A DNA stretch of 64,000 nt from Dictyoglomus turgidum DSM 6724 (lineage in GTDB: Bacteria > Dictyoglomota > Dictyoglomia > Dictyoglomales > Dictyoglomaceae): contig NC_011661.1 of NCBI RefSeq assembly GCF_000021645.1, positions 900,723 to 964,722 on the forward strand, given 5' to 3'. Each line of letters starts with the position of its first letter. Positions within the stretch are counted from its first letter, which is position 1. A program made the position numbers and the translations under genes. Of this stretch, positions 1-64,000 are shown piece after piece. The notes below the pieces were generated by a model. The model worked only from the letters and a program-made list of their open reading frames with translations, was not told the DNA's origin and made no database searches.

Positions 1-1612
1 TTCTTCTAAGAAAGGTATAAGGCTTGGAGAAGCTTTGTTAGAATTGAAACTCCTTGATGATGTTCAACTTGCTAAGATTTTAAGCGAGCAATTTGATATT
101 CCTTTTAAATCTTTAAGGGAAGTAAGAATTGATCATGACCTTGCCCGGTTACTTTCTCCTCAAAAGGCAAGGGAAAATTTGATTCTTCCCTTGTATAGAG
201 AGAATGGGAGAATTATAGTAGGAATTGTGGATCCAAGCAATATTTTTGCCCTAGACGATTTACGTATGGTTACAAAGAGTGAGGTTTTTCCTGTTATAGT
301 GCCAAGAAATGAGCTTGTAGAAGCTATAAACCAGATATGGGGCAGTGAAGAGGTGGAAAAAGTTTTAGAAGAAATAATTGTTCAAAAAGAGGAGGAAGAA
401 AATCAGTATCAAGAAGTTTCTCTTGAGGAAATATCATCTCAAGAGGGTCCTATTGCAAAATTGGTAAATAGTATTCTTGTGGATGCTGTAAGGAGAGGAG
501 CCAGTGATATACATATCGAGCCTACAGAAAAGAATGTGAGAGTAAGATTCAGAATTGATGGTGTTCTTCATGAAATAATGTTTATTCAGAAAAGATACCA
601 AGCAGCTATAGTTTCAAGAATTAAGATCATGAGTGATATGGATATATCTGAAAGAAGAATACCTCAAGATGGAAGGATAAAAGCAAATATTAGAGGAGAG
701 GTGTATGATTTTCGTGTATCCACGCTTCCTGGGGTTTTTGGAGAAAAAGTAGTGCTGAGAATCCTTGGAAGAGGTTCTATTTCTTTGACTCTTGAGAGCT
801 TAGGATTTTCTGAACATAATTATGAAAGATATTTGAAGATGTTAAAAACACCTTATGGAATAATATTAGTAACTGGACCTACAGGAAGTGGTAAGTCAAC
901 CACCCTTTATGCATCTTTAAATATGATAAATTCTCCTGATATAAACATAATTACGGTAGAAGATCCAGTGGAATATCAGCTTCCTGGAATTCATCAAGTA
1001 CAAGTAAATCCCAAAGCAGGACTTACTTTTGCTTCAGCTTTAAGATCCATATTAAGACAAGACCCTGATGTGGTGCTTGTAGGTGAGATCCGTGATGAGG
1101 AGACTGCAAGAATTGCTATTCAAGCTGCATTAACAGGTCACTTGGTACTTTCAACCTTACACACTAACGATGCTCCTTCTGCTGTAACAAGATTGATAGA
1201 TATGGGAATTGAACCTTTCTTAATTAGTTCTTCGCTTCTTGGAGCTGTTGCTCAAAGACTTGTAAGGACTATATGTCCAAACTGTAAAGCTCCCTATGAA
1301 CCTACAAAAGAAGAGATAGAAGCCATAAAAGCTACCTTAGGAGATATTGACCTTTCTAACATAACCTTTTATAAGGGTAAAGGGTGTCCTAAATGTAATG
1401 GAAAAGGCTATAAAGGAAGGACCGCTATTCATGAGATTATGTTGATGAATGATGAGATAAGAGAGTTGGTTTTGAAAAAAGCGTCAAGAGAAACTATAAA
1501 AGAGGTTGCAAGAAAATATGGTATGGTGACGTTGAGAGAGGATGGTATGCAAAAGGTTCTAAAGGGTATTACCACTGTTGAAGAGGTAATGAGAGTTACT
1601 GCTGCAGATTAA
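1..1612 (+). CDS. pilB: Type IV pilus extension ATPase PilB (GspE family), 5' end outside window
   Basis: Hexameric secretion ATPase that powers pilus extension at the inner-membrane face. The reading frame is open from base 2, and the residues before the first candidate start (TTG at 35) read KKGIRLGEALLE, the usual opening of the T2SSE_N domain, so the true start lies upstream. The N-terminal domain is followed by the ATPase core: Walker A GPTGSGKST near codon 285 of the visible part, the Asp box ITVEDPVEY, Walker B LVGEIRDEET and the His box STLHTND. A four-cysteine zinc motif, CPNC then CPKC, near the C-terminus is typical of PilB/GspE and absent from PilT. pilT and pilC follow in the same direction within 20 bp. 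The family call is secure; PilB rather than GspE rests on the adjoining pilT. Confidence 0.96.
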   Translation, partial: SSKKGIRLGEALLELKLLDDVQLAKILSEQFDIPFKSLREVRIDHDLARLLSPQKARENLILPLYRENGRIIVGIVDPSNIFALDDLRMVTKSEVFPVIVPRNELVEAINQIWGSEEVEKVLEEIIVQKEEEENQYQEVSLEEISSQEGPIAKLVNSILVDAVRRGASDIHIEPTEKNVRVRFRIDGVLHEIMFIQKRYQAAIVSRIKIMSDMDISERRIPQDGRIKANIRGEVYDFRVSTLPGVFGEKVVLRILGRGSISLTLESLGFSEHNYERYLKMLKTPYGIILVTGPTGSGKSTTLYASLNMINSPDINIITVEDPVEYQLPGIHQVQVNPKAGLTFASALRSILRQDPDVVLVGEIRDEETARIAIQAALTGHLVLSTLHTNDAPSAVTRLIDMGIEPFLISSSLLGAVAQRLVRTICPNCKAPYEPTKEEIEAIKATLGDIDLSNITFYKGKGCPKCNGKGYKGRTAIHEIMLMNDEIRELVLKKASRETIKEVARKYGMVTLREDGMQKVLKGITTVEEVMRVTAAD

Positions 1613-1629
1613 AGGGGGTAGAAAATATA

Positions 1630-2712
1630 ATGAGAGATGATCTTTCCATAATTGAAATTCTTCAAAACGCTCTTCAAAAAGAGGCTTCCGACGTACATAT
1701 AACTTCTGGAATTCCTCCAGTTTTCCGTATAAAAGGACATTTAATACCTCAAACCCAATATCCTGTTTTAACTCCTCAGCTAACTTATAGACTTGTCTTT
1801 AGCCTTTTGACCGAAGAGCAAAAACAAAAATTACAAGAAAATAAGGAATTAGATTTTTCAGTGGGAATTAGTGGGGAGGGAAGATTTAGAGTAAATGCTT
1901 TTTGGCAAAGAGGAAGTCTTGCTGCTGTATTTAGATTGATACCTTGGAAAATTCCAACTATAGAAGAGCTGAGACTTCCTCTTGTTTTAAAAGATTTAGC
2001 TGCTCTCCCAAGGGGATTAATCCTTGTTACTGGCCCTACAGGAAGTGGTAAGTCCACAACCCTCGCTTCTATGATTGATTATATAAACTCAAACTTCAGC
2101 AGACATATTATTACCATTGAAGATCCTATTGAATACTTGCATACCCATAAAAAATCTATTGTCAATCAGAGAGAAGTAGGAAGTGATACTTATTCCTTTG
2201 CGAATGCTTTGAGATCTGCATTAAGAGAGGATCCTGATGTGATTCTTGTGGGTGAGATGAGAGATTTAGAAACTACAGCTATAGCCATAACTGCAGCAGA
2301 GACAGGACATTTGGTTATGGCAACTCTACACACTGTGGATGCGGTCCAAAGTATAGAAAGAATAGTAGACCAATTTCCTGCCCATCAACAGCAACAAATA
2401 AGGCTTCAACTTTCAGGAGTCATACAAGGTATTATATCTCAACAGCTTTTACCAAGAAGAGATGGTACAGGAAGAATTGTTGCCACAGAGATTTTAATTG
2501 GAATTCCAGCGGTAAGGAGCCTCATAAGAGAAGGCAAGACTCCCCAAATATATAGTGTGATTCAAACGGGTGGAAGATATGGAATGCAGACTATGGATCA
2601 AAGTCTTGCAGATCTTGTGAAAAAGGGACTTATCTCTCAAGAAGTAGCCTTTGAAAGAGCGGTAAATAGGGAAGAATTGATACGTCTTTTGGGGGGAGAA
2701 GTGAGGAGGTGA
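1630..2712 (+). CDS. pilT: Type IV pilus retraction ATPase PilT
   Basis: Retraction motor for type IV pili, a cytoplasmic hexamer that disassembles pilin and drives twitching. The 360 residues are the normal PilT length. Visible are the N-terminal PAS-like region opening with ASDVHI, Walker A GPTGSGKST near residue 135, the Asp box TIEDPIEYLH, Walker B ILVGEMRDLET and the His-box ATLHTVDA. There is no four-cysteine zinc motif, which separates it from the upstream PilB. The start ATG has a GGGGG ribosome-binding site ten bases upstream. It lies 17 bp after pilB and 8 bp before pilC, so the three are probably co-transcribed. Confidence 0.96.
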   Translation: MRDDLSIIEILQNALQKEASDVHITSGIPPVFRIKGHLIPQTQYPVLTPQLTYRLVFSLLTEEQKQKLQENKELDFSVGISGEGRFRVNAFWQRGSLAAVFRLIPWKIPTIEELRLPLVLKDLAALPRGLILVTGPTGSGKSTTLASMIDYINSNFSRHIITIEDPIEYLHTHKKSIVNQREVGSDTYSFANALRSALREDPDVILVGEMRDLETTAIAITAAETGHLVMATLHTVDAVQSIERIVDQFPAHQQQQIRLQLSGVIQGIISQQLLPRRDGTGRIVATEILIGIPAVRSLIREGKTPQIYSVIQTGGRYGMQTMDQSLADLVKKGLISQEVAFERAVNREELIRLLGGEVRR

Positions 2713-2720
2713 GGGGATAG

Positions 2721-3950
2721 ATGGCAAAGGTTTATGTTTATCAGGCACGAAATATGAAAGGAGAGCTTATCACGGGAGAGTATGAAGCTGAAAATATAAG
2801 AGAAGTAGCTATAAGGTTAAGGGGAATGAATTTGTATCCTGTAAGAATAGAGGAAAAAAGAACGCCGTCTTCTTTTTTCAGTTTGACATTAGCACCTAAA
2901 AAGGAGAAGGTTGGTAAGGTAAAATTAACAGACCTTACAGTATTTACCAGACAGTTTGCCACGATGATTAATGCAGGACTTTCTCTTTCTACCTGTCTTA
3001 ATATTCTTTCTGAACAGAGTGAAAGCAAGGCATTAAGGCAAATTTTAAAAGAAATTCAAAGAATGGTAGACGAAGGAAGTTCCCTTTCTGAAGCTTTTGC
3101 AAAATTTCCTAATGTGTTTTCTCCTTTATATATTAATATGGTAAAGGCAGCAGAGTCTGCTGGAACCCTTGATGAAACTTTGGAGAGACTTGCTGTAACC
3201 CTGGAAAAGCAACAGGAATTAAGGAGAAAAATAAAATCAGCTATGACCTATCCAGTTATAGTACTTATTATTGCAATTGGGGCTGGATTTGGTATGTTGA
3301 CCTTTCTTGTTCCTATCTTTGCAGGCATGTTTGAGAGTATGGGAGCCCAATTGCCATTGCCTACTTTAGTACTTCTCAAGATGAGTAAATTTATAACCAG
3401 TAATATACTTTTAATCCTCCTTGGAACAATAATTTTGATACTTGGAGCTATAAGAGCTTGGAAAAATCCTAAGATAAAAGATAAGATAGATGAAATACTC
3501 TTGAAAATTCCAGTTTTTGGAGGATTAATCCAAAAAACTTCTGTGGTGAATTTTGCAACTACCCTTGCTGCACAGGTAAGAACTGGAGTACCCATACTTC
3601 AGGCTCTTCAACTTGCTGGTCAGACCGCAGGAAATAGTGTATTCAGAAAAGCCATAGACTTAACAAGGCAGAGAGTAAGAGAAGGAGAAAGAATTGCTCC
3701 TGTGTTAAAGGAGACAAAAGTATTCCCTCCCATGGTGGTACATATGATATCCATTGGAGAAGAATCAGGTTCCTTGGAGCAAATGCTAAACAAAATTGCA
3801 GAGTTCTATGAAGGAGAAGTTGCAGCAGCAGTTGAAAGTCTGACCTCTCTTATTGAACCTTTGATGATGGTATTTGTAGGTGGTATAGTTGGTGGGATGT
3901 TAATTGCATTATATCTTCCTATTTTTACCATGTTCCAGTACATAAAATGA
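2721..3950 (+). CDS. pilC: Type IV pilus inner-membrane platform protein PilC
   Basis: Polytopic inner-membrane platform (GspF/PilC family) that couples the PilB and PilT motors to pilin assembly. The 409 residues contain two T2SSF repeats, about residues 75-195 and 275-400, each with the family sequence FxRQFATMINAGLSL or VNFATTLAAQVRTGVPI. Hydrophobic segments lie near residues 175-200, 225-245 and at the C-terminus (MMVFVGGIVGGMLIALYLPI). The start has a GGAGGTGAGGGG ribosome-binding site. The last codons overlap the start of the sigma-factor gene by 4 bp (ATGA), which ties that gene translationally to the pilus operon. Confidence 0.96.
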   Translation: MAKVYVYQARNMKGELITGEYEAENIREVAIRLRGMNLYPVRIEEKRTPSSFFSLTLAPKKEKVGKVKLTDLTVFTRQFATMINAGLSLSTCLNILSEQSESKALRQILKEIQRMVDEGSSLSEAFAKFPNVFSPLYINMVKAAESAGTLDETLERLAVTLEKQQELRRKIKSAMTYPVIVLIIAIGAGFGMLTFLVPIFAGMFESMGAQLPLPTLVLLKMSKFITSNILLILLGTIILILGAIRAWKNPKIKDKIDEILLKIPVFGGLIQKTSVVNFATTLAAQVRTGVPILQALQLAGQTAGNSVFRKAIDLTRQRVREGERIAPVLKETKVFPPMVVHMISIGEESGSLEQMLNKIAEFYEGEVAAAVESLTSLIEPLMMVFVGGIVGGMLIALYLPIFTMFQYIK

Positions 3951-4654
3951 TAAGGCCTGCTTTAGACCTTTGGTTGAAATATAAAGAGACAGGAGATAAA
4001 AAATTTCTTGAGGAGCTTCTTAATGTTTTTGATGATTTAATACACTACTGGGCTTCAAAATTTACTTCTTATGGAGAACCTCTGGAAGATTTGATACAAA
4101 TTGGATATTTGGGATTTTTAAAAGCTATTGAGAATTATGATCCTAAAAAAGGAGAACTTTCTACATACATCTCTCACTATGTATTAGGAGAGATAAGACA
4201 TCATTTGAGGGATAAGATAGATAAAATAAAAATTCCAAGAAGTGTAAAGATCTTAATAAATAAAATGGATAATTTTATAAAAGAAGTATGGGAAAAGGAA
4301 AATAGATCACCCTCTTGTGAGGAGATTGCAAAGCATTTAAATATTACTGTGGAATCAGTAGATGAACTTTTTAAAATTAAAGAAGCTATGATGACAGTGT
4401 CTATTGAGGATTTAGAGATTGAGGTGGATAGGATAAGAACTGAGAGATTAGAATCTTTTAAACTTCCTATTGAGGAGAAGATTGCTTTAGAACAGGCAAT
4501 ATCAAAGCTTCCCGAAATACAGAAAAAAATAATTGAATATATTTTCTACCAAGATCTAACCCAAACTGAGGTTGCTAAAATATTGAAAATTTCTCAAACT
4601 CAAGTCTCAAGGCTTTTGAAAAGTGCCTTAGAGAAATTGAGAGAGATGCTTTAG
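3947..4654 (+). CDS. Alternative sigma factor, sigma-70 family (SigB/SigF/WhiG-like)
   Basis: A 235-residue sigma factor that should direct RNA polymerase to a special promoter class. Region 2 spans about residues 20-95 (LIQIGYLGFLKAIENYDPKKG and ISHYVLGEIRHHLRD), region 3 about 110-150 (PSCEEIAKHLNITVESVDEL), and region 4 about 180-235 with a helix-turn-helix LTQTEVAKILKISQTQVSRL. Having regions 2, 3 and 4 but no region 1.1 is the group 3 layout of SigB, SigF, FliA and WhiG, not ECF. It starts inside the pilC stop codon (4 bp overlap) and is followed within 100 bp by the pilin genes, so a role in pilus gene expression is a reasonable inference. No anti-sigma gene lies alongside. The exact subgroup cannot be fixed by eye. 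Confidence 0.9.
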   Translation: MIRPALDLWLKYKETGDKKFLEELLNVFDDLIHYWASKFTSYGEPLEDLIQIGYLGFLKAIENYDPKKGELSTYISHYVLGEIRHHLRDKIDKIKIPRSVKILINKMDNFIKEVWEKENRSPSCEEIAKHLNITVESVDELFKIKEAMMTVSIEDLEIEVDRIRTERLESFKLPIEEKIALEQAISKLPEIQKKIIEYIFYQDLTQTEVAKILKISQTQVSRLLKSALEKLREML

Positions 4655-4697
4655 TTGGCTTTAATATTCTAAATGAATGATTTTTATTTAAGAAGGG

Positions 4698-4703
4698 TAT
4701 AAT
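4698..4703 (+). promoter_or_regulatory. Candidate -10 element of first pilin gene
   Basis: TATAAT preceded directly by GGG (GGGTATAAT), about 46 bp before the pilin start. No TTGACA-like box lies 16-18 bp upstream; instead ATGAAT occurs at 4673. The second pilin gene has the same GGGTATAAT with ATGAAT at a similar distance. GGGTAT resembles the -10 of SigB/SigF-class sigma factors, and a sigma gene of that class lies just upstream; that link is inference. Confidence 0.5.
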
Positions 4704-4749
4704 ATAAATCAAAAAGGAAAATAAATTGTGGGGGAAGGAGGACTGAAAG

Positions 4750-5178
4750 ATGAGGAGAGAGAAAGGTTTCACGCTCATTGAGTTGATGGTGGTTATTGTG
4801 ATCATTGCCATCTTAGCGGCAGTAGCTCTTCCAAACTTTATGGGAGCAACTGAAAGGGCAAGAGAGTCTGCAGTAAGAAGCGCAGTAAAGAGTATACAAA
4901 CAGCTCTTGAGATTTATGCAACTGACAATCAAGGATATTATCCTGACTACATTTACACCCTAAAGAATGGCAATTACTTACCAGGAGGGAAATTCCCTAA
5001 CAACCCTGCTACAAATACAGAATATGGTTTTACTGCTAATAATAATGACAGTGGTGAAAGCGCATATAAGATTGTTTATACAGTATCCACTGACCATGCC
5101 TCTTACACAATCACTGGATATGGGAAGGATAACCAAAAAATTGTAATCCAAGTATCCAGCGCTGGTACAATAAAGTAA
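4750..5178 (+). CDS. Type IV major pilin, copy 1
   Basis: Class III-signal prepilin of 142 residues. The leader MRREKG is cut by prepilin peptidase before the Phe of FTLIELMVVIVIIAILAAV, with Glu5 of the mature protein present, followed by the hydrophobic helix and then KARES-type helix sequence. The globular part contains a DNQGYYPDY segment and a PGGKFPNNPAT segment typical of the type II pseudopilin/pilin fold. There is a strong AAGGAGG ribosome-binding site. It differs from copy 2 (5340-5768) at only 6 residues. It has its own terminator at 5203. The abundance of upstream signals and the duplication suggest a major pilin rather than a minor pseudopilin, but GspG-like use cannot be excluded. 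Confidence 0.93.
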   Translation: MRREKGFTLIELMVVIVIIAILAAVALPNFMGATERARESAVRSAVKSIQTALEIYATDNQGYYPDYIYTLKNGNYLPGGKFPNNPATNTEYGFTANNNDSGESAYKIVYTVSTDHASYTITGYGKDNQKIVIQVSSAGTIK

Positions 5179-5202
5179 TAAAAAATAACCCTTGAGCTTT
5201 AG

Positions 5203-5241
5203 GAGGATGAGAAGGAATCTTCTCATCCTCTTTTATTTTTT
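5203..5241 (+). terminator. Intrinsic terminator after pilin copy 1
   Basis: A 12-bp perfect stem GAGGATGAGAAG / CTTCTCATCCTC with GAAT loop, followed by TTTTATTTTTT. It isolates the first pilin transcript from the second copy. Confidence 0.9.
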
Positions 5242-5295
5242 ATTTGTTTCAGAATGAAATTGATTAAAGTTATGAATAGAAAAAATTTTTATGGG

Positions 5296-5301
5296 TATAA
5301 T
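5296..5301 (+). promoter_or_regulatory. Candidate -10 element of second pilin gene
   Basis: TATAAT within ATGGGTATAAT, 38 bp before the start of pilin copy 2. It shares GGGTATAAT and an upstream ATGAAT (5272) with copy 1, although the rest of the two upstream regions is not similar. This suggests a conserved promoter recognised by the same holoenzyme. Confidence 0.5.
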
Positions 5302-5339
5302 ATTAATTAGAAAAACTAATTAAAAAAGGAGGTTAGATT

Positions 5340-5768
5340 ATGAGGAGAGAGAAAGGTTTCACGCTCATTGAGTTGATGGTGGTTATTGTGATCATTGCCA
5401 TCTTAGCGGCAGTGGCTCTTCCAAACTTTATGGGAGCAACTGAAAGGGCAAGAGAGTCTGCAGTAAGAAGCGCAGTAAAAACACTGCAGACAGCCCTTGA
5501 GATGTACGCAACTGACAATCAAGGATATTATCCTGACTACATTTACACCCTAAAGAATGGCAATTACTTACCAGGAGGGAAATTCCCTAACAACCCTGCT
5601 ACAAATGCAGAATATGGTTTTACTGCTAATAATAATGACAGTGGTGAAAGCGCATATAAGATTGTTTATACAGTATCCACTGACCATGCCTCTTACACAA
5701 TCACTGGATATGGGAAGGATAACCAAAAAGTTGTAATCCAAGTATCCAGCGCTGGTACCCTGAAGTAA
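5340..5768 (+). CDS. Type IV major pilin, copy 2
   Basis: Tandem near-duplicate of the pilin at 4750. The 142 residues have the same leader MRREKG, the same FTLIELMVVIVIIAILAAV helix and an identical C-terminal half apart from isolated changes. The six substitutions are Ser-Ile to Thr-Leu in KSIQ/KTLQ, Ile to Met, Thr to Ala, Ile to Val and a final Ile to Leu. At the DNA level most differences are packed into roughly 30 bp near 5478-5508 with nearly identical sequence on either side, which looks like a mosaic or gene-conversion boundary. It has a good ribosome-binding site (AAAGGAGGT) and its own terminator at 5797. Confidence 0.93.
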   Translation: MRREKGFTLIELMVVIVIIAILAAVALPNFMGATERARESAVRSAVKTLQTALEMYATDNQGYYPDYIYTLKNGNYLPGGKFPNNPATNAEYGFTANNNDSGESAYKIVYTVSTDHASYTITGYGKDNQKVVIQVSSAGTLK

Positions 5769-5796
5769 TATAAAGTATAAGTTAAGGTTTTTACTT

Positions 5797-5833
5797 AAAA
5801 AGGGGCAAGATTAAATTTCTTGCCCCTTTTTTA
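5797..5833 (+). terminator. Intrinsic terminator after pilin copy 2
   Basis: Stem AAAAAGGGGCAAGA pairing with TCTTGCCCCTTTTT around a short AT loop, running into a T tract. It ends only about 28 bp before the start of the third prepilin, so that gene needs read-through or its own weak promoter. Confidence 0.88.
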
Positions 5834-5860
5834 TAAATTTTTTATGGGGGCTTGAAAATT

Positions 5861-6286
5861 ATGAATAAGGGGGGTTTTAGTTTAATTGAACTTCTTGTGG
5901 TGATAGTTATTATATCTATTCTTGCCCTTATAGGAGTTTCAGGTTATTCCATGTATTTAGAGAAAGCAAGAGAAAGTTCTGCAAAAAGTGCTCTCAAGGC
6001 TATACAGGTTGCAGTAGAAATGTATTCTACAGACAATAAAGGAAAATATCCTATTGCAAATAGTTTGAATGAGTTAAAAGCGCAGATACTGAACTATTTA
6101 CCAAACAGAGAGTACCCAAATAATCCTTACAATAATATGCCTTACTCAGATGAGAATAATGATCATTATAAGATTACATATACCTATGATGCCTTAGAAA
6201 ATTCTTACGTGTTGACAGTGATGGATAGGTATAATATAAAAAGAATATATCTTCTTTCTAATAAAATTACTTCTATAGGAGAGTGA
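5861..6286 (+). CDS. Divergent prepilin / minor pilin-like protein
   Basis: Third pilin-family gene, 141 residues from the ATG. The leader MNKGG precedes FSLIELLVVIVIISILALIG, the N-methylation and helix motif with mature Glu5, and a DNKGKYPIAN segment follows as in the two upstream pilins; the remainder is divergent. The ATG at 5861 is preferred because GGGGG lies ten bases upstream, whereas an in-frame TTG at 5852 sits only one base after that site. It is likely a minor pilin or pseudopilin that primes or modifies the fibre. Its stop overlaps the ribosome-binding region of the next gene. Confidence 0.88.
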   Translation: MNKGGFSLIELLVVIVIISILALIGVSGYSMYLEKARESSAKSALKAIQVAVEMYSTDNKGKYPIANSLNELKAQILNYLPNREYPNNPYNNMPYSDENNDHYKITYTYDALENSYVLTVMDRYNIKRIYLLSNKITSIGE

Positions 6287-6291
6287 TTAAT

Positions 6292-6714
6292 ATGTCCGAA
6301 GATAGATGGAAAAAACTGTGGGAAAGTTTAAAGCCTCAAATAGCATCTATGGTTCAGAAAGCAGGAGAAACCGCCCAAAAGGCTGGAGAGGTAGTTTCGG
6401 AGATGGCTAAAACCCTTGGAAAAGAGTCTGCTAAGCTTGCTAAGATTGGGAAATTAAAGGCAGATATTCTTATTCTTGAGGGAAATAAAGACAGTCTTTT
6501 GAGAAATCTTGGAGAAAAGTTATATGAATTACATAAAAATAATGAGGAAATAAGAAAGGAATTGTTTGCTGATCTTATAACAGAAATTGAAGGGTTAGAA
6601 AAGAAAATTCTGGAGAAGCAAAGAGAAATTGAGAGCATTGCAAGAGAGGAGAATTTGAAACCAGAAGATGTAGAAAAAATTCCTGCTGTTGAAGATGAAG
6701 AAAAGAAAGATTAA
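6292..6714 (+). CDS. Coiled-coil protein of unknown function
   Basis: 140 residues, highly charged and apparently soluble, with no signal peptide. An N-terminal segment (about residues 10-55) is rich in Ala, Lys and Glu with repeats such as AGETAQKAGEV, reminiscent of amphipathic LEA- or apolipoprotein-like helices; residues 60-125 have heptad-like Leu and Ile spacing (LEGLEKKILEKQREIE type). The end is acidic-lysine rich. The ATG at 6292 is chosen because AGGAG lies ten bases upstream; an in-frame GTG at 6283 is too close to it. The end overlaps radC. I do not recognise a characterised family. Confidence 0.75.
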   Translation: MSEDRWKKLWESLKPQIASMVQKAGETAQKAGEVVSEMAKTLGKESAKLAKIGKLKADILILEGNKDSLLRNLGEKLYELHKNNEEIRKELFADLITEIEGLEKKILEKQREIESIAREENLKPEDVEKIPAVEDEEKKD

Positions 6715-7381
6715 AGATTTTCCTAAGTCAGAAAGACCAAGAGAGAGATTACTAAATTATGGAGAAAAAGCACTTTCCGATGCTGAGCTTCTTGCTATCA
6801 TTTTGAGGACAGGGAATAAAAATTACTCTGTTTATGAACTTGCTCAAAATTTAATAGTTGATTTTGGAAGCTTGAAAAGAATTGCTGAGGTAGGAATAGG
6901 GGAGCTTATTAAATATCCTGGGATTGGAATTACAAAGGCGGTTCAAATAAAGGCAAGTATTGAACTTGGAAGAAGAATATTTTCTGAAAAAAAGAATTAT
7001 TTTGGAGAAAGTATTTTGAATCCTCACGATGCCTTCTTGATTTTTAAGGAAGATATGTTTGACCTAAAAGAGGAACATCTTTTTTGTATTTATATGGATG
7101 TGAAAAACAAATGCTTAAATAAAAGGCTTATTGCGAAGGGAGATTTAAATATTGTATATGCTTCTCCAAGGGAGATCTTTAAATATGCTCTTCAAGAAAA
7201 TTCTTCTAAGTTAATTCTTGCCCACAATCACCCATCAGGAGATCTTACCCCTAGTGAGGATGATATAATCTTTACAAAGAGGTTAATTGAAGCTGGAAAG
7301 ATTTTGGGACTTGAGATTCTTGATCATCTTATCATTTATAATGAAGATTATGTAAGTTTAAAAGAGAAAAAGCTTATATAA
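6695..7381 (+). CDS. radC: RadC family JAB1/MPN-domain protein
   Basis: RadC-like protein with an N-terminal UPF0758/HhH region (SERPRERLLNYGEKALSDAE, then helix-hairpin-helix VGIGELIKYPGIGITKAVQI) and a C-terminal JAB metallo-isopeptidase-like domain carrying LILAHNHPSGD, the His-x-His plus Ser/Asp zinc motif. The biochemical role of RadC proteins is unsettled; the old DNA-repair assignment is weak. The start is uncertain: ATG at 6695 or TTG at 6689, neither with a clear ribosome-binding site, so translation is probably coupled to the overlapping upstream gene. polA begins 5 bp downstream. Confidence 0.92.
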   Translation: MKKRKIKDFPKSERPRERLLNYGEKALSDAELLAIILRTGNKNYSVYELAQNLIVDFGSLKRIAEVGIGELIKYPGIGITKAVQIKASIELGRRIFSEKKNYFGESILNPHDAFLIFKEDMFDLKEEHLFCIYMDVKNKCLNKRLIAKGDLNIVYASPREIFKYALQENSSKLILAHNHPSGDLTPSEDDIIFTKRLIEAGKILGLEILDHLIIYNEDYVSLKEKKLI

Positions 7382-7386
7382 AATCT

Positions 7387-9954
7387 ATGGAACAAAAAAC
7401 CCTTTGGGATCTTTTCCAAGAAAATACAGAAAGAGCCCTTAAGAAGATTTTAGTTATTGATGGTTCCAGCATCATATATAGGGTTTATTATGCCCTTCCC
7501 CCATTAAAGACAAAAAATGGGGAGCTGACCAATGCCCTTTATGGTTTTATAAGGATACTTTTAAAGGCTGTAGAGGATTTTAAACCTGATCTTTTAGGTA
7601 TTGCCTTCGACAGACCTGAGCCAACCTTTAGGCATGTTATCTATAAAGAATATAAAGCAAAAAGACCACCAATGAAAGATGATTTGAAAGCTCAAATTCC
7701 TTGGATAAGGGAATTTTTGAGGTTAAATGATATACCTATATTGGAGGAGCCTGGGTATGAAGCTGATGATATCATTGCTACTATAATAAAAAGGTATAAG
7801 GACGATTTAAAATATATTCTTTCCGGAGATTTAGATCTTTTACAATTAGTCTCTGATAAAACTTTTTTAATACATCCTCAAAGAGGAATCACAGAGTTTA
7901 CGATTTATGATCCAAAGGCTGTTAAAGAAAGATTTGGTGTAGAGCCTAAAAAAATTCCTCTTTATAAGGTCCTTGTGGGAGATGAGTCGGATAATATTCC
8001 TGGAATAAACGGAATAGGACCTAAGAAAGCATCAAAAATTCTTGAAAAGATCTCAACTTTAGAAGAGTTTAAAGATAAAGTGAGGTTCTTAGAGAGCGAT
8101 TTAAGAGAGATTATTGAGAAAAACTGGGATATTATTGAGAGAAATTTAGAGCTTGTTACATTAAAAAATATAGATAAAGATTTTGTTCTTAAACCTTTTG
8201 AAATAAAAAAGGATGAAAAACTCATAGAATTTTTGAAAAGATATGAATTAAAAAGCATTCTTCAAAAACTTTTTCCTGATCTTGAAGAAAGGGAAAATAT
8301 AGAAATTAAAGATGTAAAGGAAATCAATTTTGAAGAGGCAAAAAAGGAAGGTTGTTTTGCTTTTAAATGCCTTGGAGAAAAAGGCTTTGAAGGAATATCC
8401 ATCTCCTTTAAGGAAGGAGAAGGATATTTTATAGCTTCCTTTGACTTTAATGATGAAGTTAAAGGGAAAGTTAAAGATATTATTTCTTTCGAAAATATTA
8501 AAAAGATTGGAGCTTATATACAGAGGGATCTACATTTTCTGGACTGTAAAATAAAAGGGGAGGTGTTTGATGTTAGTCTCGCATCCTATCTTTTAAATCC
8601 AGAAAGACAAAATCATTCCCTTGACATACTTATAAGAGAGTATTTAAATAGGACCTCTTTTATTCCTCAAAAGTATGCTGCTTATCTCTTTCCTTTAAAA
8701 ACTATTCTAGAAGAAAGGATAAAAAAGGAAGAATTGGAATTTGTGCTTTTTAATATAGAAACACCGCTTATTCCTGTACTTTACTCCATGGAAAAATGGG
8801 GAATAAAGGTAGATAAGGAGTATTTAAAAAGTCTCTCTGATGAATTTTGTGAGAGAATTAAGAAATTGGAAGAGGAAATATATGAACTTGCAGGTATGAA
8901 GTTTAATCTTAATTCTCCAAAACAACTTTCTGAGGTTTTATTTGAGAGATTGAAGCTTCCTTCTGGCAAGAAAGGAAAAACAGGATATTCTACATCATCT
9001 TTGGTGCTTCAAAATTTACTGAATGCTCATCCTATTGTGATAAAAATCCTCCAATATAGGGAGTTATATAAACTTAAAAGCACCTATATAGATGCTATTC
9101 CTAATCTTATAAATTCACAAACAGGCAGGGTTCATACTAAATTTAACCCCACAGGTACAGCCACAGGAAGGATAAGTAGTAGTGAACCCAATCTACAAAA
9201 TATTCCCATAAAAAGCGAGGAAGGAAGAAAGATAAGGAGAGCCTTTATAGCAGATGATGGATATTATTTTGTATCTCTTGATTATTCCCAAATAGAGCTT
9301 AGAATTATGGCTCACCTCTCTCAAGAACCTAAATTAATATCAGCCTTCCAAAAGGGTGAAGATATTCATAGAAGAACAGCAGCAGAAATTTTCGGAGTGC
9401 CTGAAGATGAAGTAGATGATCTTTTGAGGTCGAGGGCAAAGGCGGTTAACTTTGGAATTATTTATGGCATCTCTTCCTTTGGGCTTTCTGAAACTGCAAG
9501 TATCACTCCGGAAGAGGCTGAAAAATTTATAGATTCATATTTTAAACATTATCCAAGGGTAAAGCTCTTTATAGATAAAACTATTTATGAGGCAAGAGAA
9601 AAGTTATATGTAAAGACTTTATTTGGAAGAAAAAGATATATACCTGAAATTAGAAGTATAAATAAGCAGGTGAGGAATGCTTATGAAAGGATAGCTATAA
9701 ATGCGCCTATTCAAGGAACAGCGGCGGATATAATAAAACTTGCCATGATAGAGATTTATAAAGAAATAGAGGAAAAAAATCTTAAGTCAAGAATACTTTT
9801 ACAGATTCACGATGAACTTATTCTTGAAGTGCCTGAAGAAGAAATGGAGTTTACCCCTTTGATGGCAAAGGAAAAGATGGAAAAGGTTGTAGAACTTTCT
9901 GTTCCTCTTGTGGTTGAGATTTCAGTGGGTAAAAATCTGGCTGAGCTGAAATGA
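7387..9954 (+). CDS. polA: DNA polymerase I
   Basis: Repair and Okazaki-fragment polymerase of family A, 855 residues. Residues about 19-290 are the 5'-3' (FEN-like) nuclease with EADDIIAT and the HhH GINGIGPKKA; about 310-470 is the 3'-5' exonuclease fold; 470-855 is the polymerase with motif A SLDYSQIELRIMAHLS, motif B RSRAKAVNFGIIYG and motif C QIHDELILEV. The exonuclease motif I carboxylates appear lost (FAFKCLG where Asp-x-Glu is expected), as in Taq polymerase, so proofreading is probably absent. An unusual N-terminal extension, MEQKTLWDLFQE, precedes the normal start region and resembles a clamp-binding peptide. No ribosome-binding site is evident. Confidence 0.97.
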   Translation: MEQKTLWDLFQENTERALKKILVIDGSSIIYRVYYALPPLKTKNGELTNALYGFIRILLKAVEDFKPDLLGIAFDRPEPTFRHVIYKEYKAKRPPMKDDLKAQIPWIREFLRLNDIPILEEPGYEADDIIATIIKRYKDDLKYILSGDLDLLQLVSDKTFLIHPQRGITEFTIYDPKAVKERFGVEPKKIPLYKVLVGDESDNIPGINGIGPKKASKILEKISTLEEFKDKVRFLESDLREIIEKNWDIIERNLELVTLKNIDKDFVLKPFEIKKDEKLIEFLKRYELKSILQKLFPDLEERENIEIKDVKEINFEEAKKEGCFAFKCLGEKGFEGISISFKEGEGYFIASFDFNDEVKGKVKDIISFENIKKIGAYIQRDLHFLDCKIKGEVFDVSLASYLLNPERQNHSLDILIREYLNRTSFIPQKYAAYLFPLKTILEERIKKEELEFVLFNIETPLIPVLYSMEKWGIKVDKEYLKSLSDEFCERIKKLEEEIYELAGMKFNLNSPKQLSEVLFERLKLPSGKKGKTGYSTSSLVLQNLLNAHPIVIKILQYRELYKLKSTYIDAIPNLINSQTGRVHTKFNPTGTATGRISSSEPNLQNIPIKSEEGRKIRRAFIADDGYYFVSLDYSQIELRIMAHLSQEPKLISAFQKGEDIHRRTAAEIFGVPEDEVDDLLRSRAKAVNFGIIYGISSFGLSETASITPEEAEKFIDSYFKHYPRVKLFIDKTIYEAREKLYVKTLFGRKRYIPEIRSINKQVRNAYERIAINAPIQGTAADIIKLAMIEIYKEIEEKNLKSRILLQIHDELILEVPEEEMEFTPLMAKEKMEKVVELSVPLVVEISVGKNLAELK

Positions 9955-10556
9955 GCTATAAAATTGGGATAACAGGTGGCATTGGTACAGGAAAAACCCT
10001 TGTAATTAATACTCTAAAGGAGCTTGGAATACCTGTTATTAGTGCAGACGAAATTGTAAGAGAGCTTCAAAAAGATCCCTACTATTTGGAGAAAATTAGA
10101 AAAATCTTTGGGGATAAGGTTTTCGAAGAAGGTCAACTTAATAGGAAGAAACTTGCAGAGATAATTTTTTCTGATGATAAGGAAAGAAAAAAATTAGAAA
10201 ATCTTCTTCATCCTCCTGTTCTTACAGAAATAAAAAAAAGATTAGAAGATTTTAAGGATAAAGAGATAGTTGCAGTGGAGGTTCCTCTTCTGTTTGAAGT
10301 TGGAATTGAAAACTGGTTTGATGAGATCTGGGTTGTATATGCTCCTTTTGAAATTCAACTTGAAAGAATCATAAAAAGAGATAATATATCACAGGAGGAG
10401 GCTATTAAGAGAATAAAAGCCCAAATCCCTATAGAAGAAAAGGTTAAAAAAGCTGACTTTGTAATATACAACGATAAAGATTTAGAGAGTACTAAAAATC
10501 AGATTAAGAATAGGATTTTAAGTATATATAGGATGATATATAATAAAAATCTGTAG
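9951..10556 (+). CDS. coaE: Dephospho-CoA kinase
   Basis: Last step of coenzyme A synthesis: ATP-dependent phosphorylation of the 3'-hydroxyl of dephospho-CoA. 201 residues, normal length. The P-loop GITGGIGTGKT is at the N-terminus, followed by VISADEIVREL and the CoA-binding/lid segment with VEVPLLFEVG and RIIKRDNIS. It overlaps polA by 4 bp and ends 3 bp before uvrB, an operon arrangement with DNA metabolism genes that carries no obvious functional logic beyond housekeeping. Confidence 0.95.
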   Translation: MSYKIGITGGIGTGKTLVINTLKELGIPVISADEIVRELQKDPYYLEKIRKIFGDKVFEEGQLNRKKLAEIIFSDDKERKKLENLLHPPVLTEIKKRLEDFKDKEIVAVEVPLLFEVGIENWFDEIWVVYAPFEIQLERIIKRDNISQEEAIKRIKAQIPIEEKVKKADFVIYNDKDLESTKNQIKNRILSIYRMIYNKNL

Positions 10557-10559
10557 AGT

Positions 10560-12548
10560 ATGAGTGGATTTATATTAGTATCAGAATTTAAACCCTGTGG
10601 TGATCAACCTCAGGCAATAGAGAAGCTTACTGAAGGAGTTAAGAGGGGTCTTAGATATCAGACCCTTATAGGGGTTACTGGTTCTGGAAAGACTTTTACC
10701 ATGGCAAATATTATTGCAAATGTTCAGAAGCCTACCCTTGTTATTGCGCCTAATAAGACCCTTGCTGCGCAGCTTTATAGTGAATTCAAAGAGTTTTTCC
10801 CATATAATGCAGTGGAATATTTTGTGAGTTATTATGATTATTATCAGCCTGAAGCCTATATTCCGCAGACTGATACCTATATTGAAAAAGATGCGGACAT
10901 TAATGATAGAATAGATAGACTAAGACATAGTACTACAAGTTCCTTGTTGTCCCGAAGGGATGTAATAGTAGTTGCGAGTGTTTCGTGTATTTATGGTTTA
11001 GGTTCCCCTATGGATTATGCAGAGATGATTCTTAGAGTAAAAAGAGGAGAAGATTTACCAAGAGAGACTTTGCTTAGAAAACTTATTAAGCTTCAGTATG
11101 AAAGAAATGATTACGAATTTACCCGAGGAAAATTTAGAGTGAGGGGAGATATAGTGGAGGTATTTCCAATAGGGGGAGAGACTGCTATAAGAGTTGAGTA
11201 CTGGGGAGATAATATTGAAAGAATCTCCGAGATTGACCCTTTAAATGGGAAAAGAATTATTGATTTTAATGAGGTTTTTATATATCCTGCAACTCACTAT
11301 ATAGCACCTACAGAAAAAATGGAAAGAGCTATAGAGTCAATAAAGAGGGAACTTACAGAGAGACTTGAGGAATTAAGAGCTCAGGGTAAATTCCTGGAAG
11401 CAAAAAGGCTTGAAGCGAGAACTCTATATGATATTGAGCTTTTAAGAGAAGTGGGCTATTGCAAGGGAATTGAAAACTATTCAAGGCATTTTGATGGGAG
11501 AAAGCCAGGAGAACCTCCTTACACTCTTCTTGATTATTTTCCTGATGACTTTCTTGTATTTATTGATGAGTCTCATCTCACTATTCCTCAACTCCGGGCC
11601 ATGTACCATGGAGATAAGTCAAGGAAGGACAATTTAGTAGAATATGGTTTTAGATTACCCTCTGCCTATGATAACAGACCATTAACCTTTGAGGAATTCT
11701 GGGAGCGAGTTCCACAAGTAATTTTTGTTTCTGCTACTCCTGCAGAGTTTGAACTTTCGGTTTCAGAACAGGTTGTAGAGCAACTTATAAGGCCTACTGG
11801 CCTTCTTGATCCTGAGATAGAAGTACATCCTACTGAGGGACAAATAGATCATTTGATATCTGAGATAAAGAAGGTGGTGGCTCGAGGAGAAAGAGTACTT
11901 GTTACTACTCTTACTAAGAGAACTGCAGAGGATCTTGCTGAGTATCTTTCAAATCTTGGTATTAATGTAACTTATTTGCATTCTGAGATAGAAACCTTAG
12001 AAAGAACAGGAATTTTACAGAATTTAAGGCTTGGAAAATTTGATGTTCTTGTGGGGATAAACCTATTGAGGGAGGGGCTTGATCTTCCTGAAGTGTCCCT
12101 TGTAGCAATTCTTGATGCAGATAGGGAGGGATTTTTGAGATCCGAAAGATCTCTTATTCAGGTTATGGGAAGGGCTGCAAGGAATGTAAATGGAAAAGTA
12201 ATAATGTATGCCGATGTAATCACTGAATCCATGAGAAAGGCTATTCAAGAGACGGAAAGAAGAAGGAAGATACAGATGGAATATAATAAGGCTCATGGGA
12301 TAATTCCAAAATCCATTAAGAAACCAGTAAAAGAGGTCTTTGATTTTGTTGAAGCAGTAGCAGAAAAGAAAGCTGATTACAGAGCAATCTCTAAGAAGTT
12401 ATCCATAGATGAAATTGAAGAGGTAATAAGACAGCTTGAAAAAGAGATGTATGAGGCAGCAGCAGAACTTGATTTTGAAAAGGCTGCATATTTAAGGGAT
12501 CAGATTAAAGAGTTAAAAAATGAATTGAGAAAGAAGACAAAATTATGA
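10560..12548 (+). CDS. uvrB: UvrABC system protein B
   Basis: Damage-verifying helicase-like subunit of nucleotide excision repair. 662 residues, full length. Walker [15 protein letters not shown] near residue 38, the beta-hairpin [12 protein letters not shown] used to clamp the damaged strand, a DEAD-type FIDESHL box, helicase motif [11 protein letters not shown], and a C-terminal UVR domain ([18 protein letters not shown]) that contacts UvrC. It overlaps uvrA by 4 bp, so UvrA and UvrB are translationally coupled. uvrC is not in the window. Confidence 0.98.
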
Positions 12549-15388
12549 GTGAATATATTAAAATCCGGGGAGCAAGAGAGCATAATTTAAAAAATATAAA
12601 TATAGATTTACCAAGAAATAAATTAATAGTGTTCACCGGCATCAGTGGTTCAGGCAAGTCATCTCTTGCTTTTGATACCATTTATGCTGAGGGACAGAGA
12701 AGATATGTGGAATCTTTATCTACTTATGCAAGGCAGTTTTTGGGGCAATTAAATAAGCCTGATGTAGACGTTATTGAGGGGCTTTCACCAGCCATCTCTA
12801 TAGATCAAAAGACCGTTATAAAAAATCCGCGATCTACTGTGGGTACTGTTACGGAGATTTATGATTATCTCAGACTTCTTTTTGCAAATATAGGTAAACC
12901 TTATTGTCCTTTTTGCGGTATAGAAATTTCTGCCCAAACATCCCAAGAGATTGTAGAAAAAATATTAGCATTGCCTGAAGGAACAAGAATTCAAATATTA
13001 TCACCATTGGTTAGGGGAAGAAAAGGTGAATATAAGAAACTTTTAGATAACCTAAGGAAAGAAGGTTTTCTAAGGGTAAAAATTGATGGTGAGATGTATA
13101 GTCTTGAGGATGAGATAGAATTAGATAAAAATAAGAAACATGATATTTCTGTAGTTATAGATAGGTTAGTTATAAAACCTGATATTAAAACAAGACTCTC
13201 CGATTCTATAGAACTTGCTTTAAAACTTAGTGAAGGACTTGTTATAGTAGAAGAATACTTAGAGGATGGAAGAATCGAAGAGCACATATTTAGTGAAAAT
13301 TTCTCTTGCCCTATATGTGGTTTTAGTTTTGGAGAAATAACTCCAAGACTTTTTTCCTTCAATAGCCCCTATGGGGCATGTCCTGCTTGCTCTGGACTTG
13401 GAGGTAAAAAAGAATTTGATCCTGATCTTATTTTAGATTATGAAAAATCTATTTCTGAAGGTGCAATCATTCCGTGGGGTAAAGAAATCTCTCCTTATTA
13501 TAAAATATTGCTTGCTAATGTAGGAAAGAAGCTTGGTTTTAATCTTGATACCCCTTTAAAGTACTTTACTGAAAATCAGTTAAAGGCACTTTTGTACGGA
13601 GTTCCCTTTGCTGTTGAGGTTCATTTTCCTGACTGGGATATCGATGGTTATAGACATTTTGAAGGCTTAATAAACATTTTTAACAAAAGATATGAAGAAA
13701 CAGAGTCGGAGGATGTAAAGAATTTCTATGAAAGATTTATGGTGTTTTCTCCATGCAATGTGTGCAATGGTACAAGACTTAAGAAAGAAGCCTTGTCAGT
13801 TTATGTCAATGGTAAAAATATTGCAGAAGTTTCTGCGATGAATATGTTTGAGCTAAAGAATTTCCTTGAAAATTTGAATTTGGATGGGAGGGAAAAAATA
13901 ATTGCCTCTCCTATATTGAAAGAGATTCTTCAGAGAGTAAATTTTCTTATTGAAGTAGGAGTTGACTATCTTACCCTTGATAGATCTGCAGATACCCTCT
14001 CCGGAGGGGAATCTCAAAGGGTTCGTCTTGCAACTCAGATTGGTTCAGGACTTGTAGGAGTCATATATGTATTAGACGAACCAAGCATAGGTTTACATCC
14101 TAGAGATAATGAGAAATTAATTAAGAACCTCAAGAGTTTGAGAGATCTTGGTAATACAGTGATAGTTGTGGAACACGATGAAGAAATAATGAGATCTGCG
14201 GATTTTATTGTGGACATTGGTCCAGGAGCAGGAGAAAAAGGAGGAGAAATTGTTGTAGCAGGACCTCTGAGTGAAGTTTTAAAACACCCTACCTCTATTA
14301 CTGCTCAATACTTGAGGGGTGAAAAGAATATACCTATTCCCAAAAGGAGAAGAACTGTAGGGGGAAGATGGCTTGAGATTAAAGGAGCAAGGGCAAGAAA
14401 TTTAAAAAATATAGATGTAAAAATTCCTCTTGGAACTTTTGTTTGTCTTACTGGAGTTTCAGGTTCTGGTAAAAGTACCCTTGTGGAGGAAATCATATAT
14501 CCTGCTCTTCAAAAGGCAATCCATGGAAAGAAGATAAAAAGTGAGTATTACGATGAGATAAAAGGAACAGAGTATATTGATAAAGTAATTGTAATAGACC
14601 AATCTCCTATAGGAAGGACTCCTCGTTCTAATCCTGCTACTTATACTAATCTTTTTACCGAAATCAGAGAACTTTTTGCTCAGCTTCCTGAAGCAAAAAT
14701 GAGAGGTTATAAACCAGGTAGGTTTAGTTTTAATGTGAAGGGTGGAAGATGTGAGGCATGTAAAGGAGAGGGGATGGTAAAAGTTGAGATGCATTTTTTG
14801 CCTGATATTTATATTCCTTGCGAAGTATGTAAAGGGAAGAGATACAATAGTGAGACTTTAGAAATAACTTATAAAGGAAAAAATATAGCTGATGTTCTTG
14901 AGATGAGTGTTGAGGAGGCGTTAAAATTTTTTGAAAACTTTCCTTCCATACGGAGAAAATTAGAAACTCTATATGATGTGGGTCTTGGATATATAAAATT
15001 GGGACAGCCTGCCACAACCCTTTCAGGAGGAGAGGCTCAGAGAATTAAGCTTGCTGCTGAACTTTCCAGAAGAAGTACAGGGAAGACTTTTTATATCCTT
15101 GATGAGCCCACCACAGGTTTGCACTTTGCTGATGTAGAAAAGTTGTTAAATCTCCTTCATAGACTTGTAGATCAGGGAAATACTGTTCTTGTTATAGAAC
15201 ATAACTTAGATGTGATAAAAACTGCAGATTATATCATAGATTTAGGACCAGAAGGTGGAGATAGAGGTGGAGAGATTATAGCTGAAGGAACTCCGGAAGA
15301 GGTTGCCATGAATGAACGATCTTACACAGGGAAATTTTTAAGAAGGATACTTTCTAAAGAGGAGGTTAAAAGTGAAAGGGGCCCTTAG
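12545..15388 (+). CDS. uvrA: UvrABC system protein A
   Basis: Damage-sensing ABC ATPase of nucleotide excision repair, 947 residues. Two nucleotide-binding domains: Walker [14 protein letters not shown] near residue 35 and [13 protein letters not shown] near 640; signature [12 protein letters not shown] and [12 protein letters not shown]; two D-loops VIYVLDEPS and FYILDEPT. Zinc modules are visible as CPFC/CPIC/CPAC pairs in the first half and CEAC with CEVC in the second. It overlaps uvrB by 4 bp and ogt by 17 bp. Confidence 0.98.
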
Positions 15389-15854
15389 GGTAAATAACGG
15401 ATTTATAATGGTTGAATATGAAAAAAGTGTAATTAAAAGAATATATTGGACATATAAGTGTGAAGAAGAAAAGGACTTTCCAGGAAAAGAGCTTTTTATT
15501 GATTACTTTTTAGGTAAAAAGGTGGATTTTGGAGATTTAATTATTGATTTAAAGAGAGTTCCATCTATTTTTAAAAAGATTTATGAATTTACCAGAGAAA
15601 TTCCTTATGGAAAAGTTATAAGTTATAAGGGTATTGCAGAATTTCTTGGTAATAGTAAACTTCAAAGGGTTGTGGGTAATGCTATGAAAAGTAATCCCTT
15701 TTTAATTGTGGTTCCTTGTCATAGGGTTGTAAGGAGTAATGGTAGTATAGGAAATTTTTCCCTTGGAAGTGAATTTAAAAAATACCTCTTAAACTTGGAG
15801 GGGGTAAAAATAGAGAATGAAAAGATATCTTGCCTTAGATATTGGTGGCACTAA
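15372..15854 (+). CDS. ogt: Methylated-DNA--protein-cysteine methyltransferase
   Basis: Suicide repair protein that moves O6-alkyl groups from guanine to its own cysteine. 160 residues; the C-terminal DNA-binding domain holds the active site VVPCHRVV and the preceding [17 protein letters not shown] winged-helix segment. The N-terminal domain is short and divergent. GTG start at 15372 with GAGGAGGT upstream; it overlaps the end of uvrA by 17 bp and the following ROK gene by 38 bp. Co-location with uvrBA makes this a repair operon for alkylation and bulky lesions. Confidence 0.93.
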
Positions 15855-16770
15855 AATTGCCTGTGGAAGATTTACGGAAGATGGAATCTTAGAGGAAAAA
15901 ATTGTATCTCCCACAAAAGCTGAAAGGGGATATAGAAAAGTTTTAGAAGATATAATTTTAAATCTTTTGAAGTTAAAAACTGAAGATACAATAGCACTTG
16001 GGATTGGTACTGCAGGACCTTTAGATAGGATTAAGGGAGAAATATACTCTCCACCTAATCTTCCAGGATGGGACGGAGTCCCTTTGAAGAGAGATCTTTA
16101 TGAGAGTTTAAAAATTCCTATTTTTATGGATAATGATGCTAATGCTGCCTGTTTAGGGGAATACCTTTTTGGAGCTGGAAAAGGAGTAAAAAATATGGTC
16201 TATATCACAGTAAGCACTGGAATAGGTGGAGGAATTATTGTTAATGGTGGTTTACTTCATGGGGTAAGAGATAGTGCGGGTGAGGTAGGGCATCAAACTA
16301 TACTTCCCGATGGACCTTTATGTAATTGTGGAAATAGGGGATGTTTAGAAGCTCTTTCTTCTGGAACAGCTATTGCTAAAAGAGCAATGGAAGAGATTAA
16401 GCACAATAAAGATACCATATTAAAAAGGTGGGCAGAAAGAGAAGAGTTAACTGCAAAACATGTCAGGGAAGCCATGCTTATGGGAGATAAGGTAGCAAAG
16501 GAAATTTGGGATTCTGCTATGGAGTATTTAGGAATAGGTGTGGGAAATATTATCACCATAGTTTCACCAGAAAAAGTGGTCATAGGTGGAAGTGTAGGAC
16601 TTTCTGGGGAAGATGTAATTGAGAAAATAAAAGAGGTCATTAAAAAAAGAGTTTTTCTTGTTCCTACGGATAAAGTAGAGATAGTTCCAGCAAGGTTAAG
16701 AGAAGATGTAGGTCTTTATGGAGCCTTTGCAGTAGCTTTAACAGAAATGAGAAATAAAGAAGGGGGTTAA
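15817..16770 (+). CDS. ROK family sugar kinase (probable glucokinase)
   Basis: ATP-dependent hexose kinase of the ROK family, 317 residues. Phosphate-1 motif [12 protein letters not shown] at the N-terminus, central DNDANAACLGEY, GVRDSAGEVGH and the zinc-binding cluster CNCGNRGCLE followed by SGTAIA, all standard for bacterial ROK glucokinases. There is no N-terminal helix-turn-helix, so it is an enzyme rather than a NagC-type repressor. The start overlaps ogt by 38 bp and has GGAGGGGG upstream. In a sugar fermenter the likely substrate is glucose; mannose or N-acetyl sugars are possible. Confidence 0.9.
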   Translation: MKRYLALDIGGTKIACGRFTEDGILEEKIVSPTKAERGYRKVLEDIILNLLKLKTEDTIALGIGTAGPLDRIKGEIYSPPNLPGWDGVPLKRDLYESLKIPIFMDNDANAACLGEYLFGAGKGVKNMVYITVSTGIGGGIIVNGGLLHGVRDSAGEVGHQTILPDGPLCNCGNRGCLEALSSGTAIAKRAMEEIKHNKDTILKRWAEREELTAKHVREAMLMGDKVAKEIWDSAMEYLGIGVGNIITIVSPEKVVIGGSVGLSGEDVIEKIKEVIKKRVFLVPTDKVEIVPARLREDVGLYGAFAVALTEMRNKEGG

Positions 16771-16781
16771 TTTTACCCCCT
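16762..16781. terminator. Weak shared hairpin between convergent genes
   Basis: GGGGGT / ACCCCC inverted repeat with a TAATTTT loop spanning the end of the ROK gene and the 16 bp gap to the convergent LolA-like gene. It has no long T tract, so termination may be inefficient. Confidence 0.45.
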
Positions 16782-16786
16782 CCCCA

Positions 16787-17506
16787 TTATTTTGATGGAG
16801 CCATGAAGGGCATAGTTGTATTGAAATTTAGTGGTTCTTTCTGTTTTATTATCTTTCCTGGAGGAAAGGTTCTTAAAGTATTTGGAGACAAATTGGAGTT
16901 AATTTTAATATTCTGCCATGCTATTTCAATGTAAGGTCTATTTTGAACATCATAAACTATTAACTTTATAGGGGTATAATCCTTGGTGATATAAAACTCA
17001 AAGGAGGAATAATTAGCCTTTAAATCTGCCTTTAGCGGTACCCCTGTAATTTTATAAAGTTTTTGATTCTTATCTATAATTTCTTCTACTTTAAGGGAAA
17101 AATCTTCTTTATTTCCTACCATAGGAAGGCTTGAAAAAGACATGGTTGAGGTTTGGGTCATAGTATAGGGCGCTTCAATTATTTGTTTTGTGGAAGGGGA
17201 ATACATCCTTGTGATTTTTTTCTCCCCATCAATTAGAATGATCTGTCCTGCCATGAGAGCTGGCTCTGTAAAGTCTATCCTTAATATTTCAGGATTTTTT
17301 ATTGCTTTCATTTCCATAGACATCTTTGTAGGTAAGCTTTCTCCCTTGCTTGAATAAGAGTATACTGTTATGCTCATTTTCATACTTATATCCCTTGCTA
17401 AGCTCCATTTTTGTTCAAGGTTTTTTAGGATATCTTCTCCTGTTTGGGCATATATCATGGAAAAGCCCAAAAAGAAAATTATAAGAAAACTAAAGATCCT
17501 CTTCAT
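16787..17506 (-). CDS. Outer-membrane lipoprotein-sorting protein, LolA-like
   Basis: 239 residues with a clear signal peptide (hydrophobic FLIIFFLGFSMIYA then QTG). The mature part has the LolA/LolB-like half-barrel pattern: alternating hydrophobic strands, MKAIKNPEILRIDF, IILIDGEKKITRMYSP and YSSFEFYITKDYTPIKL. Proteins of this family carry lipoproteins or lipids across the periplasm in diderm bacteria. Ribosome-binding site GAAGGAGG. It follows the probable barrel protein at 17521-18555 by 14 bp on the same strand, so both probably act in the outer envelope. The exact cargo cannot be read from sequence. Confidence 0.82.
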   Translation of the reverse strand: MKRIFSFLIIFFLGFSMIYAQTGEDILKNLEQKWSLARDISMKMSITVYSYSSKGESLPTKMSMEMKAIKNPEILRIDFTEPALMAGQIILIDGEKKITRMYSPSTKQIIEAPYTMTQTSTMSFSSLPMVGNKEDFSLKVEEIIDKNQKLYKITGVPLKADLKANYSSFEFYITKDYTPIKLIVYDVQNRPYIEIAWQNIKINSNLSPNTLRTFPPGKIIKQKEPLNFNTTMPFMAPSK

Positions 17507-17520
17507 TTTTTAAGCCTCCT

Positions 17521-18555
17521 TCAGAATTGGTATGTTATTCTGAGCCCAAGACTGGTATCTTCTTGGGTTATGCTTTTCTCATACTTGATATATATGCTGT
17601 TCCACATGGTACCCTCAAGGGTTGGAAAATTCAATGCTATTTGCATATAAAGCCAGTTATTATTTTTGGAAGATAAAATATACCTTGCTGAACTTGTTAA
17701 ATTCAAGTAATTGGACAAATTCCAACCCAAATTTATTCCAAGGTTGATTTTATGTTCCGCTTTTTTTACATTATAAAAATACCCAAGCATATATTCTGGG
17801 AATAGATTTGAGGATAAAGGTAAATTTAAACTGATTATTCCTCCAATATCTCCAGGATCCAATAGGTAAAAAGAGGGAGTATTAGGGTTGATATATCCAA
17901 AGAGTGCTTTTATAGATAAGCTTCCTATAGAGAGGTTTGTACTATTCAATGCACTTAAATAGAGAATAGAATTTTTTAAAAATATGCTGGCATCTTGAAT
18001 TATGATTATATTCCCCAGAGGAAGACTGGTTTTGTTTAAGAAGGAGGCATCAATTAAATAATTTTCCTGAGAATCATTGATAGAAGTTAAAGATAAATTG
18101 ATATATTTATTTTCCCCTATAGGCAAACTCCAACCCAGAATCTTTAAAGGGACATCATTAGTTAAGTGAGTATAGTAAGGGAGATCAGGAAATTTTCTTG
18201 CTCCATATCCTGACATATAAAATATCTCGTTGTTATAAAGATAAAAGCTAAGATGAAACCCTTTTAGCTGCAAGTTTTCTGATATTAGATTGATTTTTGG
18301 ATAAAATTCTCCAAGAGTAAATCTTAAATATGGGGTTTGTAAAAAGGTTTTATAGGAGAAATTTTGGCTAGGATTATAAAATATGGAAAATCCAGCTCCT
18401 AAATTTTCACTCCACCATTTTTCCGCAGAAAAAATATAATCTTGTCCATAAATTGAGTTGACTTCAGTACTGAGTTCAAGATTCCCCCATTCTTGAGAAA
18501 AGGCTGGTGAAAGTATAAAAACAAGAACTAAAAGAAGTAAAATTGTTTTTCTCAT
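17521..18555 (-). CDS. Probable outer-membrane beta-barrel protein, unknown function
   Basis: 344 residues from the ATG at 18555, which is preceded by AAAGGGAGGGAG; an in-frame start 21 bp further upstream lacks such a site. A signal peptide (KTILLLLVLVFILSPAFSQ) is followed by a mature chain dominated by short alternating polar/hydrophobic segments, frequent aromatic residues and Asn/Ser turns, and a final strand ending TSLGLRITYQF. A terminal Phe is the classical Bam signal of outer-membrane barrels. No domain is recognised. Upstream of, and probably co-transcribed with, the LolA-like gene. Barrel fold is inference from pattern; a secreted beta-rich lipoprotein-like protein is the alternative. 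Confidence 0.72.
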   Translation of the reverse strand: MRKTILLLLVLVFILSPAFSQEWGNLELSTEVNSIYGQDYIFSAEKWWSENLGAGFSIFYNPSQNFSYKTFLQTPYLRFTLGEFYPKINLISENLQLKGFHLSFYLYNNEIFYMSGYGARKFPDLPYYTHLTNDVPLKILGWSLPIGENKYINLSLTSINDSQENYLIDASFLNKTSLPLGNIIIIQDASIFLKNSILYLSALNSTNLSIGSLSIKALFGYINPNTPSFYLLDPGDIGGIISLNLPLSSNLFPEYMLGYFYNVKKAEHKINLGINLGWNLSNYLNLTSSARYILSSKNNNWLYMQIALNFPTLEGTMWNSIYIKYEKSITQEDTSLGLRITYQF

Positions 18556-18569
18556 AACTCCCTCCCTTT

Positions 18570-18598
18570 TTGACAATTTCTATAATTCTTTTTATAAT
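18570..18598 (+). promoter_or_regulatory. Consensus sigma-70-type promoter for sugar transferase gene
   Basis: TTGACA (18570-18575), 17 bp spacer, TATAAT (18593-18598): a perfect housekeeping consensus. The predicted transcript starts near 18605, 20 bases before the ATG at 18625. It lies in the 69 bp between divergent genes. Confidence 0.75.
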
Positions 18599-18624
18599 CC
18601 AAAAAGGAATATTTAGCAAGTATT

Positions 18625-19989
18625 ATGGATAAGCAAAGATTAGATGCTTTTTTTCTTTTAATATTGTTTATTTTGGATTTAATCCTATTAAGTCTTGCCC
18701 TTACTATTGCTTATAATATTCGTTTTAATCTTTTGAGTAAAATTAGGTATTTCTATGTGGAGCCAAACGAAGTGCCTGAGTTTTTCCCTTATTATCTTGG
18801 CATAAGTATTATACTCACAGTGTTATGGATTATTTTACTTATTCTTAACCGAGTCTATAGTGTTAAAAATATTTTTTCTTATTATCCCGTGGTTAATGCT
18901 ATTACTGTTGGGATATTCCTTGTTTCTTCTTTATCCTTTTTTTATAGAGAGTTTTCTTACTCAAGGCTAGTTTTTATCTTGGCTTGGGGAGTTGCTCTTT
19001 TTTTGACTTTTATTTCAAGGGTAATTTTATATATTGTAAGGGCAGTAGTTTTAGGTAGAAGACTATCAAGAGCTTTGATTATTGGTAATAATGAATTTGC
19101 AAAATCTATAATTTCCTCAGGAAAGATTAGAGATTATGCTGAAATAGAAAAGGATAAAATAGATTTTGGAGAGCTTGAAAGTTTTGTTGATCAAAGGAAT
19201 ATTCAGGAAATTATTGTGACAGGAGAAATTTCTGATGATGAATTACTAAAACTAATATCTTTAAAGAGAAAAAGAAGTATTTCTATTAAAATAGTCCCCG
19301 AAGGGTATCTTATTTTTGCTAAAAGAATTTCTTTTGATGAGATTAGTGGCATTCCCATATTGGAGATAGAGATATCTCCTTTAGAGGGGTTCCAAGGATA
19401 TATAAAGGAAATTATAGACTTTCTTTTGGGAACATTGGCTTTGATACTTTTTTCTCCTCTCTTTTTAATAATAGCACTTCTTATAAAATTGGATTCTCCA
19501 GGGCCTATTTTTTATAAACATCTGAGAGCTGGAAGATATGGTAAACCTTTTTATCTTTGGAAATTTAGGACCATGTATAAAGATGCGGATAAAATATTAG
19601 ATAAGTATCCTGAATTAAAGAGGGAGTTTGAAAAAGAGTTTAAATTAAAAAATGATCCGAGGGTAACAAAAGTGGGGAAATTTTTAAGAAAATTTAGCTT
19701 AGACGAAATTCCTCAGATATTTAATATCTTAAAGGGGGAAATGAGTGTCGTAGGTCCGAGACCAGTGACTTTTAAAGAATTAGAAAAGTATGGAGAATAT
19801 GCTGAAGAGATTTTGAGAGTAAAACCAGGTTTAACGGGACTTTGGCAGGTAAGTGGAAGAAGTGATGTAGACTATTCTCAGAGAATAAAATTTGATCTTT
19901 ATTACATCCAGAACTGGAGTATTTTATTAGATATAAAAATTATATTAAAAACCATACCTTCAGTGTTACTTGGTAAAGGCGCTTATTAA
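18625..19989 (+). CDS. Exopolysaccharide polyprenyl sugar-phosphate transferase (WbaP/CpsE type)
   Basis: Integral membrane phosphoglycosyltransferase that loads the first sugar-1-phosphate onto undecaprenyl phosphate for exopolysaccharide or O-antigen assembly. 454 residues: four or five N-terminal membrane segments (about 10-145), a degenerate CoA-binding-like domain, one more membrane helix near 255-290, and a C-terminal Bac_transf domain with SPGPIFYKHLRAGRYGKPF, WKFRTMYKDAD, KFSLDEIPQIFNILKGEMS, VGPRP and KPGLTGLWQVSGR. The normal two-domain length is complete. It stands alone, with no other polysaccharide gene adjacent; a glycosyltransferase occurs at 55397. Confidence 0.92.
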   Translation: MDKQRLDAFFLLILFILDLILLSLALTIAYNIRFNLLSKIRYFYVEPNEVPEFFPYYLGISIILTVLWIILLILNRVYSVKNIFSYYPVVNAITVGIFLVSSLSFFYREFSYSRLVFILAWGVALFLTFISRVILYIVRAVVLGRRLSRALIIGNNEFAKSIISSGKIRDYAEIEKDKIDFGELESFVDQRNIQEIIVTGEISDDELLKLISLKRKRSISIKIVPEGYLIFAKRISFDEISGIPILEIEISPLEGFQGYIKEIIDFLLGTLALILFSPLFLIIALLIKLDSPGPIFYKHLRAGRYGKPFYLWKFRTMYKDADKILDKYPELKREFEKEFKLKNDPRVTKVGKFLRKFSLDEIPQIFNILKGEMSVVGPRPVTFKELEKYGEYAEEILRVKPGLTGLWQVSGRSDVDYSQRIKFDLYYIQNWSILLDIKIILKTIPSVLLGKGAY

Positions 19990-19994
19990 ATTAT

Positions 19995-20002
19995 GCTATA
20001 AT
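19995..20002 (+). promoter_or_regulatory. Extended -10 promoter of HNH gene (short or no leader)
   Basis: TGCTATAAT, with TATAAT at 19997-20002, ends 11 bp before the ATG at 20014. No ribosome-binding site precedes the ATG, so the mRNA would have only a few leader bases or none. Confidence 0.5.
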
Positions 20003-20013
20003 TTTTAATAGCT

Positions 20014-20538
20014 ATGGAAGACATTCTTAATGAAATGGTATTAGTACTTAATAGTAATTATGAGCCCTTAGATGTATGTAAAGTGAAGAGGGCAATAATT
20101 CTCATTATGCAGAAGAAAGCTGAAACTATAGAGACCAATAGTGGAGTTATAAAATCTGCATCTATGGAAATAGAAGTACCCTCAGTTATTAGACTGCTTT
20201 ATTATGTGAAAAGACCAAGGTTAGAGTTAAAACTGTCTAGAAAGGGAATTTTTCTAAGGGATAATTATACATGTCAGTATTGTGGTAAAAAAGGTGGTGA
20301 GCTAACTATTGATCACGTAATCCCGAAAAGACTTGGAGGAAAGTCTGTGTGGGAAAATCTTGTTACCGCTTGTAAAGAGTGCAATCACAAAAAGGGTGAT
20401 AAAACCCTGGAAGAAGCTAATATGAAGCTTCTTAGAGAGCCCAAACCACCAAAGAATGTACATTATTTTAGATTGACAAGGTATTTGGATTACGATAAAA
20501 ATGAGGGATGGAAAAAATATTTCTTTATAGATGAATAG
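20014..20538 (+). CDS. HNH endonuclease family protein
   Basis: 174 residues with a C-terminal HNH domain: zinc ligands CQYCGKKG and CKECNHKKGD around the catalytic IDHVIPKRLGG and the Asn in WENLVTA. The N-terminal ~70 residues (VLNSNYEPLDVCKVKRAI and an EVPSVIRLLYYV segment) match the common stand-alone bacterial HNH family seen next to housekeeping genes, not intron- or phage-borne nucleases. Function in the host is unknown; a DNA-processing role is inferred only from the domain. The alternative internal start is the Met of MVLVLNS. It ends 22 bp before the P-type ATPase. Confidence 0.88.
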   Translation: MEDILNEMVLVLNSNYEPLDVCKVKRAIILIMQKKAETIETNSGVIKSASMEIEVPSVIRLLYYVKRPRLELKLSRKGIFLRDNYTCQYCGKKGGELTIDHVIPKRLGGKSVWENLVTACKECNHKKGDKTLEEANMKLLREPKPPKNVHYFRLTRYLDYDKNEGWKKYFFIDE

Positions 20539-20560
20539 CTACTTTAAAGGAGGGTCTTAT

Positions 20561-23173
20561 TTGTGGTATAAACTTACAAAAGATGAGGTATTAAAGGAAT
20601 TAAAGGTTGATCCTGAGCATGGTTTATCAGAAGAAGAAGTTAGAGAGCGAAAAAAGATCTATGGAGAAAATAGGATTCCTGAGAAAAAATCAAAAAGTTT
20701 TCTAAAAATATTCTTAAACCAATTTAAGGAGTTTCTTACCGTTGTTTTGTTAACTGCAACTTTAATTTCTTTTCTTCTTGGAGAAACAAAAGATGCCGTT
20801 GCAATTTTACTTATTGTTATGATAAATGCTATTCTTGGGAGTTTTCAGGAATATAAAGCTGAAAAGACCCTTGAATCTCTTAAATCTTATGTCTCCCCAA
20901 AAGCAAAGGTAGTAAGAGATGGAAAGATTTTGGAAGTGAATATCGAGGATTTGGTACCCGGAGATTTGGTTTTAATTGAAGAAGGAGAGAAAATACCAGC
21001 TGATTTAAGGCTAATTGAAACTAATAATTTACAAGTAGACGAATCTATTTTGACAGGAGAATCTGTTCCTGTGAGAAAGGATGCAGATTTTATTACTCAA
21101 GAGGATATAACCCTTGGAGACCAGATTAATATGGGATTTAAAGGAACCACTGTCATAACTGGAAAAGGAAAAGGAGTAGTGGTTGGTACTGGCTTAAATA
21201 CAGCCTTAGGAGATATTGCAAAGATACTTTCAGAAATGGAGGAAGAGCCAACTCCTCTTCAGAAAGACCTTGAAAGACTTGGAAAGCAACTAACTTATGT
21301 TATTCTCTCTCTTGTAGCTATTCTTCTTTTTATTGGGATTATACAAGGAAGAGAATTCTTTGATATGTTTCTTACCGCAGTAAGTCTTGCTGTTGCAGCA
21401 ATACCCGAAGGACTTCCTACGGTAATAACTATTCTTCTTGCCCTTGGAGTTCAGGAGATGGCAAAGAGAAAGGCAATAGTTCGTAAACTTTCTGCTGTAG
21501 AAGCTTTAGGAGCAACTTCGGTAATTTGTACGGATAAAACAGGTACTCTAACTGAGAACAAAATGGATCTTGTAAAAGTGGTGTTGCCATATGGAAAATT
21601 AATAGATAAAAGTAATTACCAAGAAAATAAAGAGGAGATAAAAGAGATACTTGAAACAGCCTTTCTTGCCAGTAGTGTTAGGATAACTCATGATGGTAAT
21701 TATATAGGGGATGCCTTAGATGTGGCTATTTATAAAAACTTTAAGGAGATTTATGGGGAGATTGGTGAAAATTTAATAAAAATAGATGAAATTCCCTTTG
21801 ATTCTGCAAGAAAAAGAGTAAGTGTTTTATATAAAGATCTTGTTAGAAGTAAATATAGGTTATGTATCAAAGGGGCAGGAGAGGAAATATTGAAAAGAAG
21901 TACTTATTATAAGGACAGAGATACTCTAAGGTTGATAAGTGATGAGGATAAAAAAAGATTTATAGAAATACAGGACTCTCTCTCAAAGGAGGGATTAAGG
22001 GTTCTTGCTATTGCGAAAAGGGAAATTGATAATATTATTGATAAAGAAGAATGGGAAGAAGAATTAATCTTTTTAGGTTTTATAGCTTTTATTGATCCTT
22101 TGAGAGAGGGAGTTAAAGAGGCTATAGAGAAGTGTAAAGAAGCAGGAATAAGACCAATTATTGTAACAGGAGATTACCTCCTTACTGCTAAGAAAATTGC
22201 CGAAGATTTAGGAATAGATGTCAACAATGGTACTTTATATACTGGATTAGATTTGCAAAAACAGGATTTGAATGGACTTGATTGGAATAGTGTGGTTCTT
22301 TTTTCCAGAGTCCTCCCTGAACAGAAAATGAATATAGTAAAGGAGCTTAAAGAAAGAGGAGAGATAGTAGCCATGACCGGAGACGGAGTGAATGATGCTC
22401 CTGCACTAAAAATGGCAGATATAGGGGTGGGAATGGGACTTAGGGGAACAGATGTGGCAAGAGAGGCGTCTGATTTAGTGCTTTTAGATGATAGCTTTGC
22501 AACCATAGTTAGGGCAGTAGAGGAAGGAAGAAGAATTTTTGATAATATTAGGAAGGTTACTTATTATTTGTTGTCTTGTAATTTTAGTGAAATCTGGGTA
22601 GTCAGTTTAAGTGTGTTCTTAGGTTATCCTTTACCTTTAACTCCTATAGAGCTTTTATGGATAAATTTAGTGACCGATGGTTTTCCTGCTCTTGCTCTTG
22701 GAGTAGAACCTCCAGAGAGGGATATAATGAGTAGAAAGCCTCGTAAAATTAACGAGGGAATAATTAATAGACAAATGTGGAAGAATATTGTTATTGATGG
22801 AATATTGATGGGGGTAATAGGATTTGTACTTTTTATAATGGGAGTAAATAAAAATGTGAATACGGGGAGAACTATGGCTTTTACAGGGATTGTTTTTTCT
22901 CAAATATTTCAAGCCTTGAGATTGTCCTTAAAGAGAAGAAAAAATTTCTTTAAAGAAATTTTTTCTAACGAATATTTAAGTCTTGCAGTGTTCTTCTCTA
23001 TTCTCCTACAAATTCTCGTAATATTTACCCCCTGGGGAATAAGGTTCTTCAATTTAGAAAGACTTAATATGGAAGAATTTTTGTTGGTTTTATTATTGTC
23101 TTTAATTCCTTTATATATGCTAATAGGAGAGAAAATTTATGAAAAGATTTTTAAGAGAAGTATTAATTTATAG
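20561..23173 (+). CDS. P-type ATPase, calcium-transporting (type IIA)
   Basis: Cation-pumping ATPase of the plasma membrane, about 870 residues. N-terminal cation ATPase domain (LTKDEVLKELKVDPEHGLSE), actuator loop with ILTGESVP, phosphorylation site CTDKTGTLTENKMD, nucleotide-binding KGAGEEIL and hinge MTGDGVNDAPALKMADIGVG. In the fourth membrane helix AAIPEGLPTV is present, the PEGL signature of Ca2+ pumps, and helix six has WINLVTDGFPALALGVE. The TTG start at 20561 is favoured: AAAGGAGGG lies 6 bases upstream and the earlier in-frame ATG (20531) has none. Export of Ca2+ is likely, with Mn2+ possible. The 3' end overlaps the LysM gene by 35 bp. Confidence 0.93.
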   Translation: MWYKLTKDEVLKELKVDPEHGLSEEEVRERKKIYGENRIPEKKSKSFLKIFLNQFKEFLTVVLLTATLISFLLGETKDAVAILLIVMINAILGSFQEYKAEKTLESLKSYVSPKAKVVRDGKILEVNIEDLVPGDLVLIEEGEKIPADLRLIETNNLQVDESILTGESVPVRKDADFITQEDITLGDQINMGFKGTTVITGKGKGVVVGTGLNTALGDIAKILSEMEEEPTPLQKDLERLGKQLTYVILSLVAILLFIGIIQGREFFDMFLTAVSLAVAAIPEGLPTVITILLALGVQEMAKRKAIVRKLSAVEALGATSVICTDKTGTLTENKMDLVKVVLPYGKLIDKSNYQENKEEIKEILETAFLASSVRITHDGNYIGDALDVAIYKNFKEIYGEIGENLIKIDEIPFDSARKRVSVLYKDLVRSKYRLCIKGAGEEILKRSTYYKDRDTLRLISDEDKKRFIEIQDSLSKEGLRVLAIAKREIDNIIDKEEWEEELIFLGFIAFIDPLREGVKEAIEKCKEAGIRPIIVTGDYLLTAKKIAEDLGIDVNNGTLYTGLDLQKQDLNGLDWNSVVLFSRVLPEQKMNIVKELKERGEIVAMTGDGVNDAPALKMADIGVGMGLRGTDVAREASDLVLLDDSFATIVRAVEEGRRIFDNIRKVTYYLLSCNFSEIWVVSLSVFLGYPLPLTPIELLWINLVTDGFPALALGVEPPERDIMSRKPRKINEGIINRQMWKNIVIDGILMGVIGFVLFIMGVNKNVNTGRTMAFTGIVFSQIFQALRLSLKRRKNFFKEIFSNEYLSLAVFFSILLQILVIFTPWGIRFFNLERLNMEEFLLVLLLSLIPLYMLIGEKIYEKIFKRSINL

Positions 23174-23552
23174 TATAAGTTTCTTACTTATAGCTTTTTT
23201 GACAAGTCAGTTATTTTCTTTAGAGAAAAGACCTTATTTTGAAAACTCCGAGTTCGTAAGAGATAATAAATTAAACATAGAGAACAAGACTTTAACTCAA
23301 ACCTTAGTATATACTGAAACTTTTAAAGCTGATGTAAACCAAAACAACGTATCTAAGACTGTAACTGTCCAAGAGATAAAGCAACCAGATAAAATAATTT
23401 ATGAGGTAAAAGTTGGAGATACCATGATAGGAATAGCTCAAAAATATGGTGTAGATTGGAGAGAAATAGCTAAGGTTAATAAGTTAAAAGATCCAAACTA
23501 TTTAGTGGTAGGGCAAAAATTAATCATACCTTTGAAATCTAAAAACCAATAG
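23139..23552 (+). CDS. LysM-domain envelope protein
   Basis: 137 residues: an N-terminal membrane anchor or signal (ISFLLIAFLTSQLFS), a low-complexity Asn/Thr linker of about 65 residues and one C-terminal LysM domain (VKVGDTMIGIAQKYGVDWREIAKVN, then YLVVGQKLIIP) that binds peptidoglycan sugars. No catalytic domain is attached, so it is probably a wall-binding structural or accessory protein. It starts inside the end of the P-ATPase gene with AGGAGAG upstream. Confidence 0.85.
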   Translation: MKRFLREVLIYSISFLLIAFLTSQLFSLEKRPYFENSEFVRDNKLNIENKTLTQTLVYTETFKADVNQNNVSKTVTVQEIKQPDKIIYEVKVGDTMIGIAQKYGVDWREIAKVNKLKDPNYLVVGQKLIIPLKSKNQ

Positions 23553-23556
23553 ACAC

Positions 23557-23585
23557 TTGTCTATAAGATAGTTATTTGATATAAT
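23557..23585 (+). promoter_or_regulatory. Promoter of tRNA-Phe gene
   Basis: TTGTCT (23557-23562), 17 bp spacer, TATAAT (23580-23585). The predicted start near 23592 is 6 bases before the mature tRNA 5' end. Confidence 0.65.
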
Positions 23586-23597
23586 TCATTTAAGAGT

Positions 23598-23673
23598 GCG
23601 GACGTAGCTCAGTCGGTAGAGCGAGGGACTGAAAATCCCTGCGTCGGGGGTTCGATTCCCTCCGTCCGCACCA
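23598..23673 (+). tRNA. tRNA-Phe (anticodon GAA)
   Basis: A 76-base cloverleaf. Acceptor stem GCGGACG / CGTCCGC, D arm GCTC...GAGC, anticodon loop ACTGAAAAT giving GAA, T loop GTTCGATTC, discriminator A and an encoded CCA. Confidence 0.97.
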
Positions 23674-23766
23674 TAATATAGAGGGGAATAAGTTTATTAA
23701 AATTGAAAAGAATAAAATTTGATATAAAGTGTAGTTTTCTTTTAAATGTTTCAAAAAACTCCCGAA

Positions 23767-23843
23767 GCGCCCGTAGCTCAGTAGGACAGAGCAGCGGTTT
23801 CCTAAACCGCGTGTCGGGGGTTCGAATCCCTTCGGGCGCACCA
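23767..23843 (+). tRNA. tRNA-Arg (anticodon CCT)
   Basis: A 77-base cloverleaf. Acceptor GCGCCCG / CGGGCGC, D arm GCTCAGTAGGACAGAGC, anticodon stem GCGGT / ACCGC with loop TTCCTAA so the anticodon is CCT (reads AGG), T loop GTTCGAATC, encoded CCA. Its acceptor stem is identical to that of the tRNA-Arg(CCG) at 28840 on the other strand. Confidence 0.96.
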
Positions 23844-23987
23844 ACTTTGAATACTCGTATTCTCTCCTACCCTACGCTTCAATATATATACAATGGAGGT
23901 GGTATTTTATAAAAATAATCTGCAGCTTTTTGTCAAACTACGCTTTGTTTATTTCTTTTAATAGAAAAGTTTAGGGAGGTAGGAGAA

Positions 23988-25100
23988 ATGGCAGAAGTAA
24001 AACTTGAGAATGTTACCAAGAGATTTGGGGATGTTATAGCGGTCAATAATGTAAATCTGGAGATTAAGGATAAGGAATTTATTGTATTAGTTGGTCCGTC
24101 GGGTTGTGGTAAGACTACCACATTAAGAATGATTGCAGGATTAGAGGAAGTAACATCAGGTAATATATATATTGATGGAAAAGTGGTTAATGATGTTCCT
24201 CCAAAAGATCGCGATATAGCAATGGTATTCCAAAACTATGCTCTTTATCCCCATATGACAGTTTATGACAACATGGCTTTTGGTCTCAAATTAAGAAAGT
24301 ATCCAAAGAGTGAAATTGATCGTAGAGTAAAGGCAGCAGCAGAAATGCTTGGAATTGAAAATCTTTTAAAAAGGAAGCCAAAGGAACTTTCAGGTGGTCA
24401 AAGACAGCGAGTTGCTTTAGGTCGTGCTATTGTCCGTGAACCAAAGGTATTTTTGATGGATGAGCCTCTTTCTAACTTAGATGCAAAATTAAGGGTACAA
24501 ATGAGAGCTGAGCTTAAAAAACTTCAGAGAACTCTTGGTGTTACTACCATTTATGTTACTCATGATCAAACAGAAGCGATGACTATGGGAGATAGAATTG
24601 TGGTAATGAAAGACGGAGTAGTGCAACAGGTAGACGATCCTCTAATAGTTTATGAAAAACCTAATAATGTATTTGTAGCAGGTTTTATAGGAAGCCCTCC
24701 AATGAACTTTATTGATGCCACCTTATCTTCTGATGCGAAAATTCTTGATTTAGGTAGCTTCAAACTTGGGATTCCCGCTGATATGCAAGGTTTTGTAGCA
24801 GAGCAAGCTAAGAACTACCTTGGCAAGAAAGTAATATTAGGAGTAAGACCTGAGCATATTTATGAGGTAAGCTTGATAAAGACCGAAGACCTTATTCCAG
24901 AAGCGGTGGCAGATATGAGAGTAGAAGTACTTGAGCCTATGGGAACAGAGGTATATTTGTATCTTATAAATGGTCCAGTAAGTGTGGTTGCAAGGGTAGG
25001 CTCTGAAACAAAAGCAAGGATGGGTGAAAACGTAAAAGTAATGTTTGATTTGAGAAAGATGCATCTTTTCGACCCTGTAAGTCAGGTTGCAATAATTTAA
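23988..25100 (+). CDS. Sugar ABC transporter ATP-binding protein (MsmK/UgpC/MalK type)
   Basis: 370-residue ATPase for carbohydrate ABC importers. Walker [22 protein letters not shown]-loop [12 protein letters not shown], signature [15 protein letters not shown], Walker [17 protein letters not shown], His switch [11 protein letters not shown], then a C-terminal TOBE/OB region (about 240-370) with [11 protein letters not shown]. This C-terminal extension is diagnostic of the MalK/MsmK class (CUT1). No permease or binding-protein genes adjoin, so it is likely a shared ATPase serving several sugar importers, as MsmK does elsewhere. It ends in a strong terminator and precedes two GH57 genes. Confidence 0.94.
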
Positions 25101-25135
25101 AAATTTAAGGAGAAAGGGGTATTAGGTATATGATT

Positions 25136-25166
25136 AAGAAGGGGGAAAGTAAATTCCCCCTTCTTT
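25136..25166 (+). terminator. Intrinsic terminator after sugar ABC ATPase
   Basis: A 12-bp stem AAGAAGGGGGAA / TTCCCCCTTCTT with an AGTAAA loop and a short T run. It separates the ATPase from the GH57 pair. Confidence 0.85.
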
Positions 25167-25205
25167 AATAATTGATAACTAACATGTGTTAATAAGGAGG
25201 TTATT

Positions 25206-26768
25206 ATGATAAAAAAATATTTTAATTTAGTTCTTCATTCCCATCTTCCCTATGTTAAAAAAGCTGGAAGATGGCCCTTTGGAGAAGAATGGTTTTTTGA
25301 AGCTATGTTAGAGACCTATATACCCCTTTCTATGGTTTTTTATAGACTGGTAAATAAGGGTATAGATTTTAAATTGACTTTGGGAGTTACGCCTGTTCTT
25401 GCAGAACAAATGCTTGACCCTTATATGATATATGAGACAGAAAAATACATAGAAACCAAGATAGAATCTGCATATAAAGATTTAGAGAAGTATAATAAAG
25501 AAAATAGAAAAGAAACAGAAGTGATCAGATTTTATATTAATTATCTTAATGAGATTTTCGAATTTTTTAAAAATAAAATATCCATGGATGTTCTTGGTTT
25601 TTGGAGGAAACTACAAGATGAAGGATATTTAGATATAATCACATCCTCTGCAACCCATGCATATTTGCCACTATTAAAGAAAAAATCCTCCATATATGCT
25701 CAGCTTTATGTAGGTAAAGAAGTTTATATGAGAAACATGAAGAAAGAGCCTAAGGGAATATGGCTTCCTGAATGCGCTTATAAACCTGGAATTGAAAAAT
25801 TCCTTGAAGAACTTGGAATACGTTATTTCTTTGTAGATACTCATACTATCCTTGGAGGAGAACCTTTAAGTTATCCTGATTTAAATGTAAAAAGAGAGAA
25901 ACAAGATAAAAACATTTATAAGCCATATTTAGTTTCTGGAAGTAATGTGGCTGTTTTTGGCAGAGATAGCAGAACAGGTATGCAGGTGTGGTCAGCTGAG
26001 TGGGGATATCCGGGGGATGGAGTTTATAGAGAGTTTCATAAGAGATCAGAAACTTCAGGACTTCAATATTGGAGAATAACAGATAAAAGAAAAGACCTTG
26101 GAGAGAAGGATGTTTATGATCCTCAAATTGCGAAAGGTAGAGTTTATGAGCATGCAGAACATTTTGTAAGGGTTTTGGAAGATGAAATCAAATCTGATGG
26201 TATAATAACTGCCATGTACGATACAGAACTATTTGGGCACTGGTGGTTTGAAGGAGTATGGTTTTTAGAAAGAATTTTTGAATTATTAAATGAAAGTAAA
26301 AAGGTTAAGAGTATAAATTCTGTTTTGGCTCTTGAGAAATGTCCTCCTGATGAGAGAATTGAGCTTCCTGAGTCTTCTTGGGGTAGAGGAGGAAAGCATG
26401 AGGTGTGGTTAAATGATGAGACGGTAATGTTGTGGGAAAAGATTTATGAGATTGAAGAAGAAAATGAAAAATTTATTGACAAAGTTAAGATTACCCAATT
26501 GAATTTATGGAAGGAAAAAGTTATAAGGCAAGCTTGTAGGGAAAAGTTATTGCTTGAAAGTAGCGATTGGCCCTTTTTAATTACTACGGGTCAGGCAAAA
26601 GAGTATGGGTATAAGAGATTTGAGGAACATTATTCAAACTATAAAACTTTATTAAATTACTTTGATCTGAAAGAGGTTTCAGTAAAAGAATTTGAGTATT
26701 TAAAGAAACTTGAAAATAAAGATTCTCTTTTTAGCTTTATAGACTATAACATATTTGAAAGGAGGTAA
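25206..26768 (+). CDS. Glycoside hydrolase family 57, probable 1,4-alpha-glucan branching enzyme
   Basis: 520 residues. Starts with the GH57 motif LVLHSHLPYV; the catalytic nucleophile should be Glu in GIWLPECAYKPG and the acid/base Asp in AMYDTELFGHWWFEG, both placed as in the characterised branching enzymes of Thermococcus and Thermus and in Thermotoga AmyC. It also has the C-terminal helical DUF1957-type region (SSDWPFLITTGQAKEYG). It would form alpha-1,6 branches in glycogen-like glucan. The start has AAGGAGG and a 9-base gap. It is followed by amyA after 3 bp, so both enzymes are made together. Alpha-amylase activity is a weaker alternative. Confidence 0.9.
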   Translation: MIKKYFNLVLHSHLPYVKKAGRWPFGEEWFFEAMLETYIPLSMVFYRLVNKGIDFKLTLGVTPVLAEQMLDPYMIYETEKYIETKIESAYKDLEKYNKENRKETEVIRFYINYLNEIFEFFKNKISMDVLGFWRKLQDEGYLDIITSSATHAYLPLLKKKSSIYAQLYVGKEVYMRNMKKEPKGIWLPECAYKPGIEKFLEELGIRYFFVDTHTILGGEPLSYPDLNVKREKQDKNIYKPYLVSGSNVAVFGRDSRTGMQVWSAEWGYPGDGVYREFHKRSETSGLQYWRITDKRKDLGEKDVYDPQIAKGRVYEHAEHFVRVLEDEIKSDGIITAMYDTELFGHWWFEGVWFLERIFELLNESKKVKSINSVLALEKCPPDERIELPESSWGRGGKHEVWLNDETVMLWEKIYEIEEENEKFIDKVKITQLNLWKEKVIRQACREKLLLESSDWPFLITTGQAKEYGYKRFEEHYSNYKTLLNYFDLKEVSVKEFEYLKKLENKDSLFSFIDYNIFERR

Positions 26769-26771
26769 AGA

Positions 26772-28832
26772 ATGGAGAAAGGCATATATTTTTCTTTGGG
26801 GATTCACAATCATCAACCTGTAGGGAATTTTGATTTTGTAATTGAAAAGGCTTATGAGATGAGTTATAAGCCTCTTATTGATTTCTTTTTTAAATATCCT
26901 GACTTTCCTATAAATGTTCATTTTTCGGGTTTTTTATTACTTTGGCTTGAAAGGAATCATCCCGAATACTTTGAAAAATTAAAGATCATGGCAGAGAGAG
27001 GACAGGTTGAATTTGTAAGCGGGGGCTTTTATGAACCAATCTTGCCTATAATACCTGATAAAGATAAGGTGCAACAAATAATAAAGCTAAATAAATACAT
27101 ATATGATAAATTTGGACAAAATCCTAAAGGAATGTGGCTTGCCGAAAGGGTATGGGAACCTCATCTTGTTAAATACATTGCAGAGGCAGGTATAGAGTAT
27201 GTGGTAGTAGATGATGCCCATTTCTTTTCCGTAGGATTAAAAGAAGAAGATCTTTTTGGGTATTATCTAATGGAAGAACAAGGATATAAGCTTGCTGTAT
27301 TTCCTATAAGTATGAAGTTGCGTTATTTAATACCTTTTGCTAACCCTGAAGAAACCATTACTTATCTTAATAAATTTGCCTCGGAAGATAAAAGTAAAAT
27401 TGCCCTTCTTTTTGATGATGGAGAGAAATTTGGATTATGGCCTGATACTTATAAGACAGTATATGAGGATGGATGGTTAGAAAGATTTGTGAATAAAATA
27501 AAAGAAAATTTTTTATTAGTAACACCTGTTAATTTGTATACCTATATGAAGAAGGTGAAGCCAAAGGGAAGAATATATCTTCCTACAGCTTCTTATAGAG
27601 AGATGATGGAATGGGTTTTATTTCCTGAAGCTCAAAAAGACCTTGAGGATCTTATGGAAAAACTTAAAAGTGAAAGCTTATGGGATAAGTTTTCTCCTTA
27701 TGTAAAGGGCGGATTTTGGAGAAACTTCCTTGCTAAGTACGATGAATCTAATCATATGCAGAAGAAGATGCTCTATGTATGGAGTAAAGTTCAAAACTAT
27801 CCTGATGGGGAGATTAAAGATAAGGCTGAAGAAGAAGTCTTTCAGGGACAGGCAAATGATGCATATTGGCATGGTATTTTTGGAGGGCTTTATCTTCCTC
27901 ACTTAAGGACTGCCATATACGAACATTTGATTAAAGCAGAAAATTATATTGAAAATTATGACCTGCATTATAAGATTTTTGACTTGGATTGTGATGGAAA
28001 TGATGAGTTAATTCTTGAATCTCCTACTTTTAATTTGTATCTCTCTCCTATGCATGGAGGATCACTCCTTGAATGGGATTTTAGACCTAAAGCTTTCAAT
28101 CTAACTAATACTTTAACTAGAAGAAAAGAAGCATATCATTCTAAATTATCTCAGGTAAGCTCTGATGTTCAAGGAAAGAGTATACATGAAAGATGGAGTA
28201 CAAAAGAGGAGGGCTTAGAAAAAATACTCTTTTATGATAACCATAGAAGGGTTTCTTTTATTGAGAGAATTTTTAAAAAAGAGCCTACCCTTGAAGATTT
28301 ATGGAAGAATAGCTTAAAAGCCGAAGTTGACAGTTTTTATAAAGAATACGAATATGAAATAAGTAAAGATGAGAAGAAAATCGTAGTATCTTTTAAAGGA
28401 GATTATAAAGATTTTGAAATCCATAAAAGATATCTTCTTTATAAGAATGAGCCTTTTATTGATGTGGTTTATGAAATTAAAAATATCTCCAAAGAACCTA
28501 TAACTTTAAACTTTGGATGGGAGATAAATATTAACTTTTTAGCACCAAATCATCCTGATTACTACTTTTTAATAAGAGATCAAAAATATCCTCTCTCTTC
28601 TTTTGGAGTTGAAAAAGTTAATAATTGGAAAGTATTTTCGGGTATAGGAATAGAATTGGAATGTTCTTTAGATATGGAAACTATTTTGTATAGATATCCT
28701 ATAGAAACGGTGTCTCTTTCTGAGGAAGGATTTGAAAAAGTTTATCAAGGAAGTGCTCTCCTTCATTTTTATAAGATAGATTTGCCCATTGACTTTAACT
28801 GGAAGACCTCAATAAGATTTTTAGTTAAATAG
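26772..28832 (+). CDS. amyA: GH57 alpha-amylase / 4-alpha-glucanotransferase AmyA
   Basis: 686 residues, the same length as Dictyoglomus AmyA, whose sequence character I recognise; no signal peptide, so intracellular. GH57 motifs in order: IHNHQPVGNF, SGGFYEPI, nucleophile Glu125 in MWLAERVWEPH, acid/base Asp in LLFDDGEKFGLWP (about 215-216), and a C-terminal beta-sandwich domain (about 400-686) with SPMHGGSLLEWDF and NFGWEININF. This two-domain layout matches the Thermococcus litoralis type of 4-alpha-glucanotransferase. It likely remodels maltodextrins and glycogen with the upstream branching enzyme. It ends 7 bp before an oppositely oriented tRNA-Arg gene. Confidence 0.94.
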   Translation: MEKGIYFSLGIHNHQPVGNFDFVIEKAYEMSYKPLIDFFFKYPDFPINVHFSGFLLLWLERNHPEYFEKLKIMAERGQVEFVSGGFYEPILPIIPDKDKVQQIIKLNKYIYDKFGQNPKGMWLAERVWEPHLVKYIAEAGIEYVVVDDAHFFSVGLKEEDLFGYYLMEEQGYKLAVFPISMKLRYLIPFANPEETITYLNKFASEDKSKIALLFDDGEKFGLWPDTYKTVYEDGWLERFVNKIKENFLLVTPVNLYTYMKKVKPKGRIYLPTASYREMMEWVLFPEAQKDLEDLMEKLKSESLWDKFSPYVKGGFWRNFLAKYDESNHMQKKMLYVWSKVQNYPDGEIKDKAEEEVFQGQANDAYWHGIFGGLYLPHLRTAIYEHLIKAENYIENYDLHYKIFDLDCDGNDELILESPTFNLYLSPMHGGSLLEWDFRPKAFNLTNTLTRRKEAYHSKLSQVSSDVQGKSIHERWSTKEEGLEKILFYDNHRRVSFIERIFKKEPTLEDLWKNSLKAEVDSFYKEYEYEISKDEKKIVVSFKGDYKDFEIHKRYLLYKNEPFIDVVYEIKNISKEPITLNFGWEININFLAPNHPDYYFLIRDQKYPLSSFGVEKVNNWKVFSGIGIELECSLDMETILYRYPIETVSLSEEGFEKVYQGSALLHFYKIDLPIDFNWKTSIRFLVK

Positions 28833-28839
28833 TTTTTAC

Positions 28840-28916
28840 TGGTGCGCCCGAGAGGATTTGAACCTCCAACCCTCGGCTCCGGAGGCCGATGCTCTATCCT
28901 TTTGAGCTACGGGCGC
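28840..28916 (-). tRNA. tRNA-Arg (anticodon CCG)
   Basis: On the minus strand: acceptor GCGCCCG / CGGGCGC, D arm GCTCAAAAGGATAGAGC, anticodon stem TCGGC / GCCGA with loop CTCCGGA so the anticodon is CCG (reads CGG), T loop GTTCAAATC, encoded CCA. The four bases immediately upstream (TGGT) are the exact complement of the 3' ACCA, so the precursor could extend the acceptor stem to 11 bp. Confidence 0.96.
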
Positions 28917-28931
28917 ACCATTGTTTGTTAT

Positions 28932-29402
28932 TTAATCAAAATAAATTAAATATACCATCAGACTTTCTATTATTAGGATTACAAAATAAAATTCCATTAG
29001 AACAGATATATCAATTTTTATTTTCCACCATTCACAATTTGGAATTAAGGTTATTTCTAACTTTGAAAGTTTAATGATTTTATTGCGAAGGTGGTGAGCC
29101 AATAATATGGAAGCGATAAAGAAGGGGACATAGAATTTAATTAGTAGGTTTGCATTGTGATCATATTTTATAGCCCAAATTATTTTTTTGTCTACAAAAA
29201 TGTAAGCTAAGGTTGTTACAAGATAAAGAAGCATAAAAAAGGGTAAGTAATCTGTGAAACTTTTTAAAGTCTTAAGTAAAGAGTCTTTATCTTTAATTTT
29301 TAATAATAAAAGGGTAAAAAAGCCTGATGTCCCTAATATGTAACATATAGAGACAAAATGTAAAATTATATTAACAAAATACAAAAGATCAAAATTTTTC
29401 AT
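28932..29402 (-). CDS. Small integral membrane protein, unknown function
   Basis: 156 residues with four predicted membrane helices: about residues 8-32 (VNIILHFVSICYILGTSGFF), 50-70 (FFMLLYLVTTLAYIFV), 85-105 (FYVPFFIASILLAHHL) and 133-153 (FYFVILIIESLMVYLIYF). Histidines near the helix ends (LHFVS, AHHLR) and the four-helix plan are reminiscent of small haem or copper membrane proteins, but no family signature can be claimed. It overlaps the 3' end of the inositol-phosphatase gene by 14 bp and is expressed with it. Confidence 0.7.
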   Translation of the reverse strand: MKNFDLLYFVNIILHFVSICYILGTSGFFTLLLLKIKDKDSLLKTLKSFTDYLPFFMLLYLVTTLAYIFVDKKIIWAIKYDHNANLLIKFYVPFFIASILLAHHLRNKIIKLSKLEITLIPNCEWWKIKIDISVLMEFYFVILIIESLMVYLIYFD

Positions 29403-30186
29403 TTCTAATGAATATTTTACCTAAATTTAAGATTTTTATCATCTCTTGGTGTATTTTACCGTTTGAAAACAAAATATTGTCTGTATGAATATCAATATTG
29501 TTTCCACTAAAATCTGTAACTTTACCTTTTGCCTCTTCCACTATTAGAATGCCTGCACTAATATCCCATGGTTTTAGTTTCTTTGCCCAAAATCCATCAA
29601 GTCTTCCACACCCTACATAGGCTATTTCTATTGCTGCCGAACCTGTCCTTCTTATACCATGAGTTCTAGAGGAAAAATTTATAAAAGGAATAAAATTTTT
29701 CTCCTCAAGACTTAATTCGTAAGGAAAGGCAAAACTAATGAGAGAATTTTCAAGACTTTCTGTTTTTGATACCTCTATTCTCCTATCATTTAGGTATGCA
29801 CCTTCATTTTTTATGGCATAAAATAACTCGTCTCTTATGGGATCATAGATTAATCCAAGTATTATTTCTTTATTTTTTATGAGGGCAATACTAATTCCAA
29901 AAAAAGGGAAATTATGGGCATAATTTGTGGTTCCATCTAAGGGATCTACAATCCAGGTATATTCAGAATTTTTATTTATAAAGCCTGTTTCTTCTGTCAA
30001 GATTGAATGATCCGGAAAATTTTCTTCTATGGATTTTAGTATATGTCTTTCTGAGAGTTTATCTACTTGAGTGACTAAATTGGAAATTCCTTTAAGTTCT
30101 ATTTCTTTTTCCTCGCCTATGTAGTTCAAAAGTATATTACCAGATTCTTTAATTGTTTTTATAGCTACTTCAAGTATTCTCTTCAT
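29389..30186 (-). CDS. Inositol monophosphatase family protein
   Basis: 265-residue Mg2+-dependent phosphatase of the IMPase/FBPase superfamily. Metal-site motifs are ILTEETGF, WIVDPLDGTTNYAHNFPFFG and the C-terminal PWDISAGILIVEEAKG. The substrate could be inositol-1-phosphate, fructose-1,6-bisphosphate or 3'-phosphoadenosine phosphate; thermophile members often act on the first two. No ribosome-binding site is visible; TATAAT on the minus strand (30193-30198) lies 6 bp before the ATG, suggesting leaderless translation. Confidence 0.92.
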   Translation of the reverse strand: MKRILEVAIKTIKESGNILLNYIGEEKEIELKGISNLVTQVDKLSERHILKSIEENFPDHSILTEETGFINKNSEYTWIVDPLDGTTNYAHNFPFFGISIALIKNKEIILGLIYDPIRDELFYAIKNEGAYLNDRRIEVSKTESLENSLISFAFPYELSLEEKNFIPFINFSSRTHGIRRTGSAAIEIAYVGCGRLDGFWAKKLKPWDISAGILIVEEAKGKVTDFSGNNIDIHTDNILFSNGKIHQEMIKILNLGKIFIRNEKF

Positions 30187-30192
30187 AGCTTA

Positions 30193-30198
30193 ATTATA
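30193..30198 (-). promoter_or_regulatory. -10 element 6 bp before inositol-phosphatase start codon
   Basis: The minus strand reads TATAATTAAGCTATG. The start codon itself falls at the expected transcription start. An almost identical arrangement, TATAATTAAGATATG, precedes the patatin-like gene at 40940. Confidence 0.55.
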
Positions 30199-30221
30199 TA
30201 TTTATTTTTTCTTTTTTGCTA

Positions 30222-30250
30222 TTGACAAGGCAAATATATTAGAGTAATAT
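30222..30250 (+). promoter_or_regulatory. Promoter of clpC-like gene
   Basis: TTGACA (30222-30227), 17 bp spacer, TAATAT (30245-30250). Its -35 overlaps a minus-strand TTGTCA directed at the divergent phosphatase gene. A further TATAAT lies at 30311. No CIRCE or CtsR-like repeat was seen. Confidence 0.55.
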
Positions 30251-30338
30251 ATATACAGTTTTAATATATAGAACAAACATATCTTATATAAAAAAATGAA
30301 AAAGATAAGCTATAATAAAGATTAAGGAGGTGAATGTT

Positions 30339-33023
30339 ATGAGCAGAAAATTATGTGACATCTGTGGGATCAACCCTGCGACTATTAGGGTCTACACCAT
30401 AAAAAATGGACAAAAGAGAGTCCTTGATATATGTGAAGAATGTTATGCTAAGCAAAGGAGACAAGAAAGGTCATATTCTCCTTTGGAATCTTTATTCTTT
30501 GGTGATCTTTTTAGGGACTTTTTTGGAGAGGATATTGGTTTTCCCTTTGAAAGTCCTTTTGGAAGAGAAAGGGAATCTATAGATTTGAATGATTATTTGA
30601 GCAATGTATCAAAAGATCTTCTCCAACAAGCTGCCAAAAAAGCTATTGATTTTGGCAAGAAACAAGTTGGAACCGAACATTTGCTCTATGTTCTCTTGGA
30701 CAATGATGTGGTAAATGAGATTTTAAAACAATTTAAAGTTTCACCACAAGAGATCAAAGCCTATATAGATAATAATGCTCCTAAGGGTGGGTTTAAGCCT
30801 GAAGGAGAAGAGGTGGAGGTAGACATATCTCCAAGGCTAAAAAGTGCTTTAGAGAGAGCTTTTATGGCTGCAAGAGACTTAGAGCATAACTACATAGGTC
30901 CAGAACATCTCTTGATAGGGCTTGCAGAAGAAGAGGAAGGATTTGCTGCAAATGTTTTAAGAAAGTATGGACTAAATCCCCAGGCATTGAGACAAGCAAC
31001 TATTAGAGTAGTAGGAAGAGGTAAAGAGGCTGGCAAAGGAGTTAGAAGATCTAATACCCCTACTCTTGATAAATTTTCTCGTGATTTAACGGAATTAGCG
31101 AGACAAGGTAAATTAGATCCTGTCATAGGAAGGGCAAAAGAGATAGAAACTGTTATTGAGGTACTTGCAAGAAGAAAGAAGAATAACCCTGTGCTCATAG
31201 GAGAGCCAGGTGTAGGTAAGACTGCTATTGTAGAGGGTCTTGCTCAAAGGATTGTTAAAGGAGAAGTACCAGAAGTTTTAAGAGATAAGAGATTAGTAGA
31301 ATTAAACATAAATACCCTTGTGGCAGGGACAAAATATAGAGGAGAGTTAGAGGAAAGAGTAAAGCAGATTTTAGATGAGATAATAGCTAATCAGGATAAT
31401 TTGATCATCTTTATTGATGAGATTCACACTATTGTGGGAGCAGGTGCTGCTGGAGAAGGAAATTTAGATATTGCTAATGCTTTTAAACCAGCATTAGCAA
31501 GGGGAGAACTCCATTTAATTGGCGCTACCACTTTGAATGAGTATCAAAAATATATTGAAAAAGATCCTGCCCTTGAAAGAAGATTTCAACCTATATTTAT
31601 CTCTGAGCCTACTGTAGAGCAGACTATAACAATCTTAAGAGGGTTAAGGGATAGATTTGAAGCACATCATAAAGTAAAGATTACTGACGAGGCAATAATA
31701 GCTGCTGCTGAACTCTCAGATAAGTATATAACAAATAGATACTTGCCTGATAAGGCTATAGATCTTATAGATCAAGCAGCAGCAAGGGTAAGAATTATGA
31801 TGACTTCAAGGCCTGCCGAGATACAGGAACTTGAAGCCAAAATACAGTCTTTGAAGAGAGAGCAGGAATATGCATCCTCTAGAAAGCAGTATGATAAAGC
31901 TAAAGAACTTGAGGAGCAAATTCAGAAACTTGAGAAAGAATTGCAAGAAAAGACTGAAACTTGGAAGAGAGAAATTGCATCTGATGTACCTGAGGTAAGA
32001 GCTAAGCATATAGCCGAAATAGTATCCTCTCTTACAGGTATTCCTGTAACAGAGCTTACCACTGATGAAAGAGAAAGACTATTAAAGCTTGAAGAAAAAT
32101 TACATGAAAGAGTGGTAGGGCAGGATGAAGCTATAAAGGCAGTGAGTGATGCTATAAGATTAGCAAGAGCAGGTCTCAGGGAGAAGAATAGGCCCATAGC
32201 TACTTTCTTATTCCTTGGTCCTACAGGGGTAGGTAAGACAGAACTGGCGAGAGCTCTTGCTTGGGCAGTATTTGGAGATGAGGATGCTATCATACGTATT
32301 GATATGAGTGAGTATATGGAGAGACATACTGTTTCAAGATTAATTGGTGCTCCTCCAGGATATGTAGGATATGAAGAAGGTGGACAACTTACTGAAAAGG
32401 TACGTAGAAGACCATATAGTGTAATTCTCTTAGACGAAATAGAGAAAGCTCATCCAGATGTGCATAATATACTATTACAGGTATTCGACGCAGGAAGACT
32501 TACCGATGGGAAAGGTAGAGTTGTAGATTTTACCAATACCATAATTATAATGACAAGTAATATAGGATCTGACATTATCCAGGCTAATTTGTCAGCTGCT
32601 GGAAGGGATAAGTTAAGCTATGAACAGCTTAAAGAAAAACTTATGGATATTCTTAAGAGGTACTTTAGACCAGAATTTCTCAATAGGATTGATGAGATAA
32701 TAGTGTTCCATGCTTTGACTAAAGAACAAGTGAGAGACATTGTCAAATTGCAGCTTGAAAGGGTAAGAAGAACTGCAAGGGCTCAAAATATAGAGCTCAT
32801 ATTTGATGAATCAGTGGTAGATTTTCTTGCTGATATAGGATATAGTCCTGAGTTTGGAGCAAGAGAACTTAAGAGAAAAATTAGAAATGAACTTGAAACA
32901 AAACTTGCTAAGGCTATGCTTGAGGGAGCAGTTCAAGAGGGCGATAAAATTATGGTAAGATATAATAAAGAAAAAAATACTATTGAATTTGAAAAAATAG
33001 CTGAAGAGGTTAAAGCAAATTAA
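30339..33023 (+). CDS. ClpC-like AAA+ ATPase with N-terminal zinc finger
   Basis: About 894 residues from the ATG at 30339 (AAGGAGG 8 bases upstream; GTG at 30330 overlaps that site). Order: an McsA-like four-cysteine finger (Cys6, Cys9, Cys32, Cys35), a linker, a double Clp_N domain (about 85-225; GTEHLLYVLL and GPEHLLIGLA), AAA D1 (GEPGVGKTAIVEGLAQ), a short middle region with a UVR-type coiled coil (RKQYDKAKELEEQIQKLE), and AAA D2 (LGPTGVGKTELARALA). The UVR segment marks ClpC rather than ClpB. However, between MTSNIGSDIIQ and FRPEFLNR there is no [IVL]GF/L tripeptide, the loop that docks ClpP, so protease partnership is doubtful. It unfolds or disaggregates proteins. A hairpin follows. 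Confidence 0.93.
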   Translation: MSRKLCDICGINPATIRVYTIKNGQKRVLDICEECYAKQRRQERSYSPLESLFFGDLFRDFFGEDIGFPFESPFGRERESIDLNDYLSNVSKDLLQQAAKKAIDFGKKQVGTEHLLYVLLDNDVVNEILKQFKVSPQEIKAYIDNNAPKGGFKPEGEEVEVDISPRLKSALERAFMAARDLEHNYIGPEHLLIGLAEEEEGFAANVLRKYGLNPQALRQATIRVVGRGKEAGKGVRRSNTPTLDKFSRDLTELARQGKLDPVIGRAKEIETVIEVLARRKKNNPVLIGEPGVGKTAIVEGLAQRIVKGEVPEVLRDKRLVELNINTLVAGTKYRGELEERVKQILDEIIANQDNLIIFIDEIHTIVGAGAAGEGNLDIANAFKPALARGELHLIGATTLNEYQKYIEKDPALERRFQPIFISEPTVEQTITILRGLRDRFEAHHKVKITDEAIIAAAELSDKYITNRYLPDKAIDLIDQAAARVRIMMTSRPAEIQELEAKIQSLKREQEYASSRKQYDKAKELEEQIQKLEKELQEKTETWKREIASDVPEVRAKHIAEIVSSLTGIPVTELTTDERERLLKLEEKLHERVVGQDEAIKAVSDAIRLARAGLREKNRPIATFLFLGPTGVGKTELARALAWAVFGDEDAIIRIDMSEYMERHTVSRLIGAPPGYVGYEEGGQLTEKVRRRPYSVILLDEIEKAHPDVHNILLQVFDAGRLTDGKGRVVDFTNTIIIMTSNIGSDIIQANLSAAGRDKLSYEQLKEKLMDILKRYFRPEFLNRIDEIIVFHALTKEQVRDIVKLQLERVRRTARAQNIELIFDESVVDFLADIGYSPEFGARELKRKIRNELETKLAKAMLEGAVQEGDKIMVRYNKEKNTIEFEKIAEEVKAN

Positions 33024-33024
33024 A

Positions 33025-33053
33025 AACTGGGCAGGGTTTTTCCCTGCCCAGTT
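33025..33053. terminator. Hairpin after clpC-like gene
   Basis: A 12-bp perfect stem AACTGGGCAGGG / CCCTGCCCAGTT with TTTTT loop. On the plus strand it is followed by AAAATAAAATTTT rather than a pure T tract; on the minus strand it runs into TTTTTA. Confidence 0.7.
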
Positions 33054-33080
33054 AAAATAAAATTTTAGGGGGTGGAAAGT

Positions 33081-33563
33081 GTGGAAATTCAAATTGTGGA
33101 GATAGAAAAACCTGCTGAAGTCAATGTTATTCTTGGACAGACTCATTTTATCAAATCCGTTGAAGATTTATATGAGGCAATTATGAACACAGTTCCTGGA
33201 GCTAAATTTGGTATTGCTTTTTGTGAGGCTTCTGGTCCTGCCCTTATAAGACATGTGGGAACCGATGAAGAGATGGAGGATTTAGCAATTAAAAATCTCC
33301 AAAAAATTGCAGCAGGACATAGTTTTATAATCTTTATAAGGAATTTTTATCCCATAAATGTTTTAAATGCTATTAAACATGTACCTGAAGTGGTGAATAT
33401 ATTTGCTGCTACCGCTAATCCTTTGAAGGTAGTAGTGATAGATGATGGTGTTGGGCGTGGAATTATTGGAGTTATAGATGGAGTAAAGCCTAAAGGAGTA
33501 GAAGGAGAGGAGGATATGAGGCATAGGAAAGAGTTTTTAAGAAAAATAGGTTATAAGTTTTAA
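33081..33563 (+). CDS. Adenosine-specific kinase family protein (DUF355)
   Basis: 160 residues matching the small archaeal/bacterial family PF04008, labelled adenosine-specific kinase from structural work on an archaeal member. Characteristic are VILGQTHFIKSVEDLYEA, GIAFCEASGPALIRH, HSFIIFIRNFYPINVLN, FAATANPLKVV and DGVGRGIIGVIDG. It is almost full length for the family. GTG at 33081 is favoured because AGGGGGTGG lies about six bases before it; another GTG at 33072 overlaps that site. It would bind adenosine; kinase activity is family-level knowledge and not well established. Confidence 0.88.
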   Translation: MEIQIVEIEKPAEVNVILGQTHFIKSVEDLYEAIMNTVPGAKFGIAFCEASGPALIRHVGTDEEMEDLAIKNLQKIAAGHSFIIFIRNFYPINVLNAIKHVPEVVNIFAATANPLKVVVIDDGVGRGIIGVIDGVKPKGVEGEEDMRHRKEFLRKIGYKF

Positions 33564-33587
33564 TTAGACAAAGGGGGAGGGGCCTTT

Positions 33588-34232
33588 ATGCCTGTAATTA
33601 CCATTTCTCGCCAGGTAGGAAGCTTAGGAGACGAATTAGCAGAAAGACTTTCTAAGGAGCTTGGGTATAGATATTTTGATAAATTTCTTATGACAGAGAT
33701 TGCTATTTCTTCGGGACTTACAGAGGCAGAAGTTATAGATTTTAGTGAAGACAATTATAAGGTAAAAGGTTTTTTTGAGCAACTTTTTGGAAGGAAAACT
33801 CCTGTAGGTTCAGTTACTATAAAAGAGAAGGATGAAAAAGGGAAGTTGGTTTTAACTACTAAAGTCTTTGATGAAGAAAGCTCTCTTGCTTTTGTTCAGG
33901 CAGTGATTAAGAAGCTTGTGGATTGGGGAAATGTGGTGATTGTGGGGAGAGGTGGACAAGTTCTTTTGAGAAATATCTCTCATGTATTACATGTGAGAGT
34001 TATAGCTCCTCTTGAGTTTAGAATTGAAAATATAATGAGGCAAAAGGGACTAACAAGGGAAGATGCGTTAAAGTACATCTCTGAAAAAGATAGAGCAGCT
34101 CAAGAATATCTTTACAGATTTTACAATGTAGACTGGAATGATCCCGAATTATATCATATAGTTCTTAACATGGGCATGCTTAAAATAGAACACGCAGTGA
34201 AAGTGATAAAAGAACTTGTGAATCTAATATAA
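33588..34232 (+). CDS. Cytidylate kinase-like protein
   Basis: 214 residues of the cytidylate-kinase-like family (PF13189). It opens with MPVITISRQVGSLGDELAERL, the family's modified P-loop in which the normal GxxGxGKS is replaced, then YRYFDKFLM, VVIVGRGGQVLL and VRVIAPLEFRIENIM with RAAQEYLYRFYNVDW. Such proteins probably bind nucleotides but the substrate is unknown. Strong ribosome-binding site GGGGGAGGGG. The end overlaps the convergent gene at 34224 by 9 bp. Confidence 0.87.
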   Translation: MPVITISRQVGSLGDELAERLSKELGYRYFDKFLMTEIAISSGLTEAEVIDFSEDNYKVKGFFEQLFGRKTPVGSVTIKEKDEKGKLVLTTKVFDEESSLAFVQAVIKKLVDWGNVVIVGRGGQVLLRNISHVLHVRVIAPLEFRIENIMRQKGLTREDALKYISEKDRAAQEYLYRFYNVDWNDPELYHIVLNMGMLKIEHAVKVIKELVNLI

Positions 34233-35378
34233 TTCATTTATTTTTTCTTCAATAGTTTTTAAAAGATCTTTTAGAAGAGGTTCTAATTCTTTGTAGTTTT
34301 TTATATTCTTTTCCTTCATAAAACTCTTTAAAACTTGATCTAAAGATTGTGCTTTGTCCTTCACAGCATACTCATATAAGATAAAGGCTAAGATCTTTTT
34401 ATAAATCTTAATTTTATACTTAAGGGTTAAAAGGATTTCATTACTGCATTGTTTTAAGCTATAAAACACATTATAAATTGTGATTTTGTCCTCGAAGGAT
34501 CCAATCTTTGTCAAAAAGCTTTCAAAGGTTTTATCTACTGTAAGAATTAGATTTTCAACGGTTTTTAACAGATATAGCTTTTGAGGTATTAATAAAGAAT
34601 TTTTAATAAAGGTATTATTTTCAGGAATAAAGATAAAAGGGTGATGAGAAGAATTTAATTGTATATTTAATAATTCTTGCAAGTCATCTAAAAGTTTATA
34701 AAGGTACGAAACATACGAGAATATTAAAGGATCAATACTTCTATTTTTGTTTTTGTTCTCCGCTATAAAGAATAGATTTATATTTTCAGCTAATTTAATA
34801 AAGGGTAAATGCGGACTTGAAGCTAAATTATAGGAATCCATATAAGGGTAATTAAAATATAGTACTAAGGAAATTGTAAGGAGCTTTTTTACTAGTTGGA
34901 GATCTTCAAAGTAAGAACATATAAATCCAGGAATGTATGCAAGGCTTTTTATTAGGAGCTTCCTCTCAATAGGTGCAATATCTTTCACGTAGTTTAAGAG
35001 ATAATGGTTAGGGGTTAGAGTATCTAATTTTGTAGAAAGAGAGAACTCTGGTATTTTTATGGTTTCTCTATTTTGAAACAAGTCTATTAATTTTTCTATG
35101 GTTTCATAACTTACTCCTGACCTTCCGTTAGCTAAAGTGTAAATCGTTGCAAGTATAATTCCTCTTACCTCTCTCTCATTCAACAGACCATTACCTTCAA
35201 ATTCTTTATAGTTTTTAGTGTTCATGTTTTTATCTAAAACTTCAAAATGAGTCTTTAACAGATTTGAGCATAAAAAAATCTTGTTTTTTAAATCTTCAGA
35301 GATTTCAATTTCAGAATCTGAATTTAAAATCAGGGTAAAATCTTTTACCGAGAGAGAGTTTTCGTCTATGGTATACAT
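34224..35378 (-). CDS. Degenerate aromatic ammonia-lyase (HAL/PAL) homologue without MIO triad
   Basis: 384 residues, against about 500 for histidine ammonia-lyases. By eye the chain follows the lyase family throughout: an N-terminal LSVKDF...EIEISEDL segment; ANGRSGVSYETIEKLIDLF for the usual G-SGV-pevvelL; IPEFSLSTKLDTLTP at the exact spacing of VPEQGSVGASGDLAP; LAYIPGF for ALINGT; and LNIQLNSSHHPFIF for LEIELNSATDNPLIF. The Ala-Ser-Gly that cyclises to MIO is replaced by Lys-Leu-Asp, the catalytic Asn is Pro, the catalytic Arg position is Pro, and the N-terminal loop with the catalytic Tyr is missing. So fold retained, lyase chemistry lost; function unknown. It follows phoU by 10 bp and has no clear ribosome-binding site, so translation is probably coupled. 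Confidence 0.78.
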   Translation of the reverse strand: MYTIDENSLSVKDFTLILNSDSEIEISEDLKNKIFLCSNLLKTHFEVLDKNMNTKNYKEFEGNGLLNEREVRGIILATIYTLANGRSGVSYETIEKLIDLFQNRETIKIPEFSLSTKLDTLTPNHYLLNYVKDIAPIERKLLIKSLAYIPGFICSYFEDLQLVKKLLTISLVLYFNYPYMDSYNLASSPHLPFIKLAENINLFFIAENKNKNRSIDPLIFSYVSYLYKLLDDLQELLNIQLNSSHHPFIFIPENNTFIKNSLLIPQKLYLLKTVENLILTVDKTFESFLTKIGSFEDKITIYNVFYSLKQCSNEILLTLKYKIKIYKKILAFILYEYAVKDKAQSLDQVLKSFMKEKNIKNYKELEPLLKDLLKTIEEKINELY

Positions 35379-35388
35379 AAGTTTGTTT

Positions 35389-36045
35389 TTATTTATGAAG
35401 CTCTTTTCTTTCTCCTGTCTCTATATAATAAATGAGTTCTATTATATTGGTGGCATGATCAGCGATCCTTTCTAAGTATCTTGAAATCATTATAAGTTGA
35501 ACTATTTGTTGAGTAAGTATTGGATTTTTGTAGATTTCTTCTAAGAGTTCATTGGATATCTCCTGATATTTAAGGTATACAAAATTATAATATGAAGAGA
35601 GGTCTTCAAGTTGGTCTAAGTTAGGCTCAGAGTAGGCTCTTATTATGTCTTTTACCATCTTTTCTACTAAGGTAGCCAAGGAGATAATATCTGCAAGAGG
35701 TATCTCAAAGGAGTATTTTAATAAACTTGATGCAAATTTTGCAATGTCTACAGAGTAATCTCCTATTCTTTCCAAGTCTTTAATTATTTTCATGGTGGAG
35801 GCTATAATTCTTAGTTCTTTTGCTACAGGTTGATGAAGAGATAATATTTTAATACATTGGTTTTCTATATTCCAATTATAATCATCTACCAATTTGTCTG
35901 TTTCTATGACTTCCTGTGCTAAATCCAGATCTCTTGTTTTTATGGAGTCAAGAGTTTTGTGAAGCATCTTTTCTACGATGCTTCCCATTCTGAGAAGTTT
36001 TTCTTTGAGGGATTCGATTTCTTTAATAATTGTCGCTTTTTCCAA
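35389..36045 (-). CDS. phoU: PhoU family protein
   Basis: 218 residues from TTG at 36045. Two PhoU helical repeats are visible, each with a metal-binding E/DxxxD motif: ETDKLVDDYNWNIENQ with ERIGDYSVDIAKF, and later LERIADHATNIIELIYYIETGE. PhoU represses phosphate uptake and signalling with Pst/PhoR; no pst genes lie here. The TTG start is chosen because GAGGG lies seven bases upstream; the frame stays open to an ATG at 36108, but that codon lies in the -35 region of the promoter and cannot be used from it. It is transcribed into the lyase-like gene. Confidence 0.92.
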   Translation of the reverse strand: MEKATIIKEIESLKEKLLRMGSIVEKMLHKTLDSIKTRDLDLAQEVIETDKLVDDYNWNIENQCIKILSLHQPVAKELRIIASTMKIIKDLERIGDYSVDIAKFASSLLKYSFEIPLADIISLATLVEKMVKDIIRAYSEPNLDQLEDLSSYYNFVYLKYQEISNELLEEIYKNPILTQQIVQLIMISRYLERIADHATNIIELIYYIETGERKELHK

Positions 36046-36079
36046 AATTAAGCCCTCTATTTTTAGATTTTGTGTAAGT

Positions 36080-36108
36080 ATTATATAATTGTACAAATTC
36101 CTATTCAA
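36080..36108 (-). promoter_or_regulatory. Promoter of phoU and lyase-like gene
   Basis: On the minus strand TTGAAT (36103-36108), 17 bp, TATAAT (36080-36085). Predicted start near 36073, giving a leader of about 28 bases to the TTG start at 36045. Confidence 0.6.
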
Positions 36109-36134
36109 TTAATTTTTTTTTAAAGTTATCATGG

Positions 36135-36140
36135 TATAAT
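36135..36140 (+). promoter_or_regulatory. Extended -10 promoter of cysteine-rich protein gene
   Basis: TGGTATAAT with TATAAT at 36135-36140, 10 bp before the ATG at 36151. No ribosome-binding site is present, so the transcript is leaderless or nearly so. Confidence 0.5.
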
Positions 36141-36150
36141 TTTACATGTT

Positions 36151-36759
36151 ATGAGTAGATGTATTTCATGTAATAAGAAAAAAGGAAAGAGAAGGTGTCC
36201 TGCACTTTCTGGGCTTATATGCACTGAGTGTTGTGGGACAAAAAGATTAAAAGAAATAAACTGTCCACCTGATTGTACTTATCTTAAAGAAGCTCAGTTG
36301 TATTCTATTGTGAGAGTTGAAGAAAAACCGGCAGATTTTCAAAGAAAACAGTGGGATTTGTTCTGGTATTTTGAGAGTTTGATATATAAATTCCTTCTGG
36401 AGTTTTCTAGCTTTACCGATGAAGAGCTCTTAGATGTAATTTCTTTAATGGAAAAGGAATACCAAACAAGAAAGAAAAATCTTTTTCTACCCTCTCTGCA
36501 TCCTAGGTCTACTAGAGCATCAAAGTTGAAGTCTATTCTCGAAGAGGAATTTACTAAGCTTGAGAAGCAAGTAAACGATTTTGGTCTACCTATTTTTACC
36601 CTTGATGATTTTCTTAAAGTGTTATCCTTTGAGAAAGAAAGAATAGAGAGATACATGAGGAAAAATAGAAATGTGGGCAATAACTTATTTATACAAGTTC
36701 TGAGGAGTGAAGTAGAAGCCTTTACAGTTCAGAGGAGAAGAGAAAAAATATATGAGTAG
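36151..36759 (+). CDS. Cysteine-rich N-terminus (zinc-binding) protein, unknown family
   Basis: 202 residues. The first 45 hold nine cysteines: Cys-x2-Cys near residues 4-7, then RRCPALSGLICTECCGTKR and INCPPDCTYL. This looks like one or two zinc ribbons or a treble-clef-like fold. The remaining 150 residues are charged, mostly helical (SFTDEELLDVISLMEKEYQ, then ILEEEFTKLEKQVNDFG) with no recognised domain. I have a general memory of conserved unknown proteins in thermophiles and deltaproteobacteria with the same CPALxGxIC-CCG pattern, but no function. It overlaps ahcY by 8 bp. Confidence 0.82.
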   Translation: MSRCISCNKKKGKRRCPALSGLICTECCGTKRLKEINCPPDCTYLKEAQLYSIVRVEEKPADFQRKQWDLFWYFESLIYKFLLEFSSFTDEELLDVISLMEKEYQTRKKNLFLPSLHPRSTRASKLKSILEEEFTKLEKQVNDFGLPIFTLDDFLKVLSFEKERIERYMRKNRNVGNNLFIQVLRSEVEAFTVQRRREKIYE

Positions 36760-37993
36760 AATTAGAGATATTAATTTATGGGAATCTGGAAAGAAGAAAA
36801 TTGAATGGGTAAAAAATTTTATGCCTGTAGTTAATACCCTTGAGTCTAAATATTCTTTCTCTCAAATTTTCAAGGATAAAACCATAGGTATGTGTATCCA
36901 TCTGGAAGCAAAAACTGCAAGGCTTGCTCTTGCCTTTAAGAATTGTGGTGCAAAAGTGGTATGTGCAGGAAGTAATCCTCTTTCTACGCAGGATGATGTA
37001 GCTGCTTATCTTGTTAAAGAGGGAATTGAGGTCTTTGCATGGAGAGGGGAAAGTTCTGAAGATTATGAAAGAAATTTAGAGGAGGTTTTAAAAAAGGAGC
37101 CCAACTTAATAATAGATGATGGATTTGATCTTACAGTACTTCTTTATAAGAAGTTTTCTTATTTGAAACACAAAATTTTTGGGGTTGGGGAGGAGACTAC
37201 TACAGGAGTTAAAAGGGCAAAGGCTTTATTGAAAGATAGAGGACTTGACTTTCCTGTAGTTGCGGTTAATGATTCAAAATTAAAATTTCTCTTTGACAAT
37301 CGTTATGGTACCGGAGAATCAGCCATATCCTCTTTTATGAGAAATACAAATTTACTTATCTCGGGTAGAACCTTTGTAGTGGCAGGATATGGGTGGGTAG
37401 GAAGAGGGATTGCTCAAAAACTTCAAGGTTTAAAGGCAAAGGTCATAATAACAGAGGTAGATCCCATTAAGGCCTTAGAAGCACATATGGATGGCTTTTC
37501 AGTTATGCCAATGAAAGAAGCTGTAAAAATTGGTGATGTTTTTATTACTGCTACGGGGAATTTCAAGGTAATAGGAGAAGAGTATTTTTATGATTTAAAA
37601 GATGGTGCTATCCTTGCTAATGCTGGGCATTTTAATGTGGAGATAGATATGGAAACTTTGGAGAAAATTGCTATTGAAAAAAGAGAGGTTAGAGATAACA
37701 TTCATGAATATAAGCTTCCAAATGGTAAGAGGGTTTTTGTTATTGCTGAGGGAAGACTTTTAAATCTTGCTGGAGGAGATGGGCATCCTATAGAAATAAT
37801 GGATCTTTCCTTTGGTATTCAATTTCTTGTTATGAAGTGGCTTATGGAAAGAGGAAAAGAACTTCCTAAAGTTGTAATTTCTGTTTCTGAAGACATAGAG
37901 CTTGAAATTGCAAAAATAAAATTAGATAGTCTAGGAATAAGTATTGATACTTTAACTCCTGAGCAATTGAATTATCTTCAAAGTTGGGAATAA
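36752..37993 (+). CDS. ahcY: Adenosylhomocysteinase
   Basis: NAD+-dependent hydrolysis of S-adenosylhomocysteine to homocysteine and adenosine. 413 residues, the shorter archaeal/thermophile form without the usual ~40-residue insert. Motifs: GMCIHLEAKTARLAL, GEETTTGVKRA, FDNRYGTGESAIS, the Rossmann motif VVAGYGWVGRGIAQKLQG, and LANAGHFNVEIDM with GRLLNLAGGDGHP. It overlaps the upstream cysteine-rich gene by 8 bp. It connects functionally with methionine adenosyltransferase (50279) and the MTA/SAH genes (57295-60394). Confidence 0.96.
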   Translation: MSRIRDINLWESGKKKIEWVKNFMPVVNTLESKYSFSQIFKDKTIGMCIHLEAKTARLALAFKNCGAKVVCAGSNPLSTQDDVAAYLVKEGIEVFAWRGESSEDYERNLEEVLKKEPNLIIDDGFDLTVLLYKKFSYLKHKIFGVGEETTTGVKRAKALLKDRGLDFPVVAVNDSKLKFLFDNRYGTGESAISSFMRNTNLLISGRTFVVAGYGWVGRGIAQKLQGLKAKVIITEVDPIKALEAHMDGFSVMPMKEAVKIGDVFITATGNFKVIGEEYFYDLKDGAILANAGHFNVEIDMETLEKIAIEKREVRDNIHEYKLPNGKRVFVIAEGRLLNLAGGDGHPIEIMDLSFGIQFLVMKWLMERGKELPKVVISVSEDIELEIAKIKLDSLGISIDTLTPEQLNYLQSWE

Positions 37994-38031
37994 AAAATTA
38001 AAATAAAATCTTAAAGGGGGTATTTAATTAA

Positions 38032-38583
38032 ATGATTGGTTTAGTCATTTTAGGTGTGATCGTTTTCATTGTGGTTTTTGTTATAGTTATATATAATCGT
38101 TTAGTAGTGTTGAGAAATAGAGTAGAAAATGCATGGGCACAAATTGATGTTCAGTTGAAGAAGAGATATGATTTAATTCCAAATCTTGTAGAAACAGTAA
38201 AAGCTTATGCATCTCATGAAAAAGAAGTTTTTGAGAAAATAGCCATGTATCGAGCTCAAATGGTAGGAGCAAAAACTCCTGGGGAGGCTGCTCAAGCTAA
38301 CGAAGGACTTACTTCTGTGTTGAAGACACTTTTTGCTATTGCAGAGAATTATCCTGAATTGAAGGCAAATCAGAATTTTATGATGCTACAGGAAGAACTT
38401 TCAGGAATAGAATCTAAAATTGCCTATGCAAGGCAGTTCTATAATGACGTAGTAATGATGTATAATCAATCTCTTCAAGTGTTTCCTAATTCCATTATTG
38501 CTAACTTATTCGGCTTTAAGCCTAAGGAGTACTTTGAGGTAGAAAGTCCTGAAGAGAGGAGAGCTGTGAAAGTTAGCTTCTGA
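38032..38583 (+). CDS. lemA: LemA family protein
   Basis: 183 residues: one N-terminal membrane helix ([20 protein letters not shown]) and the LemA helical domain with [23 protein letters not shown] (split here as [13 protein letters not shown] and [12 protein letters not shown]), [34 protein letters not shown] and [12 protein letters not shown]. Role unknown; often paired with the HtpX protease, as here (3 bp gap). AAAGGGGG ribosome-binding site. Confidence 0.95.
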
Positions 38584-38586
38584 GAT

Positions 38587-39501
38587 ATGAAGCCTTTTAC
38601 TTTTTATGAGGCTATAGAGTCTAATAAAAGGAAGACTTGGTTTATTGTTTTTATCATTTATTTTTTGCTTTTTTTTGTTTGTTATGCCGTTGTCTCTTAT
38701 TTTGAATTGGGAGAAATAGGCATAATAATTGCTTTTTTGATAGTACTTTTTACAAATTACTATGCCTACCAAAAAAGCAATGAGATAATTTTAAACTATA
38801 GTGGGGTTAGGGAGCCTACAAGGGAAGAATACCCGTATCTCTTAAATGTGGTGGAGGGATTAAGTATTGCAGCAGGGATTCCAACTCCTAAAATTTACAT
38901 TATGGATGATCCCTCTCCTAATGCCTTTGCCACAGGGAAAGATCCCCAAAATAGTGTAGTTGTAGTTACCAAGGGACTTTTAGATATCCTTAATAGGACA
39001 GAGCTTGAAGGAGTAATAGCACATGAGATCTCTCATATTAAAAATTATGATGTAAGATTGCAGACTATAGCAGCAGTTATGGTAGGATTGATTGTAATAT
39101 TAGGTGATGGTTTAAAAAGATCCTTTTATTATTCAAAGAGAAGAAGAGACAAGGATGAGAACATATTAGGCATAGTTTCTCTGATAATTGCAATTTTGGC
39201 GCCTTTTCTTGCTACACTTTTACGGTTTGCCCTATCAAGGCAGAGGGAATATATGGCAGATGCCAGCGCTGCTATGCTTACTAGGTATCCTGAAGGGCTT
39301 GCTTCTGCTTTAGAAAAGATAGCTAAAAATTTTCAGCCAATAAAAAGAGCTAATGTGATGACTGCACCCCTTTATATCGTTAATCCTCTAAGTAGTAATG
39401 CGGTATCTAAGCTATTTAGCACTCATCCTCCTATTGAAGAGAGAATTAGAAGGCTTAGAATGATGGGGGAAAGATGGAAAATGTTGGATAAGGAGGGGTA
39501 G
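38587..39501 (+). CDS. htpX: M48 family zinc metalloprotease HtpX
   Basis: Membrane protease that degrades damaged membrane proteins, 304 residues. Two N-terminal helices (about 20-60) and a second pair at about 160-220; the catalytic zinc motif HEISH near residue 145 with a downstream Glu in REYMADASAAMLT. TPKIYIMDDPSPNAFATG and STHPPIEERIRRLR are typical. Immediately follows lemA, the usual pair. Confidence 0.95.
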   Translation: MKPFTFYEAIESNKRKTWFIVFIIYFLLFFVCYAVVSYFELGEIGIIIAFLIVLFTNYYAYQKSNEIILNYSGVREPTREEYPYLLNVVEGLSIAAGIPTPKIYIMDDPSPNAFATGKDPQNSVVVVTKGLLDILNRTELEGVIAHEISHIKNYDVRLQTIAAVMVGLIVILGDGLKRSFYYSKRRRDKDENILGIVSLIIAILAPFLATLLRFALSRQREYMADASAAMLTRYPEGLASALEKIAKNFQPIKRANVMTAPLYIVNPLSSNAVSKLFSTHPPIEERIRRLRMMGERWKMLDKEG

Positions 39502-39504
39502 GAT

Positions 39505-40011
39505 ATGGATGTTTTTGAGGCTATAAAGAAGAGAAGGAGTATAAGAAAATATCAGAATAGAGAAATAGAAGAAGAAAAGCTTTTAAGGATTCTTGAGGCT
39601 GCAAGGCTTGCTCCTTCTGCAAGAAATAGGCAAGAGTGGAGATTCATAATAGTCAAAGATAAAAAGGTAAAGGAAGAATTAGTCAAAGAAGCCTCTCCCC
39701 ATCAGCCTTTTATGCTACAAGCTCCTATCATAATTGTGGCTTATGTTATTGATAAAGACTATATTATGAGATGTGGGGTTCCTGCTCATTATATTGATGT
39801 GGCTATAGCTCTTACTCATATCCATTTACAGGCAGTAGAAGAGGGTCTTGGAACTTGTTGGATTGGATCTTTTTATCAAGATAAAGTAAAAAAGGTGTTA
39901 AATTTACCAGAGGAAGCAGAGATAATTCAACTAATGACCCTTGGATATCCAGCAGAAGATCCAGCACCAAAGACAAGACTCTCTCTGGATGAGATTGTAA
40001 AAATTCTTTAG
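39505..40011 (+). CDS. Nitroreductase family FMN oxidoreductase
   Basis: 168-residue flavoprotein of the nitroreductase superfamily. It starts with the family motif AIKKRRSIRKYQNREIEEEKL, then LEAARLAPSARNRQEWRF and VEEGLGTCWIGSFYQDKV, with a C-terminal LMTLGYPAED. Likely an NAD(P)H-dependent FMN reductase of small electrophilic substrates; the physiological substrate is unknown. AAGGAGGGG ribosome-binding site; 3 bp after htpX, and converges with a 4 bp overlap on the patatin-like gene. Confidence 0.92.
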   Translation: MDVFEAIKKRRSIRKYQNREIEEEKLLRILEAARLAPSARNRQEWRFIIVKDKKVKEELVKEASPHQPFMLQAPIIIVAYVIDKDYIMRCGVPAHYIDVAIALTHIHLQAVEEGLGTCWIGSFYQDKVKKVLNLPEEAEIIQLMTLGYPAEDPAPKTRLSLDEIVKIL

Positions 40012-40940
40012 AAGAAAATGAACTTCTTTTTCTTCCTTTTTATAAGATTTAGTATCTCTTGAATTTTTTCCTTTGTTGCACTTTCGCCTTTTTCTATTAA
40101 TTCCTTTGCCTTATCAAAGTCAAAAGTACCGTAATTTTGAACCTCTGGTATTATCACAATATCAGCTTCTTTTTTATTATCCTCTTCAAGTTCGTAGTTC
40201 ATTATGTCTATGGTCTGCATCAAAACATCAAAAAGAGATGGATTTAGAAGAGGATTTAGCCTTTTTTGAAATTCCCTGAAGATGCTTGTTTGAGATAAAG
40301 TATAAGTAATTTTCTCTGTAATTGTATTAGGCTTGTAAGGAATGTCAATACTTATGTTATTCTTTGGTGCCCATTTAGATCTTTTGTGAAGGCTTACTGC
40401 AATTACAATATCTGGTTTGTAAAGTTTCTTTAAATCTTTCACAGGAAGAGGAGAAAGTACACCTCCATCTATTAGAAGTTTATCTTTCCATGGAAAGGGC
40501 TGAAAGATTACAGGAATAGAAATGCTACCCCTTATTCCTTCTGAGACTTTTCCCTCTTGTACATATACTTTTTCTCCCATGATAAGATCTACAGCAATAG
40601 GAATAAATGGTTTCTTAAGCTTATCAAAAGTAGTCCCTTCTAAAAGGTTGTCTAAATACTCTAAGATTTTATCCCCTTTAATTATTCCTTGAAGAGATTT
40701 TGAAAAATCAAACAATTTGTAAAACTGCTCTTTATTTTCTGCAATACTGTTGGCTAAATTTTCTAATTCCTTAGAAGAATACCCCTTAGCATATAGTCCT
40801 CCAATTAAGGCACCAATACTACTTCCAGTAATAAAAGAAATTTCAATATTGTATTCTTCTAAAACTTTGAGTACTCCTATATGAGATAGACCTTTTGCAC
40901 CACCGCTTCCTAAGGCTAATCCAATTTTCACTCCTCTCAT
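40008..40940 (-). CDS. Patatin-like phospholipase family protein
   Basis: 310-residue serine acyl hydrolase with the Ser-Asp dyad of patatins: oxyanion loop LALGSGGAKGLSHIG, nucleophile elbow ITGSSIGALIGG and the Asp in LIDGGVLSPLPV. No signal peptide, so cytoplasmic or membrane-associated (RssA/NTE-like group). The C-terminal 70 residues are lysine-rich and end in RKKKKFIFF. No ribosome-binding site; minus-strand TATAAT at 40947-40952 lies 6 bp before the ATG, pointing to a leaderless mRNA. Confidence 0.92.
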   Translation of the reverse strand: MRGVKIGLALGSGGAKGLSHIGVLKVLEEYNIEISFITGSSIGALIGGLYAKGYSSKELENLANSIAENKEQFYKLFDFSKSLQGIIKGDKILEYLDNLLEGTTFDKLKKPFIPIAVDLIMGEKVYVQEGKVSEGIRGSISIPVIFQPFPWKDKLLIDGGVLSPLPVKDLKKLYKPDIVIAVSLHKRSKWAPKNNISIDIPYKPNTITEKITYTLSQTSIFREFQKRLNPLLNPSLFDVLMQTIDIMNYELEEDNKKEADIVIIPEVQNYGTFDFDKAKELIEKGESATKEKIQEILNLIKRKKKKFIFF

Positions 40941-40946
40941 ATCTTA

Positions 40947-40952
40947 ATTATA
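40947..40952 (-). promoter_or_regulatory. -10 element 6 bp before patatin-like gene
   Basis: The minus strand reads TGCTATAATTAAGATATG, an extended -10 directly followed by the start codon at the expected transcription start. Confidence 0.55.
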
Positions 40953-41103
40953 GCATTTATTTTTATTCCCTTATACCTATTAAGGGTATAATTTTATAAA
41001 GGTATTATATAATTGCAAGAAATTGAGAAAAATTTAACAATTAATGTTTACCCACATAGGTATAATTAATAAAAATTTAAAATTATAACACATTTAAGTT
41101 TTA

Positions 41104-41133
41104 TTGACAATAATATTGTTATTGTGCTTAAAT
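41104..41133 (+). promoter_or_regulatory. Candidate promoter and operator of the hydrogenase-locus operon
   Basis: TTGACA at 41104-41109; the -10 would be TTAAAT near 41128, a weak match. A 19-bp dyad, ACAATAA-N5-TTATTGT (41107-41125), covers the end of the -35 and the spacer. Position suggests a repressor or redox-regulator site. It is not the TTGTGA-type palindrome of Rex. Confidence 0.45.
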
Positions 41134-41167
41134 TAAATGTGAAAATAAAAAGATGTAGGAAGAGAGT

Positions 41168-41527
41168 ATGACTTTAGGAAAGGTCAGAGAAATTTTAAAG
41201 GCTCAGGTTTTGTGTGGAGAGGAAAATTTGAATAGAGAAATTTCTATTGTTGGAGCTACAGATCTCATGAGTGATGCACTATGTTTGTTAGAAGAGGGCG
41301 CATTACTTTTGACTGGACTTATAACTATACAGGTAGTAAGAACTGCAGAAATGTTGGATCTGGTGGGTGTAGTATTTGTAAGAGGAAAGATTCCTCCTAA
41401 GGATGTTATTGACCTTGCTCGTAAGTCTAATTTACCTCTTCTCTCAACCAAGTACCCTATGTATGAGGCTTGTGGATTATTGTACACCGCTGGATTTAAA
41501 GGAAAGAAGGTAGATGTTGATTCTTGA
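41168..41527 (+). CDS. DRTGG-domain protein (hydrogenase locus, copy 1)
   Basis: 119 residues comprising a single DRTGG domain: VGATDLMSDALCLLEEGALLLTG is split as TDLMSDALCLLEEG and LLLTGLITIQVVRTAEML, then VRGKIPPKDVIDLARKSNLPLLST. The domain occurs in phosphotransacetylases and CBS-linked regulatory proteins and is thought to sense a ligand. First gene of the long operon running to hydB; its last codons overlap the next start (4 bp). Closely similar to the protein at 44054. Role inferred as signalling or assembly for the hydrogenase module. Confidence 0.88.
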   Translation: MTLGKVREILKAQVLCGEENLNREISIVGATDLMSDALCLLEEGALLLTGLITIQVVRTAEMLDLVGVVFVRGKIPPKDVIDLARKSNLPLLSTKYPMYEACGLLYTAGFKGKKVDVDS

Positions 41528-42396
41528 AAATTCCCAAAGAATATCTTGAGAAGATAAAGGTTAAAGATATTATGAATACAGACATTGTAAGGCTTAGGCC
41601 TTACCAGGATATGCGTTCTATTCAAGAAATAATGAGAATTAAGAGAATTGATGCTATTCCTATTGTTGATGATTTAGAAAATCTTATTGGTCTTGTGACT
41701 GTAGAAAATGTAATTAATGCCCTCGCAAAAGGTGATATAAATGTTCCTTGTGAGAAATATATGGTGAGAGATCCTAAGTGTTTAAAGCCTGACGATAACC
41801 TTTATGAGGCGTTAATAAAGTTTAGGCGGTTTAGATTTGGAAGATTTCCTGTAGTAGACGAAAAAGGCAAGGTTCTTGGAATATTGAGCACAAAGGATAT
41901 AGTATTAAATCTTGTAGATGTTGAAGATATTGAGGGAATAAAGGAGGAAAAGAAAGAAGAAGCGGTTCTTATTCTTGAATATCCAGTAATGGGTGGAGAT
42001 TTTGCCTTAGCAGGAGTGGCATCTAGTAATGTGAAAAAAGTGCTTCAACAGCTTGGAATAGGTCCTGATATTATAAGAAAAGTTGCGGTAGTAACCTACG
42101 AGGCAGAAATGAATATTGTGATACATGCTTATAGAGGAGTTTTAAGGGTAAAAGTGACCCCTGAGTATATTGATATTGTAGCTGAGGATGAAGGACCAGG
42201 AATACCTGACATAGAATTGGCTATGCAACCTGGTTATTCTACTGCTCCCGACAACATAAGGGAGATGGGATTTGGAGCAGGGATGGGACTTCCTAATATA
42301 AAGAATTCCTCTGATGAGCTTCATATTGATTCTATAGTGGGAAGAGGAACCACAGTTCATTCAAGAATTTATTTAAAGAGGGAAAGGAATGTCTGA
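41524..42396 (+). CDS. CBS-pair plus HATPase (anti-sigma-factor-like kinase) fusion
   Basis: 290 residues. A CBS pair fills about residues 10-135 (VKDIMNTDIVRLRPYQDMRSI and KYMVRDPKCLKPDD). The rest, about 145-290, is a histidine-kinase-like ATPase fold of the RsbW/SpoIIAB kind: an N box VTYEAEMNIVIHAYRG, G1 box VAEDEGPGIPDIE and G2 box GFGAGMGLPNIK. There is no phospho-acceptor His domain. CBS domains sense adenylates, so this may report energy state to a partner by serine phosphorylation or sequestration. TTG start at 41524 overlaps the DRTGG stop. Confidence 0.9.
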   Translation: MKIPKEYLEKIKVKDIMNTDIVRLRPYQDMRSIQEIMRIKRIDAIPIVDDLENLIGLVTVENVINALAKGDINVPCEKYMVRDPKCLKPDDNLYEALIKFRRFRFGRFPVVDEKGKVLGILSTKDIVLNLVDVEDIEGIKEEKKEEAVLILEYPVMGGDFALAGVASSNVKKVLQQLGIGPDIIRKVAVVTYEAEMNIVIHAYRGVLRVKVTPEYIDIVAEDEGPGIPDIELAMQPGYSTAPDNIREMGFGAGMGLPNIKNSSDELHIDSIVGRGTTVHSRIYLKRERNV

Positions 42397-43720
42397 AAAG
42401 TATATTCATTCCGTTGCTATAAATCTTCAAAGATGTAGGGGATGTATCCACTGCATAAGGCATTGTCCTACAGAGGCAATGAGAGTAAGAAATGGTAAGT
42501 CTTTGATAATTCCTTATCGTTGTATAGATTGTGGAGAATGTATTAGAGTTTGTCCATATCATGCTCCTTTTGGTTTTACTCATACCCTTGATAGTATTGC
42601 CTATCTTGATAATATAGTAGTTATTATCTCTCCTGAATTCTATTCTCAATTTTCCACAAAATATTCTGTTGGCGATATACAGGAAGCTGTCAGAAAAGTT
42701 ACTAATGCAAAAGAAGTATGGGATACCACTTATGCTATCTATCTCCTTGAAAATGCTTTATTAGATTATGTTAATTCTTCCCATAATCTGCCTCTTATTT
42801 CCACATATTGTCCTGCAATAATTGAGCTGATTCAGGTACGTTTTCCTACTCTTATTCCTAATTTATCTCCTTTTAAGTCTCCCATTGAGATTATGGGGCA
42901 AATTATAAGAGAGTATTGGAGCAAAAATTATTCTAATGAGAAATTAAATTTGGTTTACATTACTCCCTGTCCTGCTCTTGCAAGTTATTTAAAGGAAAAT
43001 AAAGAAGAGGGAGTAGATTTTGTAATAGGCATAGATAACATTTATTTGAGAGTCAAAAAGGAACTTCAAGAAAATAAATCAGAAATATTAAAATTGTTTT
43101 ATCCTAAGGGTATTCTTTGTGGAACTTTAGGGGGAGAATCTCAGATTTTTAATGAAGAAGAAGCAATAAGTGTAGGTGGTATAGAGAAGGTTGTAAAGGT
43201 ATTGGAGGATTTGGAGAGAAATAAAATTCAAGAGATAAAGTTTTTGGAACTTAGAGCCTGTGAAGAAGGATGTGTAGGAGGAGTTTTAAATCCTGAAAAT
43301 TATTACCTGGCAAAGAAGAGAATGCACTCTATTTATAAAAATTTAGACAAAGAAAAAATTGAAAATACGAATCTGTTAAAAGATATTGCTGAAGTACATA
43401 TTTCCAAAATAGTAAGGATGTCTCCTATTTCTCCAAGACCTATATGGAAATTAGATGAAGATATTAATAAAGCTCTAAAGAAAATGGATGAGATGAAAAA
43501 AATCCTTCAGATTTTGCCTGGGCTTGATTGTGGGTCTTGTGGGGCACCCACTTGTGCATCTTTAGCAGAAGATATTGTAAGAGGTAATGCTCAGGTATAT
43601 GATTGTATCTTTCTTTTAAAAGAGAAATTATGGGAGATGGCTAAGGAAATGGAAGAATTATCAAGGAGATCTTCTTCAGTTATTTTAAAGCGGAGGGAAG
43701 AGGAGAATGAAGATCAGTGA
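42389..43720 (+). CDS. Iron-hydrogenase-like Fe-S protein, HydS-type putative redox sensor
   Basis: 443 residues: two N-terminal 4Fe-4S ferredoxin motifs (CRGCIHCIRHCP and CIDCGECIRVCP), an [FeFe]-hydrogenase H-domain, and a C-terminal PF04060 Fe-S motif (DCGSCGAPTCASLAEDIV). The H-domain keeps one Cys at each expected H-cluster ligand position: ISTYCPAI, ITPCPALAS and LRACEEGCVGG. The proton-shuttle Cys that precedes the first ligand in active enzymes (TSCCP) is Tyr here. This is the pattern of sensory or putative sensory HydS-like proteins rather than H2-producing enzymes. Overlaps neighbours by 8 and 14 bp. Confidence 0.88.
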   Translation: MSEKYIHSVAINLQRCRGCIHCIRHCPTEAMRVRNGKSLIIPYRCIDCGECIRVCPYHAPFGFTHTLDSIAYLDNIVVIISPEFYSQFSTKYSVGDIQEAVRKVTNAKEVWDTTYAIYLLENALLDYVNSSHNLPLISTYCPAIIELIQVRFPTLIPNLSPFKSPIEIMGQIIREYWSKNYSNEKLNLVYITPCPALASYLKENKEEGVDFVIGIDNIYLRVKKELQENKSEILKLFYPKGILCGTLGGESQIFNEEEAISVGGIEKVVKVLEDLERNKIQEIKFLELRACEEGCVGGVLNPENYYLAKKRMHSIYKNLDKEKIENTNLLKDIAEVHISKIVRMSPISPRPIWKLDEDINKALKKMDEMKKILQILPGLDCGSCGAPTCASLAEDIVRGNAQVYDCIFLLKEKLWEMAKEMEELSRRSSSVILKRREEENEDQ

Positions 43721-44057
43721 ATTGATAAATAAACTTGGGCTTGAGCTAATCTTTCCCTATGATGAAGATTGGGAGGTAGAAAATGGTATAGTATGTGATT
43801 TACTTTCCTTTGTAATGGCAAATGCTCCTGAGAATTCTGTATGGGTGACTATACAAACACATGTAAATACTATTGCTGTTGCAACCCTTGCAGGAATAAA
43901 AGCAATCATATTTGTTTCTGGTCAAAAACCTGATGAGGAAACTATAAAAAAGGCAAAAGAAGAAAATATTATTCTTGCTCGTACTGAAGATACCGCTTTT
44001 AACATTGTAGGGAAGTTATATGAGCTTGGAATAAAAGGAGTAAAGAGAATACAATGA
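43707..44057 (+). CDS. DRTGG-like domain protein (copy 2, divergent)
   Basis: 116 residues resembling the DRTGG fold but divergent: VENGIVCDLLSFVMANAPENS corresponds to the DRTGG D-LMSDVLA segment as VCDLLSFVMANAP, then VWVTIQTHVNTIAVATLAGI and VSGQKPDEETIKKAKEENIILAR. Located between the HydS-like gene (14 bp overlap) and the next DRTGG gene (4 bp overlap). Presumably forms an unequal pair with its neighbour. Confidence 0.82.
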   Translation: MKISELINKLGLELIFPYDEDWEVENGIVCDLLSFVMANAPENSVWVTIQTHVNTIAVATLAGIKAIIFVSGQKPDEETIKKAKEENIILARTEDTAFNIVGKLYELGIKGVKRIQ

Positions 44058-44446
44058 AAGGTAGGAGACTGGTTGAATTGATTGAAGGTAAAGCTTTAGT
44101 AGGTGAAGAAAAGCTTGATGAAATTGGTATCAAAAGGGCTTTTGCTGCTGATCTTATGAGCGATGTACTTGCAATGGTTACTTCTGAAGAGAGAGATGTG
44201 GTACTTATTACTGGTATTACAAATTCACAAATTGTAAGAACTGCTGAGATATTAGACATTCCTATGATAATAGTATGCAGAGGAAAAGTAGTGCCAAAAG
44301 ATGTTATTGATCTTGCGAAAGAGAAAGGGATAATTTTAGTAAGTACTGAAAAAATAGTTTTTGAAGTAAGCGGGATTTTGTATTCTCATGGTATTGAATC
44401 TGCAGTTATGAAGAAAAAGGTAAAGGAGGAGTACAAAAATATTTGA
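44054..44446 (+). CDS. DRTGG-domain protein (copy 3)
   Basis: 130 residues, one DRTGG domain with the canonical RAFAADLMSDVLAMV, VLITGITNSQIVRTAEIL and VCRGKVVPKDVIDLAKEKG. Paralogue of the first gene of the operon (41168). Starts in the stop of the preceding DRTGG-like gene and overlaps the PHP gene by 4 bp. Such proteins accompany HydABC-type hydrogenase clusters in Thermotogae and Clostridia; their biochemical job is not known. Confidence 0.87.
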   Translation: MKGRRLVELIEGKALVGEEKLDEIGIKRAFAADLMSDVLAMVTSEERDVVLITGITNSQIVRTAEILDIPMIIVCRGKVVPKDVIDLAKEKGIILVSTEKIVFEVSGILYSHGIESAVMKKKVKEEYKNI

Positions 44447-45192
44447 CTTGGATTGGAGTAGATCTTCATATTCATACCATACTTTCTCCTTGTGGAGACT
44501 GGAATATGAGCCCTAAAAAGATAGTTGAAAAAGCAAAAGAAATTGGATTAGGAATAATAGGGATAACTGATCACCACATGGTAGAAAATTTCCCTGCAGT
44601 TTCCTATTGGGGAGAGAAAATGGATATTTTAGTTATTCCTGGAATGGAAATTCAAACAAGAGAAGAAGTTCATGTACTAGGATTGTTTAAAAATTACAGT
44701 TCAGCGTATGAGTTTCAAAAAGAAATTTGGAATCATTTACCTGATAAAAAGAATGATGAGAATCTTTTTGGAGTTCAAGTAGTGGTTAATGAAAAAGATG
44801 AGGTAGAAAGAATTGAAGAAAGGTTATTGTTAACCTCAACAAATTTATCCTTAGAAGGAGTGACGAAGTTAATAAGAAAGTTTGATGGATTTATAATTCT
44901 TGCTCATATTGATAAACCTAATTTCAGTGTGCTTTCTAACTTGGGATTTATACCAGAAAATTTAGACTATGATTTACTTGAATTATCGAAGGAAGTAAAA
45001 ATTGAGAAATTTTTGAGGGATAATTATGGTTTAATATCAAAAAAAAATAACTTTATAATTTCTTCTGATGCTCACTATTTAGATGATATTAAAAAACCAA
45101 GAACTTTCATAGGTGTAGAGGGTTTAACAATTGAAGATGTCTTCTTTAGCTTAAAAAATAAAATTATAAAAATAGAAGAAATGGAGGTATAG
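44443..45192 (+). CDS. PHP-domain phosphoesterase
   Basis: 249 residues of the PHP superfamily: metal ligands in DLHIHTILSPCGDW, GITDHHMVEN and the C-terminal IISSDAHYLDDI, with GMEIQTREEVHVLGLF in between. Family members hydrolyse phosphate esters or nucleotides. In this operon it could act on a signalling nucleotide sensed by the CBS or DRTGG proteins; that is inference. TTG start at 44443 with GGAGGAG upstream. hydC follows after 2 bp. Confidence 0.9.
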   Translation: MTWIGVDLHIHTILSPCGDWNMSPKKIVEKAKEIGLGIIGITDHHMVENFPAVSYWGEKMDILVIPGMEIQTREEVHVLGLFKNYSSAYEFQKEIWNHLPDKKNDENLFGVQVVVNEKDEVERIEERLLLTSTNLSLEGVTKLIRKFDGFIILAHIDKPNFSVLSNLGFIPENLDYDLLELSKEVKIEKFLRDNYGLISKKNNFIISSDAHYLDDIKKPRTFIGVEGLTIEDVFFSLKNKIIKIEEMEV

Positions 45193-45194
45193 TT

Positions 45195-45683
45195 ATGGCA
45201 GTAGAGCTAAAGTTTTCAGATTATGCCCAGAGAGAATTGGAAAAAATCTTAGATCAATTTTCCTCTACTAAAGGTTCACTTATTATGATATTGCATGCAA
45301 TTCAAGAAAAGTTTGGTTATCTTCCTAAAGAAGCTTTAGAGATGGTATCTGAAAAACTAAAGATCCCGTTAAGTGAGATCTATGGAGTAGTGACTTTTTA
45401 TTCCTTCTTTAGGTTGGAGCCTCAAGGTAAACATGTGATTAGACTCTGTATGGGTACTGCCTGTTATGTTAAAGGAGCAGCAGATCTATTAACAGCTTTA
45501 GAGCAGATAGGACTCAAAGAGGGTAAAGTAACTGAAGATGGTTATTTCTCTTTGGATCTTGTAAGGTGTATTGGTGCTTGTAGTATGGCTCCTGCTCTTA
45601 TGATTGACGAAGAAGTATATGGAAAGCTTACTCCTGATAAATTGAAAAAATTGATAGAGAACTTCAGAAAAGAACATCAATGA
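45195..45683 (+). CDS. hydC: Hydrogenase/NADH dehydrogenase gamma subunit HydC (NuoE-like)
   Basis: 162-residue thioredoxin-fold [2Fe-2S] subunit. Cluster ligands are visible as LCMGTACYVKGA (Cys-x4-Cys) and RCIGACSMAP (Cys-x3-Cys). The N-terminal helical part has KFGYLPKEALEMVSEKL and YGVVTFYSFFRLEP, typical of NuoE and HydC. In trimeric bifurcating hydrogenases it carries electrons between the HydB flavin and HydA. The genes that follow it encode a HATPase protein, a ferredoxin-like protein and HydB. Confidence 0.94.
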   Translation: MAVELKFSDYAQRELEKILDQFSSTKGSLIMILHAIQEKFGYLPKEALEMVSEKLKIPLSEIYGVVTFYSFFRLEPQGKHVIRLCMGTACYVKGAADLLTALEQIGLKEGKVTEDGYFSLDLVRCIGACSMAPALMIDEEVYGKLTPDKLKKLIENFRKEHQ

Positions 45684-46216
45684 AAGAATTGTCTCTTCAT
45701 TTGTTGGATTTGGTGCAAAATTCTATAGAGGCTGGAGCTAGAAATATTTATATTGAGATGAAGAAGGATTTGGAAAATAAAAAATTGTTTTTAAAGATAA
45801 AGGATGATGGAAAAGGAATTCCTCCTGAGGTTTTGGAGGAATTAAAGAATCCCTTTTTTACTACAAGAAAAACCAGAAAGGTGGGTTTAGGGATTCCTTT
45901 ATTCTGGGAATTAGTAAGAAGTTGCAATGGAAATCTAAATGTTAGATCAGAAATAGGGAAAGGAACGGAAATTATTGCAGAAGTTCCTTATGATTGCATT
46001 GATCTTCCTCCTTTGGGGGATATTTCAGGCACCATTTTGTCTCTTATAGTAGCAAACCCTGATTTAAATTTAAACTTTAAATTTGAAAAGAACGGAGACA
46101 TTTTTGAATTTTCTACCGAAGATTTGAAAAGGGAATTAAATGGTATTCCCTTAAATAGTTTAGAAGTTATCTCCTTTTTAAAAAAATATATTTATGAAAA
46201 TTTGGGAGGTTGGTAA
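45680..46216 (+). CDS. HATPase-fold protein (histidine-kinase-like ATPase only)
   Basis: 178 residues with a GHKL ATPase fold but no dimerisation/phospho-acceptor domain: N box LLDLVQNSIEAGARNI, G1 KIKDDGKGIPPEV, F box NPFFTTRKTRKVGLGI and G2 in GLGIPLF, then GKGTEIIAEVP. The C-terminal ~60 residues are unassigned. Similar proteins sit in hydrogenase clusters of Thermotogae and Clostridia between hydC and hydB. Overlaps hydC by 4 bp. Probably an ATP-dependent regulator of the complex or of a partner. Confidence 0.88.
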   Translation: MKELSLHLLDLVQNSIEAGARNIYIEMKKDLENKKLFLKIKDDGKGIPPEVLEELKNPFFTTRKTRKVGLGIPLFWELVRSCNGNLNVRSEIGKGTEIIAEVPYDCIDLPPLGDISGTILSLIVANPDLNLNFKFEKNGDIFEFSTEDLKRELNGIPLNSLEVISFLKKYIYENLGGW

Positions 46217-46218
46217 AA

Positions 46219-46590
46219 ATGAGTAAAAAACTTACTATTGAGGACCTCAAAAAAATTAAAGAGAAAGCTCAGGCAGACCTTGAGGCAAGGAGTGCTGAGG
46301 GTAAAGACAAAATAGTGGTACATATGGGGACATGTGGAATTGCTGCAGGTGCAAGAGAAACTTTACTTGCAATCCTAGATGAAATAGAAAAGAGAAATTT
46401 AAAGAATGTAGTAGTGACCCAAGCTGGGTGTATTGGTCTTTGCGAATACGAGCCTTTAATATCAGTAGAAAAAGTAGGAAGCTCTAAGGTTTTATATAAG
46501 CATGTCACCCCAGAAAAGGCAAGAAAGATTATTGCTCAGCATATTGTTAACGGACAAATTGTTACTGAAGACGTACTTTCTACAGAATAA
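46219..46590 (+). CDS. Small [2Fe-2S] ferredoxin-like protein (HndB type)
   Basis: 123 residues, thioredoxin-like. The ligand pattern is HMGTCGIAAGA and AGCIGLCEYEP, giving three cysteines where NuoE-type proteins have four; the first Cys position is His. This three-cysteine form is normal for the HndB family of NADP-reducing hydrogenase operons. ATG at 46219 is preferred: GGGAGGT is eight bases upstream, while the in-frame TTG at 46210 overlaps it. hydB follows after 33 bp. Confidence 0.88.
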   Translation: MSKKLTIEDLKKIKEKAQADLEARSAEGKDKIVVHMGTCGIAAGARETLLAILDEIEKRNLKNVVVTQAGCIGLCEYEPLISVEKVGSSKVLYKHVTPEKARKIIAQHIVNGQIVTEDVLSTE

Positions 46591-46623
46591 GATTAACACA
46601 TCATAGGATAAGGAGGTTTAAAG

Positions 46624-48414
46624 ATGCCAGAGAGAGCGCACATTTTAATATGTGCAGGAGCAGCATGTATTTCTGCAGGAGAGGAAAGTTTTAAGTCTGC
46701 CCTTGAAAGGGAGCTTAAAGAGGCGGGAATTTACGATGAGGTAAAGATAATTGAAACGGGCTGTTTTGGGACCTGCGATTTAGGTCCTGTGATGGCTATT
46801 TATCCTGAAGGTACTTTTTACATAAGATTAAAGCCTCAAGATGCCAAAGATATTGTTCATGAGCATCTCCTTAAAGGTAGAGTAGTAGAAAGACTTCTTG
46901 TTAAGGAGCCAGAATTAAAGAAAACAATTCCTACTATTAATGAATTACCTTTCTTTAAAAATCAGGTAAGAATAGCATTGAGAAATGTGGGCTTTATTGA
47001 TCCGTTAAATATTGAAGAGTATATAGCTAGAGATGGCTATTCTGCCCTTGCAAAGGTTCTTACAGAGATGAAGCCCGAAGAGGTAATAGAAGAGGTGAAG
47101 AAGTCAGGCCTTAGAGGTAGAGGTGGAGCAGGGTTTCCAACAGGCTTAAAGTGGGAGCTTGGAAGAAAAGCAAAGGGAGAAGAGAAATATATTGTTTGTA
47201 ATGCCGATGAGGGTGACCCTGGAGCTTTCATGGACAGAAGTATTATGGAAGGAGATCCTCATTCGGTAATTGAGGGAATGTTAATTGGGGGATACGCGAT
47301 TGGTGCTAAAAAGGGATTTGTTTATATAAGAGCAGAGTATCCTCTTGCTATCAAAAGGCTTACAGTAGCACTGGAACAAGCAAGGAATTACGGAATTTTA
47401 GGAGAGAATATTCTTGGAACTGATTTTTCTTTTGATATTGAAATAAGAATAGGAGCAGGGGCTTTTGTATGTGGTGAAGAGACAGCTTTAATTGCCTCTA
47501 TTGAAGGTAAGAGGGGAATGCCGAGACCAAGACCTCCTTTCCCTGTTAATTCAGGTCTTTGGGGTAAGCCTACTGTTATTAACAACGTGGAAACTTGGGC
47601 AAATATCCCTCCAATAATTTTGAACGGAGCAGAGTGGTTTAGTAGTTTTGGAACAGAAAAAAGCAAAGGCACAAAGGTTTTTGCTCTTGCAGGAAAGATA
47701 AATATGACTGGTCTTATTGAGGTTCCCATGGGTATTACCTTAAGGGAAGTAGTATATGATATTGGTGGAGGAATTCCTGGGGGTAAGAAATTTAAAGCGG
47801 TGCAGATAGGAGGTCCTGCGGGAGGCTGTATTCCGGCAGAATATCTTGATACTCCAATAGACTACGAATCTATAACTGCTCTTGGAGCCATAATGGGTTC
47901 TGGTGGTCTCATTGTGATGGATGAAGATAATTGTATGGTGGATGTAGCTAAGTTCTTCCTTTCTTTCACTCAGGATGAGTCCTGTGGAAAATGTGTACCT
48001 TGTAGGGTGGGTACAAAGAGAATGTTAGATATTCTTGACAAGATTACTAAAGGTGAAGGTACAGAGGAAGACTTAGTAGAGTTAGAGGAGCTTGCTTATA
48101 CGGTAAGAAATACTTCTCTATGTGGTCTTGGTAAGGGGGCTCCGAACCCTGTACTTACTACTCTTAAATATTTCAGAGATGAATATTTAGCCCATATTAG
48201 AGATAAAAAATGTCCTGCTAAGGTATGTACCGCATTAATCCATTATGAGGTGATAAGAGAAGAATGCAGAAAATGTTCCATATGTTTTAGAAACTGTCCT
48301 GTAGGAGCAATTTATAAAGATGAAGATGGAACTTATGTAATAGATCAATCTAAATGTACAAAGTGCGGAATCTGTTTCCAAGTGTGTCCATTTAGTGCTA
48401 TTAAGAAGGAGTAA
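46624..48414 (+). CDS. hydB: Hydrogenase/NADH dehydrogenase flavin subunit HydB (NuoF-like)
   Basis: 596 residues, the full HydB layout. N-terminal [2Fe-2S] thioredoxin-like domain (ICAGAACISAG and ETGCFGTCDLGP, residues 1-95), NuoF core with SGLRGRGGAGFPTGLKWE (NADH/FMN site) and the Glu-rich CNADEGDPGAFMDRS, SLBB domain, N3-type 4Fe-4S site ESCGKCVPCRVGTKR, and two C-terminal 4Fe-4S ferredoxin motifs (CRKCSICFRNCP, CTKCGICFQVCP). It passes electrons between NADH and iron-sulphur carriers. The catalytic HydA subunit is not adjacent; the next gene is xylB. Confidence 0.94.
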   Translation: MPERAHILICAGAACISAGEESFKSALERELKEAGIYDEVKIIETGCFGTCDLGPVMAIYPEGTFYIRLKPQDAKDIVHEHLLKGRVVERLLVKEPELKKTIPTINELPFFKNQVRIALRNVGFIDPLNIEEYIARDGYSALAKVLTEMKPEEVIEEVKKSGLRGRGGAGFPTGLKWELGRKAKGEEKYIVCNADEGDPGAFMDRSIMEGDPHSVIEGMLIGGYAIGAKKGFVYIRAEYPLAIKRLTVALEQARNYGILGENILGTDFSFDIEIRIGAGAFVCGEETALIASIEGKRGMPRPRPPFPVNSGLWGKPTVINNVETWANIPPIILNGAEWFSSFGTEKSKGTKVFALAGKINMTGLIEVPMGITLREVVYDIGGGIPGGKKFKAVQIGGPAGGCIPAEYLDTPIDYESITALGAIMGSGGLIVMDEDNCMVDVAKFFLSFTQDESCGKCVPCRVGTKRMLDILDKITKGEGTEEDLVELEELAYTVRNTSLCGLGKGAPNPVLTTLKYFRDEYLAHIRDKKCPAKVCTALIHYEVIREECRKCSICFRNCPVGAIYKDEDGTYVIDQSKCTKCGICFQVCPFSAIKKE

Positions 48415-48452
48415 AAAAGGGGGGGGGATTATTTTTTCCCCCTACTTTTTTA
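48413..48452 (+). terminator. Probable terminator after hydB
   Basis: G-rich run (nine G at 48419-48427) able to pair with CCCCC at 48438-48442, flanked by A6 upstream and T6 downstream. Ends the hydrogenase operon. The G run is intergenic. Confidence 0.65.
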
Positions 48453-48503
48453 ATCTTCTCTAATCTCTAACTTTTGCGTAGCTATTTTTAAAAATTTAAT
48501 ATA

Positions 48504-48531
48504 TTGACAAATAGAAAAACGTTTTTATAAA
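48504..48531 (+). promoter_or_regulatory. xylB promoter with palindromic operator in spacer
   Basis: TTGACA (48504-48509), 16 bp spacer, TATAAA (48526-48531). A perfect 12-bp palindrome, AAAAACGTTTTT (48515-48526), fills the spacer; central CG with A/T arms resembles LacI-family sugar-repressor operators. No LacI-type gene lies in the window. Confidence 0.6.
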
Positions 48532-48568
48532 CTAATAAAAAATCATATTGAGAAGTGGGGTGAATAAT

Positions 48569-50116
48569 TTGCTTTTAGGAATTGATATTGGTACATCTGG
48601 TACTAAAGCTTTACTTATTGATGATGATGGTAGAGTAATTGGAAGTTCTACTGTAGAATATCCCCTTTATACTCCTTTTCCATCCTGGTCAGAACAAGAG
48701 CCAGAAGATTGGTGGAAGGCAACAAAAGAGGCTGTGGTTAGCGTAATAGATAAGACAGGAGTATCGCCTAAGTTAATCAAAGGCATAGGCTTATCTGGTC
48801 AGATGCATGGTTCGGTATTTTTGGATGAGAAAGGAAATGTAATAAGGAGAGCAATATTGTGGAATGATCAAAGGACTGCTAAGCAATGCGATGAAATTGT
48901 AGAGAGGGTTGGGGGAGTAAAGAGGCTTTTAGACTTTACTTTAAATCTTGCTCTTACTGGATTTACAGCACCAAAAATATTATGGCTTAGAGAGAATGAG
49001 CCAGAAAATTACTCTAAAGTACATAAAGTACTACTTCCCAAGGATTATATAAGATTTAGATTAACAGGAGAATATGCCTCTGACGTTTCTGACTCCTCGG
49101 GAACTTTGCTTTTTGATGTAAAGAACAGAAAATGGTCAAAGGAGATGTTAAATTTATTGGAAATTCCAGAAGAGTGGATGCCAAAAGTATATGAATCACC
49201 AGAAATTACTGGTACTTTACTTCCCAGCGTAGCTGAGGAATTAGGTCTTCCTTCTGGGATTCCTGTAGTGGGCGGTGGTGGTGATAATGCTTCTCAAGCA
49301 GTAGGAAGTGGTATTGTCAAAAGTGGAATTCTTTTTGTAAGCTTAGGAACTTCAGGGGTTATATTTGCTCACTTGGATACTCCTGAGGGGGATCCTGAGG
49401 GAAGACTTCACACTTTCTGTCATGCAGTACCTGGTAAATGGCATACTATGGGAGTAATGCTTTCTGCAGGTGGATCCTTCAGATGGTTTAGAGATTCTTT
49501 TGGAGATGTAGAAATAGAACTCTCTAAGTGGACTGGTAGAGATCCATACGAATTTTTAACTATGGAGGCAGAAAATGTGCCTCCTGGCTCTGAGGGTCTA
49601 ATTTTTCTGCCATATCTTACAGGTGAAAGGACTCCCCATGCAGATCCCCTCGCGAAAGGTGTATTTGCTGGGATCAGTTTGAGACATAAAAAGCCTTATT
49701 TTGTGAGATCGGTTCTTGAGGGAGTAGCCTTTGGACTTAGAGATTCCTTAGAACTTATGAAGAATCTTGGGATAGAAATGAAGGAAATAAGAGCCATTGC
49801 AGGTGGTGCAAGAAGCAAATTGTGGAGACAAATTCTTGCAGATGTATTTAATACTCCTATAACTACTATAAATGTAACAGAAGGCGCTGCGTATGGAGCA
49901 GCACTTCTTGCAGGTGTTGGTGTGGGTGTCTATAAGAGTGTAGAAGAGGCTTGTGATAGAGTTGTTAAAGTGATGAGCTTAGAAGAGCCTAATTCAGAAA
50001 GGGCAAAGATGTATGAGGAAATGTATGGATTATATAGGGAACTTTATCCACTATTAAAAGAGTATTATAGGAAGCTTTCTAACTTCATTGATAAATATTA
50101 TTCCAATAAAAAGTAA
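48569..50116 (+). CDS. xylB: Xylulokinase
   Basis: FGGY-family kinase phosphorylating D-xylulose to xylulose-5-phosphate. About 515 residues from TTG at 48569 (GGGGTGA just upstream; an in-frame TTG at 48548 lacks a site). ATPase phosphate-1 motif LLGIDIGTSGTKAL, substrate-site SGQMHGSVFLD and WNDQRT, second-domain GGGGDNASQAVGSG, and LPYLTGERTPHADPLAKG with GGARSKLWRQILAD. Family and length match XylB. No xylA adjacent. Own promoter and terminator, so it is a single-gene unit. Confidence 0.94.
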   Translation: MLLGIDIGTSGTKALLIDDDGRVIGSSTVEYPLYTPFPSWSEQEPEDWWKATKEAVVSVIDKTGVSPKLIKGIGLSGQMHGSVFLDEKGNVIRRAILWNDQRTAKQCDEIVERVGGVKRLLDFTLNLALTGFTAPKILWLRENEPENYSKVHKVLLPKDYIRFRLTGEYASDVSDSSGTLLFDVKNRKWSKEMLNLLEIPEEWMPKVYESPEITGTLLPSVAEELGLPSGIPVVGGGGDNASQAVGSGIVKSGILFVSLGTSGVIFAHLDTPEGDPEGRLHTFCHAVPGKWHTMGVMLSAGGSFRWFRDSFGDVEIELSKWTGRDPYEFLTMEAENVPPGSEGLIFLPYLTGERTPHADPLAKGVFAGISLRHKKPYFVRSVLEGVAFGLRDSLELMKNLGIEMKEIRAIAGGARSKLWRQILADVFNTPITTINVTEGAAYGAALLAGVGVGVYKSVEEACDRVVKVMSLEEPNSERAKMYEEMYGLYRELYPLLKEYYRKLSNFIDKYYSNKK

Positions 50117-50148
50117 AAAAGGAAATTTTTGATTTAAAATTTATTTTA

Positions 50149-50185
50149 AAAAAAGGGAGAAGATAAAATTCTTCTCCCTTTTTTT
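50149..50185 (+). terminator. Intrinsic terminator after xylB
   Basis: A 14-bp stem AAAAAAGGGAGAAG / CTTCTCCCTTTTTT with an eight-base ATAAAATT loop and a T run. Confidence 0.9.
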
Positions 50186-50186
50186 A

Positions 50187-50214
50187 TTGAAAATTTTCCT
50201 TAATTTATTGTAAT
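50187..50214 (+). promoter_or_regulatory. Candidate promoter of methionine adenosyltransferase operon
   Basis: TTGAAA (50187-50192), 16 bp, TGTAAT (50209-50214), about 65 bp before the start at 50279. I examined the leader for a SAM riboswitch fold and saw no paired stems. Confidence 0.35.
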
Positions 50215-50278
50215 CTTTATTAGCTTATGATATTATTTTTTTGCTTGTTTATTAAAAAAAAGAAGGAGGATAGGAGAG

Positions 50279-51493
50279 ATGAGAAACATTGTAGTAGAGA
50301 AGCTAAATTCTTTGCCAGTAGAAGAACATGGTGTGGAACTTGTAGAAAGAAAAGGAATAGGACATCCTGACTCCATTTGTGATGCTATTATGGACCAGAT
50401 ATCTGTAAATTTATCACAGGAGTATATAAAGCGTGTAGGAAATATTTTACATCATAATATTGATAAGAGTTTGCTTGTAGCTGGAGAGGTGGAAAGAAAA
50501 CTTGGAGTAGGCGGCGAAGTTAAAAAGCCGATGCTTCTTGTCATAGGAGACAGAGCAACCTTTGAAGTGGATGGTATAAGGATACCTGTAGAGGAGATAG
50601 CTATTGAAACAGCAAAGGAATGGTTTAGAAAAAACCTGAGATTTGTCGATCCAGATAAACATGTAAAATTTCAGGTAGAACTTTATCCAGGTTCTCCAGA
50701 ACTTACAGATATTTTCAGAAGAAGAAAGGGATTGCTTCCTGCCAATGATACCTCAGCAGCTGTGGGATATGCGCCTTTAACTTCTACAGAAAAGATCGTA
50801 TTAGAACTTGAAAGATATTTAAACTCAAAAGAGTTTAAGGCTATTCATCCAGAGGTAGGAGAAGATATTAAAATAATGGCATTTAGACAAAAGAAGAATT
50901 TGCAATTGACTATAGCAATGCCCCTTATCGATAGATATGTAACTAGCGTTAAAGATTATTTTGAAAAGAAAGAAGTTATCAAGAGTATTGTGGAAGATTT
51001 TGTAAGTGAGAAAGCTCAGAATTTTGAAAATATCACTATTGATATCAATACCTTGGATGATCCAGAAAGAGGCATGGACGGTATTTATGTAAGTGTGCTT
51101 GGAACTTCAGCGGAAGATGCAGATTCAGGACAGGTAGGAAGAGGAAATAGGGTAAATGGTGTTATTGCATTAAATCGTCCAATGGGGACAGAAGCTGCAG
51201 CTGGAAAGAACCCTGTAAGCCATGTTGGAAAGATCTATAACATTCTTACTCATAAGATTGCCAATGAGATCTATCAAAAGGTACCAGGTATTAAAGAGGT
51301 CTATGTGTGGCTATGTAGCCAAATTGGAAAACCCATTGATCAACCTAAAATTGCTACAGCTCAATTAATCTTAGAAAATGGAACTTCAATATATGATGTG
51401 GCAAAACCAGTAGAAGATATAATTGATCAAGAGTTGGCTAATATTGAGAAATTCTGTAACGAGCTTGCCGAAGGGAAGTATTCTGTATGGTAG
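50279..51493 (+). CDS. S-adenosylmethionine synthetase, archaeal type
   Basis: Makes SAM from methionine and ATP. 404 residues of the archaeal MAT family (PF01941), which shares almost no sequence with bacterial MetK. Visible are VERKGIGHPDSICDAI, HHNIDKSLLVAGEVERK, LLPANDTSAAVGYAPLT, MAFRQKKNLQLTIAMP, DSGQVGRGNRVNGVI and GKNPVSHVGKIYN. AAGAAGGAGG upstream. The 3' end overlaps the class I lysyl-tRNA synthetase start by 7 bp. It supplies SAM whose product SAH and MTA are handled by ahcY and the mtn genes of this window. Confidence 0.95.
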   Translation: MRNIVVEKLNSLPVEEHGVELVERKGIGHPDSICDAIMDQISVNLSQEYIKRVGNILHHNIDKSLLVAGEVERKLGVGGEVKKPMLLVIGDRATFEVDGIRIPVEEIAIETAKEWFRKNLRFVDPDKHVKFQVELYPGSPELTDIFRRRKGLLPANDTSAAVGYAPLTSTEKIVLELERYLNSKEFKAIHPEVGEDIKIMAFRQKKNLQLTIAMPLIDRYVTSVKDYFEKKEVIKSIVEDFVSEKAQNFENITIDINTLDDPERGMDGIYVSVLGTSAEDADSGQVGRGNRVNGVIALNRPMGTEAAAGKNPVSHVGKIYNILTHKIANEIYQKVPGIKEVYVWLCSQIGKPIDQPKIATAQLILENGTSIYDVAKPVEDIIDQELANIEKFCNELAEGKYSVW

Positions 51494-53061
51494 AGAAGGT
51501 TCCTCATTGGGCTGATTTAGCCGCAGAAGAGATAATCCGTCTTAAAGGCAAAAAAAACGTGGTAGCTACAGGGATTACTCCCTCAGGTCCCATTCATCTT
51601 GGGAACCTGAGGGAGATCCTTACTGGTGATGCTCTTTATAGAGCCTTGCAAGATAAAGGCTCAGAAGTAGAATTTATTTATATTGCTGATACTTTTGATC
51701 CTTTAAGAAAAGTATATCCTTTTCTTCCTGATTCTTATGCTGAACATGTGGGAAAGCCCATCTCTGAAATACCAGATCCCGAGGGATGTCATGAAAACTA
51801 TGCTGAACACTTTTTAGAGCCCTTCTTGGAAGCAATCAAAATTTTAGGAATAGAGCCCAAAGTTATAAAGGCTCATGAAAGCTATAAAAACGGACTTTAT
51901 ACAGAGATCATTGATTTAACTTTACAGAATAACGAGAAGATAACTCAAATCCTCAATGAAATTGCAGGAAGAAATCTGGAGAAAAACTTTGTTCCCCTTC
52001 TTCCTAAGTGCGAAAAGTGCGGAAGATTGACCACTACAAGTATAGTCTCCTTTGACGTAAAAAAGCATCAGGTAGAATATCAATGTAAATGTGGACATAC
52101 GGGAATTGCAGACTATAGTAAAGGAGAAGCAAAACTCCCTTGGAGATTAGACTGGCCTGGAAGATGGAAGATATTTGGAGTTACTGTTGAACCTTTTGGT
52201 AAAGATCATGCTACTACAGGGGGTTCTTACGATACTGGCAAAGTAATTACAAAAGAAATATTTGGGTATGAGCCACCATATCCTTTTATATATGAATGGA
52301 TATATTTAAAAGGAAAAGGTGCAATGTCAAGTTCAAAAGGTATTGCCATACCTATTAATGAAATATTAGAGATTCTTCCCCCTTCATGGGTAAGATATCT
52401 CATATTGAGATACAAACCCGATAAACATATAGATTTTGATCCAGTAAATGGATATATTCTCTTGGCAGAGGATTATGAAAGATTAGAAAGAATATATTAT
52501 AGATTAGAAGGTACTGAGGAGGAATGGGCTGAGCTTGCAAGAGTTTATGAGCTTTCTCAAGTTAAAGGGGTACCAAAGGAACCTGGTCCTCAAGTACCTC
52601 TAAGGCATATTATCACACTAACGCAAATTTCCTTAGGAAATAAAGAGCTCCTAAAAGAAATGCTTATAAGGAGTGGGTATGAAAAAGAACTTGAAAAATT
52701 TGATGAGATATTAAAAAGGGTAGAATATGTTAAAAATTGGCTTGAAAAATTTGCACCATCTCAAGTAAAGTTTAAGCTTCAAGAAGAAATTCCAGAGATT
52801 GTAAAAAGTTTTTCTCCTAAGGAGAAAGGGTTTTTAAGAGACTTAGCTCAAAAAATAAAAGAAAAAGATTGGCAAGGAGAAGAACTTCAAAATTTCATAT
52901 ATACCTTAGCTCAAGAACATAATATAGAAGGAAAAAGAGCTTTCCAATTAATATATTTGGCTTTTTTAAACCAAACTTCAGGACCAAGGGCAGGACATTT
53001 CTTGGTTTCCTTACCAAAGGACTTTGTGGTTAAAAGGCTTGAGGAAGCAGGAACTTTATAA
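51487..53061 (+). CDS. lysK: Lysyl-tRNA synthetase, class I (archaeal type)
   Basis: 524 residues; class I LysRS, found mainly in archaea, spirochaetes and some bacteria. HIGH-like TPSGPIHLGNLRE near residue 35 and KMSKS-like GAMSSSKGIAIP near residue 285 define the Rossmann catalytic core; two zinc-like pairs (CEKCGRL, CKCGHTG) lie about 175-200. The C-terminal anticodon-binding helices fill the rest. Adjacent and coupled to archaeal-type MAT. I see no class II LysRS in the window, so this may be the sole enzyme; genome data would decide. Confidence 0.95.
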   Translation: MVEKVPHWADLAAEEIIRLKGKKNVVATGITPSGPIHLGNLREILTGDALYRALQDKGSEVEFIYIADTFDPLRKVYPFLPDSYAEHVGKPISEIPDPEGCHENYAEHFLEPFLEAIKILGIEPKVIKAHESYKNGLYTEIIDLTLQNNEKITQILNEIAGRNLEKNFVPLLPKCEKCGRLTTTSIVSFDVKKHQVEYQCKCGHTGIADYSKGEAKLPWRLDWPGRWKIFGVTVEPFGKDHATTGGSYDTGKVITKEIFGYEPPYPFIYEWIYLKGKGAMSSSKGIAIPINEILEILPPSWVRYLILRYKPDKHIDFDPVNGYILLAEDYERLERIYYRLEGTEEEWAELARVYELSQVKGVPKEPGPQVPLRHIITLTQISLGNKELLKEMLIRSGYEKELEKFDEILKRVEYVKNWLEKFAPSQVKFKLQEEIPEIVKSFSPKEKGFLRDLAQKIKEKDWQGEELQNFIYTLAQEHNIEGKRAFQLIYLAFLNQTSGPRAGHFLVSLPKDFVVKRLEEAGTL

Positions 53062-53063
53062 AT

Positions 53064-53633
53064 TCATTTTAGGTTCCTGCTTCCTGGCTTTACAAGGGGT
53101 ACCCCCTCTTTACACAAGGGACATTCCTCGGGTTTATAAGTATCAAGTTTCAATTGGATCAAAGAGTATAAAGGTTCATCAAAGATTTTTTTTCCGCCAC
53201 TTCTATCCACAATACAGGCAAAAGCTACCACTTCTCCTCCATACTCCTTTACCAACTCTGCCACCTCTAACGCAGATCCTCCTGTAGTTACTACATCCTC
53301 ACATATAAGAACCTTTTCACCAGGATTTATATTAAAACCTCTTCTTAATTTCATTTTTCCCTCTTCTCTTTCTGCAAAAATTCCTCTCACTTTTAATGCT
53401 CTTGCAAGTTCATAAGCAACAATTATTCCTCCAAGAGCAGGTCCTACTACTACATCTATCTGTAAGTCCTTTGGAATTTTTTCAGCAATTTCTTTGGCAA
53501 TTTTTTCAGAAAGGTCAGGATATTGAAGAATAAGAGCACACTGAAGATAGTTTGGACTGTGAAGTCCTGAGGAGAGTAAAAAATGCCCCTCTAAAAATGC
53601 TCCTTTTTCTTTAAATATCTCAAGCCAATTCAT
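53064..53633 (-). CDS. pyrE: Orotate phosphoribosyltransferase
   Basis: Pyrimidine synthesis step joining orotate and PRPP to OMP. 189 residues. The PRPP motif KVLICEDVVTTGGSALEV is clear; the N-terminal region has HFLLSSGLHSPNYLQCAL and VVGPALGGIIVAYELAR, standard for PyrE. The C-terminal CPLCKEGVPLVKPGSR tail, with a Cys-x2-Cys, is found in the thermophile subgroup. Minus-strand GGGAGGGAA precedes the start; lysK converges on its 3' end with a 2 bp gap. 17 bp downstream of the radical SAM gene, so probably co-transcribed. Confidence 0.93.
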   Translation of the reverse strand: MNWLEIFKEKGAFLEGHFLLSSGLHSPNYLQCALILQYPDLSEKIAKEIAEKIPKDLQIDVVVGPALGGIIVAYELARALKVRGIFAEREEGKMKLRRGFNINPGEKVLICEDVVTTGGSALEVAELVKEYGGEVVAFACIVDRSGGKKIFDEPLYSLIQLKLDTYKPEECPLCKEGVPLVKPGSRNLK

Positions 53634-53650
53634 AAAAGTTCATTCCCTCC

Positions 53651-54673
53651 CTAAATAAGATATTTATAAAAATTCTTTGGATTTAGCTCTTGAGAGAAGG
53701 GGAAGATTTCATTTATATATCTTCTTACATCTACACATAAGTGACATTTGCCTACATATCCCTCTTGTGATTTTTTAAATCCAAATTTTTCTGCATATTT
53801 CATAAGTCCATAGGGACCTTCTTCTACTAAGATTTTTACAAAAGGAAGTTTTTCCAAGTCAAAGTTTTCATAGAATTCTTCTAGGTCTTCTATTTTGCCT
53901 AAAGATAATCCTCCACAAAAATATGGAATATAGTTTCCATAGAGATCAAAATGAGCATGTTGAGATTCTAAGATTTCAAATCTGCAATTTTCTTCCCTAA
54001 AAACTTCTGCCGAATATTTTTTAAATAAATGTCCTAAGTAGAAGCCTGATCTTCCTCCTGGAATTAACGCATAACCTTCCCAAAAGATATACCCAGCCAT
54101 TTTCTCCCCATAAATTTCTATCCATTTTTCTAATGGTATAGAGTTTTCAATATCAATTTTTGCAATCTCTCCTAAAAAGTGCTCCATGTATACAATAACG
54201 TTTTTGGGTCCAAATACTTCTAAGGCAGTTTCTATAGCAAGAAGAGTTCTCTTTAATGGAATTTTCTCTGCGTGAAAGGGAGAACAGCTTATAAATATTT
54301 TAGGAAGGCCTGATGATTTTAGAAGGGAGAATTTTTCATATACATCTTCTTTGTTTATACACCAGCTGGCATTGGTTTCCACATAACCTATGTACAAACC
54401 AAGTTCTTTTGCTTTTTTTACTGCATAAAGTAGGAGAGGGAAATTTAAGAAGGGCTCTCCTCCTGCAAAATGAATACCATGGAATAGTATATTTTTATCG
54501 GGGGGAGGAGTATAGTCCTTCCATATTTTCTTAGTTCCATTGAGTAGCGAGTCTAAGTATTCTCTACTTATAAAGTCCGTCCACTCGGGACCTGAAGCAT
54601 ATAAACAATGTCTACATCTTGATGAGCACTTATATGTAAGTATTATTCCTAAGGAATCTATAGGAAGAAGCAT
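53651..54673 (-). CDS. Radical SAM protein, unknown substrate
   Basis: 340 residues. The Cys-x3-Cys-x2-Cys cluster motif TYKCSSRCRHC is at residues 14-24, followed by FAGGEPFLNFPLLLYAVKKA (the GGEP motif) and YVETNASWCINKE. Additional cysteines occur at ENCRFEIL, PYFCGG and, near the C-terminus, KCHLCVDVRR, possibly a second cluster like SPASM or twitch domains. The substrate cannot be read. Minus-strand TATAAT (54703-54708) gives a ~23-base leader. It precedes pyrE on the same strand. Its neighbour upstream is a divergent cyclase-family hydrolase. Confidence 0.88.
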   Translation of the reverse strand: MLLPIDSLGIILTYKCSSRCRHCLYASGPEWTDFISREYLDSLLNGTKKIWKDYTPPPDKNILFHGIHFAGGEPFLNFPLLLYAVKKAKELGLYIGYVETNASWCINKEDVYEKFSLLKSSGLPKIFISCSPFHAEKIPLKRTLLAIETALEVFGPKNVIVYMEHFLGEIAKIDIENSIPLEKWIEIYGEKMAGYIFWEGYALIPGGRSGFYLGHLFKKYSAEVFREENCRFEILESQHAHFDLYGNYIPYFCGGLSLGKIEDLEEFYENFDLEKLPFVKILVEEGPYGLMKYAEKFGFKKSQEGYVGKCHLCVDVRRYINEIFPFSQELNPKNFYKYLI

Positions 54674-54741
54674 ATTTTAATAATACCATAATTTTTGCTA
54701 TGATTATAGTATGACTATATCTTAGCAGGGAGGATTTTGAA

Positions 54742-55389
54742 ATGAAAATTTTTTGGGATAAGCCCATAGATGTGAGTCTTTTAATTCATGAGGATATGCT
54801 TTTTTGGCCCAATGATCCTAAATTTCAAAGGGAATGGGTAGCAAAAATATCGGAAGGTAAGAATGCAAATCTTTCAAAGATAACTTTAGGGTCTCACACA
54901 GGAACCCATATAGATACGCCTTACCATTTTCTTGACCATGGCAAAACTCTTGAAAATATTGATATATCCAGATTCTATGGTTTTGCTAAGGTCTTTGAAA
55001 TAAAAAATCCTAATAAGATTCTCTTACAAGATATTGAGACTTTGCCTATTGAAGAGGGAGACATTATTCTTTTTAAAACAAAAAATTCTTTACTTTTAAA
55101 AGAGAACATTTTCCACGATGATTATGTTGGTTTGTCACTTGAGGCTGCGAGATATCTTGCGGACAAGAATGTAAAGACCATAGGAATAGACTATTTATCT
55201 ATAGGTCCAAGAGGAGATGAGGGCAGAGAAGTGCATAGGATACTTTTAGGTAAAGAAATAGGGATTATAGAAGGTTTGAATCTTTTAGAAATAAAAGAGG
55301 GAAGGTATTTCATGATGGCTCTTCCCTTAAAGATTAAGGGTGGAGAGGGCTCTCCTGTAAGGGCTATTTTATTTCCTATAGAGGAATAG
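54742..55389 (+). CDS. Cyclase/kynurenine-formamidase family metal hydrolase
   Basis: 215 residues of the cyclase family (PF04199). The metal motif GSHTGTHIDTPYHFLDHG is exact for the family (HxGTHxDxPxH), and GIDYLSIGPRGDEGREVHRILL follows. Bacterial members hydrolyse N-formylkynurenine, amide or lactone substrates; tryptophan catabolism is not suggested by the context. AGGGAGGA upstream. The glycosyltransferase starts 7 bp downstream. Confidence 0.9.
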   Translation: MKIFWDKPIDVSLLIHEDMLFWPNDPKFQREWVAKISEGKNANLSKITLGSHTGTHIDTPYHFLDHGKTLENIDISRFYGFAKVFEIKNPNKILLQDIETLPIEEGDIILFKTKNSLLLKENIFHDDYVGLSLEAARYLADKNVKTIGIDYLSIGPRGDEGREVHRILLGKEIGIIEGLNLLEIKEGRYFMMALPLKIKGGEGSPVRAILFPIEE

Positions 55390-55396
55390 ATGTCTT

Positions 55397-56491
55397 ATGA
55401 GAGTTGCAGTTGTCCATGATTGGATCGTTAATATAGGTGGTGCTGAGAAGGTATTAAAGGCAATTTTAGAGCTTTTTCCTGATGCTGATGTTTATACTCT
55501 TGTTTATTTAAAGGATACCCTCAGAAAATTAGGGATAAATAATAAGGTTTATTCTTCCTTTATTAGTGGACTTCCTTTTGCAAAAACAAAATATTCTTAC
55601 TATTTACCTCTTATGCCCTTAGCTATTGAGCAATTTGATTTGTCTAAATATGATCTTGTTATCTCTAGTAGTCATTGTGTAGCAAAAGGAGTATTAACGA
55701 AATCTTATCAGATCCACATTTGTTATTGTCATACTCCCATGAGATATATTTGGGATCTATATTTTCCGTACTTAAAGGAACATAAATTAGAAAATGGTAT
55801 TAAGGGTATATTTGTGAAGCCTATTCTTCATTATCTAAGAATATGGGATGTTTCAAGTGCTAATAGGGTAGATTATTTTGTTGCCAATTCTCAAAACGTA
55901 GCAAATAGAATAAGGAAAATATATAGAAGGGATTCTGTAGTAATATATCCTCCTGTGGATGTGGAAAGGTTTCTTCCTTCTTATAAGAAAGAGGATTATT
56001 TTATGGTGCTTTCTCGTCTTGTTCCATATAAAAAAGTAGATTTAGTGGTAGAAACTTTTAACGAGCTAAATCTTCCTCTTGTAGTGATTGGTGATGGGGA
56101 AGAAATGGGGAAGATTAAAAAGATGGCAAAGGAAAATATAAAAATTTTGGGTTGGCAAGAGGATGATGTGGTAAAGGAGTATCTTGCAAAGGCTCAAGCT
56201 TTAATCTTTGCCTCTGAGGAAGATTTTGGTATCGTATCTGTGGAGGCTCAAGCATGTGGTACTCCTGTAATAGCCTATAATAGAGGTGGTGCTAAGGAGA
56301 CAGTAATTGATGGAGAAACAGGGATACTCTTTGAGGAACAAAATGTAGAAAGTCTAAAAAAGGCTGTTTTGAGATTTTTAAAAGAGAGGGATAATTTTCA
56401 AAGGGATAAAATTATGGAGAATGCTAAAAGATTTTCTGAGGATCGTTTTAAAAGGGAATTTAAATCCTATATAGAAGGGATAATAAGGTAG
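55397..56491 (+). CDS. Glycosyltransferase family 4
   Basis: 364-residue GT-B retaining glycosyltransferase. N-terminal acceptor domain with VVHDWIVNIGGAEKVLKAIL and YVANSQ-type FVANSQNVANRIRKIY; C-terminal donor domain with VLSRLVPYKKVDLVVETF, LVVIGDGEEMGKIKKMA, KILGWQEDD and ASEEDFGIVSVEAQACGTPVIA, the E-x7-E motif. WbaZ-like mannosyltransferases share this opening. Likely envelope polysaccharide or glycolipid synthesis, perhaps with the sugar transferase at 18625. Acceptor and donor unknown. Confidence 0.92.
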   Translation: MRVAVVHDWIVNIGGAEKVLKAILELFPDADVYTLVYLKDTLRKLGINNKVYSSFISGLPFAKTKYSYYLPLMPLAIEQFDLSKYDLVISSSHCVAKGVLTKSYQIHICYCHTPMRYIWDLYFPYLKEHKLENGIKGIFVKPILHYLRIWDVSSANRVDYFVANSQNVANRIRKIYRRDSVVIYPPVDVERFLPSYKKEDYFMVLSRLVPYKKVDLVVETFNELNLPLVVIGDGEEMGKIKKMAKENIKILGWQEDDVVKEYLAKAQALIFASEEDFGIVSVEAQACGTPVIAYNRGGAKETVIDGETGILFEEQNVESLKKAVLRFLKERDNFQRDKIMENAKRFSEDRFKREFKSYIEGIIR

Positions 56492-56525
56492 AAAATTGAA
56501 AATTTATGATAAAATAACTAATGTT

Positions 56526-57278
56526 ATGAGAGGGAAATTAACAATCCGAAAGACAGTTTTTTTAAGTTTTTTAATTATTTTTATTTTATTTTTAAATCCT
56601 ATATTTGGATGGTCTGCCAAGACTCATCAAAAAATTGTCAAGGAGGCTCTTTATTCTTTGCCAAAAGAATATCAACGAAAACTTGTGCCATATTTAGATG
56701 AGCTTCTTGAGGGTAGCGTAGCTCCAGATAAAGTATATAGAGATTTTGATAATCATATATTCCATGTTCATGGGAATAAGGGTAGAGGTCCTGAAAAGGT
56801 GAGAGAAAAGTATTATGAGATTATTAGTCTAATTCAGGAAAGGAAGCCTTGGAGACTTATTGCTTTTCAGCTTGGAGTTCTATCCCATTATATTGCTGAT
56901 TTAAATCAGCCTCTTCATACCGATTCAAGTAAAAAGGAAGATCAGTTTCATAGCAAGTACGAAAAAGATGCCGAGGTGATAAATCCTAAAATTACTTCTG
57001 ATTTGACCTTTATTAAGTATCCTACAAGGCATATTTTAGATAGTATATTTAATGCGAATCGCTTTTATAAAGCTATAGAAAAAGCTTATTTAGAGGGAGA
57101 CCAGTTTAAGGATGTTTCCAAAGTTACCCAAAAACAGATAAATAAGGCAACCTACGATACTGCATCCTACTTCTATAGTATCCTTACAAGAGGAAGTAGG
57201 GGCACCACATTGATGGATCTAATTTATGATTTTATTGACTATATTTTTTCTTTGTTTAGGATCAATTTTAAAATGTAG
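56526..57278 (+). CDS. Zinc-dependent phospholipase C / S1-P1 nuclease-like secreted protein
   Basis: About 250 residues: signal peptide (RKTVFLSFLIIFILFLNPIFG), mature N-terminus WSAKTHQKIVKEAL with the Trp and His zinc ligands of the PLC/nuclease fold, then NHIFHVHG, and GVLSHYIADLNQPLHTD (His-x3-Asp zinc site). Substrate may be phospholipid or nucleic acid. Two starts are possible: ATG at 56526, which makes a conventional signal peptide, or TTG at 56496, which has a weak AAGG site and sits 4 bp after the glycosyltransferase stop. mtnP starts 16 bp after it. Confidence 0.85.
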   Translation: MRGKLTIRKTVFLSFLIIFILFLNPIFGWSAKTHQKIVKEALYSLPKEYQRKLVPYLDELLEGSVAPDKVYRDFDNHIFHVHGNKGRGPEKVREKYYEIISLIQERKPWRLIAFQLGVLSHYIADLNQPLHTDSSKKEDQFHSKYEKDAEVINPKITSDLTFIKYPTRHILDSIFNANRFYKAIEKAYLEGDQFKDVSKVTQKQINKATYDTASYFYSILTRGSRGTTLMDLIYDFIDYIFSLFRINFKM

Positions 57279-57294
57279 TTGGGAGGAATTTCCT

Positions 57295-58086
57295 ATGAGA
57301 ATTGCAATAATTGGAGGAACGGGTGTTTATGATCCAAAATTTTTGGAAAATCCTGAAGAGATTAAGGTTTCTACTCCCTATGGGGAGGTAAAGCTTTTAA
57401 AAGGGATATATCAGGGAGAAGAAGTAGGATTTCTTGCAAGACATGGGGCAGGACATACAGTTCCACCTCATAGAATAAACTATAAGGCGAATATGTGGGC
57501 TTTAAAAAGCCTTGGGGTGGAAAGAATACTGTCAACTACTGCTGTGGGGAGTTTAAAGCTTAATTTAGTTCCAGGTGATTTAGTAATTCTTGATCAGTTT
57601 ATTGACTTTACTAAGAATAGAGATCATACTTTTTATAACGGTGATGATGGTAAAGTAATTCATATAGATTTTACTAATCCTTATTGTCCTGAATTAAGAA
57701 ATATTTTATATGAGACATCTAAGGAAATAGGAATAAAGGCTCATCCCTTTGGGACTTATGTATGTACCGAGGGACCTCGCTTTGAGACTCCAGCAGAGAT
57801 TAAAATGTATTCTTTCTTCGGAGACGTGGTGGGTATGACCAATGTGCCCGAGGTTATTCTTGCAAGAGAACTTGAAATCTGTTATGCATCTGTATCCTTA
57901 GTGACTAATTATGCGGCCGGTATATCTCCTAATCCTTTAACTCACAGTGAGGTTCTTGAGGTTATGACACAAAATATTGAAAAAGTAAGAAAATTATTTG
58001 CAGCAGTGATCCCTAAGATTCCTAAGGAGAGAAATTGTATTTGTAAGAATGCACTAAAGGAGTATAGGGAGAAGGGATTGTTATGA
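57295..58086 (+). CDS. mtnP: S-methyl-5'-thioadenosine phosphorylase
   Basis: Splits MTA, the by-product of polyamine synthesis, to adenine and methylthioribose-1-phosphate. 263 residues of the PNP/MTAP family: IIGGTGVYDP, FLARHGAGHTVPPHRINY, LSTTAVGSLK, CTEGPRFETPAEI, VGMTNVPEVILARELEICYA and TNYAAGIS. ATG at 57295 has GGGAGGAA upstream; the in-frame start 69 bp earlier falls inside the preceding gene. Overlaps mtnA by 4 bp, so phosphorylase and isomerase act in sequence. Confidence 0.95.
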   Translation: MRIAIIGGTGVYDPKFLENPEEIKVSTPYGEVKLLKGIYQGEEVGFLARHGAGHTVPPHRINYKANMWALKSLGVERILSTTAVGSLKLNLVPGDLVILDQFIDFTKNRDHTFYNGDDGKVIHIDFTNPYCPELRNILYETSKEIGIKAHPFGTYVCTEGPRFETPAEIKMYSFFGDVVGMTNVPEVILARELEICYASVSLVTNYAAGISPNPLTHSEVLEVMTQNIEKVRKLFAAVIPKIPKERNCICKNALKEYREKGLL

Positions 58087-59117
58087 ATCCAATTGAATGG
58101 AAGAATAATATCTTATACATTTTAGATCAGACAAAACTTCCTTGGAAAGAAGATTATATTCTTTGTTTCAAGTATCAACAGGTAATAGATGCAATTAAAA
58201 AGATGAAGATTAGAGGGGCACCAGCTATTGGAGTTGCAGCTGCTTATGGTATCACTTTAGCTGCTATAAAGTATACGGGTTCGAATCTTGCTGACTATGT
58301 TCACGAAGTTATAGGAGAGTTTGCAGTATCAAGACCTACTGCGGTAAATCTTTTCTTTGCTATTGAAAGAATGGCAAAGGTGGTCAATTCTAATAAAAAC
58401 TTATCTCCATCGGAATTAAAAATTTTGCTTCTTGAAGAAGCTAAAAAAATAGAGAATGAAGAAAGAGAGAAATCCATAGCAATATCAAATTTTGGAGCTG
58501 AAATACTACCAGATGGTGTAAAGGTTCTTACCCATTGTAATACAGGGAGTCTTGCAACAATTGGTCCTGGAACTGCTCTTGGAATTATTAAGGAAGGATG
58601 GAAGAGAGGAAAGATATCTCATGTGTATTTCACTGAGACAAGACCTCTTCTTCAGGGAGCAAGACTTACAGGTTGGGAGCTTGCTAAGGAAAATATTCCA
58701 GCTACCATGATAACTGATAATATGGTAGGATATGTCTTTTCTAAAAAGATTGTAGATTTGGTAATTGTAGGTGCTGATAGGATTACCTTAAGAGGCGATG
58801 TGGCAAATAAGATAGGCACTTATTCTTTCGCTATTCTTGCTAAATATCACAATATTCCATTCTATGTGGCTGCGCCTATTTCTACCTTTGATTTTAATCT
58901 TGAAGCTGGTAGTGAAATACCTATTGAAGAAAGAGAACAAGAAGAAGTACTCTCCTTTGTTAATAAAAGAATAACCCCAGAAGGGATTTCGGCTTTAAAT
59001 CCTGCCTTTGATGTTACTCCCGCAGAACTAATTTCCGGCATTGTTACTGATAAAGGTGTGATTTATCCTCCCTTCAAGGAGAATATTCAGAAATTAAAGG
59101 AGGAACTTAAATTATGA
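58083..59117 (+). CDS. mtnA: S-methyl-5-thioribose-1-phosphate isomerase
   Basis: Converts methylthioribose-1-phosphate to methylthioribulose-1-phosphate. 344 residues, the eIF2B-like fold: MKIRGAPAIGVAAAYG, SRPTAVNLFFAIERM, LTHCNTGSLATIGPGTALG, TETRPLLQGARLT with catalytic Cys in the CNTGS loop, and VVGADRITLRGDVANKIGTY with the catalytic Asp. Overlaps mtnP and mtaD by 4 bp. Later salvage steps (dehydratase, enolase, dioxygenase) are not in the window. Confidence 0.96.
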   Translation: MNPIEWKNNILYILDQTKLPWKEDYILCFKYQQVIDAIKKMKIRGAPAIGVAAAYGITLAAIKYTGSNLADYVHEVIGEFAVSRPTAVNLFFAIERMAKVVNSNKNLSPSELKILLLEEAKKIENEEREKSIAISNFGAEILPDGVKVLTHCNTGSLATIGPGTALGIIKEGWKRGKISHVYFTETRPLLQGARLTGWELAKENIPATMITDNMVGYVFSKKIVDLVIVGADRITLRGDVANKIGTYSFAILAKYHNIPFYVAAPISTFDFNLEAGSEIPIEEREQEEVLSFVNKRITPEGISALNPAFDVTPAELISGIVTDKGVIYPPFKENIQKLKEELKL

Positions 59118-60394
59118 GAATCTTGATTGAGAATGTTAGTGTTTTCCAAGAGGGTGATATTCTTAATAATAAAAATATTCTTATTGAAAATGATATTATA
59201 AAAGAAATCTCAGAAGATAAAAATTTTGAGAAAATAGATTACGTGATTGAAGGAAAAAATAAAATAGCTTTGCCTGGACTTGTTAATACTCACACTCACC
59301 TTGCCATGACTCTTTTTAGAGGATTTGCTGACGATCTTCCCCTTAAGGAGTGGCTTGAAGAAAAAATCTGGCCTCAAGAGGCGAAATTAACGGCCGAGGA
59401 TGTTTATTGGGGAAGTCTTTTAGGAATATGTGAGATGATTAAAGGGGGAACTATTGCTTTTGCTGATATGTATTTCTTTATGGATGAAGTGGCAAAAGCA
59501 GTAAGTGAAAGTGGTGTAAAAGCTTCTTTGTCAGTGGGTATGATAGGAGTCTCTGGGAATGAGAATGAGATATTAAATAGAGGGGTAAATTTTGCTCAAA
59601 ATTGGCACAATGCTGAAAATGGAAGAATTAAGGTTATGCTTGCACCTCATGCTCCTTATACTTGTCCACCTTCTTTTTTAGAGAAGGTCATAAACAAAGC
59701 TGTGGAGATGAATTTAAGTATTCATACTCATCTTTCAGAGACATACTTGGAGGTAGAAAATATCAAAAACATTTATGGTCTGACTCCAGTAAGACTTATG
59801 GATAGAATTGGACTTTTTAATGTTCCTGTTCTTGCAGCCCATTGTGTCTTTGTAGATGATGAAGAAATAGAGATACTTTCTGAAAAAGGGGTAGGTGTGG
59901 CTCATAATCCTCAAAGTAATTTAAAACTTGCATCGGGAGTTGCTCCTGTGAAAAAGATGGTAGAAAAAAGGGTAAAAATAGGTCTTGGTACTGATGGGCC
60001 TGCAAGTAATAATAACTTGGATCTATGGGAAGAGATAAGGTTAGTAGCTACGTTACATAAGGGAGTAGAAAAGGATCCTGTTTGTATTCCTGCTAAAGAA
60101 GCCTTAAATATGGCTACTAAAAATGGAATGGAGATTTTAGGTTTTGAGAATTCTGGAATTATTAAGGAGGGATATAAGGCAGATTTGATTCTTGTGAATA
60201 TTAATAAACCTCATTTTTATCCAAGGCATAATCTAATTTCTCACCTGGTTTATTCTGCTTTATCTTCAGATGTGGATACGGTAATTGTGGATGGAAAAGT
60301 TTTGATGGAAAAGAGGGAGCTAAAGATTCTTGATGAGGAAAAGATCATGTTTGAGGCTGAAAAAAGAGCCTTTGATTTAATTAAAAAAAGATAG
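59114..60394 (+). CDS. mtaD: 5-methylthioadenosine/S-adenosylhomocysteine deaminase
   Basis: 426-residue amidohydrolase that deaminates MTA and SAH to the inosyl forms. Zinc motif NTHTHLAMTLFRGFADDLPLKE (His-x-His), then HTHLSET, AAHCVFVDDEE and the metal Asp in GLGTDGPASNNNLDLWEE. Typical for Thermotoga-type MTAD. Overlaps mtnA by 4 bp. Having both MTA phosphorolysis and MTA/SAH deamination in one operon, plus ahcY elsewhere, gives three ways of clearing SAM by-products. Confidence 0.93.
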   Translation: MRILIENVSVFQEGDILNNKNILIENDIIKEISEDKNFEKIDYVIEGKNKIALPGLVNTHTHLAMTLFRGFADDLPLKEWLEEKIWPQEAKLTAEDVYWGSLLGICEMIKGGTIAFADMYFFMDEVAKAVSESGVKASLSVGMIGVSGNENEILNRGVNFAQNWHNAENGRIKVMLAPHAPYTCPPSFLEKVINKAVEMNLSIHTHLSETYLEVENIKNIYGLTPVRLMDRIGLFNVPVLAAHCVFVDDEEIEILSEKGVGVAHNPQSNLKLASGVAPVKKMVEKRVKIGLGTDGPASNNNLDLWEEIRLVATLHKGVEKDPVCIPAKEALNMATKNGMEILGFENSGIIKEGYKADLILVNINKPHFYPRHNLISHLVYSALSSDVDTVIVDGKVLMEKRELKILDEEKIMFEAEKRAFDLIKKR

Positions 60395-60406
60395 GAGGAT
60401 GAAGCT

Positions 60407-61708
60407 ATGGCAGCTTCTTGGGTTTATATCGAAGATATACCAAGGATCCAAGAAGGAGAAGTTGAGATAAGAGGTTGGCTTTTTAACAAAAGATCTAGTG
60501 GCAAAATTGTATTTCTTATAATAAGAGATGGTACAGGATATATTCAAGGAGTAGCTACTTTGGATAATTTCACCGAAGAGGAGTTGGATAGTTTTGAGAA
60601 AATACCTATTGAATCCTCACTTATTGTGGTTGGAGATTTGAGGAGAGAGCCTAGAGCTCCGGGAGGATACGAATTACTACTTAAAAGAGTTAATATAGTT
60701 TCTTATTCTGAAGATTATCCTATACAGAAAAAGGACCACTCTGTAGATTTCCTTCTTGAGAGGAGACATCTTTGGATTAGATCTCGTAAACAAAATGCCA
60801 TTTTAAGAATAAGAAGTGAAGTAGTTAAAGCTATTAGAGATTTTTTGGACGAGAAAGGATTTGTTCTGATTGATGCTCCCATACTTACCCCTTCTTCCTG
60901 TGAAGGTACAACTACTCTCTTTTCTCTAGATTATTTTGATCTTGGGAAGGCATATCTTTCTCAAAGTGGACAATTATATATGGAAGCAGCTTGTATGGCT
61001 TTTGGGAAGGTGTACTGTTTTGGTCCTGCTTTTAGAGCTGAGAAGTCGAAAACCAGAAGGCATTTGACAGAGTTTTGGATGGTTGAACCTGAGATGGCTT
61101 TTTGGGATTGGCAAGATAATATGAAACTTCAAGAGGAATTAGTAAGCTATATAGTCCAGAGGGTTTTGGAAAAGAGAAAAAGAGAATTAGAGATTTTAGA
61201 GAGAGATACAAAACCTCTTGAAAAGGTTGTGCCTCCTTTCCCAAGGATAACTTATAGGGAAGCTATAGAGATTCTTAAGAGGAATGGACAAGATATAGAA
61301 TATGGAGATGATTTTGGAGGTGACGAAGAGACCATAATATCAAATCAGTTTGATAAGCCTGTATTTATTCATCATTATCCTGCTAAAATAAAACCTTTCT
61401 ATATGCAACCAGATCCAGAGAATCCCAATGAGGTTCTGAATAATGACCTTTTAGCTCCTGAAGGATATGGAGAAATAATTGGAGGTAGCCAAAGGATACA
61501 TGATCTGAAACTTTTAGAGAAAAAGTTAGAAGAATACAATTTACCAAGAGAGGTTTTTGAGTGGTATTTAGATTTGAGAAGATATGGAAGTGTTCCTCAT
61601 TCGGGATTTGGGCTTGGGATTGAAAGAACTGTGGCTTGGATATGTGGATTAAAACATGTAAGAGAGGCAATTCCTTTCCCAAGAATGATATATCGAATTT
61701 ATCCATAG
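60407..61708 (+). CDS. asnS: Asparaginyl-tRNA synthetase
   Basis: 433-residue class II synthetase. N-terminal OB-fold anticodon-binding domain (about 1-110; VEIRGWLFNKRSSGKIVFLIIRDGTG), catalytic core with motif 2 FGPAFRAEKSKTRRHLTEFWMVEPE, and motif 3 SGFGLGIERTVAWICGLKH. MVEPEMAFWDW marks AsnRS rather than AspRS, and the length lacks the bacterial AspRS insert. AAAAGATAGGAGGATG gives a good ribosome-binding site. It follows mtaD by 12 bp. Confidence 0.94.
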   Translation: MAASWVYIEDIPRIQEGEVEIRGWLFNKRSSGKIVFLIIRDGTGYIQGVATLDNFTEEELDSFEKIPIESSLIVVGDLRREPRAPGGYELLLKRVNIVSYSEDYPIQKKDHSVDFLLERRHLWIRSRKQNAILRIRSEVVKAIRDFLDEKGFVLIDAPILTPSSCEGTTTLFSLDYFDLGKAYLSQSGQLYMEAACMAFGKVYCFGPAFRAEKSKTRRHLTEFWMVEPEMAFWDWQDNMKLQEELVSYIVQRVLEKRKRELEILERDTKPLEKVVPPFPRITYREAIEILKRNGQDIEYGDDFGGDEETIISNQFDKPVFIHHYPAKIKPFYMQPDPENPNEVLNNDLLAPEGYGEIIGGSQRIHDLKLLEKKLEEYNLPREVFEWYLDLRRYGSVPHSGFGLGIERTVAWICGLKHVREAIPFPRMIYRIYP

Positions 61709-61717
61709 ATAATTAAG

Positions 61718-61746
61718 TTGACATTACTACATAATGTGGTTATACT
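61718..61746 (+). promoter_or_regulatory. Promoter upstream of branched-chain transporter operon, with dyad
   Basis: TTGACA (61718-61723), 17 bp, TATACT (61741-61746). A 17-bp dyad, ACATTA-N5-TAATGT (61721-61737), overlaps the -35 and spacer and looks like an operator. Transcription from here would enter the hairpin at 61759 within about 10 bases of starting. Confidence 0.65.
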
Positions 61747-61758
61747 TGAATTACTAAG

Positions 61759-61797
61759 AACAGGGATGTTCTGTGAGAGGAGCATCCCTGTTTTTTA
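61759..61797 (+). terminator. Terminator/attenuator-like hairpin before livJ
   Basis: Stem AACAGGGATG / CATCCCTGTT with a 14-base loop followed by TTTTTT. It may end the asnS transcript, but it lies downstream of the consensus promoter at 61718, so it may also act as a leader terminator for the transporter. Confidence 0.82.
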
Positions 61798-61828
61798 TTA
61801 ATACATATAATTTTAGGGAGGTGAAGAG

Positions 61829-62959
61829 ATGAAGCGTTTTGTTAAAATTTTCGTTATTGCACTTTTAGTTCTTGCCCTTTTTGTTCTTCCTTTGCAAGCT
61901 GCAGGAACAATTAAAATTGGGGGAATCTTTCCTATCACAGGACCAATTGCAACCTTTGGAATTTCCTGTGCTAATGGGGCTAAGATGGCTGTAGAAGAAG
62001 CTAATGCAAGAGGTGGAGTATTAGGAAGCAAAATAGAGCTTATTATTGAAGATGATCAATATAAGCTTGAAGAGGCTGCAAACGCAGCTAAGAAGTTAAT
62101 AGAGAGAGACAAAGTTGTGGCTATTGTTGGTGGTGTTACAAGTTCCGAAGCTCTTACCATTGGACCCATAGCTCAAAGTGCAAAAGTGGTGCTTGTTACA
62201 GGTACCGCTACAAATCCGAAGGTTACCCAAGTGGGAGACTTTATTTTCAGGGTATGCTTCTTAGATGATTTCCAAGGTGAAGTAATGGCTAATTTTGCAT
62301 ATAAAAACTTAAAAGCCAAAACAGCTGCAGTACTTACTGCTGTAACCAGCGATTATAGTAAAGGTCTTGCCGATTCTTTCAAGAAAAAATATGTTGCTCT
62401 TGGAGGAAAAATTGTAGCAGACGAATCCTATTCTGAAGGAGACACTGATTTTAGGGCACAGCTTACTAAAATTAAAGCTTCAAAGCCTGATTTTGTCTTT
62501 GTTCCAGGATACTATTCTGATGTAGCTCCTATTTTAAACCAGGCAAGAGAGCTTGGTATTACAGTACCTTTTGGTGGTGGTGATGGTTGGGATTCTCCAG
62601 AACTTTTGAAACAAGCAGCAAAAGCAGCCGAAGGGTGTTTCTATACAAACCACTTCACTCCAGACGCAAAAGATCTTTTGGTTCAAACTTTTGTGAAGAA
62701 CTATACAAAGAAATATGGAATGGCTCCTGATGCTCTTGCAGCTCTTAAATATGATGCTATGAAGTTCTTATTAGAGGGTATTAAGAAAGCAGGAACAACT
62801 GATCCTGTAAAGATAAAAGAAGCTTTGGCTTCTATGAAGACCTTTAGAGGGGTAACTGGAAGTATGACCTTTGATGCTAACAGAAATGCTATAAAGAGCG
62901 CATTTATACTTCAAATTAAGGGTGGAAAGGTAGTATACTATACCACTGTAAAACCTTAA
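61829..62959 (+). CDS. livJ: Branched-chain amino-acid ABC transporter binding protein
   Basis: 376-residue periplasmic binding protein (Leu/Ile/Val type, PBP fold I). A signal peptide (KIFVIALLVLALFVLPLQA) is followed by AGTIKIGGIFPITGPIATFG, then NGAKMAVEEANARGGVLG, VTSSEALTIGPIAQSAKV and VFVPGYYSDVAPILNQARELG. GGGAGGTGAAG ribosome-binding site. It could bind other amino acids or amides as many family members do. A stem-loop separates it from livH and may make the binding protein more abundant than the permeases. Confidence 0.94.
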   Translation: MKRFVKIFVIALLVLALFVLPLQAAGTIKIGGIFPITGPIATFGISCANGAKMAVEEANARGGVLGSKIELIIEDDQYKLEEAANAAKKLIERDKVVAIVGGVTSSEALTIGPIAQSAKVVLVTGTATNPKVTQVGDFIFRVCFLDDFQGEVMANFAYKNLKAKTAAVLTAVTSDYSKGLADSFKKKYVALGGKIVADESYSEGDTDFRAQLTKIKASKPDFVFVPGYYSDVAPILNQARELGITVPFGGGDGWDSPELLKQAAKAAEGCFYTNHFTPDAKDLLVQTFVKNYTKKYGMAPDALAALKYDAMKFLLEGIKKAGTTDPVKIKEALASMKTFRGVTGSMTFDANRNAIKSAFILQIKGGKVVYYTTVKP

Positions 62960-62965
62960 TAAGGT

Positions 62966-62996
62966 ATGGGGGGATAGAAAACATCCCCCCTTTTAT
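62966..62996 (+). terminator. Hairpin between binding protein and livH
   Basis: Stem GGGGGGAT / ATCCCCCC with an AGAAAAC loop and TTTTAT. Partial termination here would give more binding-protein mRNA than permease mRNA. Confidence 0.78.
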
Positions 62997-63036
62997 GTAT
63001 AATTTAATCTTGATTAGAAAGGCTAAATAGGAAAAT

Positions 63037-63918
63037 ATGCTTGAAAATATATTACAGCAGATTATAAATGGAATATCTTTGGGTAGTATATATGCCCTAA
63101 TAGCTTTGGGTTACACTATGGTATATGGGATACTAAGGCTGATAAATTTTGCCCATGGGGATATATACATGCTTGGAGCTTTTATTGGATTTTTTGCTCT
63201 TGGAAGCTGGAATATGCCTTTTGCGTTCGGCTTAATAGTGGCCATGTTGCTTACTGCAGTTATTGGTATCTTAGTTGAGAAATTAGCTTACAAGCCTTTA
63301 AGAAATGCTCCAAGAATTTCTCTTTTGATAACTGCAATAGGAGTATCTTTTTTTCTTGAAAATATAATGGTTCTTTTGGTTGGAGCAACTCCTCGAGCTT
63401 TTCCTCAAAAAATTCCTACCGAAATTTATTTTATAGGTGAACTTATAATTACTAACAAGCAAATAATTATTCTTTCTGTTTCGATCTTACTCATGCTGTT
63501 TTTACAATTTATTGTGAATAAGACAAAAATTGGTAGAGCCATGAGGGCAGTTTCTCAAGATAAAGAAATGGCACAGATGCTTGGTGTAAATATAGATAAT
63601 GTTATAAGTTTCACTTTTGCTTTGGGCTCTGCTCTTGCTGCAGCAGGTGGTGTTCTAGTAGGGATGTACTTTAATAAGATTGAGCCTTATATGGGAGTTA
63701 TGCCTGGTTTAAAAGCTTTTGTAGCTGCTGTTTTAGGTGGTATTGGAATTATTCCAGGAGCTATGTTGGGAGGATTTATAATGGGAATTGCTGAAGTTTT
63801 GGTATCGGGTTTTATATCCTCCACTATAAGGGATGCAGTTGCCTTTGTAATACTGATAATCATTCTTTTAATTAAGCCTACGGGAATATTAGGAAAATAT
63901 ATGAGGGAAAAGGTATAA
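63037..63918 (+). CDS. livH: Branched-chain amino-acid ABC permease LivH
   Basis: 293-residue integral membrane permease. LivH family motif in the first part: IINGISLGSIYALIALGYTMVYGI, followed by INFAHGDIYMLGAF, eight or so membrane helices, and GRAMRAVSQDKEMAQMLGVN, the EAA-like cytoplasmic loop contacting the ATPases. Ends LIKPTGILGKYMREKV. The stop overlaps the next permease start by one base (TAATG). Confidence 0.94.
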   Translation: MLENILQQIINGISLGSIYALIALGYTMVYGILRLINFAHGDIYMLGAFIGFFALGSWNMPFAFGLIVAMLLTAVIGILVEKLAYKPLRNAPRISLLITAIGVSFFLENIMVLLVGATPRAFPQKIPTEIYFIGELIITNKQIIILSVSILLMLFLQFIVNKTKIGRAMRAVSQDKEMAQMLGVNIDNVISFTFALGSALAAAGGVLVGMYFNKIEPYMGVMPGLKAFVAAVLGGIGIIPGAMLGGFIMGIAEVLVSGFISSTIRDAVAFVILIIILLIKPTGILGKYMREKV

Positions 63919-64000
63919 TGAAAAGGAATATTCTTACTTTAATTGCTCTTATAATTTTATTAGTCCTTGCAAGGCTTAGCCAAGGGCTTAATCCTTATTT
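63918..64000 (+). CDS. livM: Branched-chain amino-acid ABC permease LivM (start only)
   Basis: ATG at 63918 overlaps the livH stop by one base. The 27 visible codons begin MKRNILTLIALIILLVLAR, an N-terminal hydrophobic segment like that of LivM. Position directly after livH makes LivM by far the likeliest product; the remainder is outside the window. Confidence 0.8.
   Translation, partial: MKRNILTLIALIILLVLARLSQGLNPY

Follow-up and report, generated by a model that had tools for sequence, protein, structure and literature searches.

Five neighbouring genes of Dictyoglomus turgidum DSM 6724, termed D, W, S, d and P, form a real travelling cassette. On balance we regard them, together with the ATPase gene H, as a phosphorylation-based control cassette for HydBC-type NAD/ferredoxin-linked electron-bifurcating enzymes. 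The cassette is most likely a redox-gated kinase module and neither an H2 sensor nor an [FeFe] maturation set. The window analysed is a stretch of 64,000 nucleotides (NC_011661.1, positions 900,723 to 964,722); all positions below are those of the window, and all features lie on the plus strand.

The operon encodes, in this order, a DRTGG protein (D), a CBS domain protein with a SpoIIAB-like kinase domain (W), a HydS-like Fe–S protein (S), a DRTGG protein (d), a further DRTGG protein, a PHP protein (P), HydC, a HATPase (H), a thioredoxin-like ferredoxin (F) and HydB. An ORF check confirmed coordinates, order and strand of the first nine genes as given in the initial annotation, and HydB (46624–48414), 3′ of these nine, is a member of the same operon. 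Almost all genes had been described as overlapping, and indeed overlaps of 4–14 nt are found throughout, except that P and HydC are separated by 2 nt and F and HydB by 33 nt. A promoter-like pair, TTGACA-18 nt-TTAAAT (41104–41133), is located upstream of D, and pair and spacing are kept in all five Dictyoglomota loci. A terminator-like hairpin (48418–48443) follows HydB at the operon end. The gene at 48548 lies beyond the operon and is xylulokinase-like according to our own reading and the FGGY match of a relative. Control of the operon by Rex was considered and rejected: the best Rex-like site in the window (41023–41040) has two mismatches and is not kept in other Dictyoglomota. For the Rex pattern used, the window has 14 matches versus 14.6 expected. 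The genes had been placed inside the hydrogenase operon, which has to be revised, since the operon contains HydC and HydB only and lacks HydA. The sole [FeFe]-HydABC of the genome is located 380 kb away; HydBC of the operon have no A subunit alongside, and S is not upstream of a complete HydABC.

W (41524–42396, TTG start) consists of a CBS pair fused to a SpoIIAB-type GHKL kinase domain (two CBS and HATPase_c_2 in Pfam). Its structure model matches SpoIIAB (1til) with a Z score of 18.3 over 134 residues and CBS pairs with Z scores up to 20. The putative ATP site is preserved, with E193, N197 and D222 present in 108 of 108 alignment rows. W thus resembles the SpoIIAB/RsbW anti-sigma serine kinases in fold, in the residues of the N, G1 and G2 boxes and in having a small partner protein encoded just upstream. 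In contrast to these kinases, the partner is a DRTGG protein instead of a STAS protein, the operon lacks a sigma factor, and in some lineages W forms fusions with CBS, S or D. The initial annotation had taken CBS as a core part of the circuit. This could not be maintained, as W has a length of about 140–165 aa and no CBS in most loci, and apart from the window protein CBS was confirmed in locus L042 only. H (45680–46216) is a free-standing histidine-kinase-type ATPase (HATPase_c in Pfam), which corresponds by position to 'HisK' of NiFe-HydABCSL operons; D10, N14, D42, G44, G69 and G71 are found in all 72 rows.

D (41168–41527) carries an invariant D32xxS35...T49 motif and was assigned to the DRTGG fold by Pfam (E 4.8e-8) and by its structure model, which matches 2ioj (Z 17.3). 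D32 and S35 are present in 96 of 96 rows, and the invariant Ser is predicted to lie at the start of a helix. The divergent protein d (43707–44057) has the equivalent D31xxS34...T48, with D31 and S34 in 95/95 ungapped rows. Its DRTGG match is weak and below cut-off (E 0.002), and it also matches the HPr-kinase N-domain (E 8.9e-5). A second D-type DRTGG protein (44054–44446; Pfam DRTGG 25.0 bits, cut-off 25.2) is an extra copy in the five Dictyoglomota loci. The DRTGG domain of E. coli Pta, used as a single control, does not have the Ser of D and d; this residue could alternatively serve in ligand binding. P (44443–45192, TTG start) is a PHP-family phosphoesterase by Pfam with conserved metal ligands, the eight ligand positions being kept in 88–89 of 89 rows.

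The arrangement does not result from chance, as it recurs in other phyla. Among 112 loci W is located directly upstream of S in 107 and fused to it in two (L078 and L083, domains checked for L078), while one locus ends with the contig and two have an ORF in between. Two more loci encode D-W fusions (L195 and L196, domains checked for L195), and some consist of W and S without D/d. Besides the linking W-S and D-W fusions, intact ATP-site and phosphoesterase motifs sustain the earlier view of D-W-S-d-P, plus H, as conserved and non-structural genes. It had been asked whether these genes travel independently; they travel together. Locus comparison revealed that S is linked to W more closely than to HydBC. 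HydB is present in 33 of 33 unbiased cassette genomes and in 11 of 11 named genomes; this search covered cassette genomes only, so that the 33/33 may in part be a general trait of strict anaerobes. Further neighbours vary and include HydA, a pterin-type A subunit, Nfn-like genes and Rnf genes. In Atribacterota the cassette is surrounded by cell-wall and division genes, which are uninformative about the partner. Of 35 genomes searched for both HydA and HydF, 14 carry the cassette without a HydA-grade match (250 bits or more) and without HydF over cut-off. Because the cassette persists in these genomes, it does not consist solely of [FeFe] H-cluster maturation factors, and a role in this maturation, which the initial annotation had named as a counter-explanation, was discarded.

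Alternatively, the cassette could serve the assembly or repair of HydBC-type enzymes; W and H would then be ATP-driven chaperones of the GHKL fold, S and F would deliver Fe–S clusters or electrons, and P and D/d would handle a nucleotide or flavin ligand. The cassette does follow HydB whatever the catalytic subunit, and in most operons of the HydABC type H and F separate HydC from HydB. Nevertheless W is nearest to SpoIIAB kinases and not to chaperones in both fold and motif, the CBS fusion suggests a signal input, and the cassette is presumably missing from many genomes with HydB. We therefore consider this alternative unlikely, though worth keeping in sight.

S (42389–43720) is a group D [FeFe]-hydrogenase-derived Fe–S protein ("TamHydS", M2e) as judged from its sequence, with Fe_hyd_lg_C, FeS (PF04060) and two Fer4 matches in Pfam. 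It comprises a 2x[4Fe-4S] ferredoxin domain, the H-domain and a C-terminal FeS domain with C-x2-C-x4-C-x16-C (C381, C384, C389, C406), and has no PAS domain. The four cysteines of [4Fe-4S]H are kept in the window protein and in 88/88 rows. According to the alignment, residues holding the [2Fe] part of the H-cluster are lost in Dictyoglomota: in the window protein K358 is replaced by Leu, C299 by Tyr and S232 by Glu, and all five Dictyoglomota loci have L, Q or E at K358, Y at C299 and E at S232. HydF and HydG were not found over cut-off in Dictyoglomota. The pocket loss is nevertheless not simply a consequence of the loss of maturases, because the rows lacking K358 include three genomes which have HydA and HydF (G140, G177, G314). 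A second locus of D. turgidum (L006) adjoins HydCBA and likewise pairs a HydS-type Fe–S protein, which we take to belong to group C3, with a Ser/Thr-type regulator. There the regulator is a SpoIIE-type phosphatase in place of a kinase, Rex is adjacent and the H-cluster lysine is kept.

S shares with TamHydS of Thermoanaerobacter mathranii (PMC8163306, PMC13104023) the domain order, the four cubane cysteines, the C-terminal Cx2Cx4Cx16C, the absence of PAS and Thr/Ser at M353. Unlike TamHydS, which is active and encoded upstream of HydABC (PMC8163306), Dictyoglomota S has lost K358, C299 and S232, and the operon lacks HydA. A W/D/d/P partner set does not appear in the accessible parts of the TamHydS descriptions (PMC8163306, PMC13104023). 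If S were a normal sensory [FeFe]-hydrogenase of group D, the module would report H2 and thereby regulate the hydrogenase, as has been suggested for TamHydS. This would fit the group D architecture, the activity of TamHydS and the retention of K358 in 83 of 88 aligned S proteins. The altered pocket in five loci, the lack of HydF and HydG hits in Dictyoglomota and the persistence of the cassette without HydA make this explanation improbable.

HydC (45195–45683) is a NuoE-like [2Fe-2S] subunit (Pfam E 9e-51), and F (46210–46590) is a thioredoxin-like [2Fe-2S] protein with three of the four usual cysteines (Pfam 24.2, cut-off 24.8), corresponding to 'HydD' by position. HydB is a NuoF-like FMN subunit by Pfam that possesses the full complement of additional cluster sites typical of bifurcating enzymes, namely an N-terminal [2Fe-2S] and a C-terminal 2x[4Fe-4S] site beyond the NuoF core, with intact cysteines. 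Its best solved match is NiFe-HydB (7t2r_B, 956 bits) of the NiFe-HydABCSL enzyme of Acetomicrobium mobile, whose operon also has HisK and HydD genes (PMC8880783, PMC9304861). H and F occupy the HisK and HydD positions, and D. turgidum, G005 and G052 possess NiFe-HydA/S/L sets without own BC at another locus. The Dictyoglomus operon differs from that of A. mobile in that the B and C genes are apart from A, S and L, and that D-W-S-d-P is added. Since the best solved match of HydC is NfnC (9n5u_C), followed by HydC chains, and NiFe-HydC is not the closest, and since these genomes have a third HydBC-like pair, the Dictyoglomus cassette cannot be assigned firmly to one enzyme. The gene order HydB-RnfD-RnfE-RnfA in G052 had suggested that HydBC replaces RnfC in Dictyoglomota. 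This was rejected, as the rnf loci of D. turgidum and of G005 are complete (RnfC, D, G, E, A and B, named by reading the sequences). It is doubtful that S replaces HydA as a structural electron-transfer subunit of an orphan HydB-HydC-S-F NADH:ferredoxin complex with the small proteins as accessories: the operon combines HydB, HydC and a HydA-fold Fe–S protein without HydA, and G005, which lacks HydA, keeps a HydB 91% identical to that of the window, but S is also found beside full HydABC and shows a tighter linkage to W than to HydBC, and the same genomes provide a NiFe-type HydA.

From gene order, folds, motifs, fusions, co-occurrence and pocket loss we infer the kinase reaction, its substrate, the direction of control and the target of the redox-gated module. 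Electrons taken up via its ferredoxin domain would let S sense the redox state of the ferredoxin pool; in lineages whose H-cluster is intact, S may read H2 as well. Held against W, a putative ATP-dependent serine kinase of the SpoIIAB type, S would alter the activity of W. D and d, with their invariant Ser, are the likeliest substrates or adaptors, and candidates for the opposing role are PHP and a SpoIIE-type phosphatase from another locus of the genome. Once phosphorylated, D/d would act on HydB/HydC, be it on their activity, their assembly or their choice of partner. The Dictyoglomus sensor has lost its [2Fe] pocket, and the kinase has a CBS sensor of the adenylate type; the HydBC pair served is probably that of a NiFe-HydABCSL enzyme with A, S and L genes elsewhere. 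More tentatively, the module may act by partner switching, with DRTGG replacing STAS, S gating W, phosphorylation of the D/d Ser being undone by phosphatases, and the HydBC core instead of a sigma factor as output, e.g. through the choice of catalytic subunits or between two HydBC pairs (bifurcating or cluster-poor). The initial annotation had proposed a complete signalling circuit. The signalling type of the cassette is upheld and its completeness is unproven, with no known output (STAS protein, sigma factor or other) detected by Pfam among the ten proteins; no HTH domain scored above cut-off either, in agreement with the claim that no DNA-binding domain is encoded.

The module had been considered undescribed, which holds in part. 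A 'histidine/serine kinase' near group D hydrogenases, upstream of bifurcating hydrogenases, was already noted in 2012 and 2020 (PMC3561251, PMC8163306). Earlier literature only suggested this nearby kinase, and no description of the five-gene cassette, including DRTGG together with hydrogenase, was found in the open-access literature searched. According to a 2026 paper on TamHydS, it is critical for clarifying signalling to find the proteins with which group D hydrogenases interact (PMC13104023). Based on fusions and near-invariant adjacency, W can be named as partner of group D and D as neighbour of W. The cassette is a concrete candidate for the control of electron-bifurcating enzymes. That it is found in the absence of HydA, in the absence of HydF and with a defective pocket would replace the picture of an 'H2 sensor' by that of a 'controller of electron bifurcation'. 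If partner switching applies, a wider sensor family that reads mostly redox state would include the group D 'sensory hydrogenases' as one branch reading H2. Such a cassette would reveal how a cell adjusts the flow among NADH, ferredoxin and H2 or formate, which is relevant for fermentation and syntrophy.

The initial annotation had listed the genes of a putative redox-sensing module inside a hydrogenase operon, and this list was borne out at 41168-48414, where HydB was added to give ten genes. They include genes for a DRTGG protein (D), a CBS protein with a SpoIIAB-like kinase half (W), a HydS-like Fe–S protein (S), a divergent DRTGG protein (d), a PHP phosphoesterase (P) and a free-standing HATPase (H). 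Upstream of D, promoter-like elements spaced by 18 nt are kept in 5/5 Dictyoglomota loci, and a terminator-like hairpin follows HydB. With promoter and hairpin as bounds, the predicted transcription unit would therefore contain HydC and HydB, without HydA. The thioredoxin-like ferredoxin of the operon (F, 46210-46590) and its relatives have three instead of the usual four cluster cysteines (C42, C74 and C78, in 95% of 56 rows; position 46 is Ala in 96%), so that F would either lack a cluster or bind it with a further ligand.

Motif conservation was counted over all called members, leaving out those with a second called domain. E193, N197, D222, G224, G226, G249, G251 and G253 of W are kept in 108/108 proteins, and D10, N14, D42, G44, G69 and G71 of H in 72/72 (G46 in 69); we take these positions to be ATP-site boxes. 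Eight ligand positions of P, presumably metal ligands, are kept in 88-89 of 89. D32 and S35 are found in all 96 D proteins, D31 and S34 of d in 95/95 ungapped rows and T48 in 96/96. S35 of D marks the start of a predicted helix; in the alignment with E. coli Pta the Asp and Ser positions become Arg and Pro, while Thr is kept. The modelled kinase half of W resembles SpoIIAB (1til; Z 18.3, rmsd 2.1, 134 residues) and its modelled N-terminal half matches AMP-type CBS pairs. The model of D is similar to two DRTGG structures, 2ioj (Z 17.3) and the domain within CBS-pyrophosphatase (Z 14.8).

The four cubane cysteines are kept across 113 S proteins with one exception (C499 to His), and K358 of the H-cluster pocket is lost in eight: five Dictyoglomota (L, L, Q, E, E) and the genomes G140 (R), G177 and G314 (both H). 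At the C299 position Ala or Ser occurs in 32/44 S proteins from HydF-positive genomes versus 3/20 from HydF-negative ones (Fisher p 2.5e-5, uncorrected for ancestry), the latter three being draft MAGs (L054, L071, L097). On a tree of the 113 proteins, calculated by a quick method with midpoint root and many open forks, K358 loss appears in three places, and the proteins with Ala or Ser group for the most part within a single 84-row clade. Judged from these residues, S of Dictyoglomota has lost its hydrogenase pocket. Sensory hydrogenases that lack H-cluster motifs have been described before, for group C1 in Hydrogenedentota (PMC11406978).

The D-W-S-d-P cassette, together with H, travels. One contig scan contributed the best 80 of 555 confirmed loci, a set that favours close similarity. 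Of 386 genomes sampled across the domain, 42 had an S-family match at 1e-60, some of them longer sensory forms, and 25 neighbourhoods were read from this sample besides 7 taken before. Across 112 loci with S, W lies directly 5′ of S in 107, is fused to it in two and is one ORF away in two, and S is at a contig end in one. Among the 28 unbiased loci outside Dictyoglomota, W occurs in all 28, D in 27, d in 25, P in 21, H in 18, HydC in 16, HydB in 15, F in 11 and an A-type subunit in 12. The cassette stands directly 5′ of HydC-H-F-HydB-HydA, divergent from that set, alone, or as W-S only. Fusions join W to S (L078, 607 aa; L083, 604 aa) and D to W (L195, 266 aa; L196, 277 aa); the DRTGG part of the L195 protein reaches 20.5, below the Pfam cut-off of 25.2.

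The partner of the cassette is not HydA. A HydA-grade match (Fe_hyd_lg_C, 250 bits or more) is present in 21 of the 35 S genomes tested for both HydA and HydF and lacking in 14 (G005, G052, G358, G095, G235, G350, G216, G185, G171, G323, G256, G357, G333, G198; three are drafts of 83-86% completeness), and none of these 14 has HydF over cut-off. HydB was found, at the locus or by search, in 33/33 unbiased S genomes examined, a comparison within S-bearing genomes that excludes G258, G267 and G115, and also in 11/11 named genomes searched. Beside the cassette, a domain scan identified pterin-type A subunits whose N-termini are NuoG-like (L184, L043, L194, L195), and the same layout points to such subunits at L188, L191 and L196; other neighbours are a fused Nfn-like protein (785 aa, L180), flavin oxidoreductases (L185) and Rnf subunits (L042). 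The A-type subunits of L184, L188 and L191 measure 1256-1279 aa; the L184 chain is a fusion of a NuoG-like N-terminus with two further domains, a GltD/NfnB-like flavoprotein and a molybdopterin oxidoreductase. At L042 of G052 (5146-9104), genes for membrane subunits resembling RnfD, RnfE and RnfA come after HydB, and RnfG, RnfB and RnfC are absent from this stretch; the genes possibly encode a HydBC-Rnf hybrid complex. In 47/50 HydA proteins at or near the cassette the first H-cluster motif reads C-S, not C-C (TSCSP type).

The D. turgidum genome, a single contig of 1,855,560 bases, encodes three Fe_hyd_lg_C proteins, namely S of the window and a HydS-type protein and HydA at 555-561 kb, where the order is HydS-type protein, SpoIIE-type phosphatase (PF07228, 8.6e-18), HydC, HydB, HydA, Rex. 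Neither HydF nor HydG exceeded the cut-off in 7 Dictyoglomota genomes, although six (G000-G004, G006) carry [FeFe]-HydA and the HydS-type protein (L006:14026-16026 and L006:8890-10515 in D. turgidum, in whose copies the pocket residues were checked); HydA was not found in G005. Near 74 kb a NuoG/HydA-type protein of 559 aa is accompanied by NiFe small and large subunits, HypA and a ParA/NUBPL-type P-loop NTPase. Its top solved match is subunit A of the electron-bifurcating NiFe-HydABCSL (7t2r_A, E 5e-65), and no HydB or HydC adjoins it at that locus. HydB of the window likewise matches NiFe-HydB best (7t2r_B, 956 bits; FeFe-HydB 7q4v_B, 892; 7p5h_B, 736); HydC is less clear-cut (NfnC, 172 bits; HydC 8a6t_C, 155; NiFe-HydC, 154). 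The sole PF10588 protein in G005, G052 and G358 is the NiFe-type HydA (with its neighbours read in G005 and G052, and by the PF10588 search in G358). From the HydB match, the NiFe-type HydA without its own HydB and HydC and these sole PF10588 proteins, we therefore assign the HydBC of the window to a NiFe-HydABCSL enzyme with moderate confidence only. There is also a third HydC/HydB-like pair (L206:5200-7295, L207:3617-5775, L208:4118-6213), in whose HydB neither the additional cluster cysteines nor the C-terminal ferredoxin portion is retained; this pair may serve the NiFe enzyme as an alternative, non-bifurcating diaphorase. In G052 it adjoins HypD/HypE-like genes, named from sequence reading.

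According to the available sections of BMC Microbiology 2012 (PMC3561251), group D (M2e) sensory hydrogenases lie 5′ of bifurcating hydrogenases, often with a histidine/serine kinase between them, and a regulatory relation of the two was proposed. The corresponding sections of Land 2020 (PMC8163306) report the biochemistry of TamHydS, the group D enzyme of Thermoanaerobacter mathranii, which is flanked by genes for a histidine kinase-like ATPase and for an AraC regulator; those of the 2026 TamHydS paper (PMC13104023) state that H2 does not reduce the C-terminal cluster and that the interaction partners of group D hydrogenases are yet to be identified. Parts of Feng 2022 and Schut 2022 (PMC8880783, PMC9304861) place the HisK and HydD genes outside the holoenzyme. 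These sections of the five articles hold no description of D, d, P, the fusions or a HydA-less cassette. Given the pocket variation and the spread on the tree, TamHydS-like S proteins are therefore one part of a wider family.

Most likely, S signals to W and W to D/d, opposed by phosphatases and with HydB/HydC as output; beyond the S-W contact, suggested by fusion and adjacency, we infer the steps. S would read the ferredoxin pool and W would be the kinase of S. D and d may be substrates or adaptors, D being favoured as substrate because the D-W gene order resembles spoIIAA-spoIIAB. The PHP and SpoIIE-type phosphatases would act as opponents and the output would fall on HydB/HydC, while in Dictyoglomota and G052 the CBS pair would add an adenylate input.
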